Assembly (NCBI RefSeq): GCF_031882575.1
Contig: NZ_CP134772.1
Span: forward strand, 4,644,501-4,708,500
DNA from: Pseudomonas sp. VD-NE ins
GTDB taxonomy: Bacteria; Pseudomonadota; Gammaproteobacteria; Pseudomonadales; Pseudomonadaceae
Length of the DNA stretch: 64,000 nt
Direction of reading: 5' to 3'
A model generated the notes under the pieces. That model saw nothing but the letters and a program-made list of their open reading frames with translations. It did no database searches and was not told where the DNA came from. The position numbers and the translations under genes were made by a program. Below are positions 1 through 64,000 of the stretch, piece by piece; position 1 is the first letter of the stretch, and the number at the start of each line of letters is the position of its first letter.

Positions 1-67
1 CCTGTCGATCCACGATCGTCGCCACACACGGCATTCCCTCATCAGACATGACGTTGTGGAGATAAGC

Positions 68-535
68 ATGCCAATGGACCGCAAAGAGTGGGTACAACGC
101 TTCCCCGAATTCCTTGTCGAGGCCGAGCAACTCCTGGCCAAGTCCGAAGAATGCCTCAGCCATCTGCAACTGATCAGCAATGACAAGGACGCCATCGAGT
201 GCATGCTCGGTACCCTCCTCAAACTCGCACGCCGGGCCGAAGCCTTGGCGCTTGAGGCAATTTCCGAGTTTTCCCTGCACATCTACAGCCTGCTCAATCT
301 GAGCCAGGATCACGTCGACCTCCACGAACAGGCCCTGGATGCTTTGCAGGATTGCTTCACGCTGATGGCCTGGCAACTGGAACTGGTCGATCAGAAAACC
401 GGGCAACTGAGCCTCGATGAAAGCGAACAGGCTTCGCTGATTGAAGCGCTTGCCTTTCAAGTCGGGCAAAGCCAGCTTCAGCCGCCGCTTGCGGGCAAAC
501 GTTTGCTCCAACTGCCCTACCCGGGACAGGCCTGA
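68..535 (+). CDS. Small helical protein of unknown function
   Basis: I do not recognise this 155-residue protein. It is rich in Leu, Ala, Glu and Gln and looks entirely helical, with no signal peptide or membrane segment. A central stretch (MLGTLLKLARRAEAL, about residues 43-57) vaguely recalls a four-helix Hpt-like bundle, but the phosphorylatable His context is not evident, so that is only a guess. The ATG at 68 is chosen because GGAG lies six bases upstream; an in-frame GTG at 56 overlaps that ribosome-binding site. It lies before a two-component pair but is separated from it by almost 500 bases, so co-transcription is doubtful. Confidence 0.7.
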   Translation: MPMDRKEWVQRFPEFLVEAEQLLAKSEECLSHLQLISNDKDAIECMLGTLLKLARRAEALALEAISEFSLHIYSLLNLSQDHVDLHEQALDALQDCFTLMAWQLELVDQKTGQLSLDESEQASLIEALAFQVGQSQLQPPLAGKRLLQLPYPGQA

Positions 536-1023
536 GCAGCACGCTGCGCCCACACGGGTACTTCCCATGCAAAACGTTGAATGTCGTAATTGAATAGTTC
601 ATACCTGCCAGCGACAAATCGAATTAAATAATCAGCTCTGACAGCCACGAATATTTTCTGCCGGCCTCAGGGTTTGCCTGTGTCTCAAGAAGCACAACTT
701 CAGACAAAACCGACATCCCGCCGAAAACAACAAATCGACTTTTTCCATTATGGAACTTGCGTCCAATCTCATGTACTTCCTGACTCAATGGACATATATA
801 GCAAACGCGACCAACGGTATCTTAAGTGGTATTATGCCGCCCACTAGTTGCTTTCAAATTAATGGCACAGTGATTTCATGGATAGCTATCCACTGAAGTT
901 GGCGGTCAATACGTTTACTGAACCGCGTTGAAATCAATAAGATAATTGACAGCATTTTCAGACAGAGACCCGCCCGCCTCCGGCCGGTCTGCCCGCAGCG
1001 AACATCCATTGGCTCCATCCGTT
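536..1023. other. Intergenic region upstream of the sensor kinase
   Basis: This stretch of about 490 bases is visibly more AT-rich than its surroundings and holds no convincing gene. A 48-codon ATG frame at 750-896 has no ribosome-binding site and resembles nothing I know. AT-rich patches around 790-800 and 930-945 could serve as -10 regions for the downstream kinase, but I cannot place a promoter confidently. No obvious terminator follows the preceding gene. Confidence 0.5.
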
Positions 1024-1917
1024 ATGTACGCCAGCCTCAAGTCAATCACTACATGGCCACCCTCCCGGGAAAATGCACGCCGGTTCACACTCATACTGTG
1101 TGTCGCAGCAACGCTCGGCAGCCTGCTGACCTACGGTTTTTCGACACACCTTAGCCTGGGCTTGCTGCTGCTCAATATCGCCGCTACTGCGTGTGTCTGG
1201 GTGCAATATCGACTGTCACGCAAATCCATCAAATTTCAGCCACAGGAACTCGCTGACCGCTTGCTGGAAGTCCAGGAAAACGAACGCCATCGCCTCAGCC
1301 GCGAACTGCATGACGATATCGGCCAGTTGCTGACCGCCGCCAAATTGCAGAGCGAGTGGCTCAAGCGCCGCATGCCGGATGACTTGCACGAGCAATGCAC
1401 GGCGTTGTGCGACACCCTGGAAGAAACCCTCGACAAGGTGCGCGACGTTTCGGCCATTCTCAATCCACGCCAGTTGACCAGCCTGGGGCTTGAAGCCAGC
1501 CTGCGCGCGCATCTGCTCAAGACATTGACCAACACCAGTGTGCACTGGAGCCTTGATTGCCAGCAGCGCCTCAACGGTATCCCGGAAGAAATGGCGGTCG
1601 CCGCCTTCCGTATTACCCAGGAGGCGGTGACCAATACCCTGCGTCACGCGCAGGCGAAAAATCTGGTGATACGCGTGCAACGTCTGCCAAAAGGGCTGAC
1701 GCTGCTGATCAGCGATGACGGTCTGGGTTTCGCCCCGGCTGCCAATCCCGGTCGCGAAGGACAACGAGGCATGGCCGGAATGGCCGAACGAATCGAGCAA
1801 CTGGGCGGCACTCTGAACGTCATCAGCGAGCCGGGCAAAGGCACTCAAATCGAAGCACTCTTCCCCTGGGCGCCTCGCGCACTCGAGCGGGCCAGTACGA
1901 ATAAGGTTATGCGTTGA
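1024..1917 (+). CDS. Sensor histidine kinase, NarX/HisKA_3 type
   Basis: A 297-residue membrane-anchored kinase of the NarX/UhpB subfamily. Two hydrophobic segments near residues 20-60 are followed by the HisKA_3 box ELHDDIGQ, with the phosphorylatable His near residue 96, then an ATPase domain with ITQEAVTNTLRHA (N box) and DDGLGF (G1). The ATG at 1024 is preferred; a TTG at 946 would add 26 unremarkable residues. The sensory part is minimal, with only a short periplasmic loop, so the stimulus may be membrane-based or supplied by a partner. Its stop overlaps the start of the LuxR-type regulator by four bases, so the two are translationally coupled and almost certainly cognate. Signal and targets are unknown. 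Confidence 0.9.
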   Translation: MYASLKSITTWPPSRENARRFTLILCVAATLGSLLTYGFSTHLSLGLLLLNIAATACVWVQYRLSRKSIKFQPQELADRLLEVQENERHRLSRELHDDIGQLLTAAKLQSEWLKRRMPDDLHEQCTALCDTLEETLDKVRDVSAILNPRQLTSLGLEASLRAHLLKTLTNTSVHWSLDCQQRLNGIPEEMAVAAFRITQEAVTNTLRHAQAKNLVIRVQRLPKGLTLLISDDGLGFAPAANPGREGQRGMAGMAERIEQLGGTLNVISEPGKGTQIEALFPWAPRALERASTNKVMR

Positions 1918-2573
1918 CTTGCAACTTACTTCTGGTGGATGACCACTCGCTGATCAGGGCCGGCGTGCGCGCTCTTGTGCTGGATATTCCCGGTTACGCG
2001 GTGATTGGCGAGGCCAATGACGGTTCGCAGCTGCTCGAAATGGTCGAGCAACTGAGTCCGGATATCGTGTTGCTGGATATCTCCATGAAAGAAACCGGTG
2101 GCCTGGAGGCCCTGCAACGGCTCAAGCGAGTGCGCCCGCAGAGCAAGGTGCTGATCCTGTCGATGCACACCGATCCGGCGCTGATCATGCAGGCACTCGA
2201 GTCCGGCGCCCACGGCTACCTGCTCAAGGATACGACGGCCACCGAGCTCGAACATGCACTGGAAGCCTTGCGCAACAACGAGCGCTACCTGAGCCCGGCC
2301 ATCGCTCATACCGTGATCAATCAGGCCCTGACCCGGAATCAGAAGCAGCAGCCGGAAATCGCCGACTCGCACAATCTGACCGCCCGACAACTGGAAATCC
2401 TGCGCTTGATCGTGCGGGGCAAATCCACCCGGGAAATCGCCAATGGCCTGGGGTTGAGCATCAAGACTGTCGAGACCCACCGCTCACAGATCATGAAGCG
2501 CCTGCAAATCTACGACGTGGCAGGCCTGGTGCTGTTCGCTGTACGCGAACAGATCATCAGCCTGGACGACTGA
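1914..2573 (+). CDS. NarL/FixJ-family response regulator
   Basis: A 219-residue DNA-binding response regulator. The receiver domain (about 1-120) has the acidic pair DD at residues 9-10, the phospho-acceptor Asp near 55 in LLDIS, and Lys in LLKDT. The C-terminal LuxR-type helix-turn-helix is seen in LTARQLEILRLIVRGKSTRE and the following IKTVETHRSQIMKRL. The start is a TTG within a TTGA overlap with the kinase stop; a later GTG would remove the first strand of the receiver. It is presumably phosphorylated by the kinase immediately upstream. Its 3' end runs 17 bases into the convergent lipid kinase gene. Confidence 0.92.
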   Translation: MTCNLLLVDDHSLIRAGVRALVLDIPGYAVIGEANDGSQLLEMVEQLSPDIVLLDISMKETGGLEALQRLKRVRPQSKVLILSMHTDPALIMQALESGAHGYLLKDTTATELEHALEALRNNERYLSPAIAHTVINQALTRNQKQQPEIADSHNLTARQLEILRLIVRGKSTREIANGLGLSIKTVETHRSQIMKRLQIYDVAGLVLFAVREQIISLDD

Positions 2574-3474
2574 CCGATCCGGCGCGACTCAACAATGGAG
2601 AGTGCTCCGGCAAATGCACACGCAACGCCGCCGGACGCGCTTCAAATCGCATACTGTCACCTTCCAGCGGCTCGCCATCAAGGTTGATGCAAAGTCCTTC
2701 GGCCACCTTGATTTCGACCCATGGCAAACGGGTTCGAACAAACATGTTATCGATCCCGAAACCATCACTGAGCAGCGTCTTCAACGTGCCCACCAACTCC
2801 TGTGGCGCCGGCAGGATGCTGATATCAAGCAACCCGTCATCGGCCAGCGCCTCCGGGCACAATACGTGCCCACCGCCGGCCTGACGACCGTTGCCGATGC
2901 CCAATGCCAACAGCTCACCACGCCAGTGAAAATCCGGCCCCTGAAGTTCGCCATAAGCAGCATGCAGCTCGCTGAACCGAGACAGGCCAGTGAACAGATA
3001 GGCTGCACCGCCGAGTACTTTTTTCAGATCCTCGGACGTATTGGCCGTGACCTGGCTGCCGAAACCACCGGTGGCCATATTGAGGAAAATCTGCCCGCCC
3101 ACTTCACCCAGATCAATAGCGCGCGGCGGTACATCGAGCAGCTCAAGGGCTTCGGCAGGCTCCAATGGCACGCCGGCTGCGCGGGAAAAATCGTTGGCAG
3201 TGCCCAAAGGCAAAAGGACCAGACTGGCTTTGCCCGGATGCGCCGCGAGTGCTTCGGCGATGTCGCGCAACGTGCCATCTCCACCGCCGGCGATAATCTT
3301 TGTGTAGCCGTCCGCCAAGGCTTGCTCCACCCAACGCTGAGCATCCCCTGCCTCCCACGTCAGACGCACGGCCAGCTCCCAGCCTTGCTTGCGCTTGTCC
3401 TCGACGGCGGTGCGTACCGCCTCGTTGAGTGCCTGCTTGCCATGCAGAATCAACAGCGCCCGGCGTTCACTCAT
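2557..3474 (-). CDS. yegS: Lipid kinase, YegS/diacylglycerol kinase family
   Basis: A 305-residue cytoplasmic kinase of the DAGK catalytic family, expected to phosphorylate a membrane lipid (YegS of E. coli acts on phosphatidylglycerol in vitro). The nucleotide-binding motif GGGDGTLRDIAEAL lies near residue 70 and is followed by LPLGTANDFSR, both diagnostic of the family; GIGNGRQAGGG and NLDGEPLEG complete the C-terminal domain. The ATG at 3474 is preferred over upstream frames because GGAG sits seven bases before it. It appears monocistronic and converges with the response regulator, overlapping its end by 17 bases. Confidence 0.9.
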   Translation of the reverse strand: MSERRALLILHGKQALNEAVRTAVEDKRKQGWELAVRLTWEAGDAQRWVEQALADGYTKIIAGGGDGTLRDIAEALAAHPGKASLVLLPLGTANDFSRAAGVPLEPAEALELLDVPPRAIDLGEVGGQIFLNMATGGFGSQVTANTSEDLKKVLGGAAYLFTGLSRFSELHAAYGELQGPDFHWRGELLALGIGNGRQAGGGHVLCPEALADDGLLDISILPAPQELVGTLKTLLSDGFGIDNMFVRTRLPWVEIKVAEGLCINLDGEPLEGDSMRFEARPAALRVHLPEHSPLLSRAGSVSRPG

Positions 3475-3786
3475 CTCATCACTCCAAAATCCGATCGGTT
3501 GAGTCATCTTGACCACTGCCGCACGTAAAAAAGCCGTCGGCCTCACAATTAATTCATCCTTCGGACCGAGACGTCCTACACGGCGGTATTTTTTCTTACA
3601 AAACATGCGGAATCGGCTTAATTGACCCGGCTCAAGCATTGGGTCACCGTGTGCTGGCGGTATCGATCTTCAATCCAATACACAAGGACGTGCATGTAAT
3701 GAGTGGATACACCCCCAGGGCTCTTGCCAGTTCGAGAGCTGGAAAAGCTTGCAAGCGAACAATTGAAACAACCGGTGGATGCTTCC
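3475..3786. other. Divergent intergenic region
   Basis: About 310 bases between the lipid kinase and the small membrane protein. It should contain the promoters of both. A T-rich run around 3585-3600 is visible, but I find no repeat, terminator or RNA gene. A 33-codon frame from ATG 3699 exists and has no recognisable product. Confidence 0.5.
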
Positions 3787-4095
3787 ATGCCAAGTCATGA
3801 AGCCAGAATGCCAGTGAGTCCCGTTGGCCCCCTCGTCGAAAGTCGCGCGAAGCAGAAGTCCGATTTCAAAAACAGCACCAGAACCACTGGAGAAGTTGAT
3901 ATGGAACCCCGAGTTACCGAGCTGGAAACCCATCTCAAATACCTTCGACGGGACATGGACGAAATCCGCGGTGACGTCAGAACGATCAAGCACCGGCTTG
4001 CCTACTCGGCGGGTGCAACAGCGGTAGTGTTGGGCCTGCTGGGTTGGGTGGCCAATAGCCGATTCGATCAGCTTGTGACATTGATCAGCAATTAA
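3787..4095 (+). CDS. Small coiled-coil, tail-anchored membrane protein
   Basis: A predicted 102-residue protein with a Pro/Ser-rich N terminus containing MPVSPVGPLVESR, a charged coiled-coil (VTELETHLKYLRRDMDEI, followed by more heptad-like residues), and one hydrophobic segment (AGATAVVLGLLGWVA) near the C terminus. This resembles small Pseudomonas proteins of XhlA-like architecture often found beside phage or toxin genes, though none are present here. The start is uncertain: ATG 3787 has only a weak GGTGGA upstream, while ATG 3901 has a good GGAG and would give just the coiled coil and anchor (64 residues). Function unknown. Confidence 0.6.
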   Translation: MPSHEARMPVSPVGPLVESRAKQKSDFKNSTRTTGEVDMEPRVTELETHLKYLRRDMDEIRGDVRTIKHRLAYSAGATAVVLGLLGWVANSRFDQLVTLISN

Positions 4096-4154
4096 GTGAT
4101 GAGTCATTGCAGGCGCCGCCCGAGCCAGCCGACGCCTGCATTTGCACGACGTGA

Positions 4155-5381
4155 TCAGCCCAGCAGGTCACTCAGCGGAATGAAGACCACTTGGTCTCCT
4201 TCGTTCAGCGTGCGACCTTCCAGCACTTCGACCAATCCATCTGCCCACGCCGCGCTACGCAGCACGCCCGAACTCTGGTTGCGGTAAATAGTCGCCCGTC
4301 CTTGCTCGAGACGGCCTCGCAAGTACTCACGACGATTGCCTGGCACCGGCCAGTCAAAACCTGCCGGCACGGTGAACTTCAGCGGCTCGACATCCCGCAC
4401 GCCCTGACGGCGTAACAGGTAGGGTCGAGTGAGCAGCGCAAAGGTCACCAATGTCGACGCCGGATTTCCTGGCAAGCCAATGACCGGCACGCGGCGGAAA
4501 TGGCCGAACGTCAGCGGTTTTCCAGGCTTGATCGCCAGTTTCCAAAGGGCAAGCTCGCCCTCCTCGCGCAAGGCGACACCGAGAAAATCCGCCTCACCTA
4601 CCGACACCCCCCCCGTGGAAAGAATCAGGTCAACATCCTGCAACTCCGCCAGACGGGTACGGGTAGTGGCCAGATCATCCGGAAGAATACCGGCATCGAT
4701 CACTTCACAGCCCAGTCGTTGCAGCCAACTGCACAGCAACACCCGATTGCTGTTGTATATCTGACCGGGCCCCAGTGCCTGGCCCGGTTCGACCAATTCA
4801 TCGCCGGTGGAAATCACCGCGACTCGAACCTTGCGCACGACCTTCAACCCGGCACAACCCAACGATGCGGCCAGCCCCTGCTCTATCGGACCCAAGCGGG
4901 TGCCGGCGGGCAGGATCAGCTCACCGACAGTGGTTTCCTGGCCTTGCGGACGGATGTTCTGCCCCGCCTTCATCGGTTCGAGGAAACGCACCTGTTCATC
5001 GGCTTGTACCTCAGCGTTTTCCTGCATTTCCACGCAATCAGCACCCGCCGGCACCGGAGCCCCGGTGAAAATCCGTGCACAGGTACGCGGCTTCAGCGGT
5101 TCGGGGGATTGCCCGGCAAACACCTTCTGACTGACCGGCATCGGTTCGCCCGTCCAGTCGGCCAGATTCAGCGCATAACCGTCCATGGCACTGTTCGGCC
5201 ACGGCGGCAGATCCAGCGTCGAAATCAGGTCTTCGCTCAGTACCCGCCCCTGAACCTGAGCCAGAGGCAAATATTCATGCTCGACAATGGGCGAGGCTTC
5301 AGCCATTTCGAGCAGGCGCGTCAACGCCACCTCGACCGGCATCAGTGCCCCGGTCTTGCCCGGCTTACCCACGGGATTCAC
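4155..5381 (-). CDS. moeA: Molybdopterin molybdenumtransferase MoeA
   Basis: A 408-residue cytoplasmic enzyme inserting molybdate into adenylylated molybdopterin, the last step of Mo-molybdopterin synthesis. Family motifs are present in order: PPWPNSAMDGYAL near residue 60, IFTGAPVPAGAD, VISTGDELVEPGQ, STGGVSVGEAD and LPGNPAST. Length matches the family (about 400). The GTG start at 5381 aligns with the known MoeA N terminus; an ATG at 5342 is possible. The gene overlaps the end of moaB by 17 bases, so the two form an operon, and mobA is divergent upstream. Together they cover metal insertion and guanylylation of the cofactor. Confidence 0.95.
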   Translation of the reverse strand: MNPVGKPGKTGALMPVEVALTRLLEMAEASPIVEHEYLPLAQVQGRVLSEDLISTLDLPPWPNSAMDGYALNLADWTGEPMPVSQKVFAGQSPEPLKPRTCARIFTGAPVPAGADCVEMQENAEVQADEQVRFLEPMKAGQNIRPQGQETTVGELILPAGTRLGPIEQGLAASLGCAGLKVVRKVRVAVISTGDELVEPGQALGPGQIYNSNRVLLCSWLQRLGCEVIDAGILPDDLATTRTRLAELQDVDLILSTGGVSVGEADFLGVALREEGELALWKLAIKPGKPLTFGHFRRVPVIGLPGNPASTLVTFALLTRPYLLRRQGVRDVEPLKFTVPAGFDWPVPGNRREYLRGRLEQGRATIYRNQSSGVLRSAAWADGLVEVLEGRTLNEGDQVVFIPLSDLLG

Positions 5382-5904
5382 AAGGCGCCGCCTGCTTCAA
5401 ATGAGTGACGAAATTGCATGGGCGGTGACGCGCGTCCAACTGCTCGCCCAGGATGCCATCCCAACCGGTGCGCACGGCATTGGTTGAACCCGGCAAGCAG
5501 CAAACCAGCGTGCCATTGGCCAGGCCCGCCAGCGCACGGGACTGCACGGTCGAGGTCCCGATATCGGCGACCGAAATCTGCCGGAACAACTCACCAAACC
5601 CGTCGACCTGTTTGTCCAGCAGGCAGGCAACGGCTTCCGGTGTGCTGTCGCGACCGGTGAAACCAGTACCGCCGGTGATCAGCACAACCTGCACCACATC
5701 GTCGGCAATCCAGGTGGCGACTTGCGCGCGAATTTTGTAGAGGTCATCTTTGAGCAGAACCCGCTGCGCCAGAAAATGACCCGCCGCCGTCAAGCGGTCG
5801 ACGAAGACCTGGCCTGAGGTGTCGGTTTCCAGGGTTCGGGTGTCACTGACTGTCAGTACCGCAATATTGAGCGGCACGAAAGGTACATCAGCCTTGGCTT
5901 TCAT
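5365..5904 (-). CDS. moaB: Molybdenum cofactor biosynthesis protein MoaB
   Basis: A 179-residue MoaB/Mog-fold protein, which in this family adenylylates molybdopterin before metal insertion. The fold signature is clear: AVLTVSDTRTLETDTSG near residue 20, VLITGGTGFTGRDSTPEAV in the middle, and CCLPGSTNAVRTGWDGI towards the C terminus. It is the first gene of a moaB-moeA operon and is transcribed divergently from mobA, with about 80 bases between the starts. The short intergenic region contains a TTATAT element that could serve as a -10 for one direction. Confidence 0.95.
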   Translation of the reverse strand: MKAKADVPFVPLNIAVLTVSDTRTLETDTSGQVFVDRLTAAGHFLAQRVLLKDDLYKIRAQVATWIADDVVQVVLITGGTGFTGRDSTPEAVACLLDKQVDGFGELFRQISVADIGTSTVQSRALAGLANGTLVCCLPGSTNAVRTGWDGILGEQLDARHRPCNFVTHLKQAAPCESRG

Positions 5905-5985
5905 AGGCTCGTCCAGTTGTAGGAGAAACAGCCCGGTGTTATATCACAGCGCCCCATTTTTTCGCCGCCCCACTGGAGAGCTGCC

Positions 5986-6588
5986 ATGACCCTCGATACG
6001 CAACTGCCCGCCTGCTCCATTCTGCTCCTCGCAGGCGGACGCGGCCAACGCATGGGCGGTCAGGACAAAGGCTTGATCGAGTGGCTGGGCGAGCCGTTGA
6101 TTGTGCACTTGCAGCGCAAGGTCCGCGGGCTGACCGACGATCTGATCATCTCCTGCAACCGTAATCGCGAGCGTTACGCGCCGTTTGCCGATCAATTGGT
6201 GGTCGATGACGAGGGCGATTTTCCAGGGCCATTGGCCGGCATTCGTGCAGGCTTGAAAGCTGCGCGCCATACGCACCTTCTTGTTTTACCCTGTGATGTC
6301 CCGCGAATTGATGCGGCATTACTGCAAAGCATGCGCGAAGCCGCCAATCAGCATCCTGAAAAACCTTTAATGTTGCGCCATGACGCGCATTGGGAACCGT
6401 TGCTGTGTGTGATTCCGGTGGCCTTGCTAGATGCCTTCGAAAACGCCTGGAACGCCGGTGAACGCAGCCCCGGCCGGGTCATGCGCAATCTCGGCGCCAC
6501 TGCCCTGGAGTGCCCGGACAACGACCCGCGACTAGCCAACCTCAACACCCCCGAACTGTTAAATTCCCACAACACTGTGTCAGACTGA
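5986..6588 (+). CDS. mobA: Molybdenum cofactor guanylyltransferase MobA
   Basis: A 200-residue nucleotidyltransferase that attaches GMP to Mo-molybdopterin to form the bis-MGD cofactor of DMSO-reductase-family enzymes such as nitrate reductase and formate dehydrogenase. The GTP-binding signature [18 protein letters not shown] is near the N terminus, followed by [10 protein letters not shown] and [17 protein letters not shown] precedes the ATG. It is divergent from moaB-moeA. No molybdoenzyme gene lies in the window, so the cofactor serves enzymes encoded elsewhere. Confidence 0.95.
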
Positions 6589-6666
6589 CACCATTCAAGG
6601 AACTCTCACGCCTTGTATACGTCTCAAGCTCAGTAACCAAAAGAATTCCCATTCGGAGACACACCC

Positions 6667-6888
6667 ATGACTCAACGGACCCTCGCCACTTTCATGCTCG
6701 CACTGGGCCTTGCCACCCTCGCCGGTTGCTCGTCGCCTACAGTGATCACCTTGAATGACGGTCGCGAAATCCAGGCCGTCGACACCCCGAAATACGATGA
6801 CGATTCGGGCTTCTACGAGTTCAAACAGCTGGACGGCAAAGAAACTCGCATCAACAAGGATCAGGTTCGTACCGTTAAAGAGCTGTAA
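6667..6888 (+). CDS. YgdI/YgdR-family small lipoprotein
   Basis: A 73-residue lipoprotein. The N terminus is a lipoprotein signal peptide with lipobox LAGC (Cys about residue 19), followed by a single small beta-barrel domain containing TLNDGREIQAVDTPKYDDD and ending TRINKDQVRTVKEL. This matches the YgdI/YgdR (DUF903) family, SH3-like lipoproteins of unknown function. GGAG lies eight bases before the ATG. The gene is followed directly by a strong intrinsic terminator, so it is probably transcribed alone as a short mRNA. Confidence 0.9.
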   Translation: MTQRTLATFMLALGLATLAGCSSPTVITLNDGREIQAVDTPKYDDDSGFYEFKQLDGKETRINKDQVRTVKEL

Positions 6889-6912
6889 GCTCTGGGTCGA
6901 TACCGGATACAG

Positions 6913-6940
6913 AAAAGCCCGCATTGATTGCGGGCTTTTT
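6913..6940 (+). terminator. Intrinsic terminator after the YgdI-like lipoprotein gene
   Basis: AAAAGCCCGC and GCGGGCTTTTT flank a seven-base loop and end in a T run. This is a strong rho-independent terminator. It may also work in reverse for the convergent pseudouridine synthase gene. Confidence 0.9.
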
Positions 6941-6967
6941 CATGGGCGCTCGAAAAGTGAGGCGGTT

Positions 6968-7858
6968 TCACCACTGCAGCGTGATCCGGCTCTCGAATTC
7001 GCGCTCCTCACCGGTCACCGGGTCGACAAACCGCAGCCCCTGCGCCAGCAGCTTCAGCGGATTGGCGTAATCGTCCTCGACGTCTTTCAACACCTGCGGA
7101 TAGAACGGATCGTTGCAGATGCTCGCCCCCAGCGCAGTCATGTGGACGCGCAGTTGATGTTTCTTGCCAGTCACCGGAAACAAACCATAGCGCCACAGAT
7201 CGCCATGCTTTTCCCGAACTTCCACCGCCGTTTCGGTATTGCTGGCACCGGCGCCTTCCTGCATGCGGAAAAACGGTTCGCCGTCCACCAGACGACTCTT
7301 GTGTACCAAGGGAAAATCCAGATCTGGCAGCGCCGGTGCAATAGCCTCATAGCGCTTGTCGATCTGCCGCGTGGGGAACAGCGACTGATAAGCCGATCGG
7401 GTTTGCGGATTGGCCGAGAAAATGACCAGTCCCGCTGTGTGCCGGTCGATGCGGTGCAGTGGCACCAGGTGAGGATTGTCCAGGCGACGAATCAGCCTGC
7501 GCAACAAGGTTTGCTCAACGTATTCGCCGGCGGGCGTCACCGGCAGAAAATGCGGCTTGTCAGCCACCACCAGATGTTCGTCTGCATACAGGATCGACTC
7601 GACCACCGGGATCGGTTTTTCGTCCGGCACTTCGCGAAAATAGTGAATCCGCAAGCCTTCCTTGTAAGCCAAATCCACCGATATCGGCTGGCCATGGCCG
7701 TCCAGCACGCGTCCCCGAGCGATGCGGTCCAGCCATTGCTCGCGGTCAATGGCGCGGAAATGCTCGCACAGGCAATCGAGTACGGTCAGCCATTTACCGG
7801 GCGGCAGATAAAGTGTGCTCGCCTGATTCTGAGCAGCAGAGAATGTAGATGTGGACAT
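6968..7858 (-). CDS. RluA-family pseudouridine synthase
   Basis: A 296-residue RNA pseudouridine synthase. The catalytic motif HRIDRHTAGLVIF, with the active-site Asp, is near residue 140; ADKPHFLPVTP precedes it and KKHQLRVHM follows, the usual RluA order. The N-terminal part is a short S4-like region. Members of this subfamily modify 23S rRNA or tRNA; the substrate cannot be told from sequence alone. Start ATG at 7858. It is probably monocistronic and converges on the terminator after the lipoprotein gene. Confidence 0.9.
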   Translation of the reverse strand: MSTSTFSAAQNQASTLYLPPGKWLTVLDCLCEHFRAIDREQWLDRIARGRVLDGHGQPISVDLAYKEGLRIHYFREVPDEKPIPVVESILYADEHLVVADKPHFLPVTPAGEYVEQTLLRRLIRRLDNPHLVPLHRIDRHTAGLVIFSANPQTRSAYQSLFPTRQIDKRYEAIAPALPDLDFPLVHKSRLVDGEPFFRMQEGAGASNTETAVEVREKHGDLWRYGLFPVTGKKHQLRVHMTALGASICNDPFYPQVLKDVEDDYANPLKLLAQGLRFVDPVTGEEREFESRITLQW

Positions 7859-7928
7859 ACGGAAATCGAACCCTCAATACAGGGCGGCATTATCCAGCAG
7901 TGAGGGAAACGAACCTAGCGCAGAATGC

Positions 7929-8246
7929 TCAGGCCGGGATTGTTTTCAGCGCGGCAGCGTCGGTGAATTCCTTGAGCCAGCGCAATACGTCAACTGCATC
8001 CCAGCGGCCCGGATCGTACAAGGCGTAAAGCAATCCCTGATAACCGACCACATCGAGTTGCTTGTGATAACCGGCACGCTGAAACAAGGCCTCGATCTCG
8101 GCAAAGCAGGTATTGAAATGCAGTTTGTTGAAGGGCGTCTTGCCTTCCGTGACCAGCCCGTCCAGGCGCAATTCGAGAACGGCCTCGCGCACCACGTCAA
8201 CCGACATCCGGTTCACGCTGTTCTTCAACTGTTCGACATTGACCAC
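7929..8246 (-). CDS. Unknown protein behind a LexA (SOS) box
   Basis: A 105-residue soluble protein I cannot assign to a family. It is mostly helical, with a charged first half (VDVVREAVLELRLDGLV) and a Trp/Tyr-rich C-terminal part (YALYDPGRWDAVDVLRWL); there is no signal peptide or membrane segment. The GTG start at 8246 has GAGGG seven bases upstream. A near-perfect LexA operator lies 22 bases before the start codon, so the gene is predicted to be induced by DNA damage. No SOS gene with a known function is adjacent, so it appears to be a single-gene SOS unit. Possible roles include replication or division control, but nothing in the sequence proves this. Confidence 0.85.
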   Translation of the reverse strand: MVNVEQLKNSVNRMSVDVVREAVLELRLDGLVTEGKTPFNKLHFNTCFAEIEALFQRAGYHKQLDVVGYQGLLYALYDPGRWDAVDVLRWLKEFTDAAALKTIPA

Positions 8247-8265
8247 GGTTCATCCCTCTGACGCT

Positions 8266-8287
8266 TTACTGTATGAACATACAGTAA
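8266..8287 (-). promoter_or_regulatory. LexA-binding (SOS) box
   Basis: The core CTGTATGAACATACAG (8269-8284) matches the gammaproteobacterial LexA consensus CTGT-N8-ACAG, and the palindrome extends outward to TTACTG/CAGTAA with only the central pair asymmetric. It lies 22 bases upstream of the GTG of the unknown gene at 7929-8246, the correct place to occlude its promoter. The gene on the other side reads away from the site in the same direction, so only one gene is an obvious target. Confidence 0.85.
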
Positions 8288-8356
8288 CCGAACAAAGCGC
8301 AAAATGCCAAGGAATGGATGGCAGCGGCGACCGGCGGGATAAACCGGAAAAGCGGA

Positions 8357-8593
8357 TTAACGCAGAAACGCGACGACTTCATCAGCGCTGAATGGCCAGC
8401 CCAGTTCAGCCCCGGTGTCGATGCGGCGCAACACCGGAATTCGCAGACTGTAAGCTTCGAACCACGTTTCATCGTCAGCGATATCGACCAGTTCAACCAG
8501 CAGGCCATGCTCAACGAAAGGCATCAACTCGGCCTCAGCGACTTCGCACAAATGACACCCAAGGGTGCCGAACAGCTGACATTCAGGAGGCAT
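8357..8593 (-). CDS. Glutaredoxin-family protein (DUF836-like)
   Basis: A 78-residue thioredoxin-fold protein. It begins with a beta strand and the redox motif CHLC at residues 13-16, continues with VELVDIADDE, and contains the cis-Pro loop LRIPVLRR. This corresponds to the small glutaredoxin-like DUF836 family. The motif differs from classical CPYC glutaredoxins, so the partner (glutathione or another thiol) is unknown. It lies upstream of the SOS-box gene on the same strand, but the SOS promoter lies between them, so they need not be co-regulated. Confidence 0.85.
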   Translation of the reverse strand: MPPECQLFGTLGCHLCEVAEAELMPFVEHGLLVELVDIADDETWFEAYSLRIPVLRRIDTGAELGWPFSADEVVAFLR

Positions 8594-8802
8594 GATTGCT
8601 CAACCAAAAAATGAGTGGGCCTATTCTAGGCCGCACCTGAAAACCCGTCGAGCCACCTCCGCCCAAAGGCTCCAGCCCCCCCGACAAAGGCTCACAGGCA
8701 AAACCCTGACGCAAATCAGTCCGCAGAAATACCAATTACGCGATCCTCCCGGTCTTTTTGCCTCTACGCTTGAAAAGCCTGAATCTGACATCGGAGTGTC
8801 CA

Positions 8803-10515
8803 GTGTTTGCCAATCTGTTGATCATCCTCGCCTCGTCTCTCGTGGTGATTGCCCTGTTCCGGCGCCTGCGGTTGCCGCCGGTTCTGGGCTATCTGTGCGT
8901 GGGATTGCTGGTGGGGCCGAGTGCATTCGACTGGGTCAACGAGAGCGAACATCTGCCGGATGTGGCCGAATTGGGCGTGGTGTTTCTGTTGTTTTCACTG
9001 GGTCTGGAGTTCTCCCTGTCGAAGATGATCGCCTTGCGCCAGGTGGTGTTCCGTCTCGGCAGTCAACAGGTGCTGATCAGCACCGCGCTGCTCGGTCTGC
9101 TGCTGATACTGCTGGGCATGCCGATGACGCCGGCGCTGTTGCTCGGTGCCGGGCTTTCGCTGTCATCAACGGCAATTGTGACAAAGGAATTGGGCAGCCT
9201 CGGTGAAGTGTTCAGCAGCCATGGCCAGAATGCCGTTGGCGTCTTGCTGTTTCAGGACGTTGTCGCGGTGTTGTTGCTGACGTTGGTGCCGGTATTTGCC
9301 GGCAGCAGTGAGCAGGCCTGGTACTGGGCGTTGCCACTGACGCTGGCAAAAACCGTGGTGTTGTTTGTCGGTCTGCTGCTGGCCAGTCGCTGGTTACTGC
9401 CGCGGCTGTTTCATGAAGTGGCCGCGTCACGCTCGGCAGAATTGTTCGTGCTGCTGGCGCTGGTGATTGTGCTGTTGACTGCCTGGCTGACACACCTGCT
9501 CGGCCTGTCCCCTGCGCTCGGTGCATTTCTGGCCGGCATGTTGCTCGATGAAAGCCACTATCGACACCAGATCGAGGCCGATATCCGGCCATTTCGCGAC
9601 ATCCTGCTCGGGGTGTTTTTCGTCAGCATCGGCATGCTCATCGACCTGCAACTGTTCGTCAGTCACAGTCTGCTGATCCTCGCGCTCACCGTCGGTTTGA
9701 TGGTGATCAAGGGTATCGTCGTCGCCTTGCTGGTGAAGTGGCGCGGCAGTGACAGCGAAACGGCGTGGCGTAGCGGTCTGGCGCTGGCTCACGGGGGCGA
9801 GTTCTGCTTCGCCCTCATGGCGCAGATGCAACAACACAGCATGATGCCCGAAGCGCTGGGCGATCTTCTGCTCGCTGCAACGTTCTGCTCAATGCTCCTG
9901 ACGCCATTGCTGCTGCGCGCGGCACCACGCATCGCTGCAGTGCTGCACCGCAAACCCAATCAGGAGGCGCAGATCGAAGAGATCAGCGCCCTCAACGCCG
10001 ACCTCAACCAACACGTGGTGATTTGTGGCTACGGCCGCGTCGGCCAATCCATCGGGCGTTTCCTGCGCAATGCCAAACAGCCTTTTATCGCCCTGGACAA
10101 TGACCCGGTGCGGGTACAGGAAGCCGCCAGCGGAGAAAGCGACGTGCATTACGGCGACTCGTCGCGCGGCGACCTGCTGACCGCCGTGGGCCTGCTACGC
10201 GCCAGACTGCTGGTGGTTGCGGTGGATCAGAGCGACATTGCCCTGCGCATCCTCAAGGAAGCCCGCCGGCTCAACGCCCATGTGCCGATCCTGGTACGCA
10301 CCCGCGACGACAGCCAATGGGCCGAACTGAAAGCCGCCGGCGCCACCGAAGTGGTGCCGGAGCTGTTGGAGTCGAGCCTGATGCTCGCCTCCCACGCTTT
10401 GATCATGCTTGGCTTGCCAGCGCATCAGGTGCAGGAAAAAGTCGATCAGGTGCGCATCGACCGCTATCGCCTGCTCCACGGCTTTTATCCCGGTAGCGAC
10501 GATGCCGAGACTTAA
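8803..10515 (+). CDS. Kef-type cation:proton antiporter with RCK domain
   Basis: A 570-residue inner-membrane transporter of the CPA2 family. Residues 1 to about 390 form the multi-helix Na+/H+ exchanger domain, with GLSLSSTAIVTKELG characteristic of Kef/YbaL proteins. A cytosolic RCK/TrkA_N domain follows, starting VVICGYGRVGQSIGRFL with the nucleotide-binding GxGxxG. Such proteins exchange K+ or Na+ for H+ and are gated through the RCK domain. The GTG at 8803 is chosen because CGGAG lies six bases upstream and the protein then begins at the first helix; a TTG at 8758 would add 15 residues. No KefF/KefG partner gene is adjacent. It ends four bases inside the convergent ammonium transporter gene. 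Confidence 0.9.
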   Translation: MFANLLIILASSLVVIALFRRLRLPPVLGYLCVGLLVGPSAFDWVNESEHLPDVAELGVVFLLFSLGLEFSLSKMIALRQVVFRLGSQQVLISTALLGLLLILLGMPMTPALLLGAGLSLSSTAIVTKELGSLGEVFSSHGQNAVGVLLFQDVVAVLLLTLVPVFAGSSEQAWYWALPLTLAKTVVLFVGLLLASRWLLPRLFHEVAASRSAELFVLLALVIVLLTAWLTHLLGLSPALGAFLAGMLLDESHYRHQIEADIRPFRDILLGVFFVSIGMLIDLQLFVSHSLLILALTVGLMVIKGIVVALLVKWRGSDSETAWRSGLALAHGGEFCFALMAQMQQHSMMPEALGDLLLAATFCSMLLTPLLLRAAPRIAAVLHRKPNQEAQIEEISALNADLNQHVVICGYGRVGQSIGRFLRNAKQPFIALDNDPVRVQEAASGESDVHYGDSSRGDLLTAVGLLRARLLVVAVDQSDIALRILKEARRLNAHVPILVRTRDDSQWAELKAAGATEVVPELLESSLMLASHALIMLGLPAHQVQEKVDQVRIDRYRLLHGFYPGSDDAET

Positions 10516-11720
10516 TCCTGGCTCACCGCGCCGATCTTGTGCAGCGACAGATCGGCGCCGTAATACTCTTGTTCCTGACTCAGGCGCAGCCCGTGCAGCG
10601 CCTTGATCACGCCGTAGACGACGAAGCCGCCGATCAGCGCCACGGCGACGCCGAGTGCGGTACCGATCAACTGACTGATCAGACTGACGCCGCCGATCCC
10701 GCCGAGCGCGGTCTGGCCGAAAATCCCGCAGGCAATCCCGCCCCACGCGCCGCACAAACCGTGCAGAGGCCATACACCCAGGACATCATCGATACGCCAT
10801 TTCACCTGCGCAGCGGTAAAGCACCAGACAAACAGTGCGCCGGCGATCGCGCCAGTCACCAGCGCACCGACCGGATGCATCAGATCGGAGCCGGCACAGA
10901 TCGCCACCAACCCGGCCAATGGGCCGTTGTGCAGAAAGCCCGGGTCATTGCGCCCGACGAGCAGCGCCGCCATGGTGCCGCCGACCATCGCCATCAACGA
11001 ATTGACCGCCACCAGACCGCTGACGCCTTGCAGTGTTTGCGCACTCATTACGTTGAAGCCGAACCAGCCGACAATCAGAATCCACGACCCCAGTGCCAGA
11101 AACGGAATGCTCGACGGTGCGAACGCCACCAGGCGACCGTCGCGGTAACGACCATTACGCGGTCCCAGCAGCAATACCGCCGCCAGCGCCAGCCAACCGC
11201 CCATGGCATGCACCACCACAGAACCGGCGAAATCATGGAAAGCGGCACCGAACTGCGCCGTCAACCATGCTTGCAGGCCGTAGTTGCCGTTCCAGATCAT
11301 GCCTTCGAAAAACGGATAAATGAACGCGACGATCAGCGCCGTGGCACACAACTGCGGCACGAAACGCGCCCGCTCGGCGATGCCACCGGAAATGATCGCC
11401 GGGATCGCAGCGGCAAAGGTCAGCAGGAAGAAAAACTTCACCAATCCATAACCATGATCGGCACTCAGCACCGCCGCCGGCTGCATAAACGTCACGCCGT
11501 AGGAGATCCAATAGCCTATAAAGAAATAGGCCAGGGTCGAGACGGCGAAATCACTGAGAATTTTCGACAGCGCATTGACCTGGTTTTTCTGGCGGACCGT
11601 ACCGACTTCCAGAAAGGCGAAACCGGCGTGCATCGCCAGCACCATCACCGCACCGATCAGAATGAACAAGGTATTGGAGCTGTGAACCAGGGTGTCCACA
11701 GCGCTTTGCAGATTTTCCAT
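10512..11720 (-). CDS. amtB: Ammonium transporter, AmtB family
   Basis: A 402-residue inner-membrane channel with about eleven hydrophobic helices. AmtB hallmarks are present: NQVNALSKILSDFAVS near the N terminus, DFAGSVVVHAMGG carrying the conserved Asp and the first pore His, and LHGLCGAWGGIACGIF with the second pore His. It conducts ammonia/ammonium into the cell. AmtB genes are usually paired with a PII gene glnK; none is adjacent here, so this is an isolated or second-copy transporter. It converges with the Kef-type gene, overlapping by four bases. I saw no RpoN promoter upstream. Confidence 0.93.
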   Translation of the reverse strand: MENLQSAVDTLVHSSNTLFILIGAVMVLAMHAGFAFLEVGTVRQKNQVNALSKILSDFAVSTLAYFFIGYWISYGVTFMQPAAVLSADHGYGLVKFFFLLTFAAAIPAIISGGIAERARFVPQLCATALIVAFIYPFFEGMIWNGNYGLQAWLTAQFGAAFHDFAGSVVVHAMGGWLALAAVLLLGPRNGRYRDGRLVAFAPSSIPFLALGSWILIVGWFGFNVMSAQTLQGVSGLVAVNSLMAMVGGTMAALLVGRNDPGFLHNGPLAGLVAICAGSDLMHPVGALVTGAIAGALFVWCFTAAQVKWRIDDVLGVWPLHGLCGAWGGIACGIFGQTALGGIGGVSLISQLIGTALGVAVALIGGFVVYGVIKALHGLRLSQEQEYYGADLSLHKIGAVSQD

Positions 11721-12025
11721 AAGCAGGCAGACCTAAAGGCGAAAAAGGCACCAAAGCGGTTCATGCGTACATTTCATGCACCAAGTTGCGACCGCGCAGT
11801 CACCGATTCGAAGGTCCTGCGAACTGCTTTGGCGCACGAGGTCGATGTCCTGACACAAACCGGGATTGTTTGGGATAAGGTTTCTCAGCGCGCACGCCCG
11901 GCAACAGCGCACAACAGCCCGGCGACGCACCATGACACAGCAAAAGTTGTACCAGTCATTTGTACTGAACCTTCGCGCAAGGCTCATACTCGAACGCTTC
12001 AGACGTCACTTACGGAGATCCACCC
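11721..12025. other. Divergent intergenic region, amtB / DUF883 operon
   Basis: About 305 bases containing the promoters of the ammonium transporter and of the three-gene envelope operon. I see no RNA gene, terminator or strong operator. A TGCAC/TTGC pair near 11775-11788 resembles an RpoN site but has the wrong spacing. Confidence 0.5.
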
Positions 12026-12340
12026 ATGGCCAGCATCAAGGCAAAGACTGCTCAAGAAATCCTCATGAACGACTTCCAGACTTTGGTCGCCGACACCGAA
12101 CGCTTGCTCGAGCACACCGCCACTCTGGCCGGCGATCAGGCTGATGAGCTGCGCGAGCAGATTCACGACAGCCTGCTGCGCGCCCGCGAAACCCTGAAAC
12201 TGACCGAAGACACCCTGCGTGATCGCGGTCAGGCTGCGGTAACCGCCACCGAAGATTACGTATCGGCCAACCCTTGGCAGTCCGTCGGTATCGCTGCTGG
12301 TGTCGGCTTCCTGATCGGCCTGCTGGCTACTCGGCGCTGA
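12026..12340 (+). CDS. DUF883 (ElaB/YqjD/YgaM-like) membrane-anchored protein
   Basis: A 104-residue protein with a long amphipathic helical N-terminal part rich in Glu, Asp and Leu and one C-terminal transmembrane helix (GIAAGVGFLIGLLA), ending TRR. This is the ElaB/YqjD architecture, proteins that in E. coli associate with ribosomes at the inner membrane in stationary phase. GGAG precedes the ATG at 12026. It is the first gene of a tight operon with a YqjE-like protein two bases downstream and a third small protein, matching the E. coli yqjD-yqjE-yqjK order. Confidence 0.9.
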   Translation: MASIKAKTAQEILMNDFQTLVADTERLLEHTATLAGDQADELREQIHDSLLRARETLKLTEDTLRDRGQAAVTATEDYVSANPWQSVGIAAGVGFLIGLLATRR

Positions 12341-12342
12341 TT

Positions 12343-12729
12343 ATGTCGATCGGTGAATCCGGCCCGACTGCGGGCACCGCCTCTTCCACGCGACGCTTGG
12401 GCGCCGCCGTTCTCGGTCTGCTGCACAGCCATGTCGAGTTGTTCGGCATCGAATTGCAGGAGCAGAAATCACGTACCGTCAGCCTGCTGCTGTTCGCAGG
12501 ACTGGCGTTGGTCTTTGCCCTGTTGCTGCTGGTGGGTTTATCGACATTGGTGATGATCGTGTTCTGGGACACGTACCGTCTTGCCGCGATCATTGGCCTG
12601 TGTGTCTTCTATACGCTGGCTTCGATCTTCTGCGGGCTGCGTCTAAAGGCGGCGATCTTCGATGAGTCCTCGCCTTTCCACGGCACGCTCGAAGAGCTGG
12701 CCAACGACCGGGAGCGCCTGCTGCCATGA
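12343..12729 (+). CDS. YqjE-like phage-holin-family membrane protein
   Basis: A 128-residue inner-membrane protein with two strong hydrophobic segments (LLLFAGLALVFALLLLVGLS and AAIIGLCVFYTLASIFC) between charged ends. It belongs to the YqjE / phage holin III superfamily; despite the name there is no phage context. It starts two bases after the DUF883 stop and overlaps the next gene by four bases (ATGA), so translation of all three is coupled. Function unknown; homologues accompany ElaB/YqjD-type proteins. Confidence 0.88.
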   Translation: MSIGESGPTAGTASSTRRLGAAVLGLLHSHVELFGIELQEQKSRTVSLLLFAGLALVFALLLLVGLSTLVMIVFWDTYRLAAIIGLCVFYTLASIFCGLRLKAAIFDESSPFHGTLEELANDRERLLP

Positions 12730-13061
12730 GCCTGCCTGAATTGCCACACAACAGCTCGCGTCGGGAAATGCGCAAGGCGTTGATCCGCCTGCGCATGGAA
12801 ATGCATCGTCAGGAAATCCGCCACGAAGCCGGGCAAGTGCTGCAGCCTCTGCATCGCATGCGCGGCATGACGCAAAACCTGCAAGGTGGCTTCGGCATCA
12901 AACACGCGCCGTTGTGGGGCGTGGCCGCCGTTACGCTATTGGGCTTCATCACCGGCAAAGGCGCGAAAAGCGGCGGTGGCGGATTGACTCGCTTGATCCG
13001 GCTCGGCACCAGCCTCGGGCCGCTGATCAAACTGGTCATGCAGAGTTCGGCGAAACGCTGA
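12726..13061 (+). CDS. Third gene of the DUF883/YqjE operon (YqjK position)
   Basis: A 111-residue protein with a basic, amphipathic N-terminal half containing two RLRMEMHRQEIRHEAG-like helices and a short hydrophobic segment (LWGVAAVTLLGFITG), followed by a glycine-rich, basic tail. I do not recognise the family by sequence; it occupies the position of yqjK in E. coli. Its start overlaps the preceding stop by four bases. A hairpin without a T run follows at 13096-13130. Confidence 0.75.
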   Translation: MSLPELPHNSSRREMRKALIRLRMEMHRQEIRHEAGQVLQPLHRMRGMTQNLQGGFGIKHAPLWGVAAVTLLGFITGKGAKSGGGGLTRLIRLGTSLGPLIKLVMQSSAKR

Positions 13062-13095
13062 ACAGATACATCTGGCTACATTCTTGCACTGTCGG

Positions 13096-13130
13096 CGGGA
13101 TGAACCTCTTTATCCGGAGGTTCAATCCCG
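13096..13130 (+). other. Long hairpin between the YqjE-like operon and the EAL gene
   Basis: CGGGATGAACCTC at 13096-13108 pairs with GAGGTTCAATCCCG at 13117-13130 through a 13-bp stem with one bulged A and an eight-base loop. There is no T run, so it is not a classical terminator. It could be an mRNA 3'-end stabiliser for the upstream operon or a structure in the leader of the EAL gene, whose Shine-Dalgarno sequence lies 40 bases further on. Confidence 0.6.
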
Positions 13131-13184
13131 TGCGCCTACCCGGTCGGCGGGGTTCACCAGAACAAGAACCACTAAGGAGGCCCC

Positions 13185-14348
13185 GTGATCGACGGGCAAC
13201 CGCTCGCCTGCTTTCAGCCTTTCATCGATACCGCCACGGGACGCATTGCTGGCGTCGAAGCGTTGGGTCGCCTGCGCCAGGCTGACGGTCAACTGAATTC
13301 GGTCGGGCCATTGTTCGCCGACCCGCGTACGCCCGCCATTGCGCTGCGCCGTCTCGACCGGCAAATCCGCGACAACGCCTTGAGCCGCTTGCATGAAGCG
13401 CCGGCAGACTGGTTTCTCAGCCTGAACATGTCGCCGCGCTGGATCAGTCGCCTGCGCGCCGATCAAGCCCTGCCCAGTCTCAAGCAATTGGCGCGCTACA
13501 GTATCGATCCGCAACGCATCGTCTTCGAGATCACCGAACTGGGTGGCAATGGTCAACGCCTGGCCGAAGTTGTCGCGCGCTATCGCGAGGCGGGAGCGAG
13601 AATCGCCATCGATGACTTTGGCGCCGGCTACTCGCAACTGGATCGGGTGCTGGCGCTGCAACCGGACATTCTCAAGCTCGATATGCGCCTGTTCCAGGCC
13701 GCAGCACTGGGAGGGCCGAGCAGCGATGTGGTCAAGGCTCTCGCACAGATGGCCGAGAAGACCGGCTGCTGGATCATCGCCGAGGGCGTCGAGACTGAAG
13801 CGCAGTTGAATTTCGCCCTGGAATGCGGATCGCGCTATGTGCAGGGCTTCCTGTTCGCGCGGGCGCAAGAAGAGTTCTTTCCCACCGATGCGTTTGTGCA
13901 ACGCTTCGCCGAACTGCGCCAGCGCTATGTTCGGCAGAAACTCGCTGAGCGCGGGCGACTGATGCAAATGCGCCAGCAACTGGCTGAACTGATGTCGATC
14001 CTGCAAGCCTGGGCTCAGGCACATGCGCCATTGAGCGCATTGCCACAACTGGACGCCTTCCCATGGCTGTTACGGTTCTATCAATGCGATCGCCACGGCA
14101 CGCAACTGACGCCCAATCTCGAATGGCGCCAGCACGGCTGGGTCGCCGACAATCGTTATCTGGGGCACAACTGGTCGTGGCGTCCGTACTTCTATCATTT
14201 GCTCGCCGAAGGCTGGGAGGAGCGGCGTCTGACGCTCTCCAATACCTACCGCGATGCCACCAGCAATCAGTACTGCCTGACGGCCGGGCAGTTTTTCGAC
14301 AACGGTGAGCGTTTGCTGCTCATCGACATTGACGCCGCCGGACTGTAG
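13185..14348 (+). CDS. EAL-domain c-di-GMP phosphodiesterase with YkuI-like C domain
   Basis: A 387-residue cytosolic protein. The EAL domain (about 5-240) keeps the catalytic set: GVEALGRLR, NMSPRWISR, FEITELGG, IDDFGAGYSQLD, LKLD, IAEGVETEAQ and VQGFLFA, so it should hydrolyse c-di-GMP to pGpG. The C-terminal part (about 270-387) contains WRPYFYHLLAEGWEERRLTL and resembles the PAS/Cache-like ligand domain of B. subtilis YkuI. There is no GGDEF domain or membrane segment. The GTG start has a perfect AAGGAGG upstream. It is not tightly linked to either neighbour. Confidence 0.9.
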   Translation: MIDGQPLACFQPFIDTATGRIAGVEALGRLRQADGQLNSVGPLFADPRTPAIALRRLDRQIRDNALSRLHEAPADWFLSLNMSPRWISRLRADQALPSLKQLARYSIDPQRIVFEITELGGNGQRLAEVVARYREAGARIAIDDFGAGYSQLDRVLALQPDILKLDMRLFQAAALGGPSSDVVKALAQMAEKTGCWIIAEGVETEAQLNFALECGSRYVQGFLFARAQEEFFPTDAFVQRFAELRQRYVRQKLAERGRLMQMRQQLAELMSILQAWAQAHAPLSALPQLDAFPWLLRFYQCDRHGTQLTPNLEWRQHGWVADNRYLGHNWSWRPYFYHLLAEGWEERRLTLSNTYRDATSNQYCLTAGQFFDNGERLLLIDIDAAGL

Positions 14349-14424
14349 TTCCGCTTGCAGGGGCAGGCGTGAACCGGGAAGCTAGGGGCCAACGCCCCCA
14401 GTCACCTGACGGAGAGAATCAGCC

Positions 14425-15753
14425 TTGGATTGGCACACCCTGCTCAACCGCGAACGCCTCGGCAAGCCACTGCACAGCCCGCAAGAACTTGGCCGCAGCC
14501 CTTTCCACAAAGACCATGACCGCATCATTTTCTCCGGCGCCTTCCGTCGTCTCGGGCGCAAGACCCAAGTGCACCCGGTCACCAGCAACGACCATATTCA
14601 CACGCGCCTGACCCACTCGCTGGAAGTCAGTTGCGTTGGCCGTTCGCTGGGCATGCGGGTGGGTGAAACCCTGCGCAGTGCCTTGCCCGAATGGTGCGAC
14701 CCGGCCGATCTCGGCATGGTGGTGCAGTCGGCGTGTCTGGCTCACGACATCGGCAATCCGCCGTTCGGCCATTCTGGTGAAGATGCCATTCGCCACTGGT
14801 TCCAACAGGCGGCCGGGCGTGGCTGGCTCGACGGCATGAGTGAACCCGAACGCGCTGACTTCCTCAACTTCGAAGGCAATGCCCAGGGCTTCCGCGTACT
14901 GACTCAGCTGGAGTATCACCAGTTCGATGGCGGCACCCGACTGACCTACGCGACCCTCGGCACCTACCTGAAATACCCGTGGACCGCACGCCACGCCGAC
15001 TCCCTGGGCTACAAGAAGCACAAATTCGGTTGCTATCAGAGCGAGTTGCCGCTGCTTGAGCAGATCGCCCACAAACTGGGCCTGCCGCAAATCGAAGACC
15101 AGCGCTGGGCACGGCATCCGCTGGTGTACCTGATGGAGGCCGCCGACGACATCTGCTACGCGCTGATTGATCTGGAAGACGGCCTCGAAATGGAGCTGCT
15201 GGAGTACGCCGAAGTCGAATCGCTGCTGCTCGGGCTGGTGGGCGATGATCTGCCGGAAACCTATCGTCAGCTCGGCCCGCAGGATTCGCGCCGGCGCAAA
15301 CTGGCGATCCTGCGCGGCAAGGCCATCGAGCATTTGACCAACGCCGCCGCTCGAGCGTTTGTCGAGCAACAAGGCGCGCTGCTTGCCGGCACGCTGCACG
15401 GCGATCTGGTCGAGCACATGCACGGCCCGGCCAAGCGTTGCGTGTTGAATGCCAAGGACATCGCACGCAGGAAAATCTTTCAGGACAAACGCAAAACCCT
15501 GCATGAAATCGGCGCTTATACCACACTGGAGATCCTGCTCAATTCGTTCTGCGGCGCGGCGCTGGAACAACACAACGGTCGTACACCATCGTTCAAAAGC
15601 CGGCGCATTCTCGATCTGCTGGGCAATAACGCACCGGATCCGCAAGGTTCGTTACACACTTCGTTTCTGCGCATGATCGATTTCATTGCCGGCATGACCG
15701 ACAGCTACGCCAGTGACATGGCGCTGGAGATGACCGGCCGCTCCAGTCACTGA
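14425..15753 (+). CDS. dgt: dGTPase-like deoxynucleoside triphosphate triphosphohydrolase
   Basis: A 442-residue HD-superfamily enzyme that removes triphosphate from dNTPs. Metal ligands are visible in [11 protein letters not shown], in [18 protein letters not shown] with the HD pair, and further on in [15 protein letters not shown]. The TTG start at 14425 follows GGAGAG and gives the usual [14 protein letters not shown] terminus of Pseudomonas members. Such enzymes limit dNTP pools and can affect mutation rate and phage resistance. It is probably a single-gene unit, lying 76 bases after the EAL gene. Confidence 0.92.
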
Positions 15754-16120
15754 CCCCATCGCATGCGGGCAGCCATAAGGCTGGCCGCCCACATGCACCT
15801 ACTCTGCCCTCGTCGACCGGCGAGTATTTAATTAACGACTGATATGGCGGGAAAAGCCACTGTTGCCAACAGAACAGCCAGCAACTTTAAACATTTATAA
15901 AAAGCCATTTACAGCCAGTACTTGCAAATCAATCAAGGCAAACTATAAGCCCGTTCAAATCCTGCACTTCCTTACGTCAAACCTAGTTTGGCCGTAGTCC
16001 TTTTCCTCATTAATTGTAGGAATAATCCGATAACGTGACTGGGGCCATGTCACTCCATGCGAGTGCTCATTCAACTGAGCTAAGGTGCGCGCTTTATTCG
16101 TGCTTGCATGGGATTTGATT
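15754..16120. other. AT-rich intergenic region upstream of the BvgA-like regulator
   Basis: About 370 bases, clearly richer in A+T than the surrounding genes, containing no gene I can support. A small inverted repeat CAAAC-CTA-GTTTG at about 15979-15991, bordered by ACGT and CCGT, could be an operator. The promoter for the two-component operon must lie here. No terminator is evident after dgt. Confidence 0.5.
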
Positions 16121-16747
16121 ATGAACTCCGTTTTTATTGTCGACGATCACCCGGTCATCCGTCTCGCCGTTCGAATGCTGCTGGAGCATGAAGGTTACAA
16201 GGTCGTCGGTGAAACCGATAACGGGGTCGATGCCATGCAGATGGTGCGCGAGTGCATGCCGGATCTGGTCATTCTCGATGTGAGCATTCCCAAGCTCGAC
16301 GGCCTGGAAGTCCTGGCCCGCTTCAATGCCATGGGTTCTCCGCTGAAGATCCTGATTCTGACGGCACAGTGTCCGACACTGTTCGGCATTCGCTGCATGC
16401 AATCCGGCGCATCGGGATATGTCTGTAAACAGGAAGACCTGAGCGAACTGGTCAGTGCAATCAAAGCGGTACTTTCCGGTTACAACTATTTCCCCAGTCA
16501 GGCATTGAACCCGGTCCGCAGTGACGACGTTCGCTTTGCCGAACTGGAACTGTTCAAGTCCGTCAATGATCGCGAATTGATGGTATTGCAACTGTTTGCC
16601 CAGGGGCGCACTAACAAGGAAATTGCCAAGGGCATGTTCCTGAGTAATAAAACCGTCAGCACCTACAAAAAACGCCTGATGCAAAAACTCAAGGCCAAAT
16701 CCCTTGTAGAACTTATCGAGATGGCCAAACGAAACGCACTCGTGTGA
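16121..16747 (+). CDS. BvgA/EvgA-like response regulator
   Basis: A 208-residue NarL-type regulator closely resembling BvgA of Bordetella and EvgA of E. coli in layout. The receiver begins SVFIVDDHPVIRLAVRMLLE, with the phospho-acceptor Asp at 53 in LVILDVSIPKLDGLEV and Lys in YVCKQEDLSEL. The C-terminal LuxR helix-turn-helix contains LFAQGRTNKEIAKGMFLSNK. ATG at 16121 is preferred, with a weak GGGA upstream. Its TGA overlaps the GTG of the BvgS-like kinase, so the two are translationally coupled. Target genes are unknown. Confidence 0.92.
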   Translation: MNSVFIVDDHPVIRLAVRMLLEHEGYKVVGETDNGVDAMQMVRECMPDLVILDVSIPKLDGLEVLARFNAMGSPLKILILTAQCPTLFGIRCMQSGASGYVCKQEDLSELVSAIKAVLSGYNYFPSQALNPVRSDDVRFAELELFKSVNDRELMVLQLFAQGRTNKEIAKGMFLSNKTVSTYKKRLMQKLKAKSLVELIEMAKRNALV

Positions 16748-19700
16748 GAACCCGCATGCCCAGCCGTTTAAAGGACTATTTAATTACGTTGAGCGCAGGT
16801 CTTTACCTGAGCGCCAACGCGTTCGCCACACCCGGCCCGTCAGCGGACTATGCCCTGCTCAGCCGCTCGGCGAACGAACCGGTGCCAGTGACGCTCGAAC
16901 AGTCCCAACGGCAATGGCTGCTTGCACGTAGCGAACTGGTGCTGGGCACCTCGGCGCCCGATTACCCGCCTTTTGACATGACGGTCAGTGGCAAGGATTA
17001 CGAAGGTCTGACGGCCGACTACGCCGGCCTCCTCGGCCAGGCCAGCGGATTGCCGATCAGGGTGCAGCGCTTTCCTTCCCGGGATGCCGCCATTCGCGCA
17101 CTGATCGATGGCCGGGTCGACCTGCTCGGCACCGCGAACGGCTTCGAAGCGGGCAATGCCAACCTGGCGTTGTCGACCCCCTATGCCATAGACCTGCCGG
17201 TACTGGTCACCCGCGAAGACGAAACCCGCTCGCTCACCGAAGGCCTCGCCGGGCTGCGGCTGAGCATGGTCTATCACTATCTGCCGTTACCCGAAATCAA
17301 AGCGCTGTACCCCAAAGCGCTCATCACCTGCTACCCCTCTTACCAGAATGCGATCAACGCGGTGGCGTTCGACCAGGCCGATGTGTTCCTCGGCGACACC
17401 CTTTCAACTCACTACATGATCAACAAGGGTTACCTGAACAACGTGCGCATGGCCAATTTCGGCAAGCAGGAAGCCCAGGGATTCAGCTTCGCCGTGCGCC
17501 GCAACAACCCGCAACTGCTGAGCATCATCGACACCGTGCTGAAAGCGGTACCTGCCAGTGAACGTGACAATATTGCCAAGCGCTGGAGCGCTGGCAGCGA
17601 CCTGTTGCTCACCGACCGGAAACTGCAACTGACCCTGCGCGAAGAAGCGTGGCTCAAACAGCATCCGGTGGTCAGCGTGGTCGTGAATGAAGCGTTGGCG
17701 CCCCTGACATTCTTTGACAACGATGGCAATTTTCGCGGTATCAGTGCCGACTTGCTCGAGCTGATCCGCCTGCGCACCGGCCTGCGTTTCGAGATCCGTC
17801 GCAGCCGCAACGACGCAGAAATGATCCAGCAGATAGATCACCATCAAGCCGATCTGATTGCTGCGTTACTGCCAACGACCGAGCGCGAAAAAACCCTCAA
17901 CTTCAGTCGTCCCTACCTTGAAAACTCCTATGTGCTGCTGACCCGCAAGAGCGCCGACGGCCCGACCAATCTGGGCCAGCTCAAAGGCAAGCAACTGGCG
18001 ATTGCCCAGGGCAACCCGATGGTCGAGTACTTGCGCCGAGAGTATCCACGCATCCAGTTGATCGAAACGGCGGATACATTCAGTGCGGTGTCGTTGCTCG
18101 CTGAAGGCCATGTCGACGGCGCGGTGAATTCGCTGGTGATTGCCAACTACTTCATTTCTTCGCGGGTCTTTAACCAGGCGCTGCAGATCACCACCACCAT
18201 CGGCACCGGCCAGGCAGCATTCTCACTGGCGACCGCGCGCGACAACACGGAACTGGCGTCGATCATCAATAAGGCATTGTTGAGCATCGCCCCCGACGAA
18301 CTGGGTGTGATCAATGGCCGCTGGCGCGGTTACTCCACTGCTTCGCAGAACATCTGGCACAACTATCAACGGCTGTTCTATCAAGTGATCATCGGCGCTT
18401 GCCTGGTACTCCTGCTGCTGTTGGCCTGGAACGCCTACATGCGCCACCAGATCAAACAACGCCAGGCCGCCGAGCGCGCGTTGAACGACCAGTTCGAGTT
18501 CATGCGTTCGCTGGTCGATGGCACCCCGCATCCGATTTATGTTCGCGACCGCCAGGGCCTTTTGCAAAGTTGCAATGAAAGCTACCTCGAAGCCTTCAAT
18601 GCCAGACGCGAGGACGTCATCGGCAAAAGCGTCATCGAGGGCAGCCTGAGCAACGCTTTCGAGGCCCAGGCCTTTCAGGCCGACTACCAGCGGGTCGTCG
18701 CCGAAGGCACACCGATGGTCGTCGACCGGCCTTTGCACATCGGCACCCGACGCCTGACGATCTATCACTGGATCCTGCCGTACCGTGACTCCAGCGGCGA
18801 TGTGAAAGGCATCATCGGCGGCTGGATCGATATCAGCGAGCGCCGTCAGTTGTTTGATGAGTTGCGCACGGCCAAAGAGCAGGCCGACGAGGCCAATCGG
18901 GCGAAAAGCACGTTTCTGGCGACCATGAGTCACGAGATTCGCACACCGATGAATGCCGTGATCGGCATGCTCGAACTGACGCTCAAACGCATGGATCAAC
19001 AGCATCCGGATCGTTCATCGATCGACACGGCCTATCATTCGGCCAAAGACCTACTGGGTCTGATCGGCGATATTCTCGACATTGCGCGGATCGAATCCGG
19101 ACGCCTGAGTCTTTGCCCGGAACGGGTCAATCTGGTCGATACCGTAGCGTCTGTGGCGAGGATCTTCGACGGCCTCGCCCGGCAGAAAAACCTTACCCTG
19201 CAAGTCATCTTCAATCCTCCGGATCTGGCGGTCGATGTGCATCTGGACCCCCTGCGTTTCAAACAGGTGCTGTCGAATCTGGTCAGCAATGCGATCAAAT
19301 TCACCGAGCAAGGGCATGTGCGGATAACCCTGGAACTCTTGAACACCGAGGTCCCCGCCCGCGCCCTGATGCAGCTGACCGTACAGGACAGCGGTGTCGG
19401 TATCAGTGCCGAGGATCAACAACGCTTGTTCGAACCTTTCGCCCAGGCGGAAACCAGCAGTCAACAAGGCAGAAGCGGTGCGGGCCTGGGGCTCGTGATC
19501 AGTCGCAACCTGTGCGAAATGATGGGCGGGCAATTGCAATTGAGCAGCCAGCCGGGCATCGGCACTCAGGTCTGCGTTTCGCTGGCGCTGGACACCCTGC
19601 CGATACAGCTGAGCACGGTCAAAAGCGAACCGGCGATCAAGGCCTCGCAGACACCCCTGCGCGTGCTGGTGGTGGATGACCATCCGGCCAATCGCTTGTT

Positions 19701-20400
19701 GATGTGCCAGCAACTGGAGTTCCTCGGCCATCACTTCAGCATTGCTGAAAACGGCTGCAGCGGTCTGAAGCTGTGGAAACCCGGCCACTTTGATCTGGTG
19801 ATTGTCGACTGCAACATGCCGTTGATGAACGGCTATGAATTGACCCGCGCCATTCGTCAGCAGGAGCAGCAGGCACACTGCCCGCCCTGCACCGTGCTGG
19901 GCTTCACGGCCAATGCGCAGCCCGAGGAAATCCAGCGCTGTAAACAGGCCGGCATGAACGATTGCCTGTTCAAACCACTGAGCCTGAACGTGCTCAGCCA
20001 GTGGGTCGACGGCATCACGCCGACCTCTGCACCACCGGCCTTCAACCTGCAAAACATGAACATGCTGACGGGCGGTAACCCTGCACAGGCGCGTCGCCTG
20101 CTGGCTGAATTGCTCAAAAGCAGCCGCCTCGACCGTCAGGAACTGCTCGCGCTGTCGCCCGAACATGATCGCGGAGCGCTGGCGGTGGTCGCTCACAAGA
20201 TCAAGGGCGCGGCGCGTATCGCCCAGGCATCGCGGGTGATCGAGTGTTGCGATGCGCTCGAACAGGGCTGCGCCGAGGCCATGTCGACAGACGAGATCGC
20301 TCGCCGTTGCGAGGCAAGCAACCGGGCGATGCTCGATCTGGAGCAGGCTTTGCAGCACCAATTGGCGTTGTCGGATCGAAGCACAATGAGCTTGCCTTAA
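16744..20400 (+). CDS. BvgS/EvgS-like hybrid sensor kinase
   Basis: A 1218-residue membrane sensor with a complete four-step phosphorelay. After a signal peptide come two periplasmic solute-binding (Venus flytrap) domains (about 60-280 and 300-530), a transmembrane helix near 543-565 (IIGACLVLLLLLAWNAY), a PAS domain, a HisKA domain with His about 730 in TMSHEIRTPMNAVIGM, an ATPase domain (SNAIKF, DSGVGIS, GAGLGL), a receiver with Asp about 1022 in IVDCNMPLMNGYE, and an Hpt domain with His about 1151 in AHKIKGAARIAQ. All phospho-transfer residues appear intact. It starts GTG, overlapping the regulator stop. The ligand is unknown; the downstream HD-GYP gene may be co-transcribed. Confidence 0.93.
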   Translation: MRTRMPSRLKDYLITLSAGLYLSANAFATPGPSADYALLSRSANEPVPVTLEQSQRQWLLARSELVLGTSAPDYPPFDMTVSGKDYEGLTADYAGLLGQASGLPIRVQRFPSRDAAIRALIDGRVDLLGTANGFEAGNANLALSTPYAIDLPVLVTREDETRSLTEGLAGLRLSMVYHYLPLPEIKALYPKALITCYPSYQNAINAVAFDQADVFLGDTLSTHYMINKGYLNNVRMANFGKQEAQGFSFAVRRNNPQLLSIIDTVLKAVPASERDNIAKRWSAGSDLLLTDRKLQLTLREEAWLKQHPVVSVVVNEALAPLTFFDNDGNFRGISADLLELIRLRTGLRFEIRRSRNDAEMIQQIDHHQADLIAALLPTTEREKTLNFSRPYLENSYVLLTRKSADGPTNLGQLKGKQLAIAQGNPMVEYLRREYPRIQLIETADTFSAVSLLAEGHVDGAVNSLVIANYFISSRVFNQALQITTTIGTGQAAFSLATARDNTELASIINKALLSIAPDELGVINGRWRGYSTASQNIWHNYQRLFYQVIIGACLVLLLLLAWNAYMRHQIKQRQAAERALNDQFEFMRSLVDGTPHPIYVRDRQGLLQSCNESYLEAFNARREDVIGKSVIEGSLSNAFEAQAFQADYQRVVAEGTPMVVDRPLHIGTRRLTIYHWILPYRDSSGDVKGIIGGWIDISERRQLFDELRTAKEQADEANRAKSTFLATMSHEIRTPMNAVIGMLELTLKRMDQQHPDRSSIDTAYHSAKDLLGLIGDILDIARIESGRLSLCPERVNLVDTVASVARIFDGLARQKNLTLQVIFNPPDLAVDVHLDPLRFKQVLSNLVSNAIKFTEQGHVRITLELLNTEVPARALMQLTVQDSGVGISAEDQQRLFEPFAQAETSSQQGRSGAGLGLVISRNLCEMMGGQLQLSSQPGIGTQVCVSLALDTLPIQLSTVKSEPAIKASQTPLRVLVVDDHPANRLLMCQQLEFLGHHFSIAENGCSGLKLWKPGHFDLVIVDCNMPLMNGYELTRAIRQQEQQAHCPPCTVLGFTANAQPEEIQRCKQAGMNDCLFKPLSLNVLSQWVDGITPTSAPPAFNLQNMNMLTGGNPAQARRLLAELLKSSRLDRQELLALSPEHDRGALAVVAHKIKGAARIAQASRVIECCDALEQGCAEAMSTDEIARRCEASNRAMLDLEQALQHQLALSDRSTMSLP

Positions 20401-20447
20401 CTATGCTTGGCGCTGAGCAGTGAGTTAACCATCATGGAGAGCCAGAA

Positions 20448-23393
20448 ATGCCCAGCCCACTGCGCCCGGAGCAACGCCGGTTTCCGCTGCATGTGCACAT
20501 CAGCGTCATGTTCACCCTCCTGTTGCTGCTCACCGGGGTCGTGCTGGGGCTGTTCAATTATCACCAGACGACGCAAATCATCCTCTCGAGCAGCGAAAAG
20601 CTGTTCGAGCGGATCGAGCAGGACGTGCGCCTGGACATGTCTTCCACCTATCAGCCGATCCGCCACCTGCTGAGTTTGCTGGCGGATGACCCCGCCACTC
20701 AGGCCGCGCGCCTTGAACAACGCTTGCCCTTGCTCCGACCGTTCAGCCAGTCGCTCAGCGACAATCCCAATCTGGCGTCGCTATATCTGGGTTATGCCAA
20801 TGGCGATTTCTTCATGGTGCGTCCGCTGCGCAGCGCCGCCATCAAGACATTGCTCAAGGCCCCTGAAGCGGCGGCGTATCAGGTCTGGAGCATCGAACGT
20901 GACCCGCAGGGCACGGTGCACTCGCAATCGCTGTTTTTCGATCAGGCACTGACGCCGATCAGCCGTCAGGACAACCCCGACGACAGCTACGATCCGCGAA
21001 GCCGCGCGTGGTTCAACCATGCTCGCCAGCAAAACCAGCAGATCACCACCGAGCCCTACGTGTTTTTCTCCACGCGCAATGTCGGCACAACGTTGGCCCG
21101 CCGCAGCGGCGAGAATGCCGTGATCGGCGCTGACCTGACGCTGGTCGCGCTGTCGGCTGCGCTGAGCAAACATGTTGTCACACCCTCCACCGAGATTGCC
21201 CTGTTCGATGCCGACGGCAACGCCGTGGCCTATCCCGCCAGCGAACGCCTGATCGTCGACAGTAGCGGCGCGCATCTGGCCAAAGCGGCGGACCTGAGTC
21301 CGGGCTTGCATGCGCTGTTGTCCGGCGCAGCCACGGGCAATCGCCTGGAAGCCGATGGCCGCCAGTGGATCGTCGCCCGCAGCAGCATTCAGGAGGGCGG
21401 CCCGAAAGGTTTGCAGTTGGCGCTGCTGGTGCCGGAAGACGAGCTATTGATCGATGCCTACCGTTTACGCTGGCAAGGCGCGCTGATCACCCTCGCGACC
21501 CTGCTCTTGTGCCTGCCGCTGGGCTGGGTGATTTCGCGGATATTGGTCAAGCCCCTGCATGCGCTGGTCAAGGAAGCGGACGCGATCCGCAGTTTCGATT
21601 TCAACTTTCCTCTGGCACGTCGCTCGCCAGTGCTTGAAGTCGACCAGTTGAGTGTGTCGATGGCGCGGATGAAGGACACCCTGGCAAGTTTCTTCCGGAT
21701 CACCGACACCCTTGGCGCCGAAACCCGCTTCGCCCCGCTGCTGCAACGGGTGCTGTTTGAAACGGTGCAGATTGCCCAGGCGCAGGCAGGGCTGATCTAT
21801 CTGCGTGAAAGTGACAGCAGCCGCATGGAGCCTTACGGATTGGTGATCGATGGTACGTCTCAGGCCTTGGAAGCGTTCGACATTCAGGGCCACGACCTGC
21901 AACAGAACAAAGGGCCGGCGTGGTTTGAACAGTTGGTCGGCGCCAACAACGTGGTGAGCAACTTCGGCGTCGATCAGGCCGGAGATCTGCAGAAGGTTCT
22001 GCTGGCGATGCAATCACCACGCATCCATCTGATCGGCATCCGCCTGCACAATCGCCACGACGAAACCATCGGGCTGCTGATTCTGCTGGTGAGCGACAGC
22101 GGCACGGCAGCCGATCTGGAGAAACTGCGCCCTGATCGCATCGCCTTCCTGCAGGCAGTCTCCGGCGCGGCGGCAGTGAGCATCGAGAGCCAGCGCCTGC
22201 AAGCCCGGCAGAAGCAACTGCTCGATGCGTTCATTCAATTACTCGCCGGCGCCATCGACGCCAAAAGCCCTTACACCGGCGGGCATTGTCAGCGTGTGCC
22301 AGAGCTGACGCTAATGCTCGCCCAGGCCGCAGCGGCCAGTCAGGCGCCCGCCTTCCGCGCCTACCAGCCGAACGAGGATGAATGGGAAGCCTTGCACATT
22401 GCCGCGTGGCTGCACGATTGCGGCAAGGTCACGACGCCGGAATACGTGGTCGACAAAGCCACCAAACTGGAAACCATCAACGACCGGATTCATGAAATCC
22501 GCACCCGTTTCGAAGTGCTCAAGCGTGATGCCTGGATCAGTTACTGGCAGGCGCGGGCCTTGGGCGGCGACGAGGGCGCACTGGCCGAGTTGCGCGACGC
22601 CACGCTGACAGCGCTGGACGACGACTTTGCGTTTGTCGCCCGCTGCAATCTGGGCAGTGAAGCAATGGCCGAAGCAGATCTGCAACGCCTCGATCATCTG
22701 GCCCGGCGCACCTGGCTGCGCACCCTTGATGATCGACTGGGTGTGTCATGGGAAGAAAATCGGCGTCAGTCGCGCACACCGGCGCCGGATTTACCGGTCA
22801 GTGAAAAGCTTCTGGCAGACAAGCCCGAGCATTTGCTCGAACGGGACCCGAACGAGTTGATCCCCGAAGACAATCCGTGGGGCTTCAAGCTGGATGTACC
22901 GCACTACAAATACAATCGCGGCGAGCTGTACAACCTGAGTATCAGTCGCGGCACGCTGACCCGCGAAGAGCGCTATGTGATCAATCATCACATGGTGCAG
23001 ACGATCATGATGCTCAGCCATCTGCCCTTCCCCGGCCACCTCGACAGCATTGCCGAAATCGCCGGCGGTCATCATGAAAAAATGGACGGCACCGGTTACC
23101 CGAAACGCCTGAAGCGTGAAGACATGAGTCTGCCGGCACGGATGATGGCGATTGCCGATATCTTCGAGGCGCTGACCGCAGCCGACCGCCCGTACAAGAA
23201 AGCCAAAACCTTGAATGAAGCGTTGACCATCATGGCGACCATGTGCCGCGAAGCGCACATCGATGCCCAGTTGTTTGGCTTGTTCATCAATGAGGGCGTG
23301 TACATGCAGTACGCCGTGCGCTTTCTCGATCCCGCGCAGATCGACAGCGTCGATCCGGCCAGCCTGCTTCATAAGGCTGGCCTAACCGTATGA
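20448..23393 (+). CDS. Membrane HD-GYP protein with Cache, HAMP, GAF and an insertion
   Basis: A 981-residue predicted c-di-GMP phosphodiesterase. A first membrane helix (about 18-38) is followed by a periplasmic dCache-like domain, a second helix (about 342-362), a HAMP linker, a GAF domain (about 425-590), and an HD-GYP domain. HDCGK lies at about 656 and HHEKMDGTGYP at about 875, some 220 residues apart; in typical HD-GYP proteins they are much closer. The intervening insertion (about 690-835) is charged and unassigned. GGAGAG precedes the ATG, 47 bases after the BvgS-like gene, so it may belong to that operon. Activity is inferred, not shown. Confidence 0.9.
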   Translation: MPSPLRPEQRRFPLHVHISVMFTLLLLLTGVVLGLFNYHQTTQIILSSSEKLFERIEQDVRLDMSSTYQPIRHLLSLLADDPATQAARLEQRLPLLRPFSQSLSDNPNLASLYLGYANGDFFMVRPLRSAAIKTLLKAPEAAAYQVWSIERDPQGTVHSQSLFFDQALTPISRQDNPDDSYDPRSRAWFNHARQQNQQITTEPYVFFSTRNVGTTLARRSGENAVIGADLTLVALSAALSKHVVTPSTEIALFDADGNAVAYPASERLIVDSSGAHLAKAADLSPGLHALLSGAATGNRLEADGRQWIVARSSIQEGGPKGLQLALLVPEDELLIDAYRLRWQGALITLATLLLCLPLGWVISRILVKPLHALVKEADAIRSFDFNFPLARRSPVLEVDQLSVSMARMKDTLASFFRITDTLGAETRFAPLLQRVLFETVQIAQAQAGLIYLRESDSSRMEPYGLVIDGTSQALEAFDIQGHDLQQNKGPAWFEQLVGANNVVSNFGVDQAGDLQKVLLAMQSPRIHLIGIRLHNRHDETIGLLILLVSDSGTAADLEKLRPDRIAFLQAVSGAAAVSIESQRLQARQKQLLDAFIQLLAGAIDAKSPYTGGHCQRVPELTLMLAQAAAASQAPAFRAYQPNEDEWEALHIAAWLHDCGKVTTPEYVVDKATKLETINDRIHEIRTRFEVLKRDAWISYWQARALGGDEGALAELRDATLTALDDDFAFVARCNLGSEAMAEADLQRLDHLARRTWLRTLDDRLGVSWEENRRQSRTPAPDLPVSEKLLADKPEHLLERDPNELIPEDNPWGFKLDVPHYKYNRGELYNLSISRGTLTREERYVINHHMVQTIMMLSHLPFPGHLDSIAEIAGGHHEKMDGTGYPKRLKREDMSLPARMMAIADIFEALTAADRPYKKAKTLNEALTIMATMCREAHIDAQLFGLFINEGVYMQYAVRFLDPAQIDSVDPASLLHKAGLTV

Positions 23394-23876
23394 TCAGCAG
23401 TCGGTCAGACGCAGGAAAATCGCTGCCAGTTGCTCGATACCGGCCTGATCCTGCGCACCGAAACGCGCCAGTTTCGGGCTGTCGAGGTCGAGTACACCGA
23501 TCAGACGACCCTCCTTGACCAGCGGCACGACCAGCTCACTGTTCGAAGCGCTGTCGCAGGCGATATGCCCCGGGAACGCGTGGACGTCTTCAACGCGCTG
23601 GGTTTGCAGAGTCGCTGCCGCCGCGCCACACACGCCACGGCCGAACGGAATGCGCACGCAGGCGATCTGCCCCTGGAACGGACCGAGCACCAGTTCTTCG
23701 TTGCGATTGAGGTAAAAACCCGCCCAGTTCAAGTCATCGAGCTGGTTGAACAGGAACGCCGAAAACTGCGCGGCGTTGGCGATGAAATCGCGTTCGTCCG
23801 CCAGCAGCGATTCCAGTTGTGCGGCCAACATGCCATAGCCTTCGAGGCCCTGGCCGCTTTGTTGCAAATCAATCAT
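23394..23876 (-). CDS. msrC: Free methionine-(R)-sulfoxide reductase (GAF type)
   Basis: A 160-residue GAF-domain enzyme that reduces free methionine-(R)-sulfoxide. The three conserved cysteines are in place: ACVRIPFGRGVCG carries two and HIACDSASNSELVVPL the third, followed by GVLDLDSPKLARFG. The N-terminal tail includes NWAGFYL, typical of the YebR/fRMsr family. The ATG at 23876 overlaps the stop of the AAA gene by four bases, so translation is coupled. With msrB at 28.3 kb the region encodes repair of both free and protein-bound oxidised methionine. Confidence 0.93.
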   Translation of the reverse strand: MIDLQQSGQGLEGYGMLAAQLESLLADERDFIANAAQFSAFLFNQLDDLNWAGFYLNRNEELVLGPFQGQIACVRIPFGRGVCGAAAATLQTQRVEDVHAFPGHIACDSASNSELVVPLVKEGRLIGVLDLDSPKLARFGAQDQAGIEQLAAIFLRLTDC

Positions 23877-24763
23877 GCCTTGTGCTCCAACAATTTCAGT
23901 CCCACCCAGTAACGGGCGAATTGGTACGCGCAACGTCCGTTGCGATTGCCGCGGCCGGTGGCCCAACGCACGGCAAGGATGTCCAGTTCTTCGTCGCGCT
24001 GCCAGCTCAGGCCGGCCTTGGCAGCCAACTGGCCGATCCAGTGTTCGACGACATTGAGGAAGTGTTCTTGGGTAAACGGGTAGAACGACAGCCACAGACC
24101 GAAACGGTCCGACAGCGCGATCTTGTCTTCGACGGCTTCGCTGGGATGCAATTCGCCGTCGACGCGTTTCCAGTTTTCGTTGTCGCTTTCCTTCTCCGGC
24201 ACCAGGTGGCGACGGTTGGAAGTGGCGTACAGCAAGACGTTGTCCGGGGCCTGCTCAAGCGAGCCGTCGAGCACGCTTTTGAGCACGCGATAATCGCCCT
24301 CACCGGACTCGAACGACAAGTCATCGCAAAACAGCACGAAACGTTGTGGCAGTTTGCCGATCTGCTCGACCACGCGTGGCAGATCCGCCAGGTGGTCACG
24401 CTCGATCTCGATCAGGCGCAGACCAGCGCCGGCGTGTTCCGCCAGCAAGGCGCGGACCAGCGACGACTTGCCGGTACCGCGCGAGCCCCACAGCAACGCA
24501 TGGTTGGCCGGCATGCCATCGAGAAACTGCTGAGTGTTGCGCCCCAGTTGTTCGAGCTGACGGTCGACACCGATCAGGTCGGACAGGCGCATGTCGAGGC
24601 TGACTTCCAGCGGCATCAGATAGCCACTGCGCCCGTCGCGTTGCCAGCGCGCCGCCAGACAAGTGCCCCAGTCGATCACCGGTCGTGGTGCCGGCAACAA
24701 CGGTTCGATACGCGCCAGAACCGACTCGGCGCGTTCAAGAAAAGCATTCAATCGGGAATCCAC
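23873..24763 (-). CDS. AAA-type ATPase, DUF815 family
   Basis: A 296-residue ATPase. The Walker A motif GSRGTGKSSLVRALL is near residue 88, Walker B LFCDDLSFE follows, and LLYATSNRRHLVPE is a sensor-like motif typical of DUF815 proteins. C-terminal residues RNGRCAYQFARYW are also conserved in that family. The GTG at 24763 is chosen because GAGGAG lies five bases upstream; an ATG at 24817 would add 18 improbable residues rich in Arg and His. The gene is coupled by a four-base overlap to msrC. Its cellular role is not known. Confidence 0.9.
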   Translation of the reverse strand: MDSRLNAFLERAESVLARIEPLLPAPRPVIDWGTCLAARWQRDGRSGYLMPLEVSLDMRLSDLIGVDRQLEQLGRNTQQFLDGMPANHALLWGSRGTGKSSLVRALLAEHAGAGLRLIEIERDHLADLPRVVEQIGKLPQRFVLFCDDLSFESGEGDYRVLKSVLDGSLEQAPDNVLLYATSNRRHLVPEKESDNENWKRVDGELHPSEAVEDKIALSDRFGLWLSFYPFTQEHFLNVVEHWIGQLAAKAGLSWQRDEELDILAVRWATGRGNRNGRCAYQFARYWVGLKLLEHKA

Positions 24764-24930
24764 GTCTTCTCCTCGGGCACGTTCACAGTGATGATGGCGA
24801 TTGCTGCGACGACGCACAGATAAAAATCACCCTACCAAGCCTTGTTACAAGGCGATTCGGGAACCTCGGTATCCATACATGATCGACTATGCTTGAGCAG
24901 CGAAGGGAAACGGAAGTGGTTCAACACCCC

Positions 24931-27252
24931 ATGGATATCAAATTCACCCACCGGCTGTCTTACAAGCAAGCCAGGCTTACTGTGCTGGTCGGGTTCATTC
25001 TGGGCACGCTGCTCAGCCTGCTGCAAATCGGCATCGATTATGCCAGTGAAGACGCCTCCATCAACCGTGAAATCCTGTCTTTGCTGGAAATCAGCCATAA
25101 CCCGGCCTCACGGATCGCCTACAACATCGACGCCGAACTGGCGCAGGAACTGACCCTGGGCCTGTTGCGCTCACCGGCGATCATTTCGGCGCAACTGATC
25201 GACAACAACAATACGGTGCTGGCCAGCGTCAAACGCCCGGAACTGCAAAGCGGCTATCGCGTGATCAGCGACTTCCTGTTTGGCGCCAAGCGTCAGTTCG
25301 AGGATCGTCTGTATCTGGATCATCTGCCCAACGAATCGCTGGGCATCTTGAGCCTTGAAGTCGACACCTATGCCTTCGGTAGCCGCTTCCTGCGCCGCGC
25401 CGAGGTGACCCTGCTCAATGGCTTCGCCCGCAGCCTGATTCTCACCGGCATCCTGTTGGCGCTGTTCTATGTGATGTTGACCAAACCACTGGTGCGGGTC
25501 ATCCGCGAACTCAGCGGGCGCGACCCGCGCAGCGCCGAGCCGACCACGCTGGAGTGCCCGTCCGGCCACGGCAACGATGAAATCGGCGTGCTGGTCAAAG
25601 TCGCCAATCAGCAATTCGAGAACATTGCCACCGAGATCCAGCAGCGGCGCAACGCCGAAAACCGCCTGACCGACTACCTCGGGCAACTGGAAAACATCGT
25701 CTCGGCGCGCACCGCCGAACTCAAGGCAATCAACGCGCGGCTCAGCCAGTCCAATCAGGAACTCGAAGTCGCCCGCAGCACCGCCCTGGAAATGGCTGAA
25801 GCACGCTCGGCGTTCCTCGCCAACATGAGCCATGAGATCCGCACTCCGCTCAACGGCCTGTTGGGGATGATCGCGCTGTCCCTCGACGGCCCGTTGAATG
25901 CTGAACAGCAGCAACAGCTGTCGATCGCCCACGATTCGGGCAAGGTGCTGGTCGAATTGCTCAACGATATTCTCGACCTGTCGAAGTTCGATGCCGGGCA
26001 ACTGGAGCTCGAGCACATCCCGTTCGATCTTGGCTCGTTGATCGAAGACACCGCCAACCTGCTGTCGCAGAATGCCGCGCCGAGCGTCGAACTGACCTGC
26101 CTGATCGACCCGCACTTCCCGGCACTGGTACTGGGCGATCCGACCCGGGTGCGGCAGATCGTCAGCAACCTGCTGTCCAACGCCCTGAAATTCACCCGCT
26201 TCGGTCGGGTGGATGTGCGCTTGTCAACCTGCAAGGATGGCGTGCGCATCGAGGTCTGCGATACGGGCATCGGTATCGCCCAGGACGCGCAGCTGAAAAT
26301 CTTTCAGCCGTTCACTCAAGCGGGCGCTGGCATCACCCGCCAGTACGGCGGCACCGGGCTGGGGCTGGCGTTGACCTACAACCTCTGCGAAGCGATGCAG
26401 GGGCGCCTGACCATCAGCTCCGAGACCGGTTTCGGCAGTCAGTTCTGTGCCGAGTTGCCATTGCCGTGTCATACCCGCGCGCTGGTCCCGGCCCCTCTGC
26501 ACGGGAAAGTGCTCGCCATCACCGCGGCCAGCAGTGGTTTGGCGGAACTGCTGCAAAGCCTGCTGCCGGTGTGGGGCCTTGCGTATGAGCAGCGCACCAT
26601 CGATGACTCACTGCTGGGCCTGACGTCGGACGTGGTGATCACCGATTGTCCGGAGTGCCTGTTCGGCTTGCGCCCGACGCTCGCTGCGCCGATTCTGCTG
26701 GTGACCGCCTACGGCAGTTTCCTGCCGAGCGAAGAAGCCGCCGCACTCGCGCCTTTGCAACAACAGGCACGACCGCTGGCGCGTAACGCGCTCTACCAGA
26801 ACCTGCGGCGCACGCTGCAACCGGACGTGGTCGCCATCAATGACGCGCAACTTGAAACAGCGCCCTCGGTGCGGCGCGGACGGGTGTTGCTGGTCGAGGA
26901 CAACCCGGTCAATCAACTGGTGGCCAAAGGCATGCTCGGCAAACTGGGCTGCGAGGTCATCGTCGCCGCCCACGGTGCCGAAGCGCTGGATCAGTTGGAG
27001 TATCACGAATTCGATCTGGTGCTGATGGACTGCAACATGCCCGTGATGGACGGCTACGAAGCCAGCCGGCAGATTCGCCAGAGCGGGCGCTGGCCGCACC
27101 TGCCTATCGTCGCCCTGACCGCCAACGCGATGTCCGAGGAACGTGAGCGCTGCCGTGCAGCCGGCATGAGCGACTATCTGGCCAAGCCGTTCCGCCGTGA
27201 AGAACTGGCGGCACTGCTCGATCAGTGGATTCCGACTACGACAGCGCTTTGA
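24931..27252 (+). CDS. sagS: SagS-like hybrid sensor kinase
   Basis: A 773-residue hybrid kinase matching P. aeruginosa SagS in layout and neighbours (OspR-like regulator, glutathione peroxidase, msrB). Two membrane helices (about 20-38 and 165-183) flank a periplasmic sensor domain; a HAMP-like linker and coiled coil lead to HisKA with His about 301 in ANMSHEIRTPLNGLLGM, the ATPase domain (SNALKF, DTGIGIA, GTGLGLAL), a degenerate receiver (about 520-620, TDCPE), and a true receiver with Asp about 700 in LMDCNMPVMDGYE. There is no Hpt domain, so phosphate should pass to a separate Hpt such as HptB. ATG 24931 is preferred; 24889 is an alternative. It ends 17 bases inside ospR. Confidence 0.9.
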   Translation: MDIKFTHRLSYKQARLTVLVGFILGTLLSLLQIGIDYASEDASINREILSLLEISHNPASRIAYNIDAELAQELTLGLLRSPAIISAQLIDNNNTVLASVKRPELQSGYRVISDFLFGAKRQFEDRLYLDHLPNESLGILSLEVDTYAFGSRFLRRAEVTLLNGFARSLILTGILLALFYVMLTKPLVRVIRELSGRDPRSAEPTTLECPSGHGNDEIGVLVKVANQQFENIATEIQQRRNAENRLTDYLGQLENIVSARTAELKAINARLSQSNQELEVARSTALEMAEARSAFLANMSHEIRTPLNGLLGMIALSLDGPLNAEQQQQLSIAHDSGKVLVELLNDILDLSKFDAGQLELEHIPFDLGSLIEDTANLLSQNAAPSVELTCLIDPHFPALVLGDPTRVRQIVSNLLSNALKFTRFGRVDVRLSTCKDGVRIEVCDTGIGIAQDAQLKIFQPFTQAGAGITRQYGGTGLGLALTYNLCEAMQGRLTISSETGFGSQFCAELPLPCHTRALVPAPLHGKVLAITAASSGLAELLQSLLPVWGLAYEQRTIDDSLLGLTSDVVITDCPECLFGLRPTLAAPILLVTAYGSFLPSEEAAALAPLQQQARPLARNALYQNLRRTLQPDVVAINDAQLETAPSVRRGRVLLVEDNPVNQLVAKGMLGKLGCEVIVAAHGAEALDQLEYHEFDLVLMDCNMPVMDGYEASRQIRQSGRWPHLPIVALTANAMSEERERCRAAGMSDYLAKPFRREELAALLDQWIPTTTAL

Positions 27253-27697
27253 TCTGCCCCAGCAAGTGATCGAGGCCGTTACGCAACTCATTGAGTCGGT
27301 CCAGATCCACCCCGCTGTCGCACAGCAGTCGGGCCTTGAGTGGCCCGACCTGCTCGCGCAAGGCTTGCCCTGCGGGCGTCAGGCTCAGATGGACTTCCCG
27401 CTCGTCGCGCGTCGAACGCTGGCGCTGCACCCATTGCAACTGCTCCAGGCGCTTGAGCAACGGCGTCAGCGTGCCCGAATCCAGTGCCAGACGCTCGCCC
27501 AATGCCTTGACGGTCGGTTGCTCCGGCGCGGCGTCCTGCCATTCCCACAACACCAGCATCGCCAGATACTGCGGGTAGGTCAGACCGAGCTGATCGAGCA
27601 TCGGCTTGTAGGCACGAATCACCGCCCGGGAGGCGGCGTACAGCTTGAAGCACAACTGGTTGTCGAGCTTCAGCGAATCGACCGGCAGGCCGTTCAT
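27236..27697 (-). CDS. ospR: OspR/OhrR-type MarR regulator
   Basis: A 153-residue MarR-family redox sensor. The N-terminal LDNQLCFKLYAASRA carries the reactive Cys near residue 16, and a second Cys occurs in RLLCDSG, so a 2-Cys peroxide-sensing mechanism is likely. The winged-helix region contains LALDSGTLTPLLKRLEQ and RSTRDEREVHLSLT. It overlaps the stop of the glutathione peroxidase gene by four bases and is transcribed with it. In P. aeruginosa OspR in the same location represses the peroxidase gene; the same is inferred here. It overlaps the convergent sagS by 17 bases. Confidence 0.9.
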   Translation of the reverse strand: MNGLPVDSLKLDNQLCFKLYAASRAVIRAYKPMLDQLGLTYPQYLAMLVLWEWQDAAPEQPTVKALGERLALDSGTLTPLLKRLEQLQWVQRQRSTRDEREVHLSLTPAGQALREQVGPLKARLLCDSGVDLDRLNELRNGLDHLLGQIKALS

Positions 27698-28179
27698 TTG
27701 AGCAGGGCTTCGATCTCGCGGCTCAGGTCCTGCGGCTTGGTCGCCGGGGCGAAGCGTTTGACCAACTGGCCGTCCTTGCCGATGAGGAACTTGGTGAAGT
27801 TCCACTTGATGCCTTGCGAACCGAGTACGCCCGGGGCGCGTTTCTTCAACTGCACGAACAATGGATGCGCGCCGGCGCCGTTGACTTCGATCTTCTTGAA
27901 CAGCGGAAAGCTGACGCCGAAGTTCAGCTCGCAGAATTCGCTGATGGCACCCTCGTTGCCCGGCTCCTGCTTGCCGAACTGATTGCAGGGGAAGCCCAAG
28001 ACCACCAGGCCCTGATCCTTGTAGGTCTGCCACAGTTCTTCGAGGCCTTTGTATTGCGGGGTAAAACCGCACTTGCTGGCGGTGTTGACCACCAGAACCG
28101 CTTTGCCGGCGAAATCGGCCAGGGTCTTTTGCTCACCTTTGATCGTGGTGCACGGAATGTTCAGCAGGTTGTCGCTCAT
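27694..28179 (-). CDS. Glutathione peroxidase family protein
   Basis: A 161-residue Cys-type peroxidase. The catalytic tetrad is present: Cys in NTASKCGFTPQY, Gln in LGFPCNQFGKQEPG, and Trp/Asn in IKWNFTKFLIG. A further conserved Cys in FPCNQF suggests thioredoxin-linked turnover, as in many bacterial members. The ATG at 28179 is preferred over an upstream frame giving 16 extra residues. It is the first gene of a two-gene operon with the OspR-like regulator, which probably controls it in response to organic or hydrogen peroxide. Confidence 0.93.
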   Translation of the reverse strand: MSDNLLNIPCTTIKGEQKTLADFAGKAVLVVNTASKCGFTPQYKGLEELWQTYKDQGLVVLGFPCNQFGKQEPGNEGAISEFCELNFGVSFPLFKKIEVNGAGAHPLFVQLKKRAPGVLGSQGIKWNFTKFLIGKDGQLVKRFAPATKPQDLSREIEALLK

Positions 28180-28288
28180 GGCATGGGGCTCCGCAGACAG
28201 TCGGGAAAGACCAAACATAGCGAGCAATTAAATTGCGTGCAATTTAATTATCGAATAACAAGGCGACCCAAAGGTCGCCTTCGATCGT

Positions 28289-28684
28289 TTATGCGCGCGG
28301 TTCGAGGTTCAGGCACACCGAATTGATGCAATAACGCAAACCAGTCGGCGGCGGGCCGTCCGGGAACACATGGCCCAGATGCGCATCGCAGCGCGCGCAC
28401 TTCACTTCCGTGCGAATCATGCCGTGAGTGGTATCACGGATTTCGGTCATGGCGCTTTCGCCGATCGGCGCGTAGAAGCTCGGCCAGCCGCAGCCGGAAT
28501 CGAATTTGGTCTTGGAGTCGAACAGCGCTTCGTTGCAGCAAACACAGTGGTAGACACCGTCGGTCTTGGTGTCGTTGTATTTGCCGGAGAACGGGCGTTC
28601 GGTCGCACTCAGACGACAAACGTTGTATTGCTCGGGGTCGAGCATCGCCTGCCATTCTTCCAGGGTTTTTTCCAACTTTTCCAT
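28289..28684 (-). CDS. msrB: Peptide methionine-(R)-S-oxide reductase MsrB
   Basis: A 131-residue MsrB repairing protein methionine-R-sulfoxide. Two CxxC pairs bind zinc (CVCCNEALF and [14 protein letters not shown]), [11 protein letters not shown] contains the resolving-site region, and [11 protein letters not shown] carries the catalytic Cys. The ATG at 28684 has GAGGT six bases upstream; the same codon is preceded by another ATG and a GTG. It lies upstream of the peroxidase-ospR operon on the same strand, forming an oxidative-damage repair neighbourhood. Confidence 0.95.
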
Positions 28685-28831
28685 CATCACACCTCAGCGG
28701 CTGAAAAAGCCCGATCTGTACCTTTTCCACGGATCGGGCGGCACGTATGATTGCGCCTCGTCACGCACCAGTCTGGCAGCCAGACCGGGCGCATTCAAAC
28801 GGATTATGGGAGCCACGGCTCAAGACGTCCG

Positions 28832-28849
28832 CCTGTGTGAAAACACAGG
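28832..28849 (+). promoter_or_regulatory. Perfect GAAA-loop hairpin in the alaA leader
   Basis: CCTGTGT and ACACAGG form a seven-bp stem around a GAAA tetraloop, 60 bases upstream of the alaA ATG. The same bases match CTGT-N8-ACAG and so could alternatively be a LexA-like operator, but the inner bases are far from the LexA consensus. A leader RNA hairpin is the simpler reading. Confidence 0.4.
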
Positions 28850-28908
28850 AATCCCAGCACGGTTGTCCATTCGCCGCCTGGATCGTTCATTTTCGGGATC
28901 ACATCGCC

Positions 28909-30120
28909 ATGCAGTTCAGCAAATCGAACAAGCTCGCCAACGTCTGCTACGACATTCGCGGCCCGGTGCTCAAGCACGCCAAACGACTGGAAGAGGAAGG
29001 CCAGCGCATCCTCAAGCTGAACATCGGCAACCCGGCGCCGTTTGGTTTCGAAGCGCCGGATGAAATCCTCCAGGATGTGATCCGCAACCTGCCGACCGCG
29101 CAAGGCTACAGCGACTCCAAAGGCCTGTTCAGCGCGCGCAAAGCGGTGATGCAGTACTACCAGCAAAAGAATGTCGAAGGTGTCGGCATCGAAGACATCT
29201 ACCTGGGCAACGGCGTGTCCGAGCTGATCGTGATGTCGCTGCAGGCGCTGCTCAACAACGGCGACGAAGTGCTGGTGCCAGCCCCGGACTATCCGCTGTG
29301 GACTGCCGCCGTCAGCCTCGCCGGCGGTAACGCCGTGCATTACCTGTGCGACGAAGGCGCCGAGTGGTTCCCGGATCTGGCCGACATCAAGGCCAAGATC
29401 ACCCCGAACACCAAAGCCATGGTGATCATCAACCCGAACAACCCGACCGGCGCGGTGTATTCGAAGGAAGTGTTGCTGGGCATGCTGGAAATTGCTCGCG
29501 CGCACAACCTGGTGGTGTTCTCCGACGAAATCTACGACAAGATTCTGTATGACGATGCCGTGCACATCTGCACCGCGTCGCTGGCGCCAGACCTGTTGTG
29601 CCTGACCTTCAACGGTCTGTCGAAGTCCTACCGCGTGGCCGGTTTCCGTTCCGGCTGGATCGCTATCTCCGGGCCGAAACACAACGCCCAGAGCTACATC
29701 GAAGGCATCGACATGCTGGCCAACATGCGTCTGTGCGCCAACGTGCCGAGCCAGCATGCGATCCAGACCGCTCTGGGCGGCTATCAGAGCATCAATGATC
29801 TGGTGCTGCCGCAGGGTCGCCTGCTCGAACAGCGCAACCGCACCTGGGAATTGCTCAACGACATTCCAGGGGTCAGCTGCGTCAAGCCGATGGGCGCGCT
29901 GTACGCGTTCCCGAAAATCGATCCGAAGGTCTGCCCGATCCATAACGACGAGAAATTCGTCCTCGACCTGCTGCTCTCCGAGAAGCTGCTGGTGGTGCAA
30001 GGCACGGCGTTCAACTGGCCGTGGCCGGATCACTTCCGCGTGGTCACCCTGCCCCGCGTCGACGACCTGGAAATGGCCATCGGCCGCATCGGCAACTTCC
30101 TCAAGTCGTACCGCCAGTAA
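28909..30120 (+). CDS. alaA: Alanine aminotransferase AlaA
   Basis: A 403-residue PLP-dependent class I aminotransferase. The N terminus MQFSKSNKLANVCYDIRGPV is characteristic of AlaA. The PLP-binding Lys lies in FNGLSKSYRVAGFRSGW, and INPNNPTGAVYSKE and FSDEIYDKI supply the Asn and Asp/Tyr that hold the cofactor. It interconverts pyruvate/glutamate and alanine/2-oxoglutarate. ATG 28909 is preferred over the upstream 54-codon extension. It is transcribed away from msrB, with a hairpin in its leader. Function is confident by family similarity. Confidence 0.93.
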   Translation: MQFSKSNKLANVCYDIRGPVLKHAKRLEEEGQRILKLNIGNPAPFGFEAPDEILQDVIRNLPTAQGYSDSKGLFSARKAVMQYYQQKNVEGVGIEDIYLGNGVSELIVMSLQALLNNGDEVLVPAPDYPLWTAAVSLAGGNAVHYLCDEGAEWFPDLADIKAKITPNTKAMVIINPNNPTGAVYSKEVLLGMLEIARAHNLVVFSDEIYDKILYDDAVHICTASLAPDLLCLTFNGLSKSYRVAGFRSGWIAISGPKHNAQSYIEGIDMLANMRLCANVPSQHAIQTALGGYQSINDLVLPQGRLLEQRNRTWELLNDIPGVSCVKPMGALYAFPKIDPKVCPIHNDEKFVLDLLLSEKLLVVQGTAFNWPWPDHFRVVTLPRVDDLEMAIGRIGNFLKSYRQ

Positions 30121-30423
30121 CTGGCCAGCAGTGCGCAACGGCCAAACGTTGCGCACTGTCTGATTCAGCAACACTTCTGCGTTCCGCCTCTGCGCACGCC
30201 TTCTACACTTGCGATTCGTACCCTTTACCTGCGTCCAGCGTAATGGCGACGGGTCGCGGCTGGTCGTCATCCCTATCGTTATCCGTTGTGGGAAATGTGC
30301 CGAGCACTGAAGAATCCGCTGTAGGACACAGTTTGAAATAGTCACTCAGTTGAATAGCCCGGTGCGGCACCTTATATACCCCGCAGTACGCTACATCTTT
30401 AGCTTGAGGAGATTTCTACAACC
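30121..30423. other. Intergenic region upstream of htpX
   Basis: About 300 bases with no gene. Near its end lies a sigma-32-like pair, GTTGAAT and CCTTATAT, followed by the htpX ribosome-binding site. I found no terminator for alaA with a clear T run; TTGCGCA occurrences at 30132 and 30149 are only short repeats. Confidence 0.5.
30349..30377 (+). promoter_or_regulatory. Possible sigma-32 promoter of htpX
   Basis: GTTGAAT at 30349-30355 and CCTTATAT at 30370-30377 are separated by 14 bases, resembling the heat-shock consensus CTTGAAA / CCCCATNT. The placement about 45 bases before the htpX ATG and the known heat-shock role of htpX support it; the -10 matches only five of eight positions. Confidence 0.4.
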
Positions 30424-31311
30424 ATGATGCGCATCCTGCTGTTTTTGGCCACTAACCTGGCGGTCGTGCTGATAGCCAGCATCACCCTGAGCCTGTTTGG
30501 CTTCAACGGGTTCATGGCGGCCAACGGGGTTGATCTCGACCTTAGTCAGCTGCTGGTTTTCTGTGCAGTCTTTGGTTTCGCCGGCTCGCTGTTCTCGCTG
30601 TTCATCTCCAAGTGGATGGCGAAGATGAGCACCGGTACCCAGATCATCAGCCAGCCACGTACCCGGCATGAGCAATGGCTGCTGCAAACTGTCGAGCAAC
30701 TGTCCCGCGAAGCCGGGATCAAGATGCCCGAAGTCGGTATTTTCCCAGCCTACGAGGCAAACGCCTTCGCCACCGGCTGGAACAAGAACGACGCGCTGGT
30801 CGCGGTCAGCCAGGGCTTGCTCGAGCGTTTTTCGCCCGATGAAGTGAAAGCTGTACTGGCCCACGAAATCGGTCACGTCGCCAACGGCGACATGGTCACC
30901 CTGGCGCTGATCCAGGGCGTGGTGAACACTTTCGTGATGTTCTTTGCGCGGATCATCGGCAACTTCGTCGACAAAGTGATCTTCAAGAACGAAGAAGGCC
31001 AGGGCATCGCCTACTACGTGGCGACCATCTTCGCCGAACTGGTGCTGGGTATTCTGGCCAGTGCGATCGTCATGTGGTTCTCGCGCAAGCGCGAATTCCG
31101 TGCCGACGAAGCCGGCGCACGTCTGGCCGGCACCAGCGCGATGATCGGCGCACTGCAACGTCTGCGCGCCGAACAGGGTCTGCCGGTGCACATGCCGGAC
31201 ACCCTGAACGCCTTTGGCATCAACGGTGGCATCAAACAGGGCTTTGCCCGCATGTTCATGAGCCACCCGCCGCTGGAAGAGCGTATCGACGCGCTGCGTC
31301 GTCGCGGTTGA
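30424..31311 (+). CDS. htpX: Membrane zinc protease HtpX
   Basis: A 295-residue integral-membrane metalloprotease that cleaves misfolded inner-membrane proteins alongside FtsH. Two N-terminal helices ([15 protein letters not shown] and following), the zinc-binding [16 protein letters not shown] and the later glutamate ligand in [13 protein letters not shown] are seen, with two more hydrophobic helices after the HExxH. Length equals the family norm (about 290). GGAG lies a little far upstream of the two tandem ATGs at 30424 and 30427, so either could start. A strong terminator follows immediately. Confidence 0.95.
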
Positions 31312-31329
31312 TCAGACCGGTAACAATGA

Positions 31330-31358
31330 AAAGGCCCGCAGTGATGCGGGCCTTTTTT
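31330..31358 (+). terminator. Intrinsic terminator after htpX
   Basis: AAGGCCCGCA and TGCGGGCCTT flank a four-base loop and are followed by six T. A strong rho-independent terminator 19 bases after the htpX stop. Confidence 0.93.
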
Positions 31359-31392
31359 GTTGCCATGATTAGTTGGCGGTTGCTGATGGCCC

Positions 31393-31486
31393 TATCGCTG
31401 GCAAGCCAGCTCCCACAGTGGGCTGTGGCGTTTTGAAGATCGAGAGAGCACGATTGAACCCTGTGGGAGCTGGCTTGCCAGCGATG
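31393..31486. repeat. REPIN, class 1 (paired REP palindromes)
   Basis: Two copies of the unit CATCGCTGGCAAGCCAGCTC, each followed by CCACAG, stand in inverted orientation around a short unrelated spacer. The first copy begins TATCGC, one base off. The unit recurs at 33031, 36058 and 38450. This is the typical intergenic REPIN of fluorescent pseudomonads, which are mobilised in trans by a RAYT transposase; none is encoded here. Confidence 0.9.
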
Positions 31487-31509
31487 AGGCCAGTACTACC
31501 TCTAAAGAG

Positions 31510-32157
31510 CTATAGGCCAGAAACGCGGTAAACCCGCTCCTCAAGCCGCGTCACACCCGCCTGCAGGAACTTCCCGCTCTCCCCCAGCACATCCTGCTCT
31601 TCCAGCACCTGCACCTGCCAGGCACCACTCAGCAACCGCTGCACCTCATCATCCCCCACCGCAAACGGCGGCCCCGGCATCTGCGCCTGGTCGTAGTCCA
31701 GAGTGATCAACAACCCTTGCACAGCCAGCGGCAGAATCTGCTGAAGATGCGCCGCATAACGCTCACGCATCGGCGCCGGCAAGGCAATCAGCGCGGCGCG
31801 GTCGTACAACGCGGTGCAATCGGCCACATCCGCGGCGGTCAGCGCGAAGAAGTCGCCGCACCACAGCTCGATGGTTTCACCGCGATAGACCTTGAACGCG
31901 CCCTTCTGGCTGATCCGCGGCTGTATCTGATGCTCATTGAAAAAGTCCTCGATAGCCTTTTCCGATAGTTCGATCCCGAGCACCTGATGACCGCGACCCG
32001 CCAGCCACGCCAGATCCAGACTTTTCCCACACAAAGGCACGAACACTCGCGCCGCTGCCGGTGCCACCCAGTGCCGCGGCAAATACGGATTCACCTCGGG
32101 CAGGTGAAAACCGATCTGGCCCGAAGCCCACTTCTTGTGCCAAAACTCAGGCTGCAT
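31510..32157 (-). CDS. tpm: Thiopurine S-methyltransferase
   Basis: A 215-residue SAM-dependent methyltransferase. The N terminus [18 protein letters not shown] and [20 protein letters not shown] (SAM-binding loop) are family hallmarks, followed by GIELSEKAI and [12 protein letters not shown]. In pseudomonads Tpm methylates thiols and also tellurite and selenium oxyanions, conferring tellurite resistance. GGAG lies six bases upstream of the ATG. It is monocistronic, bounded by a REPIN downstream and a divergent dioxygenase gene upstream. Confidence 0.93.
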
Positions 32158-32260
32158 GCATCACTCCAAATAATTCGATCAAAAAGCGTTAAAACTTATA
32201 TTAGATTTAGATCAATGATCTGAATGAAGATGAGGCCATCTTAACGCTCAGGAACCCATC

Positions 32261-33028
32261 ATGTTTCCCAGCCTGTTTATTTCCCATGGTTCGCCCATGC
32301 TGGCGCTGGAACCCGGCGCCAGTGGCCCGGCGCTGGCGCGTCTGGCCGCCGAATTACCCAAACCCAAAGCCATCGTGATCGTCTCCGCCCATTGGGAGAG
32401 CCACGAACTGCTGGTCAGCAGCCATGCACAACCGGAAACCTGGCACGACTTCGGCGGCTTCCCTCGTGCACTGTTTGAAGTGCAATACCCGGCGCCGGGC
32501 AATCCGCAACTGGCTGCGGAGATCGCCGCACTGTTGACTGCCAACGATCTGCCCGCACGCCTCGATCCACAACGGCCATTCGATCACGGTGTCTGGGTAC
32601 CGTTGTCGCTAATGTACCCGCTGGCGGATATTCCAGTGGTGCAGGTCTCCCTGCCAACCCGTGCTGGCCCGGCGCTGCAAACCCGGGTTGGCCGGGCGCT
32701 GGCAAGCCTGCGTGATCAAGGCATTTTGCTCATTGGCTCCGGCAGCATCACGCACAATCTGCATGAACTGGACTGGCATGCCGGCCCGGAAAGTGTCGAG
32801 CCGTGGGCGCGGGATTTTCGTGACTGGGTGATCGAGAAATTGGCGGCCGACGATGAGGCGGCGCTGCATGATTATCGCCAGCAGGCGCCGCATGCGGTGC
32901 GCAGCCATCCGAGCGATGAGCATTTGTTGCCGTTGTATTTTGCCCGGGGCGCGGGGGGTGAGTTCAGCGTGGCGCATAAAGGCTTCACGATGGGTGCGCT
33001 GGGCATGGATATCTATCGCTTCGGCTGA
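32261..33028 (+). CDS. LigB-family extradiol dioxygenase (YgiD-like)
   Basis: A 255-residue class III extradiol ring-cleavage dioxygenase. Metal ligands fit the YgiD/DODA pattern: SHGSPMLALE near the N terminus, IVIVSAHWESHE, RPFDHGVWVPL and LIGSGSITHNLHEL, with a terminal SHPSDEHLLPLYFARGAG. E. coli YgiD cleaves L-DOPA; the substrate here is unknown and could be another catechol. It is transcribed divergently from tpm across about 100 AT-rich bases and is followed by a single REP unit and a bidirectional terminator. Confidence 0.9.
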   Translation: MFPSLFISHGSPMLALEPGASGPALARLAAELPKPKAIVIVSAHWESHELLVSSHAQPETWHDFGGFPRALFEVQYPAPGNPQLAAEIAALLTANDLPARLDPQRPFDHGVWVPLSLMYPLADIPVVQVSLPTRAGPALQTRVGRALASLRDQGILLIGSGSITHNLHELDWHAGPESVEPWARDFRDWVIEKLAADDEAALHDYRQQAPHAVRSHPSDEHLLPLYFARGAGGEFSVAHKGFTMGALGMDIYRFG

Positions 33029-33030
33029 CG

Positions 33031-33058
33031 TCATCGCTGGCAAGCCAGCTCCCACAGG
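33031..33058. repeat. Single class 1 REP unit
   Basis: One isolated copy of CATCGCTGGCAAGCCAGCTC plus CCACAG, without an inverted partner. It lies directly after the dioxygenase stop and before the bidirectional terminator. This is the solitary form of the REPIN unit seen elsewhere in the window. Confidence 0.85.
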
Positions 33059-33085
33059 GTTTTGTGAGAACCCAAAAATCAGGCA

Positions 33086-33117
33086 AAAAAAATCCCCGAA
33101 CCAGTCGGGGATTTTTT
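33086..33117. terminator. Bidirectional intrinsic terminator
   Basis: AAAAAATCCCCGA and TCGGGGATTTTTT flank a five-base loop, so there are T runs on both strands. It serves the dioxygenase gene and the convergent DEAD-box helicase gene, which ends 28 bases away. Confidence 0.93.
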
Positions 33118-33145
33118 ATGCTCGATCAATCAGCCCAAGGGCGGA

Positions 33146-34819
33146 TCAATCTTCGCGATAGCGACGCAGCTTCAACTGCTTGCCAGCAACGCGAGTGTCC
33201 TTCAGTTTGGTCAGGAGTTTGTCCAGACCATCTTCCGGCAGCTCGACGAGGCTGAAGCTGTCACGCACCTGGATGCGGCCGATCGCTTCACGGGCCAGAC
33301 CGCCTTCGTTGAGGATGGCGCCCAGCAGGTTTTTCGCAGCGATACCGTCACGCGCGCCCAGCGCGGTACGGCAACGAGCACGGCCTTCGCCCAAAGGCAT
33401 TGGCGCGCGACGCTCGCGGTCACCACGATCAGGACGATCACCGGTGCGCTCAGGACGGTCGCCGCGCGGTGCGTTGTTCGGCACCAGTGGACGTTCCTTC
33501 TCGATCGCCGCCAGGTTCAGCGCTTGACCGTTGGTGGCTTTGCGCAGCAGCGCAGCAGCCAGAGCACGCGGAGTGCAGCCGATGTCTGCAGTCAGACGAT
33601 CGAGCAGCTCACCGTGAGTCGATTCAGCATCAGCCACCAGCGGCGACAGGCTGTTGGTCAGTTTCTTGATGCGCGCATCGAGAACGGCTTGAGCGTCCGG
33701 CAGGCGTACTTCGGCAACTTTCTGACCGGTTACACGCTCGATCACTTGCAGCATGCGGCGCTCACGTGGAGTCACCAGCAGCAGTGCACGACCTTCGCGA
33801 CCGGCACGGCCAGTACGGCCGATACGGTGAACGTAGGATTCCGGATCGTACGGCATGTCAACGTTGAACACGTGAGTGATGCGCGGAACGTCCAGACCAC
33901 GAGCAGCTACGTCGGTCGCGACAACGATGTCCAGACGGCCATCTTTCAGCGAGTCGATGACGCGCTCACGCTGGTTCTGGGCGATGTCACCGTTCAGCGC
34001 CGCGGCTTTGTAGCCTTTGGCGTCGAGGGCGCTGGCCAGATCCAGGGTCGCTTGCTTGGTACGCACGAACATGATCAGAGCGTCGAAATCTTCCACTTCC
34101 AGCAAGCTGAGAACGGCCGAAGTCTTCTGGTCAGCGTGAACCAACAGGTGAGCCTGTTCGATCGCGGTAACGGTCTGGGTCTTGGTCTGGATCTTAACGT
34201 GTTGCGGATCGCGCAGGTGGCGTTCGGCAATGGCGCGGATCGACTGCGGCAGGGTAGCCGAGAACAAAACGGTCTGACGGGTCGCTGGCAGAGCCTTGAA
34301 GATGACTTCCAGGTCATCCATGAAGCCCAGTTTCAACATTTCGTCAGCTTCGTCGAGAACCAGGTGGTTCACGGTCGACAGAACTTTTTCGTCGCGACGC
34401 AGGTGGTCGCACAGACGGCCCGGAGTGGCGACAACGATCTGTGCGCCATTACGGATTGCTTTCAGTTGTGGGCCCATCGGCGCGCCGCCGTAAACGGCCA
34501 CAACGGTAACGCCCGGCATTTGCTTGGCGTAGGTTTCAAAAGCGGTTGCTACTTGCAGCGCCAACTCACGAGTTGGCGCCAGGATCAGGGCTTGCGGTTC
34601 GCGCTTGGCAGGATCGATGCGGTGCAGAATAGGCAGTGCGAACGCGGCGGTTTTACCGGTACCGGTTTGCGCCTGACCAATCATGTCCTGGCCGGCCATG
34701 ATGATCGGGATCGATTGCTGCTGAATCGCCGAAGGCTCTTCGTAGCCAGTCGCTGCGACGGCTGCAAGAATATTCGGGTTAAGATTAAAAGCGGCGAATC
34801 CGCCGGTTTCCTGGGTCAT
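33146..34819 (-). CDS. deaD: DEAD-box RNA helicase (DeaD/CsdA type)
   Basis: A 557-residue ATP-dependent RNA helicase. Motifs run in order: AIQQQSIPIIMAGQDM (Q motif), AQTGTGKT (I), APTRELALQ (Ia), TPGRLCDHL (Ib), DEAD in VLDEADEML (II), SAT (III), IMFVRTKQ (IV), TDVAARGLDVP (V) and HRIGRTGRAGREG (VI). A basic Arg/Asp/Gly linker (about 440-475) leads to a DbpA-type RNA-binding domain. DeaD assists ribosome assembly and mRNA decay, especially in the cold. ATG 34819 matches family starts. A leader of about 220 bases with several hairpins precedes it, as in cold-shock genes. Confidence 0.93.
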   Translation of the reverse strand: MTQETGGFAAFNLNPNILAAVAATGYEEPSAIQQQSIPIIMAGQDMIGQAQTGTGKTAAFALPILHRIDPAKREPQALILAPTRELALQVATAFETYAKQMPGVTVVAVYGGAPMGPQLKAIRNGAQIVVATPGRLCDHLRRDEKVLSTVNHLVLDEADEMLKLGFMDDLEVIFKALPATRQTVLFSATLPQSIRAIAERHLRDPQHVKIQTKTQTVTAIEQAHLLVHADQKTSAVLSLLEVEDFDALIMFVRTKQATLDLASALDAKGYKAAALNGDIAQNQRERVIDSLKDGRLDIVVATDVAARGLDVPRITHVFNVDMPYDPESYVHRIGRTGRAGREGRALLLVTPRERRMLQVIERVTGQKVAEVRLPDAQAVLDARIKKLTNSLSPLVADAESTHGELLDRLTADIGCTPRALAAALLRKATNGQALNLAAIEKERPLVPNNAPRGDRPERTGDRPDRGDRERRAPMPLGEGRARCRTALGARDGIAAKNLLGAILNEGGLAREAIGRIQVRDSFSLVELPEDGLDKLLTKLKDTRVAGKQLKLRRYRED

Positions 34820-35241
34820 GGGTCTGCCTCTAAGTGCATCCGCAAAGACCCATGCTCCAAAGCTGCGCATGCCGTGTTGAGACTCAAGAGTCGCCCTGGC
34901 AGCTTTGTCGGCGGGGATTTGCGAAAACGAATGAATGAAAAAAAGAATCGTCCGGGAAGAGCCCGCAATGCGGACGTGCAGCCGAAGCTGACTTCGGGAA
35001 ATGCGCTACCTAAACGCGGCCCGGTTAAAGGCCGGCGCGCACTATACCGGATTTTGCCCAAAAAGGGAGCTTTTTTTATCGCCTGAATGCGTGTGTCACC
35101 GCTGTGTAATGGGGTTTTGCGGATAATCGCCCCAAGGTCTATTTTTCAAAGGCCCGGCCCTGTGGGCGATGACGCTTAAACGATTCACTGATGTGCGGCA
35201 TACCGTCGCTGCACCCGCCCTTCCCGCCCGAGGATTTCGCC
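34820..35241. other. Divergent region with long structured deaD leader
   Basis: On the minus strand a TATAGT at 35041-35046 could be the deaD -10 box, giving a leader of roughly 210 bases. Within it are hairpins at 34949-34976 (CGTCCG/CGGACG arms), 34982-34997 (CCGAAG-CTGA-CTTCGG) and a GC-rich one around 35015-35040. A leaderless-looking 81-codon frame from a TTG crosses the region but resembles no protein. The crotonase promoter must lie between 35050 and 35230. Confidence 0.55.
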
Positions 35242-36033
35242 ATGAATCAGCCCTGCCCCGGCCGCGTCAGCCGTGAACGTCGTGGCCACGTCCATCTGAT
35301 TGGCCTGGATCGAGCGGCCAAGCGCAATGCTTTCGACCTCGCCCTGCTCAATGACCTGAGCCTGGCCTACGGCGAGTTCGAGGCCGACAGCGAAGCGCGG
35401 GTGGCGGTGGTGTTCGGGCATGGCGAGCACTTTACCGCTGGCCTGGATCTGGTCAACGCCAGTTCCGCCCTCGCCCAGGGCTGGCAGGTTCCGACCGGCG
35501 GTTGCGATCCGTGGGGCGTTTTCGTCGGGCCACGGGTGAGCAAACCAGTGATTGTCGCCGCGCAGGGTTACTGCCTGACCATCGGCATCGAGCTGATGCT
35601 GGCAGCCGATATAAACCTGTGTGCGAGCAATACCCGCTTCGCGCAGATGGAAGTGCAGCGTGGGATCTTTCCTTTTGGTGGTGCGACTTTACGTTTTCAG
35701 CAGATCGCCGGTTGGGGCAACGCGATGCGCTGGCTGCTGACCGGCGATGAGTTTGATGCGCACGAGGCGTTGCACCTGGGGCTGGTGCAGGAAGTCATGG
35801 CCAGCGAAGACCTGTTGCCGCGGGCGATTGAATTGGCTGAGCGGATTGCCCGGCAGGCGCCGCTGGGGGTGCAGGCGACGTTGATGTCGGCGCGCCAGGC
35901 GCGATATGAAGGTGAGACGGCGGCGGCGCAAGGGTTGCCGGCGTTAGTGAAGAAGTTGTTGGCCAGTGAAGATGCCAAGGAAGGTGTGCGGTCGCTGGTG
36001 GAACGGCGGCCTGGCATATTCAAGGGGATCTGA
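35242..36033 (+). CDS. Enoyl-CoA hydratase/isomerase family protein
   Basis: A 263-residue crotonase-fold protein. Features include LDRAAKRNAFDLALLNDL near residue 20, GHGEHFTAGLDLV forming the first oxyanion-hole segment, and VAAQGYCLTIGIELMLAADI forming the second, followed by FAQMEVQRGIFPFGG. The usual catalytic Glu pair of true hydratases is not clearly conserved, so the exact reaction (hydration, isomerisation or other CoA-ester chemistry) is uncertain. ATG 35242 follows GAGGAT. It is a single gene, divergent from deaD. Confidence 0.88.
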   Translation: MNQPCPGRVSRERRGHVHLIGLDRAAKRNAFDLALLNDLSLAYGEFEADSEARVAVVFGHGEHFTAGLDLVNASSALAQGWQVPTGGCDPWGVFVGPRVSKPVIVAAQGYCLTIGIELMLAADINLCASNTRFAQMEVQRGIFPFGGATLRFQQIAGWGNAMRWLLTGDEFDAHEALHLGLVQEVMASEDLLPRAIELAERIARQAPLGVQATLMSARQARYEGETAAAQGLPALVKKLLASEDAKEGVRSLVERRPGIFKGI

Positions 36034-36057
36034 GAATTATGGCGCCTGTCAGGGCGT

Positions 36058-36149
36058 CATCGCTGGCAAGCCAGCTCCCACAGTGACCGCGTCGTTCACA
36101 CATTTTGCGTACGGCGCGAATCCTGTGGGAGCTGGCTTGCCAGCGATGG
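36058..36149. repeat. REPIN, class 1
   Basis: CATCGCTGGCAAGCCAGCTC-CCACAG and its inverted copy flank a spacer of about 40 bases. It is the same family as the elements at 31393, 33031 and 38450. It sits between the crotonase and spermidine synthase-like genes, which converge. Confidence 0.92.
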
Positions 36150-36165
36150 GGCCTGCACTGACGAA

Positions 36166-36921
36166 TCAGGTGGCCGGGCGAATACTGTTGATCAACGACT
36201 GCAACGAATACCCCAACTTCGGCGCCAGCGCCTCCGCCCGGGCAGTCAACGCCTGCATGTCCAGCTCCTGATCGAGGTCCGCCGGCACAATCAGAATCAC
36301 GTTGCCCTCCTTCACCGGCAGCTCCCAGTAATGCCGGTGATAGAGCCCGCGCAACAACGCCGCGCCCAACGGCTTGCCGTCATCGGTGGCCCACTGATTG
36401 ATCACCAGCCAGCCACCCGGATTCAAGCGTTTCTGACAGTCGCCAAGAAAACTCCAGGCCAGATGCCCGACGCCCGGCCCGACATCGGTATACAGATCGA
36501 CGAAAATCAGATCCGCCGGCTCAGCGCTCGGCAGCAACTCCAGCGCGTCGCCGACGCGAATGTACAGGCGTGGATCATCGTCCAGGCCAAGGTATTCGAT
36601 GGCCAGGCGCGGCACATCCGGACGCAGTTCAATGGCTTCGACATCTTCCAGCGGCAGAAACTTGAGACAAGCCTGAGTCAGCGTCCCGGCGCCCAGTCCG
36701 AGAAACAGCGCGCTCTCCGGCTGCTCATGGCACAACGCGCCGATCAGCATTGCGCGGGTGTAATCGTATTCGAGCCAGCTCGGGTCGGCGGTGAACACGC
36801 AGCTCTGCTCGATCGCATCGCCGAACTCGAGAAAGCGGTAATCGGCCACTTCCAGCACGCGAATCACGCCGAACTCATCCTGTACTTCGGCGAGCAGATG
36901 CTCGACGCGCTCCTCAGTCAT
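36166..36921 (-). CDS. Spermidine synthase-like methyltransferase-fold protein
   Basis: A 251-residue protein with the spermidine/spermine synthase fold. It has the SAM-like binding loop FLGLGAGTLTQACLKFLP, the acidic strand VEAIELRPDVP and LIFVDLYTDVGPG. Unlike canonical SpeE it lacks the N-terminal tetramerisation domain and the usual gatekeeper loop is not evident, so polyamine synthesis is unproven. The similar family members in proteobacteria are mostly uncharacterised. GGAGACGAA precedes the ATG. It is divergent from the class II DAHP synthase gene. Confidence 0.87.
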   Translation of the reverse strand: MTEERVEHLLAEVQDEFGVIRVLEVADYRFLEFGDAIEQSCVFTADPSWLEYDYTRAMLIGALCHEQPESALFLGLGAGTLTQACLKFLPLEDVEAIELRPDVPRLAIEYLGLDDDPRLYIRVGDALELLPSAEPADLIFVDLYTDVGPGVGHLAWSFLGDCQKRLNPGGWLVINQWATDDGKPLGAALLRGLYHRHYWELPVKEGNVILIVPADLDQELDMQALTARAEALAPKLGYSLQSLINSIRPAT

Positions 36922-37071
36922 TTCGTCTCCTGATGGTCACCGGGCGCGGTGACGCGATGGCACCGCTGTGGCGCCGTGGCAAAGCGGCGATTGTCGGTGA
37001 TGGGGCAGCAGCAGGTCACGCACTAATTGCTGCTAACATGGCCTTCCGTGCGTAGACCCCTAGAGACCGTG

Positions 37072-38418
37072 ATGAGCCAACCGTGGAGCCCTGACAGCTG
37101 GCGCGCCCTGCCGATCCAGCAACAACCTCAATACCCCGACGCCGCGCACCTGCGCCAGGTCGAGCAAACCCTGGCCAGTTATCCGCCACTGGTGTTTGCC
37201 GGCGAAGCGCGCGAACTGCGCCGTCAGTTTGCCGAAGTCACTCAGGGCCGGGCCTTCCTGCTGCAGGGCGGCGATTGTGCGGAAAGCTTCGCCGAATTCT
37301 CCGCAGCGAAAATTCGCGACACCTTTAAAGTGTTGCTGCAAATGGCGATCGTCATGACCTTTGCCGCCGGTTGCCCGGTGGTCAAGGTCGGGCGCATGGC
37401 TGGCCAGTTCGCCAAGCCGCGCTCGGCCAACGACGAAACAATCGATGGCGTGACCCTGCCGGCTTATCGCGGCGACATCGTCAACGGCATCGGTTTCGAC
37501 GAGAAAAGTCGCGTACCGGATCCGGAGCGTCTACTGCAGTCCTATCACCAGTCCACCGCCACGCTGAACCTGCTGCGCGCGTTCGCTCAGGGCGGCTTTG
37601 CCGACCTGCATCAGGTGCACAAGTGGAACCTCGACTTCATCGCCAACTCGGCGCTGGCCGAGAAGTACAGCCACCTCGCCGACCGCATCGATGAAACCCT
37701 GGCGTTCATGCGCGCCTGTGGCATGGACAGCTCGCCGCAACTGCGCGAAACCAGTTTCTTCACCGCCCACGAAGCGTTGCTGCTGAACTACGAAGAAGCC
37801 TTCGTACGCCGCGACAGCCTGACCAACGATTACTACGATTGCTCGGCGCACATGCTGTGGATCGGCGACCGCACCCGTCAGCTTGACGGCGCTCACGTCG
37901 AATTCCTGCGTGGCGTGAACAACCCGATCGGCGTGAAGGTCGGCCCGAGCATGGATCCCGACGATCTGATCCGCCTGATCGATGTGCTCAACCCGGACAA
38001 CGATCCGGGGCGCCTGAACCTGATTGCGCGGATGGGCGCGAACAAGGTCGGCGATCATCTGCCAGCGCTGATCCGCGCGGTGCAGCGTGAAGGCAAGCAA
38101 GTGCTGTGGAGTTCCGACCCGATGCACGGCAACACCATCAAGGCCAGCAGCGGCTACAAGACCCGCGACTTTGCACAGATCCTTGGCGAGGTGAAGCAGT
38201 TCTTCCAGGTGCACGAAGCGGAAGGCAGTTATGCCGGCGGCATTCATATTGAAATGACCGGGCAGAATGTCACCGAGTGCATTGGTGGTGCGCGGCCGAT
38301 TACTGAAGACGGATTGTCGGATCGCTATCACACCCACTGTGATCCACGGATGAATGCTGATCAGTCGCTGGAGTTGGCGTTCCTGATTGCCGAAACCCTG
38401 AAACAGGTTCGCCGCTAA
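37072..38418 (+). CDS. Class II 3-deoxy-7-phosphoheptulonate (DAHP) synthase
   Basis: A 448-residue plant-type DAHP synthase, condensing phosphoenolpyruvate with erythrose-4-phosphate to open the shikimate pathway. Class II signatures include [45 protein letters not shown], and [23 protein letters not shown] 37072 with nearby GAG is preferred. Another DAHP synthase, of class I, lies at 51.5 kb. Class II enzymes in pseudomonads are often less feedback-inhibited or serve secondary metabolism; this role is inferred, as no phenazine genes are nearby. Confidence 0.95.
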
Positions 38419-38449
38419 GGTTCGACCTCTTTAGCGCCTTGGCTGGCCT

Positions 38450-38543
38450 CATCGCTGGCAAGCCAGGCTCCCACAGTGATCGCGTCGATCACAAAATACA
38501 GGTACGACGCGGACACTGTGGGAGTCTGGCTTGCCAGCGATGG
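38450..38543. repeat. REPIN, class 1 variant with a paired insertion
   Basis: Both arms carry one extra base compared with the other class 1 elements: the left arm reads GCCAGGCTCCCACAG and the inverted arm corresponds to GCCAGACTCCCACAG. In the folded RNA the additional bases would form a G-U pair, so the hairpin remains paired. The spacer is about 45 bases long. Confidence 0.9.
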
Positions 38544-38550
38544 CGTCAGG

Positions 38551-39777
38551 TCAGTCGCCCCCAATCTGCGCCAATGCCACCCGCAACCGCGCTGCACTCT
38601 CGCGCTGACAATTCAACTGCACCCGCGCCAGCCCCAGCCAATCCGCCATCCGCTGCAAATTCACCGCCAGCGCCAGCATCCCCTGCTCATCCAGCCCCGG
38701 CTCTTCCTCGTGTACCGCATGCACTGCCAACTGCCCGGCCGCCCGTTCCGCACGCAGATCAACCCGCGCGGCAATCCGCTCGTTGTGCAAAAACGGCAAC
38801 ACGTAATAGCCGTAAACCCGCTTGTCCTGCGGTGTGTAAATCTCCAGCCGATAGCGAAAATCGAACAAACGCTCAGTGCGGCTGCGCTCCCAGATCAATG
38901 AATCGAAGGGCGACAACAGCGCACTGGCCGCCACCTTGCGTGGGACTTTCGGCTCCGGCAGGCAATAGGCTATTTGCCGCCAACCGGCGACTTCGCACAT
39001 TTGCAGTTGCCCTGCTTCAACCAGTTCGGCCAGACGCGGACGCGCATCCGCCGGGTTCAGGCGAAAGTAATCACGCAGGTCTTTTTCAGTGCCGACGCCC
39101 AGTGCCTGCACCGCGTGCAGCAGCAACCCACGCTGCGCCTCAGCCTCGTCAGGTAACGCTTGCTGAAGGATCGAAGAGGGAATCACCCGCTCAGGCAGAT
39201 CATACAAACGCTCAAATCCGCGACGCCCCGCCACCGTCACTTCACCGGCGGCGAACAACCACTCCAGCGCATGCTTTTCCGCGCTCCAGTCCCACCACGG
39301 TCCGGCCTTGTCTTCACGGGTCGACAGACTGCCGGCCCCGAGTGCGCCCTGCTCTTCCACCGAATTCAAGACCCGACGAACCACGTCCTGCTGCTCGCGA
39401 CCGAATTTGGCCAGTTGCTGATAAATATCCTCGCCCCGCCTGGCCCGCTGCATCCGCCAGCACAATAACGGATACATCGACAGCGGCAGCAGCGACGCTT
39501 CATGGCCCCAGTATTCGAACAACGTGCGACGTCGGCCCGAACTCCAGGCGGCCTGGTCGAGCAAATCGGAAGAATAGGAACCGAGACGGGAAAACAGCGG
39601 CAGGTAGTGCGAACGCACTACGGCGTTGACGGAATCGATTTGCAACAAGCCCAGCCGTTCGATCAGCCGGTTGAGGTGCGGCGCCATGACAGTCGGCGGC
39701 TGGCGCCCGTTGAAGCCTTGGGCCGCCAGCGCCAGTCGTCGCGCCTGTTTGAGGGAAAAGGATACTGTTGCGGGCAT
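38551..39777 (-). CDS. ycaQ: YcaQ/AlkX-like winged-helix DNA glycosylase
   Basis: A 408-residue protein of the HTH_42 superfamily. The catalytic QxD motif of the YcaQ subfamily is seen in LLQIDSVNAVVRSHYLPLFSR near residue 45; the AlkZ branch has QxQ instead. Other conserved stretches are FEYWGHEASLLP, LLSPFDSLIWERSR and RVYGYYVLPFL. E. coli YcaQ unhooks interstrand crosslinks. ATG 39777 is used because AAGGAG lies six bases upstream. It is monocistronic and close to the divergent side of a DUF1127 gene reading the same way. Confidence 0.9.
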   Translation of the reverse strand: MPATVSFSLKQARRLALAAQGFNGRQPPTVMAPHLNRLIERLGLLQIDSVNAVVRSHYLPLFSRLGSYSSDLLDQAAWSSGRRRTLFEYWGHEASLLPLSMYPLLCWRMQRARRGEDIYQQLAKFGREQQDVVRRVLNSVEEQGALGAGSLSTREDKAGPWWDWSAEKHALEWLFAAGEVTVAGRRGFERLYDLPERVIPSSILQQALPDEAEAQRGLLLHAVQALGVGTEKDLRDYFRLNPADARPRLAELVEAGQLQMCEVAGWRQIAYCLPEPKVPRKVAASALLSPFDSLIWERSRTERLFDFRYRLEIYTPQDKRVYGYYVLPFLHNERIAARVDLRAERAAGQLAVHAVHEEEPGLDEQGMLALAVNLQRMADWLGLARVQLNCQRESAARLRVALAQIGGD

Positions 39778-39856
39778 GAGCATCTCCTTGTCTGCTCGCA
39801 ACCTACCTCACTGGAAGTGGGTTTGTGTAGCGCTCTGCTCATCATTTATGCAGCGG

Positions 39857-40078
39857 TCATTTATGCATCGGGTCATCCCAGAACGGCCGCACGGCTTCGT
39901 GTTCAACGTCGGCACGACTGACCCCGATATCCTTCAACGCTTCGTCGCTCAGACTGGCAAGCAACTCGCGTTCACGGTGCAATTCGTACCAGCGGCTAAA
40001 CTTGTGCAACAGGTCGGAAACGATATGGCCGTGGCCGGAAAATTTTGCGTCGTCTACATACTCTCTTTGACCTTTCAT
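39857..40078 (-). CDS. DUF1127 small protein
   Basis: A 73-residue basic protein. The core SRWYELHRERELLASLSDEALKDIGVSRAD is the DUF1127 domain, typical of small proteins in alphaproteobacteria and pseudomonads, some of which bind RNA or influence phosphate or C/N metabolism. The tail EAVRPFWDDPMHK is common in Pseudomonas versions. GGAGG lies about nine bases upstream of the ATG. It is divergent from a LysR-type regulator and might be its target; the gap of about 60 bases must carry both promoters. Confidence 0.9.
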   Translation of the reverse strand: MKGQREYVDDAKFSGHGHIVSDLLHKFSRWYELHRERELLASLSDEALKDIGVSRADVEHEAVRPFWDDPMHK

Positions 40079-40138
40079 CGTGTTGCCTCCTTTGTGGATG
40101 GCTCAAGTCTCGCGCCGGCGCTAAGATCAATCCAACGA

Positions 40139-41029
40139 ATGTTTCTGATGGCATGCATCACGGAGATTCATCAATTGTCGGCCTACCCCAGTATCGATAC
40201 CGATGTCCTGCGCACCTTCGTCGCCATCGCTGATCAGGGCGGTTTCACCCGCGCCGGCGAAATGGTCAACCGCACGCAGTCGGCGGTGAGCATGCAGATG
40301 AAGCGCCTGGAAGAAGACGTCTTGCAGCGGCAGTTGTTCGAGCGCGACGGCCGCCAGGTGCGCCTGACCGCTGAAGGCCAGGTGCTGCTCGGTTACGCGC
40401 GGCGCATCCTCAAGTTGCACAGCGAAGTGTTCAACACGCTGCGCGAGCCGCACATGGTCGGCACCGTGCGCATCGGCACGCCGGATGATTACGTGATGCG
40501 GTTTCTGCCGGGGATCCTGTCGCGGTTTGCACAGTTCTATCCGCTGATCCAGATCGAAGTGCATTGCGAGTCGACCAAACAACTGTTGCAGCGCACTGAC
40601 CTGGACTTGTCGATCGTCACCCGCGAGCCGGGCAACGAAATCGGCCAGTTGCTGCGCAAAGAACGGTTTGTCTGGGCCGAGGCGCAGAATTTCAGCGCCC
40701 ACGAACAAACGCCACTGCCCTTGGCGATGTTCAACAGTGATTGTTTCTGCCGCTTGTGGGCGTGTAATGCGCTGGATGCGATGGGCCGCGAATACCGCAT
40801 CGCTTACAACAGCACCAGCCTCTCGGCGCTGATGGCGGTGGTGAGCGCCGGTCTGGCGATTACCGCGCAACTGGAGAGTTTGATAACCCCGGACATGCGC
40901 ATTCTTGGCGCCTCCGAGGATCTGCCGCTGTTGCCCGAAGCCAGCATCATGCTGATCCGCAACCTGAACAATCCGTCGCCGATCACCGAGTGCCTGGCCG
41001 AGCACATCGTCGAGGGCTTTAAACTTTAA
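40139..41029 (+). CDS. LysR-family transcriptional regulator
   Basis: A roughly 296-residue LysR regulator. The N-terminal winged helix contains LRTFVAIADQGGFTRAGEMV and NRTQSAVSMQMKRLEEDV, and the effector-binding domain contains VRIGTPDDYVMRFLPGIL. The start is uncertain: ATG 40139, ATG 40148, or TTG 40175, the last with GGAG nine bases upstream. It is divergent from the DUF1127 gene and converges with the TauE exporter gene, overlapping its end by 11 bases. Targets unknown. Confidence 0.9.
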   Translation: MFLMACITEIHQLSAYPSIDTDVLRTFVAIADQGGFTRAGEMVNRTQSAVSMQMKRLEEDVLQRQLFERDGRQVRLTAEGQVLLGYARRILKLHSEVFNTLREPHMVGTVRIGTPDDYVMRFLPGILSRFAQFYPLIQIEVHCESTKQLLQRTDLDLSIVTREPGNEIGQLLRKERFVWAEAQNFSAHEQTPLPLAMFNSDCFCRLWACNALDAMGREYRIAYNSTSLSALMAVVSAGLAITAQLESLITPDMRILGASEDLPLLPEASIMLIRNLNNPSPITECLAEHIVEGFKL

Positions 41030-41768
41030 ACGCGAGCATCACCGCACACAGCACCAGAAAACCGCAGAACAGCCCGCGCAGGAGTTTTTCCGGCATGGCG
41101 TGGGCAACTTTCACTCCCCAACTGATACTCGCCAGACCACCGATGGCCAGCGGCAGGCCGATCATCCAGTCCACTTCGTGATGCACCGCGTAGGTGACCA
41201 GGGTCACGCCGGTGCTTGGCAACGCCAGCGCCAGCGACAGGCCTTGGGCGACGACCTGCGTGGTGCCGAACAGGCTGGTCAGCACTGGCGTAGCCACCAC
41301 CGCCCCACCGACACCGAATAAACCGCCCATGGTCCCGGACGCCGCGCCAAGCACGCCAAGCCACGGCCAGGAATAACGCATTTCGGAAGTCGCAGCAGGT
41401 TGCTTGCCGAACATCTTCAACAGGTTGTACGCCGAGAGCACCACAAGAAAAGCCACAAAGCCGATGCGCATGGTTTGCGCATCAATGCCCACTGCCCAGA
41501 TCGAACCGATCCAGGCAAAGCAGAAACCCATCACCGCCAAGGGCAGCGCATGCCGCAGTTCGATGCGATTGCGCTGGTGATACCGCCACAGCGCCAGCAT
41601 CACGTTCGGTACGACCATGACCAGCGCCGTACCTTGGGCGATCTGTTGATCAAGGCCAAACCACACGCCGAGCAACGGAATGGCAATCAAACCACCGCCG
41701 ATGCCGAAGATGCCGCCAAGTGTGCCAAGGGCAGCGCCAAACAACAGGTACAACAAAAACTCCATCAC
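41019..41768 (-). CDS. TauE/SafE-family membrane transporter
   Basis: A 249-residue membrane protein with about eight hydrophobic helices and two repeats of the TauE/SafE motif, GGIFGIGGGLIAIPLLGV near the N terminus and MGGLFGVGGAVVATPVL in the middle. Members export sulfite, sulfoacetate or other organic anions. The GTG at 41768 has GAGGA eight bases upstream; an ATG follows at 41765. A LysR-type gene starts about 110 bases away on the opposite strand and could regulate it. The substrate is unknown. Confidence 0.9.
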   Translation of the reverse strand: MMEFLLYLLFGAALGTLGGIFGIGGGLIAIPLLGVWFGLDQQIAQGTALVMVVPNVMLALWRYHQRNRIELRHALPLAVMGFCFAWIGSIWAVGIDAQTMRIGFVAFLVVLSAYNLLKMFGKQPAATSEMRYSWPWLGVLGAASGTMGGLFGVGGAVVATPVLTSLFGTTQVVAQGLSLALALPSTGVTLVTYAVHHEVDWMIGLPLAIGGLASISWGVKVAHAMPEKLLRGLFCGFLVLCAVMLAFKV

Positions 41769-41877
41769 AGCTGAATTCCTCTTACGTCAGGCGATTCATC
41801 CTACGCAGTCGTGGCTGGCGGGGAAACGCACAGCAACGCACAATGGCTGTGCCGATTTCGCACAAGCGTGAGTTCTT

Positions 41878-42834
41878 ATGAACCCCAATCAACTGACTGA
41901 ACAATTAGGGCTGTTTCTTGATGTGTTGGAGAGTGGCAGTTTTTCCGCCGCCTCGCGCCGACATCCGCTGACACCTTCGGCCGTCGCGCGACGGATCGAT
42001 AGCCTGGAAAGCGCCGTCGGCAGCCAGTTATTTGTTCGCAGCACCCATGCAGTTCGCGCGACGCCCGCCGGCCTGGCGTTTGCTGAACGCGCCCGGCGGA
42101 TTGTCGCCGAGTTGCAACTGGCCCGCGCCGAAGCCGTGTCGCTCAGCAGTGCGCCGGAAGGACTTATTCGCATTGATGCACCCGCCGCGTTCGGACGCCG
42201 GCATCTGGCGCCGGTGATTGCCGACTTTCTCGTTCTGTATCCGGGCCTGGATGTGCAGTTGCACTTGATCGACAGTTTCGTCGACATGGGCGGCTCAAAC
42301 CTGGGCAAGGTTGATCTGGTGCTGCGCGCCGGACAAATGGCTGATACACGACTGGTGGCCACGCCATTGGCGAGCATGGTGCGTATTGCCTGCGCCAGTC
42401 CGGACTATCTCAAACGCCGGGGCGTGCCCGGCAGTCCGGCGCAACTCGGTGAGCATGATGGTCTGGATTGGGAAGGCCTGGCCCCGCCCTTCGCCTGGCG
42501 GTTCGAGCACGACGGCCAGATGCACTTGCACCGCCCGGCGCGCATCCGCATGAGCGCCAACAATGCCGAGGCGCTGGTGTGTGGCGCTTTGGCGGGGTTA
42601 GGGGTTGCGCACTTGCCGACCTGGCTGGCGAGCGAATATCTGCTGCGCGGAGAACTGGTACCGCTGTTCTGCGAAAACGGCCTGCCAAGCCCGGAATCAA
42701 CCGGCATCTACGCACTGCGCATGGAGCAACAAACCCACTCGCGCAGCCGTTTGCTCCTCGAATACCTGAAGACCCGATTCAGTCCCGTGCCGCCGTGGGA
42801 TCTGGCACTGCAACGGGATCTGGGACGCCATTAG
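41878..42834 (+). CDS. LysR-family transcriptional regulator
   Basis: A 318-residue LysR regulator of the CrgA-like group. The helix-turn-helix region has LDVLESGSFSAASRRHPLTP and SAVARRIDSLESAVGSQLFV; the effector domain includes IRIDAPAAFGRRHLAPVIADF and DLVLRAGQMADTRLVATPL. It is divergent from the TauE-type exporter, a common arrangement in which the regulator controls the transporter. It ends about 45 bases before the ohrR start region, but the OhrR-like operator lies between. Confidence 0.92.
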   Translation: MNPNQLTEQLGLFLDVLESGSFSAASRRHPLTPSAVARRIDSLESAVGSQLFVRSTHAVRATPAGLAFAERARRIVAELQLARAEAVSLSSAPEGLIRIDAPAAFGRRHLAPVIADFLVLYPGLDVQLHLIDSFVDMGGSNLGKVDLVLRAGQMADTRLVATPLASMVRIACASPDYLKRRGVPGSPAQLGEHDGLDWEGLAPPFAWRFEHDGQMHLHRPARIRMSANNAEALVCGALAGLGVAHLPTWLASEYLLRGELVPLFCENGLPSPESTGIYALRMEQQTHSRSRLLLEYLKTRFSPVPPWDLALQRDLGRH

Positions 42835-42851
42835 ATCCGGAGAATTATCTG

Positions 42852-42874
42852 GCGCATTAAAGATTCGAGCGCTA
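42852..42874 (+). promoter_or_regulatory. Candidate OhrR operator at ohrR
   Basis: The 23 bases from GCGCATTAAAG to GAGCGCTA match a segment upstream of ohr (43599-43621) at 18 of 23 positions, including GCGCA, TAAA, ATTC and GCG. It lies 32 bases before the ohrR ATG. Autoregulation of ohrR and repression of ohr by OhrR are known in this family, so a shared operator is the natural reading. Confidence 0.6.
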
Positions 42875-42906
42875 GATTCATGACCATCACCGAACAAGGC
42901 TTTGAC

Positions 42907-43362
42907 ATGACTTCCGAACGCGACACCTGCGACGACCTGCTGCTGGATAACCAGGCCTGCTTCGCCCTGCATTCCACTTCACTGATGATGACCAAGGTCT
43001 ACAAGCCTTTGCTGCAAGCCTTGAACCTGACCTATCCGCAGTACCTGGCGATGATGGTGTTGTGGGAGAAGGACGGTTTGACCGTCGGAGAAATCAGCTC
43101 GCGGTTGCTGACGGATCCTGGCTCGCTGACTCCGCTGCTCAAACGCCTGGAAGGCGAAGGTTTGCTCAGCCGTACGCGCAGTCGTGAGGATGAGCGGGTG
43201 GTGATTGTTGAACTGACCGAACAAGGCCAAGCGCTGAAAGAAAAAGCCCAGACCGTTCCGCAATGCATCCTCGGCGCCAGCGGCTTCACCCTGGAACGCC
43301 TGCAACACCTGCAAGCGGAGTTGCAGGCGCTGCGTAGCCATCTACAGAACAGCCTGATCTAA
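42907..43362 (+). CDS. ohrR: Organic hydroperoxide sensor OhrR (MarR family)
   Basis: A 151-residue MarR-type repressor. The peroxide-reactive Cys is in LLDNQACFALHSTSLM and a second Cys lies in VPQCILGASG, giving a 2-Cys OhrR. The helix-turn-helix region includes LTDPGSLTPLLKRLEGEG and the wing RSREDERVVIVELT. The ATG at 42907 has AAGG seven bases upstream; an ATG at 42880 would add nine residues. It precedes ohr, separated by 328 bases with a REPIN and a second operator. Organic peroxides inactivate OhrR, releasing ohr. Confidence 0.93.
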   Translation: MTSERDTCDDLLLDNQACFALHSTSLMMTKVYKPLLQALNLTYPQYLAMMVLWEKDGLTVGEISSRLLTDPGSLTPLLKRLEGEGLLSRTRSREDERVVIVELTEQGQALKEKAQTVPQCILGASGFTLERLQHLQAELQALRSHLQNSLI

Positions 43363-43376
43363 AGCCAATACTGTCC

Positions 43377-43473
43377 CCCTGTGGGAGCGAGCCTGCTCGC
43401 GAATGCGGTCTGTCAGCCGACTGATTTGTTGCATGAGAGATCCTATTCGCGAGCAGGCTCGCTCCCACATTGA
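43377..43473. repeat. REPIN, class 2
   Basis: Inverted copies of GTGGGAGCGAGCCTGCTCGC-GAA flank a spacer of about 45 bases. The unit differs from class 1 elements (GCGAGCCTGCTCGC palindrome instead of GCTGGCAAGCCAGC). The same unit forms the element at 63380. Confidence 0.92.
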
Positions 43474-43598
43474 TTTCATCGCCAGCAAAATATTTTCCAA
43501 CACCTGCCTCCCGCGCAATCCGCTCTGAATCAAGCCTTACAGCCCGCCTCCAATAACCGTCTTTTCGTCGAAACGCAGATTTCTCAAAAATTTATCTT

Positions 43599-43621
43599 GC
43601 GCACTAAATATTCACGCGATA
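43599..43621 (+). promoter_or_regulatory. Candidate OhrR operator at ohr
   Basis: The 23 bases starting GCGCACTAAAT and ending CACGCGATA align with the ohrR upstream site (18 of 23 identical). Two direct repeats TTAGCGCGCAA (from 43640) and TTAGCGCAC (from 43655) follow, and the first site read on the minus strand contains TTAGTGCGCAA, so the ohr promoter may carry three related half-sites. Confidence 0.6.
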
Positions 43622-43690
43622 CATTCACCTCGCACTTACTTAGCGCGCAAACAATTAGCGCACACAAACACAACCAATGAGGCTCACACC

Positions 43691-44110
43691 ATGCAAACTC
43701 TCTACACCGCAATCGCAACCTCCACTGGCGGCCGTGATGGTCGTGCGATCTCCAGCGACAACATCCTCGACGTCAAACTCGCCACCCCGAAAGAACTCGG
43801 CGGTGCTGGCGGCGCGGCGACCAACCCTGAGCAACTGTTCGCTGCCGGCTACTCGGCCTGCTTCATCGGCGCTCTGAAATTCGTCGCCAGCCAGACCAAA
43901 CGCAAAATCCCTGACGACGCCTCGATCACCGCCCACGTCGGTATCGGCCAGATCCCTGGCGGCTTCGGTCTGGACATCGATCTGCACATCAGCCTGCCCG
44001 GTCTGGAACAAGCCGACGCGCAATCGCTGGTCGATGCGGCCCACCAGGTCTGCCCGTACTCCAACGCCACCCGTGGCAATGTCGATGTACGTCTGCACGT
44101 CACCGTCTGA
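43691..44110 (+). CDS. ohr: Organic hydroperoxide reductase Ohr
   Basis: A 139-residue OsmC/Ohr-fold peroxidase that reduces organic hydroperoxides using lipoylated proteins. The two catalytic Cys are in GYSACFIGALKFVASQ and VCPYSNATRGNVDV; the usual Arg and Glu of the active site fit KLATPKELGGAGG and TNPEQLFAAGY. The 5' region carries OhrR-like sites, so it is expected to be induced by organic peroxides via ohrR immediately upstream. A strong terminator follows. Confidence 0.96.
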   Translation: MQTLYTAIATSTGGRDGRAISSDNILDVKLATPKELGGAGGAATNPEQLFAAGYSACFIGALKFVASQTKRKIPDDASITAHVGIGQIPGGFGLDIDLHISLPGLEQADAQSLVDAAHQVCPYSNATRGNVDVRLHVTV

Positions 44111-44133
44111 AACCAGACACAAATCGCAGGCAC

Positions 44134-44164
44134 AAAAAAGCCCGACTCAATGGTCGGGCTTTTT
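44134..44164. terminator. Bidirectional terminator between ohr and efp
   Basis: AAAAAAGCCCGAC and GTCGGGCTTTTT flank a six-base loop. T runs on both strands suit both the ohr and the convergent efp transcripts. Confidence 0.92.
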
Positions 44165-44184
44165 CTTTCCGCAAAAACCGATGC

Positions 44185-44754
44185 TTATTTAGCACGGCCT
44201 TTGTAGGAACCGCCTTCGCGGGTGTCGATTTCGATCTTGTCACCGATTTCGATGAAGTCAGCAACCTGCAGCTCAGTACCGTTAGCCAGCTTGGCTGGCT
44301 TCATGACTTTGCCGGAAGTGTCGCCGCGAGCCGAACCTTCGGTGTAGTCAACTACGCGCACGATGGTGGTCGGCAGCTCTACGGAAACCAGACGCTCTTC
44401 GAAGAAGATCGCTTCGCAAACATCGGTCATGCCTTCTTCAACGAAAGGCAGAACAGCTTCGATGTCTTCAGCGTTCAGCTCGTACATGGTGTAGTCGGTG
44501 GTGTCCATGAACGTGTAGGTGTCGCCGCTGATGAAGGACAGGGTCGCTTCTTTGCGGTCGAGGATTACGTCGTCCAGTTTGTCGTCAGCGCTGTAAACGA
44601 TCTCGGTCTTGTAACCGGTCAGCAGGTTTTTCAGCTTGGTCTTCATGATCGCGCTGTTACGGCCCGATTTGGTGAATTCAGCTTTCTGAACCAGCCAAGG
44701 ATCGTTTTCGAGACGGATCACGGTACCGGGTTTCAGTTCTTTACCAGTTTTCAT
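44185..44754 (-). CDS. efp: Elongation factor P (arginine-type)
   Basis: A 189-residue EF-P, which rescues ribosomes stalled on polyproline. Three OB-like domains are present. The loop that enters the ribosomal peptidyl centre reads [20 protein letters not shown], so residue 32 is Arg rather than Lys; Pseudomonas EF-P is activated by rhamnosylation of this Arg by EarP. earP is encoded immediately upstream on the same strand with a 48-base gap, an operon that supplies factor and modifier together. Confidence 0.97.
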
Positions 44755-44802
44755 TGCGAATATCCGAATTTGGATGGGATTTACAAAAATCTAGGCCGCG
44801 TA

Positions 44803-45945
44803 TCATATCCAATTTAGGTAAAACTGTACCAGCGCTGCGGCAAGATCGGCCTGCAAGCCTTGTTCCAGACACCACGCTTCGGCATTTTTCTGCAGTTCTG
44901 GCCAATGATTACGGGCGGCGAGCCAGTGTTCACCGATGGGTTGACCGGCACTCCAGGCGCGCCAGAGACCGTTCATCGCCTCGGCAGCGGCCGGTGACAG
45001 GCCTTTTGTGTAGAGCGCGAGGAAAGCGTCGAGCTTGTCCAGATGGATGTCTTCGTCCTGCTGATAGATGTGCCAGAGCATCGGCAGCCCAGCCCATTGC
45101 GCACGAACGAACGAGTCTTCACCGCGCACGGCATTGAAATCACAGCACCAGAGCAAGTGGTCATATTGATCCTGACGGACGAACGGCAATACCTGCACGG
45201 TCAGCGACTGGCGCACCTGTATCGCGCCGACCGCCAGGGTTTCCACGCCGAGCCAGCGTGCGACATCGCCAAGAATCCGCCCTTCCGGCACCAGCAGATG
45301 GGTCGGCGCTGCATCGGCCGCCAGCACATCAAGCCAACTCGCCAGCCCGGCATTCTCGTAGGCAAACAGCGAAATCAGTTGCGCACCCGCTGCACGATCG
45401 ACCCCCAGACCTTGCAGAAACCGCTGCTGAGCCTCGGCATCCTGCTGAAACTGCCGACGTTGCTCGATCAATCCGCGCTCACGCAACAGCCCGCCAGTCC
45501 CCGGCTGAAAGCCTGGAAAGAAGAAGATTTTCTGCACGTTTTTGTATTTGACCGACGGCAACCCGTGACAGCCAATCACCCAGTCTTCAGCGCTGAGATA
45601 GTCGAGGTTCATCCACAGCGGCGGCTGTTCACGCCCGGCCATCGCGTCCATGTAATCACTGGGTAATTGACAGGCAAACGCGGCGATCACCACATCCGCC
45701 GCATCTGTGTGCACCCACGCGGCCGGCCAGTGCCGCACTTCGACACCTTGCTGCCATTGCTGCGCGGCGTTGATCTCGATCGCCGGGCAAATACGTTCGA
45801 ATGCGCGCAGATCATCGACCCACAGTCGCACCGTCAAACCGTGTTCGGCCGCCAATTGCCGGGCCAGACGCCAGGTCACGCCAATGTCGCCAAAGTTGTC
45901 GACCACTGTGCAGAAAATATCCCAGCGGGTTTTCAATTGCGCCAT
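44803..45945 (-). CDS. earP: EF-P arginine rhamnosyltransferase EarP
   Basis: A 380-residue GT-B fold glycosyltransferase (formerly DUF2331) that transfers rhamnose from dTDP-rhamnose to Arg32 of EF-P. Family stretches include WDIFCTVVDNFGDIGVTWRL at the N terminus (with Asp implicated in catalysis), LDYLSAEDWVIGCHGLPS, and RGEDSFVRAQWAGLPMLWHI with IYQQDEDIHLDKLD. GGGAG lies six bases upstream of the ATG. It is the upstream gene of the earP-efp pair. Confidence 0.96.
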   Translation of the reverse strand: MAQLKTRWDIFCTVVDNFGDIGVTWRLARQLAAEHGLTVRLWVDDLRAFERICPAIEINAAQQWQQGVEVRHWPAAWVHTDAADVVIAAFACQLPSDYMDAMAGREQPPLWMNLDYLSAEDWVIGCHGLPSVKYKNVQKIFFFPGFQPGTGGLLRERGLIEQRRQFQQDAEAQQRFLQGLGVDRAAGAQLISLFAYENAGLASWLDVLAADAAPTHLLVPEGRILGDVARWLGVETLAVGAIQVRQSLTVQVLPFVRQDQYDHLLWCCDFNAVRGEDSFVRAQWAGLPMLWHIYQQDEDIHLDKLDAFLALYTKGLSPAAAEAMNGLWRAWSAGQPIGEHWLAARNHWPELQKNAEAWCLEQGLQADLAAALVQFYLNWI

Positions 45946-46069
45946 TCAAGACTCCCGTTGGCAAAAGCAGCGATTGTCCGCATAAATGACCTCGCGCAGA
46001 AGAGCCGACGGCGATTAATCTTCGTGCGACAATCGCCACTTGCCCGCAATCATCCGCCAGGAGGCAGCC

Positions 46070-46480
46070 ATGCCCTATCGCCCCAACCCGCACCGCCCGT
46101 TGCCTGTTCAGCTTAGCGCGCTGCATTTGACCGGCAGCATTGCCTTGGGTATGTGGCTGGGCTTCCTTGCCATAGCACTGACCTGCTGGCTACTGGCGCA
46201 TTTCCTGTTCAAAGAACAACTGGCACCGGTTGCTCAGGCGGTGCAGCAATTGGCCCACCCGCCGGCGGTAGTCCAGCCTCAGCCAGATATTCCGCCGCCA
46301 AGCCCGCTGTTCGAACAGTACGAAGAAAACCTGCGCAAGAACGAGCAGCAGGCGCGTCTGGATCAGGCGCGTGGCAGCACGCGTAATCTGTCCAATCCAA
46401 AATGCCAGTTCTGGTTGCAACAAGATCAGACGGCTCCCAGCGAAAAATCCCGCGCCAACGTTTTGCAATTCTGCGATTGA
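46070..46480 (+). CDS. Single-pass membrane protein of unknown function
   Basis: A 136-residue protein with one strong membrane segment (LGMWLGFLAIALTCWLLAHF) near residue 30, a Pro/Gln-rich linker and a charged C-terminal part with Cys in NPKCQFWL and at QFCD, which could form a disulfide if periplasmic. I do not recognise the family. GGAGG lies about six bases before the ATG. The next gene, a GreA/B-like factor, starts two bases after its stop, so the two are probably co-transcribed, but a functional link is not obvious. Confidence 0.8.
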   Translation: MPYRPNPHRPLPVQLSALHLTGSIALGMWLGFLAIALTCWLLAHFLFKEQLAPVAQAVQQLAHPPAVVQPQPDIPPPSPLFEQYEENLRKNEQQARLDQARGSTRNLSNPKCQFWLQQDQTAPSEKSRANVLQFCD

Positions 46481-46482
46481 TC

Positions 46483-46965
46483 ATGAACAAGCACATCGTC
46501 CACCAACTGATTCTCGACAAATTGCGCGTCGATCTCGACATCGCCGAACGCGCCGCGCAAACCGCCTACGAAACCGCAACACACGAAGAGAATATTGCCG
46601 AAAACAAGTACGACACGCTGGGCCTGGAAGCGTCGTACCTGGCAGCCGGACAAGCGAAACGGGTCGAGGAAATCCGTCAGTCACTGGCGCTGTGTCAGAA
46701 CCTGACGCTGCGTGCCTACGATGAAAACCGCGGCATCGAAGTCGGCGCCCTGCTCGGCCTGGAAGACGAAAAGGGTCGCGAGCAATGGCTGTTTCTGGCG
46801 CCGGATGCGGCAGGGCTGAAAGTCGATGTGGTCGGTCAGCCGATTACCGTCATCACTCCGCGCTCGCCGCTGGGCAAAGGTCTTTTGGGCAAGTGCGAAG
46901 GTGATGAGGTGGAGATTCTGGTGGCGGGCACCCGGCAACAGTTTGCTGTCACCGAGGTGCTTTAA
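46483..46965 (+). CDS. GreA/GreB-family protein with altered tip
   Basis: A 160-residue protein with a GreA/B-type layout: an N-terminal helical hairpin (about 1-75) and a C-terminal FKBP-like domain ending ITPRSPLGKGLLGKCEGDEVEI. The canonical tip motif GDxxENAEY is replaced by EENIAENKYDTLGLEASYLAAG, a pattern of a divergent Gre-like subfamily. It may bind the RNA polymerase secondary channel, but whether it stimulates cleavage is unclear. A genuine GreB is encoded at 59.3 kb. It starts two bases after the preceding membrane protein and converges with cysB. Confidence 0.85.
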   Translation: MNKHIVHQLILDKLRVDLDIAERAAQTAYETATHEENIAENKYDTLGLEASYLAAGQAKRVEEIRQSLALCQNLTLRAYDENRGIEVGALLGLEDEKGREQWLFLAPDAAGLKVDVVGQPITVITPRSPLGKGLLGKCEGDEVEILVAGTRQQFAVTEVL

Positions 46966-46974
46966 GGTAGTTGA

Positions 46975-47958
<984 letters not shown>

Positions 47959-48062
47959 TCAAAGCAGGTAGACGCCACGGGCATCAGCGACGGTATATAA
48001 CTATATTAATGGTTTGAATAATAAATCTAGAACTTTTTTATCAAAGCGCCATTATTCCTGCT

Positions 48063-48566
48063 TCAGCGATCCTCCCGCCGCCGCCGCTCCACTAACGGCA
48101 CCAGATAAACCGGCACCTTGGACAATTGCAGGACCCGCGCTGCCGTGCGCCCCAACGGCGTTTCCGCGCCCACCCCGTGGCTGTGACTGCCTACGATCAG
48201 CAGATCGACAGAGAGTTTCTGCACCTGGTCGAGAATCACCTGCGACGGATCGCCCTGCAGCACGCGCACGGCGCGAATACGCTGCAGATCCTGCTCGCCT
48301 TCATCTCCCAGTTCTTCGCGAAAACTTTCCAGTACCCGCTGCTCGATATTGGCGATGACAGTTTTCAGACCCTGGCTGTGAAATTCGTTCAATGCCTGCT
48401 CGTCGAGGTAACTCTGCAACACCGATTCGGCAAACAGCCCCATCGGCTCCACCGCGTGCACCACGTACAAATCGGCATTGAACGTTCGCGCCAACGCCAA
48501 GGCATGCTGCATCACTAACGGTGCGTACAGACCGAGGTCAGTGGCATACAGCATCGAACGAATCAT
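48063..48566 (-). CDS. Universal stress protein (UspA family)
   Basis: A 167-residue single-domain Usp. It starts MIRSMLYATDLGLYAPLVMQ (strand 1 and helix 1), has VYVVHAVEPMGLF-like strand 2, and ends with the ATP-binding motif type GSHSHGVGAETPLGRTAARVL, so it probably binds ATP. GAGGAGG lies five bases before the ATG. Transcribed towards cysB with a gap of 113 bases. Role in general stress survival is inferred from the family. Confidence 0.92.
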   Translation of the reverse strand: MIRSMLYATDLGLYAPLVMQHALALARTFNADLYVVHAVEPMGLFAESVLQSYLDEQALNEFHSQGLKTVIANIEQRVLESFREELGDEGEQDLQRIRAVRVLQGDPSQVILDQVQKLSVDLLIVGSHSHGVGAETPLGRTAARVLQLSKVPVYLVPLVERRRREDR

Positions 48567-48663
48567 ATGACCTCCTCGCGTGCCAACATGGCGGAGATTT
48601 GATTCAGCTTAGCAGTGCCTTGGCGAGTACGACGTGCGACGCAACGTCTTGAACCAAAGGGCT

Positions 48664-49569
48664 TTAGATCGACGGTTCGTTGCTGATGCCGTGCGGCACG
48701 TGGCCAGTGGCAACGACTTCGCGGGCGAGTTCGCAGTGGCCAGCCTGATCGTCGAAAAACACGTCGGCGGCGAATGCTTCGAGAAACGCCGATTTGGTCA
48801 GGCCGCCGAGAAACAGGGATTCGTCGAGACGGATATCCCACTCGCGCAAGGTGCGGATCACCCGTTCATGGGCCGGTGCCGAACGCGCGGTGACCAGCGC
48901 CGTGCGGATCGGGCAGTCGTCATCGGGAAACTCGCGCTGGAGCAAATTGAGCGCCGCCAGAAACCCCTTGAACGGCCCGCCGCGCAGCGGCTCGCGCGCC
49001 GATTCGCGCTCCTTGGCCTGGAACGCTTCGAGCCCGCCGGACTGATAGACACGCTCCGACTCATCGGAAAAAATCACCGCGTCACCGTCGAAGGCGATGC
49101 GCAATTCGTCACTGGCCGCACGACTGGCACCACCGGACAGAATCGTCGCCGCTGCGAATCCGGCGTCCAGTGCCGCGCGCACGTCTTCGGCATGCGTCGA
49201 CAGAAACAGGTCGCAACCAAAAGCTTTCAGATACGGATACGGACTGCGCCCGCCGACAAACGCGGCGCGGGAAATCGCCAGACCATAATGATGAATCGAG
49301 TTGAATACGCGCAGGCCGGTGTCGGCGCTGTTGCGCGAGACCAGAATGACCTCGACCCGCGCGCGGCCGAGGCGACTGTTCAGATTCAGAAGCTTTTCCA
49401 CCAGCGGGAATGCATCGCCGGGCGCAAGAATCTCGTCCTCGTGTTCGATCTGATATTGCCGATAGGCTTCGACGCCGCTCGACAGATAGACCTTGTGGCT
49501 CTCGCTCAGGTCGAACAAGGCGCGCGACGAAATCGCCAGCACCAGTTTGTCATCGATGTTCTCGGCCAT
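48664..49569 (-). CDS. 5'-nucleotidase (PF06189 type)
   Basis: A 301-residue protein of the cytosolic 5'-nucleotidase family. The first motif LVLAISSRALFDLSESHKVY, VILVSRNSADTGLRVFNSI, RIAFDGDAVIFSDESERVY and LFLGGLTKSAFLEAFAADVF are family-typical. These enzymes dephosphorylate nucleoside monophosphates such as AMP. ATG 49569 has GAAGG upstream. It lies downstream of the ketopantoate reductase-like gene on the same strand with a 22-base gap, suggesting a shared transcript. Confidence 0.9.
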   Translation of the reverse strand: MAENIDDKLVLAISSRALFDLSESHKVYLSSGVEAYRQYQIEHEDEILAPGDAFPLVEKLLNLNSRLGRARVEVILVSRNSADTGLRVFNSIHHYGLAISRAAFVGGRSPYPYLKAFGCDLFLSTHAEDVRAALDAGFAAATILSGGASRAASDELRIAFDGDAVIFSDESERVYQSGGLEAFQAKERESAREPLRGGPFKGFLAALNLLQREFPDDDCPIRTALVTARSAPAHERVIRTLREWDIRLDESLFLGGLTKSAFLEAFAADVFFDDQAGHCELAREVVATGHVPHGISNEPSI

Positions 49570-49591
49570 GCCTTCCCCCAGAACGACCGGC

Positions 49592-50548
49592 TTAAACGTT
49601 GCGCCGGTCGATAAAACTTAAATTGCGATACAACGCTTCGATTCGCGGCAACTCACAACCCGCGGCTTTCGCTGCCGCCAATGGCCGAGCGTAGATCGCT
49701 TCCAGCTCCAGCGGTCGCTTGTGTAAAAAGTCGTGGTACATGCTCGGCCAGTAGTCGGGCATTTTCTCGGTCATCATGAACAGATAGTCGGCGTATCCCG
49801 GCGGCACGTCGTGGCCGCACGCTTTGGCGCCCTGAACCACTTCGGCCATCAACGCCTGGATCAACGCGCGGCTGTCGGCATCGGCCATCAGCGGCGTGGT
49901 GCCGGCACCGAGCAGCACCGAAAGTCCGTTGTAGGGAATATTCCACACCAGTTTCTGCCAGCGCGCCTGCCGCAGATTGGGCATCGCCTGGGAATCGATC
50001 CCGGCAGCGCGGAACAACCCGCAACCCTCCTCGACAATCGCCATACGTGCGGCGTCATCGCTGGCCGGACCGCTGTGATAACCGACATTCACCGCGCCCA
50101 AGGCTTGGTGGGTGACTTGTCCAGGTCCCTCACGATGCACGCAGATCAGGCACAAACCGCCCAGCAGGTGAAGAGAATCGGGAAGCAGTTCACGCAGGCT
50201 GTCCTCGACGTCGAGACCGTTTTGCAGGACCAGCACTTTCGCATCGGGTTTGGCCGCTTGAATGATTGAAGGCGCGAGGCCGGCGTTGCTGGTGGTTTTC
50301 GCCCCCACCAGCAACCAGTCGCACTTGGGCATGTCTTCGGCGGACGAATAGGCCTGCGCTGGATGCAACGTCAGCGGGCCATGCACCGCGCTGTTGATTT
50401 GCAAGCCACGCTCAGCCACCGCCGAAAACTCGCTGCGCAACAGAAAGTGCACGTCGAAACCGGCACGCGCCAGCATCACACCGTAAAAACCACCAATCGC
50501 GCCGGTGCCGATAATTCCTACGACCGGTTTATTCACTGCCCCCATCAT
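49592..50548 (-). CDS. Ketopantoate reductase family protein (PanE-like)
   Basis: A 318-residue NADPH-dependent reductase. The Rossmann motif GIIGTGAIGGFYGVMLARAG is at the N terminus, and VGAKTTSNAGL and WQKLVWNIPYNGLSVLLG match the catalytic Lys/Asn region of 2-dehydropantoate 2-reductases. It is probably a paralogue of panE rather than proof of pantothenate synthesis. The ATG at 50548 has GAGGAG five bases upstream and overlaps the thioredoxin-like stop, so translation is coupled. Confidence 0.9.
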   Translation of the reverse strand: MMGAVNKPVVGIIGTGAIGGFYGVMLARAGFDVHFLLRSEFSAVAERGLQINSAVHGPLTLHPAQAYSSAEDMPKCDWLLVGAKTTSNAGLAPSIIQAAKPDAKVLVLQNGLDVEDSLRELLPDSLHLLGGLCLICVHREGPGQVTHQALGAVNVGYHSGPASDDAARMAIVEEGCGLFRAAGIDSQAMPNLRQARWQKLVWNIPYNGLSVLLGAGTTPLMADADSRALIQALMAEVVQGAKACGHDVPPGYADYLFMMTEKMPDYWPSMYHDFLHKRPLELEAIYARPLAAAKAAGCELPRIEALYRNLSFIDRRNV

Positions 50549-50931
50549 GGCAACTCCTCTGCAATTCGACCCAGTGCCTGCGCCAGCGCTGCGTTCAGCG
50601 CATCGGCCGTCAGGCGCGTGTGCAATGCCCCAAAGAACTCGCCGTCGCGCACCACAAACAGCGCCGGCAAATGAAAGACCTGATAGCGCTCCACCAACCC
50701 GCCGTTGTCGCCGGCATCGATCCAGCACAGGCGATCGATGGCCAACGCCATATCCGGCAACACTTCGCGGGCATAACGGCAACTCGCGCAGCCGACACTG
50801 GTGAAAATCACCAGCGAAACGCCGCTCATCGCCAATAGCCGTTGATCGGCGTCGAAATCGGTCAGTTCGGATTCGACCACTATACTGGGGGAAACAATGT
50901 CAAATGGCCGACACAGGGAGTCTGTGCTCAT
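50545..50931 (-). CDS. Thioredoxin-like protein
   Basis: A thioredoxin-fold protein of about 128 residues with the redox motif CASC in FTSVGCASCRYAREVLPD, followed by WIDAGDNGGLVERYQVFHL and the cis-Pro loop LPALFVVRDG. It lacks a signal peptide, so it acts in the cytosol. The start is uncertain: ATG 50931 and ATG 50943 both overlap the start of the divergent PilZ-like gene, and neither has an ideal ribosome-binding site. Its stop overlaps the start of the ketopantoate reductase-like gene. Confidence 0.85.
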   Translation of the reverse strand: MSTDSLCRPFDIVSPSIVVESELTDFDADQRLLAMSGVSLVIFTSVGCASCRYAREVLPDMALAIDRLCWIDAGDNGGLVERYQVFHLPALFVVRDGEFFGALHTRLTADALNAALAQALGRIAEELP

Positions 50932-51373
50932 GGGACGTTTCATTCCTCATCCGGACGAGGTGCCGGTTGAATTAACCTTGCTCAAGCCTGAGTGTATTTC
51001 CAGGCAACAGCTGCACACTATCAGCCTCGGCGGCATCGCTTGCAATTACCACCGTGCCTGGCGCCATGGCACAGCGCTGCAAGTGCGCATGCCGTCACTG
51101 AATGCCGACATTTGTTATCCGGGCTACGTGGCGTGGTGCCTGCGGCGCAAAAAAGGCTATCTGGTGGGCATCGCGTTTACCGATGAGCAGACGCTGTTCA
51201 GTGCGCGAATGGGTGAGCAAGTGTGTCAGATCGAGCGCTACTGCCGCATGCACGACACCCACGATGACCTGCAAGAAATTCAGGCGGTGGCCCTGCAATG
51301 GGTCGAGCAACACGCCGACGAGTTCTCCCACGACAGCGTGCGCAAGGCTTTCGCCCAGCCAGTGCTGGACTGA
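50930..51373 (+). CDS. PilZ-domain-like protein
   Basis: A 147-residue protein resembling a PilZ domain: the N terminus MGRFIPHPDEVPVELTL, then HTISLGGIACNYHRAW in the place of the (D/N)xSxxG loop, and YPGYVAWCLRRKKGYLVGIAF. The Arg of the RxxxR motif is not evident and the loop begins with Thr instead of Asp/Asn, so c-di-GMP binding is doubtful. GGGAG lies about nine bases before the ATG. Its start codon shares CATG with the divergent thioredoxin-like gene. Confidence 0.8.
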   Translation: MGRFIPHPDEVPVELTLLKPECISRQQLHTISLGGIACNYHRAWRHGTALQVRMPSLNADICYPGYVAWCLRRKKGYLVGIAFTDEQTLFSARMGEQVCQIERYCRMHDTHDDLQEIQAVALQWVEQHADEFSHDSVRKAFAQPVLD

Positions 51374-51516
51374 CGCTCTTCTCTAAACCGTTACATGCCC
51401 ATTGTCGAGCAGGCGCTTTACGCGCTAAGGTTCCGCTCCCCGACGCGCTTTAATCTGCTGTGCTCCGCCGCGCGGGGATCGCTGGCGGCCGGCACCCGTG
51501 ACCTGACGAGTAAACG

Positions 51517-52593
51517 ATGGCTGATTTACCGATCAACGACCTAAACGTCGCCTCTAACGAGACCCTGATCACTCCCGATCAGCTCAAGCGTGATATCCCT
51601 CTGAGCGATGCTGCCCTGCGCACCGTCACCAAGGGCCGCGAAGTCATTCGCAACATTCTTGATGGCACCGACCACCGTCTGTTCGTAGTGATCGGCCCGT
51701 GCTCGATCCACGATATCAAGGCTGCCCACGAGTACGCCGATCGCCTCAAGGTGCTGGCGGCGGAAGTCTCCGACACCCTGTATCTGGTCATGCGCGTGTA
51801 TTTCGAGAAGCCACGCACCACCGTCGGCTGGAAAGGCCTGATCAACGATCCGTATCTGGACGACTCGTTCAAGATCCAGGACGGTCTGCACATCGGTCGT
51901 CAGTTGCTGCTGGATCTGGCCGAAAAAGGCCTGCCGACCGCGACCGAAGCCCTCGACCCGATCTCCCCGCAGTATCTGCAGGACCTGATCAGTTGGTCGG
52001 CCATTGGCGCGCGTACCACCGAATCGCAAACCCACCGGGAAATGGCCTCCGGCCTGTCCTCGGCCGTCGGCTTCAAGAACGGCACCGACGGCGGCCTGAC
52101 TGTGGCGATCAACGCCTTGCAGTCGGTGTCCAGCCCGCACCGTTTCCTCGGTATCAACCAGGAAGGTGGCGTGTCGATCGTCACCACCAAAGGCAACGCC
52201 TACGGTCACGTGGTGCTGCGCGGTGGCAACGGCAAGCCGAACTACGATTCGGTCAGCGTGGCCCTGTGCGAACAGGCGCTGGACAAGGCGAAGATCAAGC
52301 CGAACATCATGGTCGATTGCAGCCACGCCAACTCCAACAAGGATCCGGCCCTGCAACCGCTGGTGATGGAGAACGTCGCCAACCAGATCCTCGAAGGCAA
52401 CCAGTCGATCATCGGCCTGATGGTCGAAAGTCACCTGAACTGGGGCTGCCAGGCGATTCCGAAAGATCTCGCCGACCTGCAATACGGCGTGTCGATCACC
52501 GATGCCTGCATCGACTGGTCCGCCACCGAGAACACCCTGCGCAGCATGCACGCCAAGCTCAAGGATGTTCTGCCGAAACGCCAGCGCAGTTGA
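51517..52593 (+). CDS. Class I 3-deoxy-7-phosphoheptulonate (DAHP) synthase
   Basis: A 358-residue AroF/G/H-type DAHP synthase. Conserved elements are VVIGPCSIHDIKAAHEYADR, RVYFEKPRTTVGWKGLINDP, ARTTESQTHREMASGLSSAV, GGNGKPNYDS and VDCSHANSNKDP, the last two including metal ligands. These enzymes are normally feedback-inhibited by an aromatic amino acid, but which one cannot be read here. Together with the class II enzyme at 37 kb, the window holds two unrelated enzymes for the same entry step to aromatic amino acids. A terminator follows. Confidence 0.96.
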   Translation: MADLPINDLNVASNETLITPDQLKRDIPLSDAALRTVTKGREVIRNILDGTDHRLFVVIGPCSIHDIKAAHEYADRLKVLAAEVSDTLYLVMRVYFEKPRTTVGWKGLINDPYLDDSFKIQDGLHIGRQLLLDLAEKGLPTATEALDPISPQYLQDLISWSAIGARTTESQTHREMASGLSSAVGFKNGTDGGLTVAINALQSVSSPHRFLGINQEGGVSIVTTKGNAYGHVVLRGGNGKPNYDSVSVALCEQALDKAKIKPNIMVDCSHANSNKDPALQPLVMENVANQILEGNQSIIGLMVESHLNWGCQAIPKDLADLQYGVSITDACIDWSATENTLRSMHAKLKDVLPKRQRS

Positions 52594-52611
52594 TCAGCGT
52601 TTTACAGGCAT

Positions 52612-52642
52612 AAAAAAACGCCGGGCAATGCCCGGCGTTTTT
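52612..52642. terminator. Bidirectional terminator after class I DAHP synthase
   Basis: AAAAACGCCGGGC and GCCCGGCGTTTTT flank a short loop with T runs on both strands. It ends the DAHP synthase transcript and the convergent GNAT transcript. Confidence 0.93.
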
Positions 52643-52653
52643 GTGTGTGCGAT

Positions 52654-52935
52654 TCAGATCTTCGCGGCGCGGCGCTGATGGCGCTCCATGTAGCGCTCAA
52701 CGTAAGAGCACGACGGGATCACCGTGTAGCCCATTTCTTCGGCGTACTGCAGCGCGCTTTCGGTCAGCGCTGCGGCAATGCCACGGCCACGCAGGGCGTT
52801 GGGCACAAACGTGCGATAGATATCCAGGGTCTGTTTCCCCAGATCCATATAGGTCAGGTAGGCACGATGACCGTCCACATTGGTCTCGAACTGATGACCA
52901 GCCTGGTCATGGTGGATGGACAACGCCTCGCTCAT
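52654..52935 (-). CDS. Small GNAT-like acetyltransferase (YidJ-type)
   Basis: A 93-residue mini-GNAT protein. FVPNALRGRGIAAALTESALQ is the acetyl-CoA-binding loop (R-G-x-G-x-A) and IPSCSYVERYMERH is the conserved end of this small N-acetyltransferase family. The ATG at 52935 is preferred because GAGGAG lies five bases upstream; an upstream frame to 53001 is not convincing. Acceptor substrate unknown. Confidence 0.9.
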   Translation of the reverse strand: MSEALSIHHDQAGHQFETNVDGHRAYLTYMDLGKQTLDIYRTFVPNALRGRGIAAALTESALQYAEEMGYTVIPSCSYVERYMERHQRRAAKI

Positions 52936-53573
52936 CACTACTCCTCGCGGGTCTTGAATTCTGACCCCTACCTTACCGATGTTTTTCCGGCGAAGGAACA
53001 TCTACGCCACCCCGTGCCTGATGGACACCGAGAAGAGCCACACCGATCTCGCGCAACCTGGCACCTGATAAATAGTAGGCACCATTGGCAAAAATGCTCA
53101 AGGTACGCTCGTCATCAAGCGGGTTGACGGGGGTTGCTCCGATGGACGCAGAGGTGACTGGGGAGAAGATCTTCCCGGGCCACTCACCTGAACATTGCCG
53201 GATGTTGAGACTTAAGACGTGCAGCCTTTTTTAAAGTCACCTCAACATGGACAAAGATAAGCGAAGCAGCACGCAAAATCGGAACAAAAGTGTGGACGAA
53301 TTCATCTAGACAGACTTTAGCCAAGACTGCAAAAACAGCACATGGCAACGGGAACTTTTTCTCATTAACTCGCTCAGCTCGGGGCTTGCAGCTGGGTATT
53401 TTTTAAACAACGCAGTTAAAAGTTGCTCGAAAAAGAATCAACGCCTACAATTTTTTTTGCTTCTTGCCTTACGTCAGTTTACTTACTACAAGTAATGGGT
53501 AGTATGTACGCCGGCTATTTCCTCAATCGTGAGGAGACAGCCACTTAATTGAAAGTCCTTGAAGGGGAACACG
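52936..53573. other. Long intergenic region upstream of oprI
   Basis: About 640 bases between the GNAT gene and oprI. No gene longer than 50 codons is convincing. A 20-codon ATG frame lies at 53247-53309 and a terminator-like hairpin at 53373-53404 reads on the plus strand, which suggests a small transcript ending there. The last 70 bases should contain the strong oprI promoter; a TAGTAT at 53500-53505 with TTTACT 16 bases upstream is a candidate. Confidence 0.5.
53373..53404 (+). terminator. Terminator-like hairpin without an assigned gene
   Basis: CTCAGCT at 53373-53379 pairs with AGCTGGG at 53390-53396 (one G-T pair) around a ten-base loop, followed by TATTTTTT. No annotated gene on the plus strand precedes it for 370 bases, since the class I DAHP synthase already has its own terminator, so it may end a small RNA or a tiny mRNA. 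Confidence 0.5.
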
Positions 53574-53825
53574 ATGAACAACGTTCTGAAATTCTCTGCT
53601 CTGGCTCTGGCCGCAGTTCTGGCTACCGGTTGCAGCAGCGCATCGAAAGAAACCGAAGCACGTCTGACCGCTACTGAAGACGCAGCTGCTCGCTCCCAGG
53701 CTCGTGCAGACGAAGCTTACCGTAAAGCTGATGAAGCTCTGGCTGCTGCTCAAAAAGCACAACAGACTGCTGACGAAGCTAACGAGCGTGCTCTGCGCAT
53801 GCTGGACAAAGCTAGCCGCAAGTAA
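53574..53825 (+). CDS. oprI: Major outer-membrane lipoprotein OprI
   Basis: An 83-residue Lpp-type lipoprotein, one of the most abundant proteins of Pseudomonas. The signal peptide ends in the lipobox ATGC (Cys about residue 20), followed by an alpha-helical, Ala/Glu/Lys-rich coiled coil of heptads and a C-terminal SRK, whose Lys can be linked to peptidoglycan. The ribosome-binding site AAGGGG is strong, as expected for such a protein. Codon choice looks different from neighbours, favouring GCT and CGT, consistent with high expression. A terminator follows. Confidence 0.97.
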
Positions 53826-53847
53826 TAATCCCTCGGGATTGTTATCA

Positions 53848-53878
53848 AGCCGATCCGATGTCTGGGTCGGCTTTTTTG
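53848..53878 (+). terminator. Intrinsic terminator after oprI
   Basis: AAGCCGA and TCGGCTT pair around a 13-base loop that can extend the stem by internal C/G pairs, followed by six T. Confidence 0.88.
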
Positions 53879-53902
53879 TGCCTGAAGCTTTTGTCCGGGC
53901 AA

Positions 53903-53938
53903 TAAAAAAACCGCCGACGCTTTACACATTGGCGGGTT
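53903..53938 (-). terminator. Intrinsic terminator for the L,D-transpeptidase gene
   Basis: Read on the minus strand, AACCCGCC and GGCGGTT flank a loop of about 15 bases followed by a run of T (AATAAAAAAA on the plus strand). It lies 12 bases after the stop of the L,D-transpeptidase gene. Confidence 0.8.
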
Positions 53939-53950
53939 CTGAACGCCGAC

Positions 53951-54922
53951 TTACTGCTGCAAATCGATCGGTGTGCTCGAGACCATCGGCGCCGAGGTAC
54001 TCGGTGTGCCGATTTCCGTCGGCAGGCCATCTTCGGCCGCGACTACATCCCGTACCACATCCCAGTTCACGCGCAGGTTGCTGGTGACGTCTTCACGCTT
54101 GAGCATCGCGTTGATCACTGCAGTGTGCTTGTCGACCACTGACGGATTGCCCTTGTCGTCGATCGGCGTGTGCGCTTCCAGATAAACCTTGCCGCCACTG
54201 CTGCCGAACTTGTAGGCATCGTTGAGGATGCGCACCGACGTGCCTACCGGGACCATGCCGGCCATTTCCAGCACGTTGTTGTTGAACATGCGGAAGCAGC
54301 CGTGGCTGGTGCGCATGCCGATACCGAATTTCTTGTTCGAGCCGTGGATCAGGTAACCCGGGGTGCCCAGGGTGAACTTGAACGGGCCTAACGGGTTGTC
54401 AGGGCCGGCCGGCACTACGTTCGGCAGCGGATCACCGTCGGCGGCATGTTCAGCCTTGATCGACGCTGGAGGCGTCCAGGTCGGATTTGGCGTCTTGGCG
54501 GTGATCGAGGTGTGCGCGATTGGCGAACCCCAACCTTCACGACCGATACCCAGCGGGAACGTGTAAACCACGTTCTTGCCTTTCGGGAAGTAATAGAGGC
54601 GGTATTCAGCGAGGTTGATCACGATGCCTTCGCGCGGGCCCGGCGGCAGAATGAAACGGGTCGGCAAGACGATTTCGGTGCCGGCCCCCGGCAACCAGGC
54701 ATCAACGCCCGGGTTGGCCGCGACCATCTCCGAGTAGCCCAGATCGTACTTCGTACCCAGATCGGCGAAGGTGTCTTCGTACTTGGCTTTGATTACCTGC
54801 ACCTGACCGATGATGTCTTCACCAGGTGGTGGCAGGGGAAACTCCAATGCAGCAACGGGACCGGCCACACACAGGGCGGCAAGTGACAGGCAGCGGGTGA
54901 CGGCAGGAAAGCGCGGCAACAT
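53951..54922 (-). CDS. Periplasmic L,D-transpeptidase (ErfK/YbiS/YcfS type)
   Basis: A 323-residue YkuD-domain enzyme. An N-terminal signal peptide (with LSLAALCVAGPVAA) is followed by a LysM-like region (YDLGYSEMVAANPGVDAWLPG) that binds peptidoglycan, then the catalytic YkuD domain (about 95-235) with IHGSNKKFG and the active-site motif RTSHGCFRM. The C-terminal extension is of unknown role. E. coli relatives attach Lpp to peptidoglycan or form 3-3 crosslinks. It converges on oprI, whose C-terminal Lys is the expected acceptor. ATG 54922 has AAGGA eight bases upstream; ATG 54940 is possible. Confidence 0.92.
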   Translation of the reverse strand: MLPRFPAVTRCLSLAALCVAGPVAALEFPLPPPGEDIIGQVQVIKAKYEDTFADLGTKYDLGYSEMVAANPGVDAWLPGAGTEIVLPTRFILPPGPREGIVINLAEYRLYYFPKGKNVVYTFPLGIGREGWGSPIAHTSITAKTPNPTWTPPASIKAEHAADGDPLPNVVPAGPDNPLGPFKFTLGTPGYLIHGSNKKFGIGMRTSHGCFRMFNNNVLEMAGMVPVGTSVRILNDAYKFGSSGGKVYLEAHTPIDDKGNPSVVDKHTAVINAMLKREDVTSNLRVNWDVVRDVVAAEDGLPTEIGTPSTSAPMVSSTPIDLQQ

Positions 54923-55022
54923 CCGGAAAATCCTTCGCATGATCAACAAGGGTATAAGAGCGCGATTGTACACCGCACTTTGAATATTCGGGGAGCCACG
55001 CCGATGGACCGTGCTGAATGCG

Positions 55023-55098
55023 AAAAGATCGCAGCCTTCGTCAGCTCCTACAGGATCACGCGAACCCATGCAGGAGCTGACGCAGGCTGCGATCTTTT
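55023..55098. repeat. REPIN, class 3
   Basis: AAAAGATCGCAGCCTTCGTC and an inverted copy (GACGCAGGCTGCGATCTTTT) are separated by about 35 bases containing a second pair, AGCTCCT and AGGAGCT. It is unrelated to the class 1 and class 2 units in the window. Confidence 0.85.
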
Positions 55099-55102
55099 GC
55101 TC

Positions 55103-55396
55103 TTAAAGCTCGAAACGCAGCTCTGGCCAGATCGGCGAGGTGCCGCGCTTCTGCGACTCCAGAATTGCCCGGCACAACGAACACAGGCGCTGATCCTGAA
55201 ACACCCGGCGATCCACACTCGACCAGCGCGGCTGCGCCGGCAGCAGGCTGCCGCACAGGGTGCGATCGGCCGAGCCACCGAGTTCGAGTTGACGGGTCAC
55301 CAGATGCACCCGCACTTCCTGGCAGGCGAACAGATCCAGCTGCTCGTCAGGCTCGATCAGTTGGTAGGCAAACAGGGACCAGGCAGAACGCGACAT
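55103..55396 (-). CDS. Small protein of unknown function with a CxxC motif
   Basis: A 97-residue protein, no signal peptide or membrane segment. It contains Cys in LFACQEVRVH and a C-terminal CSLCRAILESQKRG resembling half of a zinc-binding or redox knuckle. I do not recognise the family. It occupies the position of PA2855 of P. aeruginosa as I remember it, between the L,D-transpeptidase and tesA genes and on the same strand as both. The ATG at 55396 is preferred; the upstream extension to 55423 adds nine residues. Confidence 0.8.
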   Translation of the reverse strand: MSRSAWSLFAYQLIEPDEQLDLFACQEVRVHLVTRQLELGGSADRTLCGSLLPAQPRWSSVDRRVFQDQRLCSLCRAILESQKRGTSPIWPELRFEL

Positions 55397-55453
55397 CGGG
55401 GGCTCCAAATAAGGGGGCGCCACATTAGCCGAAAGCCTGCCCTTAGAAAAGCC

Positions 55454-56059
55454 TCATAACAGCGGTTTTAGCGTCGGCCAGACATTTTCCAGCAACTTGC
55501 CCTGAGCCCCGACTGCCGGGTGCAGACCATCGGCCTGCATCAGGTCCGGATGACCGCCGACGCCGTCGAGGAAAAACGGTACCAGGGGGATCTTTTTATC
55601 GTCGGCGAGTTTGCCGTAGACCTCGGCGAAGGCATCGGTGTAACGCTTGCCGTAATTGGGCGGCAGTTGCATGCCGAGCAGCAGCACCTTGGCCCCGCTC
55701 TGACGCGAGCTGTCGATCATCGAGGCAAGATTTTGTTGCAATTGAGTTGGCGGCATTCCGCGCAAGCCATCGTTGCCACCCAGTTCGAGGATCACCAGTT
55801 CCGGCTTATGCTCTGCAAGCAGCGCCGGCAGCCGCGCCTGGCCTCCGGCACTGGTGTCGCCGCTGATCGAAGCATTGACCACTTTGTCGTCGAAACCCTC
55901 CTGTTTGAGCCGTTGTTCGAGCAACGACACCCACCCCAAGCGGGTATCCAGTCCGAAACCGGCGCTGATACTATCGCCAACGATCAGGACAGTACCCGCC
56001 GCTGCGTTCTGGGCCATGCACATCAAGGCCAGGCCAGCACTCAAAAACCACACACGCAT
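55454..56059 (-). CDS. tesA: Acyl-CoA thioesterase I / lysophospholipase TesA
   Basis: A 201-residue periplasmic SGNH hydrolase. After a signal peptide ending near AQNAAAG come block I GDSISAGFGLD with the catalytic Ser, block II Gly in SISGDTSAGG, block III GGNDGLRG, and block V DGLHPAVGAQ with the catalytic Asp and His. It hydrolyses acyl-CoA, lysophospholipids and esters. The ATG at 56059 has GGAG six bases upstream; that ribosome-binding site overlaps the start codon of the divergent ABC gene. Confidence 0.95.
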   Translation of the reverse strand: MRVWFLSAGLALMCMAQNAAAGTVLIVGDSISAGFGLDTRLGWVSLLEQRLKQEGFDDKVVNASISGDTSAGGQARLPALLAEHKPELVILELGGNDGLRGMPPTQLQQNLASMIDSSRQSGAKVLLLGMQLPPNYGKRYTDAFAEVYGKLADDKKIPLVPFFLDGVGGHPDLMQADGLHPAVGAQGKLLENVWPTLKPLL

Positions 56060-56069
56060 CGGATTCTCC

Positions 56070-56753
56070 ATGGGCGCAAGCATTCTCACCGCGAAGAACC
56101 TCAGCAAAGTGGTTCCCAGCGCGGAAGGTGAACTGACTATCCTGCACGAACTCAGCCTGGAACTGAACAAGGGCGACAGCCTCGCCATCGTCGGCGCCTC
56201 CGGTTCGGGCAAATCCACCCTCCTCGGCCTGCTCGCCGGCCTCGACCTGCCAAGCAGTGGCGAAGTCATTCTCGCCGGCCAGAGCCTGAGCAATCTCGAT
56301 GAGGACCAGCGCGCACGCATTCGTGCCGAGCATGTCGGTTTCGTCTTTCAATCGTTTCAACTGCTCGACAGCTTGAATGCGCTGGAAAACGTCATGCTGC
56401 CGCTGGAACTCGACGGCCGCAAAGATGCCCGTGAACGTGCCACCGAATTACTCCAGCGCGTTGGCCTCGGCCAACGCCTGACCCACTCGCCGCGCCAGCT
56501 CTCCGGTGGTGAGCAACAACGCGTGGCGATCGCCCGTGCGTTTGCTGCCGAGCCCGACGTGCTGTTCGCCGACGAGCCCACCGGCAACCTCGACAGCCAC
56601 ACCGGTGAGCGCATCAGCGACTTGCTGTTCGAATTGAACAAGGAACGCGGCACCACTCTGGTGCTGGTGACCCACGACGAACGCCTGGCCCATCGCTGCC
56701 GGCGCCTGATCCGACTTGAAGCCGGGCTGTTGGTCGCCCCTCTGGAGCCTTGA
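56070..56753 (+). CDS. ABC transporter ATP-binding protein (YbbA/LolD type)
   Basis: A 227-residue ABC ATPase. Walker A GASGSGKSTLLGLLAGL, Q-loop FQSFQLL, signature LSGGEQQRVAIARAF, Walker B VLFADEPTGNLD and the H-loop VTHDERLAHRC are complete. It pairs with the permease immediately downstream, whose ATG overlaps its TGA. E. coli ybbA-ybbP likewise lie divergent from tesA, and the cargo is unknown. The ATG at 56070 has only a weak GGA upstream, and its promoter must lie inside tesA. Confidence 0.93.
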   Translation: MGASILTAKNLSKVVPSAEGELTILHELSLELNKGDSLAIVGASGSGKSTLLGLLAGLDLPSSGEVILAGQSLSNLDEDQRARIRAEHVGFVFQSFQLLDSLNALENVMLPLELDGRKDARERATELLQRVGLGQRLTHSPRQLSGGEQQRVAIARAFAAEPDVLFADEPTGNLDSHTGERISDLLFELNKERGTTLVLVTHDERLAHRCRRLIRLEAGLLVAPLEP

Positions 56754-59257
56754 TGGCACGTTTGCCGCTGTTGCGTCTGTTCAGTCTCGCCATACGCCAA
56801 CTCATGCGCGATGCCCGCGCCGGGGAATTGCGCGTGTTGTTCTTTGCGCTGGTCGTGGCGGTGGCGGCAAGTACCGCCATCGGCTATTTCGGCGCCCGCC
56901 TGAACGGCGCGATGATGCTGCGCGCGACCGAATTTCTCGGCGCCGACCTGGTGCTTGAGGGAAGTTCGCCAGCACGCGAAGAACAGATCAGGAGCGGCAC
57001 CGAGCTGCGTCTAAATCATGCGCAAGTGGTGGAATTTTCCAGCGTCATCGCCACCGACAATGGCATTCAGTTGTCGAGCATCAAAGCCGTCGACCGCGCC
57101 TATCCATTGCGCGGTGAACTGAAGAGCGCACCTGCCCCCTTCGCCGCCGAAGAAACCGGCGGTGAACCGCAACCCGGCGAAGCCTGGGTCGAGGCACGCC
57201 TGTTGACCGCACTGGATCTGAAGATCGGCGACAGCATTGATGTCGGCATGAAGACATTGAAACTGGCGCGCGTACTGACCTATGAACCGGATCGCGCCGG
57301 CAACTTCTACAGCCTCACGCCCCGAGTGATGATCAACATTGATGACCTCGCCGCCACCGGCGTGGTGCAACCCGGCAGCCGCGTGAGTTACCGCGAACTG
57401 TGGCGTGGTGAACCGCAGGCGCTGGAAACCTATCGACAGCTGATCAAACCCGGGCTCGCTGCGAATCAGCGGATTCAGGACGCCCGCGATGGCAACCGGC
57501 AGATTGGCGGTGCACTGGGTAAGGCCGAGCGCTATCTGAACATGGCCAGTCTGGTCGCGGTGTTGTTGGCCGGCGTGGCAGTGGCGTTGTCGGCGAACCG
57601 TTTCGCCAGCCGCCGTTTCGATGCCAGTGCGTTGTTGCGTTGCCTCGGTCTTTCGCGCCGAGAAACCATGGTGCTGTTCAGTTTGCAGTTGACCGTGCTT
57701 GGTTTGCTCGCCGCTCTTAGCGGTGCCCTGCTCGGCTGGTTGGCGCAACTGGGCCTGTTCGCTCTGTTGCATGATTTGTTGCCAAGTGACGTGCCACCGG
57801 GCGGTCTGTTTCCAGCCATCGCCGGGATCGGCACAGGGCTGGTCGCCTTGGCGGGGTTTGCGCTGCCGCCACTCGCTGCGTTGGGCCGCGTTCCGCCGCT
57901 GCGTGTGCTGCGCCGGGACATGCTGCCGATTCCGTCGAGCACGTGGATGGTTTATGGCGCCGCTCTGGGTGCGCTAGGCCTGATCATGTGGCGCCTGAGT
58001 CTGGATCTGCTGCTGACATTCGCCTTGCTCGGCGGTGGCGTGGTCGCCGCGTTGGTATTGGGTGGTTTGCTGTTGTTGCTGCTGCAAAGCCTGCGGCGGA
58101 TGCTCGCCCGTGCTTCGCTGCCATGGCGCTTGGGCCTGGGACAGTTGTTGCGCCATCCGTTGGCAGCGGCCGGCCAGTCGCTGGCGTTCGGTCTGATTTT
58201 GTTGTCGATGGCTTTGATCGCCCTGCTGCGTGGCGAACTGCTCGACACCTGGCAAAACCAGCTACCGAAAAACGCTCCCAACTATTTTGCCCTGAACATT
58301 CTGCCGGCAGACAAACAGGCCTTTACCGATCACCTGATCAAGGTCTCCGCGCAAGCGGCGCCACTGTATCCGGTAGTGCCAGGACGATTGATCAGCATCA
58401 ACGGCGACGCCGTGCAGCAAATTGTCAGCAAGGATTCGGCGGGCGACCGCGCCATTCAAAGAGATTTGAGTCTGACCTGGGCCGCTGATTTACCGGCGGG
58501 CAACAAGCTCACTGCCGGTGAGTGGTGGAAAGATCAGCCAACCGACAGTGTTCCCGGGGTATCGGTAGAAGGCAAAGTCGCCGAAAGCCTCAAGCTCAAA
58601 CTCGGCGATCACATGGTGTTCAGTGTCGGCGGCGTCAATCGCGAAGCGAAGGTCACCAGCCTGCGCGAAATCAACTGGGACAATTTCCAGCCAAACTTCT
58701 TCATGATCTTCCAGCCCGGTACGTTGAAGGATCTGCCGGCGACTTACCTGACCAGCTTCTATCTGGCCCCCGGTCATGATCAGCAGATCGTCGAACTGTC
58801 GCGCGCATTCCCGGCGGTGACCATTCTTCAGGTCGAGGCCCTGCTGGAACAACTGCGCAGCATCCTCGCCCAAGTCACTTTGGCGGTCGAATATGTGCTG
58901 TTGTTTGTGTTGGCAGCGGGCATGGCCGTGCTGTTTTCCGGTTTGCAGGCAACGCTGGATGAAAGGATCCGCCAAGGTGCGCTGTTGCGTGCATTGGGTG
59001 CGGAGCGGCAGTTGCTGATCAAGGCGCGGCGCATCGAATTCGGCCTGCTCGGTGCAGTCAGCGGATTACTCGCCGCGATCGGCTCGGAAGTGGTGAGTCT
59101 GGTGTTGTATCGCTACGCGTTCGATCTGCCGTGGCACCCGCATCCATGGCTCTTGGTGCTGCCATTGATTGGCGCGGCGCTGATTGGTGGTGCCGGCGTG
59201 TTCGGTACGCGCCGGGCACTCAACGCAAGTCCACTGACAGTGTTGCGTGAGGGTTGA
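56753..59257 (+). CDS. ABC transporter permease (YbbP, FtsX/MacB-type)
   Basis: An 834-residue permease of the FtsX/MacB superfamily. An N-terminal helix (LRVLFFALVVAVAASTAIGY) is followed by a large periplasmic domain, then two groups of helices with DASALLRCLGLSRRETM and RIRQGALLRALGAERQLL as the paired coupling regions of the duplicated FtsX modules, and a second periplasmic domain between. It overlaps the ATPase gene stop (TGATG). Such systems act as mechanotransmitters or export lipoproteins or lipids; the role is unknown. Confidence 0.92.
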   Translation: MARLPLLRLFSLAIRQLMRDARAGELRVLFFALVVAVAASTAIGYFGARLNGAMMLRATEFLGADLVLEGSSPAREEQIRSGTELRLNHAQVVEFSSVIATDNGIQLSSIKAVDRAYPLRGELKSAPAPFAAEETGGEPQPGEAWVEARLLTALDLKIGDSIDVGMKTLKLARVLTYEPDRAGNFYSLTPRVMINIDDLAATGVVQPGSRVSYRELWRGEPQALETYRQLIKPGLAANQRIQDARDGNRQIGGALGKAERYLNMASLVAVLLAGVAVALSANRFASRRFDASALLRCLGLSRRETMVLFSLQLTVLGLLAALSGALLGWLAQLGLFALLHDLLPSDVPPGGLFPAIAGIGTGLVALAGFALPPLAALGRVPPLRVLRRDMLPIPSSTWMVYGAALGALGLIMWRLSLDLLLTFALLGGGVVAALVLGGLLLLLLQSLRRMLARASLPWRLGLGQLLRHPLAAAGQSLAFGLILLSMALIALLRGELLDTWQNQLPKNAPNYFALNILPADKQAFTDHLIKVSAQAAPLYPVVPGRLISINGDAVQQIVSKDSAGDRAIQRDLSLTWAADLPAGNKLTAGEWWKDQPTDSVPGVSVEGKVAESLKLKLGDHMVFSVGGVNREAKVTSLREINWDNFQPNFFMIFQPGTLKDLPATYLTSFYLAPGHDQQIVELSRAFPAVTILQVEALLEQLRSILAQVTLAVEYVLLFVLAAGMAVLFSGLQATLDERIRQGALLRALGAERQLLIKARRIEFGLLGAVSGLLAAIGSEVVSLVLYRYAFDLPWHPHPWLLVLPLIGAALIGGAGVFGTRRALNASPLTVLREG

Positions 59258-59291
59258 TAGACTCAGGCGGTCTTAATCACAAGAAGTTGCC

Positions 59292-59789
59292 ATGAGCCGT
59301 TATCGCCCTCCCCGCACCGCCGGCACCGCGCTGATCACCCCTGAAGGTGAAGCGCGGATGCGCGCCGAATTCCATGAACTGTGGCATGTGCGCCGCCCGC
59401 AGGTAACGCAATCGGTCAGCGAAGCGGCGGCTCAGGGCGATCGCTCGGAGAACGCCGAATACACCTATGGCAAGAAAATGCTGCGCGAGATCGACAGTCG
59501 CGTGCGCTTTCTTACCAAACGCCTGGAAGCGTTGAAAGTCGTCAGCGAAAAACCCAGTGATCCGAACAAGGTCTACTTCGGCGCCTGGGTGACTATCGAA
59601 GACGAAGACGGCAAGCAATCGCGCTACCGCATCGTCGGTCCGGATGAACTGGATCTGAAACTGGGCCTGATCAGCATCGACTCGCCACTGGCCCGCGCCT
59701 TGATCGGCAAGGCGCTGGATGCAGAAGTCAGGGTGCAGACGCCAACGGGTGAGCAGTTGGTTTACATCGTCGCCATCGACTATCCGTGA
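59292..59789 (+). CDS. greB: Transcription elongation factor GreB
   Basis: A 165-residue GreB that rescues backtracked RNA polymerase by stimulating transcript cleavage. The N-terminal coiled-coil tip reads [15 protein letters not shown] with the acidic Asp and Glu that enter the secondary channel, and [15 protein letters not shown] is typical of GreB rather than GreA. The C-terminal domain has [13 protein letters not shown]. It lies 34 bases after the ABC permease and could be read with it. Confidence 0.96.
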
Positions 59790-59795
59790 AGCGTA

Positions 59796-60104
59796 TCAGC
59801 GGCGAGTGATCAGGCCCTGCCGCGCAACGCGGACCAGTTGCTTGATCATCTCTGGCGCATCTTCGGCAGTCGGGGCCTGAATCACCGCGAGATCAAAACT
59901 GTCACTGGCAAAACGCGCCAGCGACTCGCCGTCTTCAACAAACTGGATCAGGAACGCGGCAGGACCGCCACTGCGACGTGGCCAGCCATCGAGATAACGC
60001 AACAGCGTCGGCTGATGTTTGCCGCCAAGGAGGATTTTCGGGTTGCGTTGAGTGATATGCGCAGTTATCGGCGCGGGACGTGCTGGAGGGCGTAGTGCAT
60101 TCAT
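59796..60104 (-). CDS. Small protein of unknown function
   Basis: A 102-residue protein with no recognised family. The N-terminal third is rich in Pro, Arg and His; the rest contains YLDGWPRRSGGPAAFLIQFVEDGE and a helical ending. There is no signal peptide or membrane segment. ATG 60104 is chosen without a strong ribosome-binding site. It converges with greB. Confidence 0.65.
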   Translation of the reverse strand: MNALRPPARPAPITAHITQRNPKILLGGKHQPTLLRYLDGWPRRSGGPAAFLIQFVEDGESLARFASDSFDLAVIQAPTAEDAPEMIKQLVRVARQGLITRR

Positions 60105-60305
60105 CGTGTCGTGTCTCTGCCTCAAAAGTCTGCATGGCAGGTGAGAGGCAACACCGAACCAGCGCTTTAGCGGTATTTCGAAGCCCTGTTCCGGCTTCTG
60201 ACGGCAACTGTTGAAGTCACCTGGCGCCCCGCAAGTAGCTGTTTAAATCGGCGCATGGGCAACATCCTAGAGAACGTGACCGATCAGTGTCAAGAATCAG
60301 CCGCA

Positions 60306-60337
60306 ACAAAAAAGGCCCGCACAATGCGGGCCTTTTC
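60306..60337. terminator. Bidirectional intrinsic terminator
   Basis: AAAAAAGGCCCGC and GCGGGCCTTTT flank a five-base loop. On the minus strand it ends the DoxX gene; the plus-strand T run is shorter. Confidence 0.88.
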
Positions 60338-60352
60338 CTTGAGCCAGAGCGC

Positions 60353-60787
60353 TTAACCGGCGATGGCGCGATCCACCGAAAGCTTGCCGGCGCCTTCGAT
60401 CAGCACGGCGAGACTGCCACCGAGCAGGGCCAGAGCGAACTCGTAACCGTTATTGGCCATAAACAGACCGTTGCTGATGTGTACGGTGAAGATCGCCACC
60501 AGCGACAGGAAGGTCAGACCCAATGCCGCCGGACGCACCAGCAGGCCGATGATCAAGGCCAGGCCAGCGAAGAACTCAGTGCCACCAGCCAGCGTCGCCA
60601 TCAGGTAACCCGGGTGCAGACCGATGCTGTCCATGTACTGCGCGGTGCCCGCCAGACCGTAGCCACCAAACAGACCGAAAAGTTTTTGCGAACCGTGGGC
60701 AGCGAAGATCACGCCGACAGCGATGCGCAGGATGGTCAGACCGTAGCCGGCGCGGGTGAACAGTACTTTGTTGATCAGAGAGCTCAT
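60353..60787 (-). CDS. DoxX-family inner-membrane protein
   Basis: A 144-residue protein with four hydrophobic segments and the DoxX signature GVIFAAHGSQKLFGLFGGYG and FFAGLALIIGLLVRPAALGL. Members associate with thiol/redox or quinone functions, but most, including this one, are uncharacterised. AAGGA lies upstream of the ATG. It is followed by a terminator, so it is monocistronic. Confidence 0.92.
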   Translation of the reverse strand: MSSLINKVLFTRAGYGLTILRIAVGVIFAAHGSQKLFGLFGGYGLAGTAQYMDSIGLHPGYLMATLAGGTEFFAGLALIIGLLVRPAALGLTFLSLVAIFTVHISNGLFMANNGYEFALALLGGSLAVLIEGAGKLSVDRAIAG

Positions 60788-60900
60788 GGGGGCATTCCTT
60801 GTTTTTGCGAGAAGTTGTGTGTGTTGGTTGGCCGCTATATTAATCAGTAAATTTCATGTTAAAAGCGCAAATATTCCGCCATAACAATCAGTTTATTAGA

Positions 60901-62322
60901 TCATTTACGCGAGACGACTTTTTGCGCCCCGGGCTCCAACGACTCCCGCTCCCGGTCGAACGCCAAGTAATACTTGTTCACGCTATTAACATAGCTGACG
61001 GGCCCCATTCCTACCTGTTCCATGGCGATGCGCTCAACCTGGAAGAACCACTGATTGGGGTTCAGCCCACGCCGCCGGGCCTCAGCGCGCATGCCCTGCA
61101 CGCGCTCGGGGCCGATGTTGTAGGCCGCCAGCGTGAAGGCCATGCGTTCGCGCTCATTGAGCTTGGGGCTGTTGAAGAACTTGCGGCGGATCATCGCCAG
61201 GTACTTGGCTCCGGCCTGCACATTCGCATCGAGATTCTGAATGTTGTTCACGCCGACTCGCTGAGCGGCGGAAGGCGTGATCTGCATTAGCCCGGTCGGG
61301 CCACCGCCGCTGCGCGCGTTGGGTTGCAGGCGTGATTCCTTGAACGCCAGTGCGGCCAGATTGAGCCAGTCCATGTTCTGCGCGTCGGCATGCTTTTGCA
61401 GGGTCGGACGCAGTTTTTCCAGGCGCTGGCGGTCACCCTTGGCCAATGGATAGTGGACTTGATAGAGACGGCGATAGATGCGCAGAAACGCAACGTCTTC
61501 GTTGGACGGCTTCTTGTAACCGCCGAGGAAGCGGTCAATGCTTGCGCGCAGCATCGAAGCATCGCGGCGCACGAACCAGTATTCCTCGCCCGGCTCGCTG
61601 ATCATCAGTTGCCGGTCAAAACGCAGCTTCGGCAGGATCTTGCCCCAGCGCTCGGCGATGGGTTGCTCGACGATGGTCAGGTGGAAAATGCCACCCTGAA
61701 CCATTTCCAGCACATCTTCGACCGCCAGGGTCGGATCGACCCATTCGATCTTGATCGGCGCCAGTTTGTGCAACGCCAGTTTCTGATTGAGCTGACTGAC
61801 CGCCTCCCCCGCTGCGCTGCCGGCGGGCAATGCCAGGGTTTTGCCGGAAAGCTGCTCGACCTTGGTGTAGCGCCGCTCGCCCTTGATCCCGACCAACACC
61901 AGCGGCACATTGCTGGCGATCGGTTCGCTACTGGCCACCGCGTGGCCCGGTTGCAGCTCAAGCAACTCGCCCGGCGCGACCAGATCCCCCTCGCCACGCT
62001 GCAAGGCGCCGAGCAATTGATCCTTGGCTTTGGGAATGATCTTGAGGGTGATTTCCTGGCCGTCACGGGCGTGGCCATTGAGGTATTGCTCGAAGGCGCG
62101 CAAACGATGGTATTCGACGCCGATGGCCTGGCCCTGCACTTCGCCGGAGCTGTTGCGGCTCTGGTTGACCAGCACGCGCAGTACACGGCTGCTGCGGATC
62201 TCGGCCAAGTCGGGCACCTTGGCCGCCGGCACGGCTTGCAGCGGCCCGGGCAGGCGCGCGGCCGCCGTCATCGGCAGTAGCAGCGATCCACACAACAGGA
62301 GCAAAACCGAGGGACGAACCAT
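60901..62322 (-). CDS. mltF: Membrane-bound lytic transglycosylase F-like protein
   Basis: A 473-residue envelope enzyme. A signal peptide (MVRPSVLLLLCGSLLL) is followed by a solute-binding-protein (SBP_bac_3) domain (about 35-275) and a C-terminal SLT domain with the catalytic Glu in ALAFKESRLQPNARSGG, GLMQITPSAAQRVG and AYNIGPERV. MltF cleaves peptidoglycan with formation of anhydro-muramyl products; the SBP domain senses muropeptides. ATG 62322 is preferred because GGAG lies five bases upstream; ATG 62355 lacks one. Confidence 0.93.
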   Translation of the reverse strand: MVRPSVLLLLCGSLLLPMTAAARLPGPLQAVPAAKVPDLAEIRSSRVLRVLVNQSRNSSGEVQGQAIGVEYHRLRAFEQYLNGHARDGQEITLKIIPKAKDQLLGALQRGEGDLVAPGELLELQPGHAVASSEPIASNVPLVLVGIKGERRYTKVEQLSGKTLALPAGSAAGEAVSQLNQKLALHKLAPIKIEWVDPTLAVEDVLEMVQGGIFHLTIVEQPIAERWGKILPKLRFDRQLMISEPGEEYWFVRRDASMLRASIDRFLGGYKKPSNEDVAFLRIYRRLYQVHYPLAKGDRQRLEKLRPTLQKHADAQNMDWLNLAALAFKESRLQPNARSGGGPTGLMQITPSAAQRVGVNNIQNLDANVQAGAKYLAMIRRKFFNSPKLNERERMAFTLAAYNIGPERVQGMRAEARRRGLNPNQWFFQVERIAMEQVGMGPVSYVNSVNKYYLAFDRERESLEPGAQKVVSRK

Positions 62323-62558
62323 CCACTCTCCGGAAAGAATACGGGGCGATTTCATCGTTAAAAGATCGAAATCACCGACGAAAACAGAGCGCCATGAGCG
62401 CTGGCAACGTGCGAGAGACTGGCACAGTAATGGCACTTCTACCAAACCGGTCTGCGTCGCGGCATCAACAGACAGCTATAACTCGTTGTAGTTCTTGGCT
62501 TTTCTTATGAATCTACAGCTCTGGTATGCTTTCCGGCCTTCGGCCCGAGGTAGCAACC

Positions 62559-63374
62559 ATGCAACTCATCGATATCGGCGTCAACCTGACCAATCCCAGT
62601 TTCGCCGACAAACACCAGGCCGTGCTCGACCGTGCCTATGCTGCCGGGGTCTGCCAACTGGTGCTGACCGGCACCAGCGTCGAAGGCAGCGAACAGGCGC
62701 TGGAGCTGTGCCAGCAACTGGATGACAGCGGTCAGCGGCTGTTCGCCACCGCCGGTATTCACCCGCATTCGGCCAGCGACTGGAACGCCGATAGCGCCCG
62801 TCGTTTGCGCAGTCTGCTGCAAGAGAACAACGTCGTCGCCGTGGGTGAATGCGGCCTCGATTTCAACCGTGATTTCTCACCCCGCCCCCAGCAGGAAAAA
62901 GTCCTCGAAGAACATCTGGCAATGGCCGTTGAACTGCAAATGCCGGTGTTCCTGCACGAGCGTGATGCCAGCCAGCGCCTGCTGGAAATCCTCAAAGGCT
63001 TCCGCGATCAACTGCCTGCCGCTGTGGTGCATTGCTTCACTGGCGAGCAAAAAGCGCTGTTCAGCTATCTCGATCTGGATCTGCACATCGGTATCACCGG
63101 CTGGATCTGCGATGAGCGCCGTGGCACGCATTTGCATCCACTGGTGAAAGAGATCAAACGTGGACGCTTGATGCTGGAAAGCGATGCACCTTATTTGCTG
63201 CCGCGCACTCTTCGACCGAAGCCGAAGAACGGCCGCAATGAGCCGGCGTATCTGACTGAAGTGCTGCGCGAAGTGGCGCTGCATCGCGGTGAAACCGAGG
63301 AAGATCTGGCGGCGCACACCACCGCGTGTGCCCGCGCGTTCTACAACCTCCCCGCCCTTCCTGACACACCATAA
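62559..63374 (+). CDS. tatD: TatD-family metal-dependent deoxyribonuclease
   Basis: A 271-residue amidohydrolase-fold nuclease. The TatD N terminus [15 protein letters not shown] (rather than the YcfH-type HxH), [35 protein letters not shown] and [13 protein letters not shown] supply the metal ligands. It is a 3'-5' exonuclease involved in DNA repair or degradation after oxidative damage. Independent of Tat genes here. A REPIN follows. Confidence 0.95.
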
Positions 63375-63379
63375 TTCCC

Positions 63380-63472
63380 TTGTGGGAGCGAGCCTGCTCG
63401 CGAAAGCGGTGGTTCAGATGGCAATGATGTTGACTGACACGTCCTCTTCGCGAGCAGGCTCGCTCCCACAGG
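63380..63472. repeat. REPIN, class 2
   Basis: Inverted copies of GTGGGAGCGAGCCTGCTCGC-GAA with a spacer of about 45 bases, the same family as the element at 43377. Confidence 0.92.
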
Positions 63473-63576
63473 AGGAACAATGCGCCCTGTTGACTCATAT
63501 CAAGATCTTCCGAACTGCATAGCGGCACAATGCTGGCACCTTGCCAAAACTGTTTCCGCTATCAGAGAAGACCTCC

Positions 63577-64000
63577 ATGGGTGCCTGGCTTAGCAATATC
63601 TCGCTGAAATACAAATTCTGGGCGGTCAATGCGGTCGCCTTCATCACCACCCTGCTGCTGGTGCTGTACGCCGTGCAACTCGAACAACAGGCGCGCAGTC
63701 ACGCCTCACAGGCTTCGGCGCAAGCCCAGGCGCAATTGCTCAAGGCCTGGCCGGCCGGGCAACCGCTGCCGAAGACCGATCAGGTGCTGACCTTCAAGCG
63801 TGGCAAAGCACCGCGCCTGAACGATCAACCCTTGCTGGAAATCACGGAAAGCAACGGCTGGAACGAGATCAATCACCTGCCGCTGTTCGGCGACAACCCG
63901 TTGATGGGCGCTGAGGTGTTCAGCCGCGCCGATGGCCAACAGGTTGCGGTGATTGCCTATGGCCCAAGCCTGAGTCAGGTGTTCAGCGAGCGTTTCGCCA
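63577..64000 (+). CDS. Methyl-accepting chemotaxis protein, N-terminal part (truncated by window)
   Basis: The first 141 codons of a membrane sensor, continuing past the window edge. It begins MGAWLSNISLKYKFWAVNAV, with a transmembrane helix (about 15-35) and a start of a periplasmic domain containing LLKAWPAGQPLPKTDQVLTF. The position after tatD matches the chemotaxis transducer PA2867 in P. aeruginosa as I recall. The signalling domain that would prove this is not in the window, so a diguanylate cyclase or a sensor kinase remains possible. Confidence 0.65.
   Translation, partial: MGAWLSNISLKYKFWAVNAVAFITTLLLVLYAVQLEQQARSHASQASAQAQAQLLKAWPAGQPLPKTDQVLTFKRGKAPRLNDQPLLEITESNGWNEINHLPLFGDNPLMGAEVFSRADGQQVAVIAYGPSLSQVFSERFA

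Follow-up and report, generated by a model that had tools for sequence, protein, structure and literature searches.

A conserved LexA operator ahead of a small Pseudomonas gene of the PA0922 family, with a possible link to polymerase V

An operator and a small gene

The locus described here raises a simple question: does a LexA box standing in front of a small gene that resembles no known family mark a genuine SOS gene, and if so, what might that gene do? The window, by which we mean the whole 64,000-nucleotide stretch of Pseudomonas sp. VD-NE ins that was analysed, contains the palindrome TTACTGTATGAACATACAGTAA at 8266-8287, which reads directly from the sequence as a perfect LexA operator; a pattern search of the window places its core, CTGTATGAACATACAG, at 8269-8284. 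After a gap of 22 bp from the core comes a gene on the minus strand, 105 codons long in the ORF list with a GTG start, that runs from 8246 down to 7929. We call it gene X; it is the orthologue of P. aeruginosa PA0922. The first-pass annotation of this DNA had reported a full-consensus LexA box ahead of a small gene, and our analysis reproduced its coordinates, the 105-aa ORF and the 22-bp gap.

X is flanked upstream by a glutaredoxin-like (DUF836) gene at 8357-8593 on the minus strand (PF05768, E 1.3e-18), for which we make no claim of SOS control, and downstream by an RNA pseudouridine synthase gene at 6968-7858, also on the minus strand (PF00849, E 3.8e-26). The latter starts 70 bp downstream of X on the same strand and no terminator-like site was found between the two, so the earlier description of a single-gene unit is not established and X could be co-transcribed with the pseudouridine synthase gene. 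X lies directly behind the box in the window, where the UmuD and UmuC genes of a polymerase V operon do not appear.

Is the box more than chance?

Within the window, a match to the bare CTGT-N8-ACAG pattern is no more than chance would give, since there are 2 matches against a mean of 0.75 expected and 19 of 100 shuffles reach as many. Across the whole 6.7-Mb genome the same pattern has 85 matches and the reversed control 24. The former count is inflated because a CTGTCAGAGTTGACAG-like palindrome recurs in this genome; the places listed include at least six exact copies of it, and it looks like a repeated element and not like a set of LexA sites. The tighter pattern CTGTAT-N6-ACAG occurs at 15 places in the genome and at 0 for the reversed control, and at four of the 15, the window's box among them, it holds on both strands as CTGTAT-N4-ATACAG. 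Together with conservation in orthologues, this tighter genome-wide pattern puts the window's box beyond chance. Elsewhere in the genome tight boxes precede lexA, yebG and a radical-SAM gene; a DUF1654 gene has one at its head, one separates a topoisomerase gene from another ORF, and several are near no recognised gene. The box of lexA in this genome is of the same type as that of X.

The second consensus match in the window, CTGTGTGAAAACACAG at 28833-28848, precedes two ORFs: an aminotransferase-like one, whose likely start (28909, judged by eye) is about 60 bp away, and an msrB-like one on the opposite strand, about 140 bp away.

Conservation of the operator and spread of the gene

Lack of the box upstream of orthologues had been named beforehand as an observation that would count against an SOS gene; this check was made, and its result does not speak against one. 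A first draw of 36 Pseudomonas genomes, including the window's own, gave 31 that carry X, and 29 of the 30 loci fetched from them have a full CTGT-N8-ACAG box within 300 bp upstream of the gene. Overall the box is present in 120 of 124 loci and the reversed pattern in 1 of 124. Because the 124 loci are redundant (119 are distinct, as five pairs share an identical 700-bp stretch) and rich in close kin (80 are the best 80 of 450 relatives, that is, the nearest), the 30-locus draw gives the fairer figure. Two of the four misses (L029 and L122) belong to a clade with a one-mismatch box, and the other two (L071 and L076) have the box 515 bp upstream; one locus (L121) is counted as box-bearing solely through a probable chance match. 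The distance from box to gene ranges from 15 to 107 bp across loci, with one probable chance match at 182 bp. In the 102 distinct boxes that have A or T following CTGT, conservation reaches past the core, upstream to TTCGG and TA and on the opposite side to T. X therefore has an operator at its promoter that is conserved with the gene, as expected of a member of the LexA regulon.

The gene itself is widespread within the genus. In a larger draw we found it in 259 of 298 Pseudomonas genomes and in three genomes of one sister genus; three genomes from two further genera of the same family lacked it, and it was not found in 368 other genomes of the class. It is under strong purifying selection, with dN/dS between 0.02 and 0.19 in 12 pairs. 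Over 85 members picked for diversity the invariant residues are Q6, K8, G30, P38, H43, F44, N45, C47, F48, A49 and E50, followed by E52, A53, Q56, R57, G59, D65, V66, V67, Y69, G71, D78 and W82. The conserved core of the protein comprises 96 residues. The X of the window matches no Pfam family above the cut-off; a scan to E 1 lists Csm6_6H alone, at E 0.13. The LexA operator is thus real and conserved, and precedes a conserved gene without a recognised family.

The P. aeruginosa orthologue is 71% identical to X over 93% of the protein and has a full LexA box 52 bp upstream; its neighbourhood differs from that of X, with dinB as its divergent neighbour and mprF at a distance of one gene. The gene that diverges from dinB is PA0922, which the accessible part of one paper gives as a member of the LexA regulon, citing Cirz et al. 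2006 (PMC8944484). Elsewhere, in sources likewise available in part, PA0922 is up 3.7-fold with hydrogen peroxide, where lexA is up 4.0 (PMC1250226), and up 8.9-fold in a rubredoxin reductase mutant (PMC12431658). The available text of two papers puts the number of LexA-regulated genes in P. aeruginosa at about 15 (PMC12796719, PMC13114513), and that of the first names PA1044 and PA1045 as the only ones of 15 known SOS genes that do not respond to UV-C, from which we infer that PA0922 is among the 13 that do. The accessible portions of the open-access literature that mention PA0922 give no function for it. The idea of a new SOS gene of no known family therefore stands in part: X is a real SOS gene and falls in no family, but SOS control of its family is not new, since PA0922 is already in print as a LexA-regulon gene.

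UmuD and UmuC at the same locus

In the two loci with the distant box (L071 of P. morbosilactucae and L076 of P. chlororaphis 14D6), an S24-family gene lies between the box and X, and the matches of its protein among PDB sequences up to E 0.1 are all UmuD entries, the best at E 0.026. UmuD-like relatives at E 1e-8 are present in 158 of the 298 Pseudomonas genomes, from which the 30 best places were fetched. All eight of the best-scoring places are at the glutaredoxin/pseudouridine-synthase locus, where the UmuD-like gene sits between the box and X and starts 17-19 bp after the end of the box core; the other 22 have no X in range. As the 30 best places alone were fetched, eight is a lower bound: at least 8 of the 259 X-bearing genomes have umuD beside X, and the box followed by X without umuD is the common form. 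The earlier remark that X has no adjacent known SOS gene is accordingly right for the window and wrong for the family, in which umuD stands beside X in eight genomes and umuC in one.

Seven of the eight loci have the order glutaredoxin, box, umuD, X, pseudouridine synthase. The eighth (genome G875, locus L237) has glutaredoxin, box, umuD, umuC, X, pseudouridine synthase; the domains found there are IMS, IMS_C and DUF4113 in UmuC and S24 in UmuD, so in this relative, a single genome, UmuD and UmuC stand behind the box at the same locus, as in a polymerase V operon. Behind the 22 UmuD-like genes away from X, a full-length umuC follows in 20, a fragment in one, and none was found in one short stretch. 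Since umuC follows umuD in 20 of these 22, X takes the usual place of umuC in the seven box-umuD-X loci. The one-box, one-gene unit of the window is one of three forms of the locus, because umuD-X and umuD-umuC-X occupy the same site. Like umuDC operons, these loci are led by a LexA box; they differ in their third gene, X, which has no homology to UmuD or UmuC and mostly stands without them. We did not find a link between the X family and a polymerase V operon in the open-access papers that came up in our searches, where the "third gene" of one paper is imuC, so the polymerase V link seems to be the new part of this work and the PA0922 family itself the known part.

The UmuD-like proteins of the X loci form one clade (support 94/89). 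In most of the sequences compared for this locus type the leaders of umuD and of X have TTCG(G/T)TTACTGTATG in common, and between TTCGG and the box umuD leaders and box-X leaders are alike over much of their length. Relatives of the G875 UmuC number 19 in 17 of 398 genomes, and for 18 of the 19 the surrounding 1.5 kb holds no X. A 63-row tree of the pseudouridine synthase beside the locus splits the umuD-bearing loci into two groups, so that two changes are needed, and leaves G875 apart at an unresolved fork. Because of this split, umuD could have been gained later; the tree is compatible both with one origin followed by repeated loss and with later gains.

On the UmuD alignment we read by eye the positions of two residues of UmuD, the catalytic lysine K97 and the serine S60.

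In the UmuD-like proteins of the X loci (L207-L214) K97 is an arginine in all eight, and S60 is kept in three of eight and is otherwise Asn, Thr or Gly. With K97 replaced and S60 mostly so, these proteins are probably incapable of self-cleavage.

Neither a UmuD-like match (at E 1e-8) nor a UmuC-like match (at E 1e-150) turned up in the window's genome. It has two IMS-family places, neither adjoining X: DinB and a putative ImuB, so assigned because an ORF that by eye resembles a DnaE-type polymerase follows it. Given that no UmuD-like protein is detected at E 1e-8, X must act here without UmuDC.

What the product of X might do

Our preferred reading, to which we give a probability of roughly 40%, is that X encodes an SOS-induced accessory of translesion synthesis that persists in genomes without UmuDC. 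LexA would repress X through the operator 22 bp upstream, and DNA damage, by way of RecA-driven cleavage of LexA, would switch it on. The product, small, genus-restricted and with no recognised catalytic domain, would most likely bind a partner in damage-tolerant DNA synthesis. Because one locus takes three forms, with box-umuD-umuC-X, box-umuD-X and box-X distributed over different Pseudomonas lineages, X may be, or may have been recruited as, a companion of polymerase V. Where X stands alone behind the box it would act on the remaining translesion proteins, with DinB, ImuB with its DnaE2 partner, the sliding clamp and the RecA filament as candidate targets. The gene order suggests that X helps or tunes, or restrains, damage-tolerant DNA copying; both the translesion role and any partner we infer from genome comparison. 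The first-pass annotation had offered a division inhibitor or a polymerase modulator as examples of a role; we found nothing in support of the former, and the link to a polymerase, genomic in kind, favours the latter. The PA0922 family thereby gains its first functional context, polymerase V, and the guess can now be tested.

Somewhat less probable, though a serious competitor, is that X is an independent SOS effector, for example an inhibitor of division or growth or a stress protein, behind whose operator umuD or umuDC was inserted later. If the insertion was secondary, the neighbours say nothing about the work of X. That box-X without umuD far outnumbers the other forms, that P. aeruginosa and other clades carry box-X in other neighbourhoods, and that X is missing near nearly all of the UmuC relatives fit this account well. 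It accommodates less easily the UmuD-like genes at X loci, which are one clade at one site and always between operator and X, and X in the window matches neither SulA nor any other division-inhibitor family in Pfam.

A more specific version of the accessory reading appears unlikely to us: X would belong to a Pseudomonas polymerase V system as its dedicated third component, the UmuD of that system having lost the residues for self-cleavage, and across most of the genus X would since have turned into a free-standing SOS accessory by which the other translesion polymerases are retargeted or restrained.

We are a little more doubtful still that X serves the SOS network as a small regulator, induced by damage and tuning other promoters or UmuD-family proteins in the manner of DdrR. 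As described in the accessible parts of its literature, DdrR, the Acinetobacter co-repressor that works with UmuDAb, resembles X in being small, genus-restricted, part of the damage response and linked to a UmuD homologue; it differs in that Acinetobacter has no LexA, whereas LexA control is the rule for X. Many GenBank records of X bear the name "transcriptional regulator", and the linkage to UmuD-like genes also agrees with such a role, but X persists where those genes are absent, and in the window it matches no curated HTH family in Pfam. The winged-helix domain at the C-terminus of RPA32 is a protein-binding domain of repair complexes, and the N-terminal part of X shows a weak likeness to it (PDB profile E 0.4-0.97). 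RPA_C is weakly matched in 12 of the 85 X members, at best at E 0.0074, but Csm6_6H, Laminin_B and SAM_PNT score as well. The resemblance reaches no useful threshold and serves only as a lead. Structure prediction of X was poor (mean pLDDT 51 and 62). Another small SOS protein with its own box is YebG, whose gene in the window's genome has one, but its family (PF07130) is not matched by X.

Which gene owns the box beside dinB

The P. aeruginosa box, 333 bp from the start of dinB and 52 bp from that of PA0922, is separated from dinB by a tRNA-Met gene. The dinB of the window's genome, identified by Pfam, is near two tRNA-Met genes and an ORF that by eye is mprF, and the 3.4 kb read at this locus contain no X and no full box. 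The position of the box beyond the tRNA-Met gene, and the dinB locus without box or X, favour PA0922 as the owner of the box, as already hinted at in the accessible part of PMC8944484. LexA control of dinB is disputed in the available text of PMC8944484 and PMC13114513; activity of the dinB promoter rises with MMS according to the portion of PMC5261740 available, and PA0923 (dinB) is up 3.7-fold with ciprofloxacin in that of PMC13114513. Damage induction of dinB could be independent of the box on the X side, and our comparison bears on the printed dispute in that the P. aeruginosa box is the nearer to PA0922. One could cite this dispute, the MMS response and the missing terminator downstream of X in favour of X as a bystander of an operator that mainly serves the neighbouring gene, which would be dinB in P. 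aeruginosa and the pseudouridine synthase in the window. That reading is very improbable and largely refuted, because the box stays with X in at least three gene neighbourhoods and dinB is either distant from it or boxless.

Other genes at the locus

Twenty of the 39 X-less genomes were examined for the pseudouridine synthase, and 10 had the glutaredoxin gene in range. One of the 10 has 60 bp between the two genes and the other nine have 727-927 bp; the full box is absent from 9 of these 10 readable intervals. Several X-less intervals (L187, L189, L190, L194 and others) hold what by eye is a Cu/Zn superoxide-dismutase-like gene. A 164-aa protein recorded for the plant Ensete ventricosum (P0034) combines X with a glutaredoxin-like domain label and is probably bacterial contamination. 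In L013 a 66-aa ORF of no clear family lies between the glutaredoxin gene and the box, and in L019 the same place is taken by a peptidase M15 gene (PF08291), of which there are look-alikes, judged by eye, in L021 and L022.
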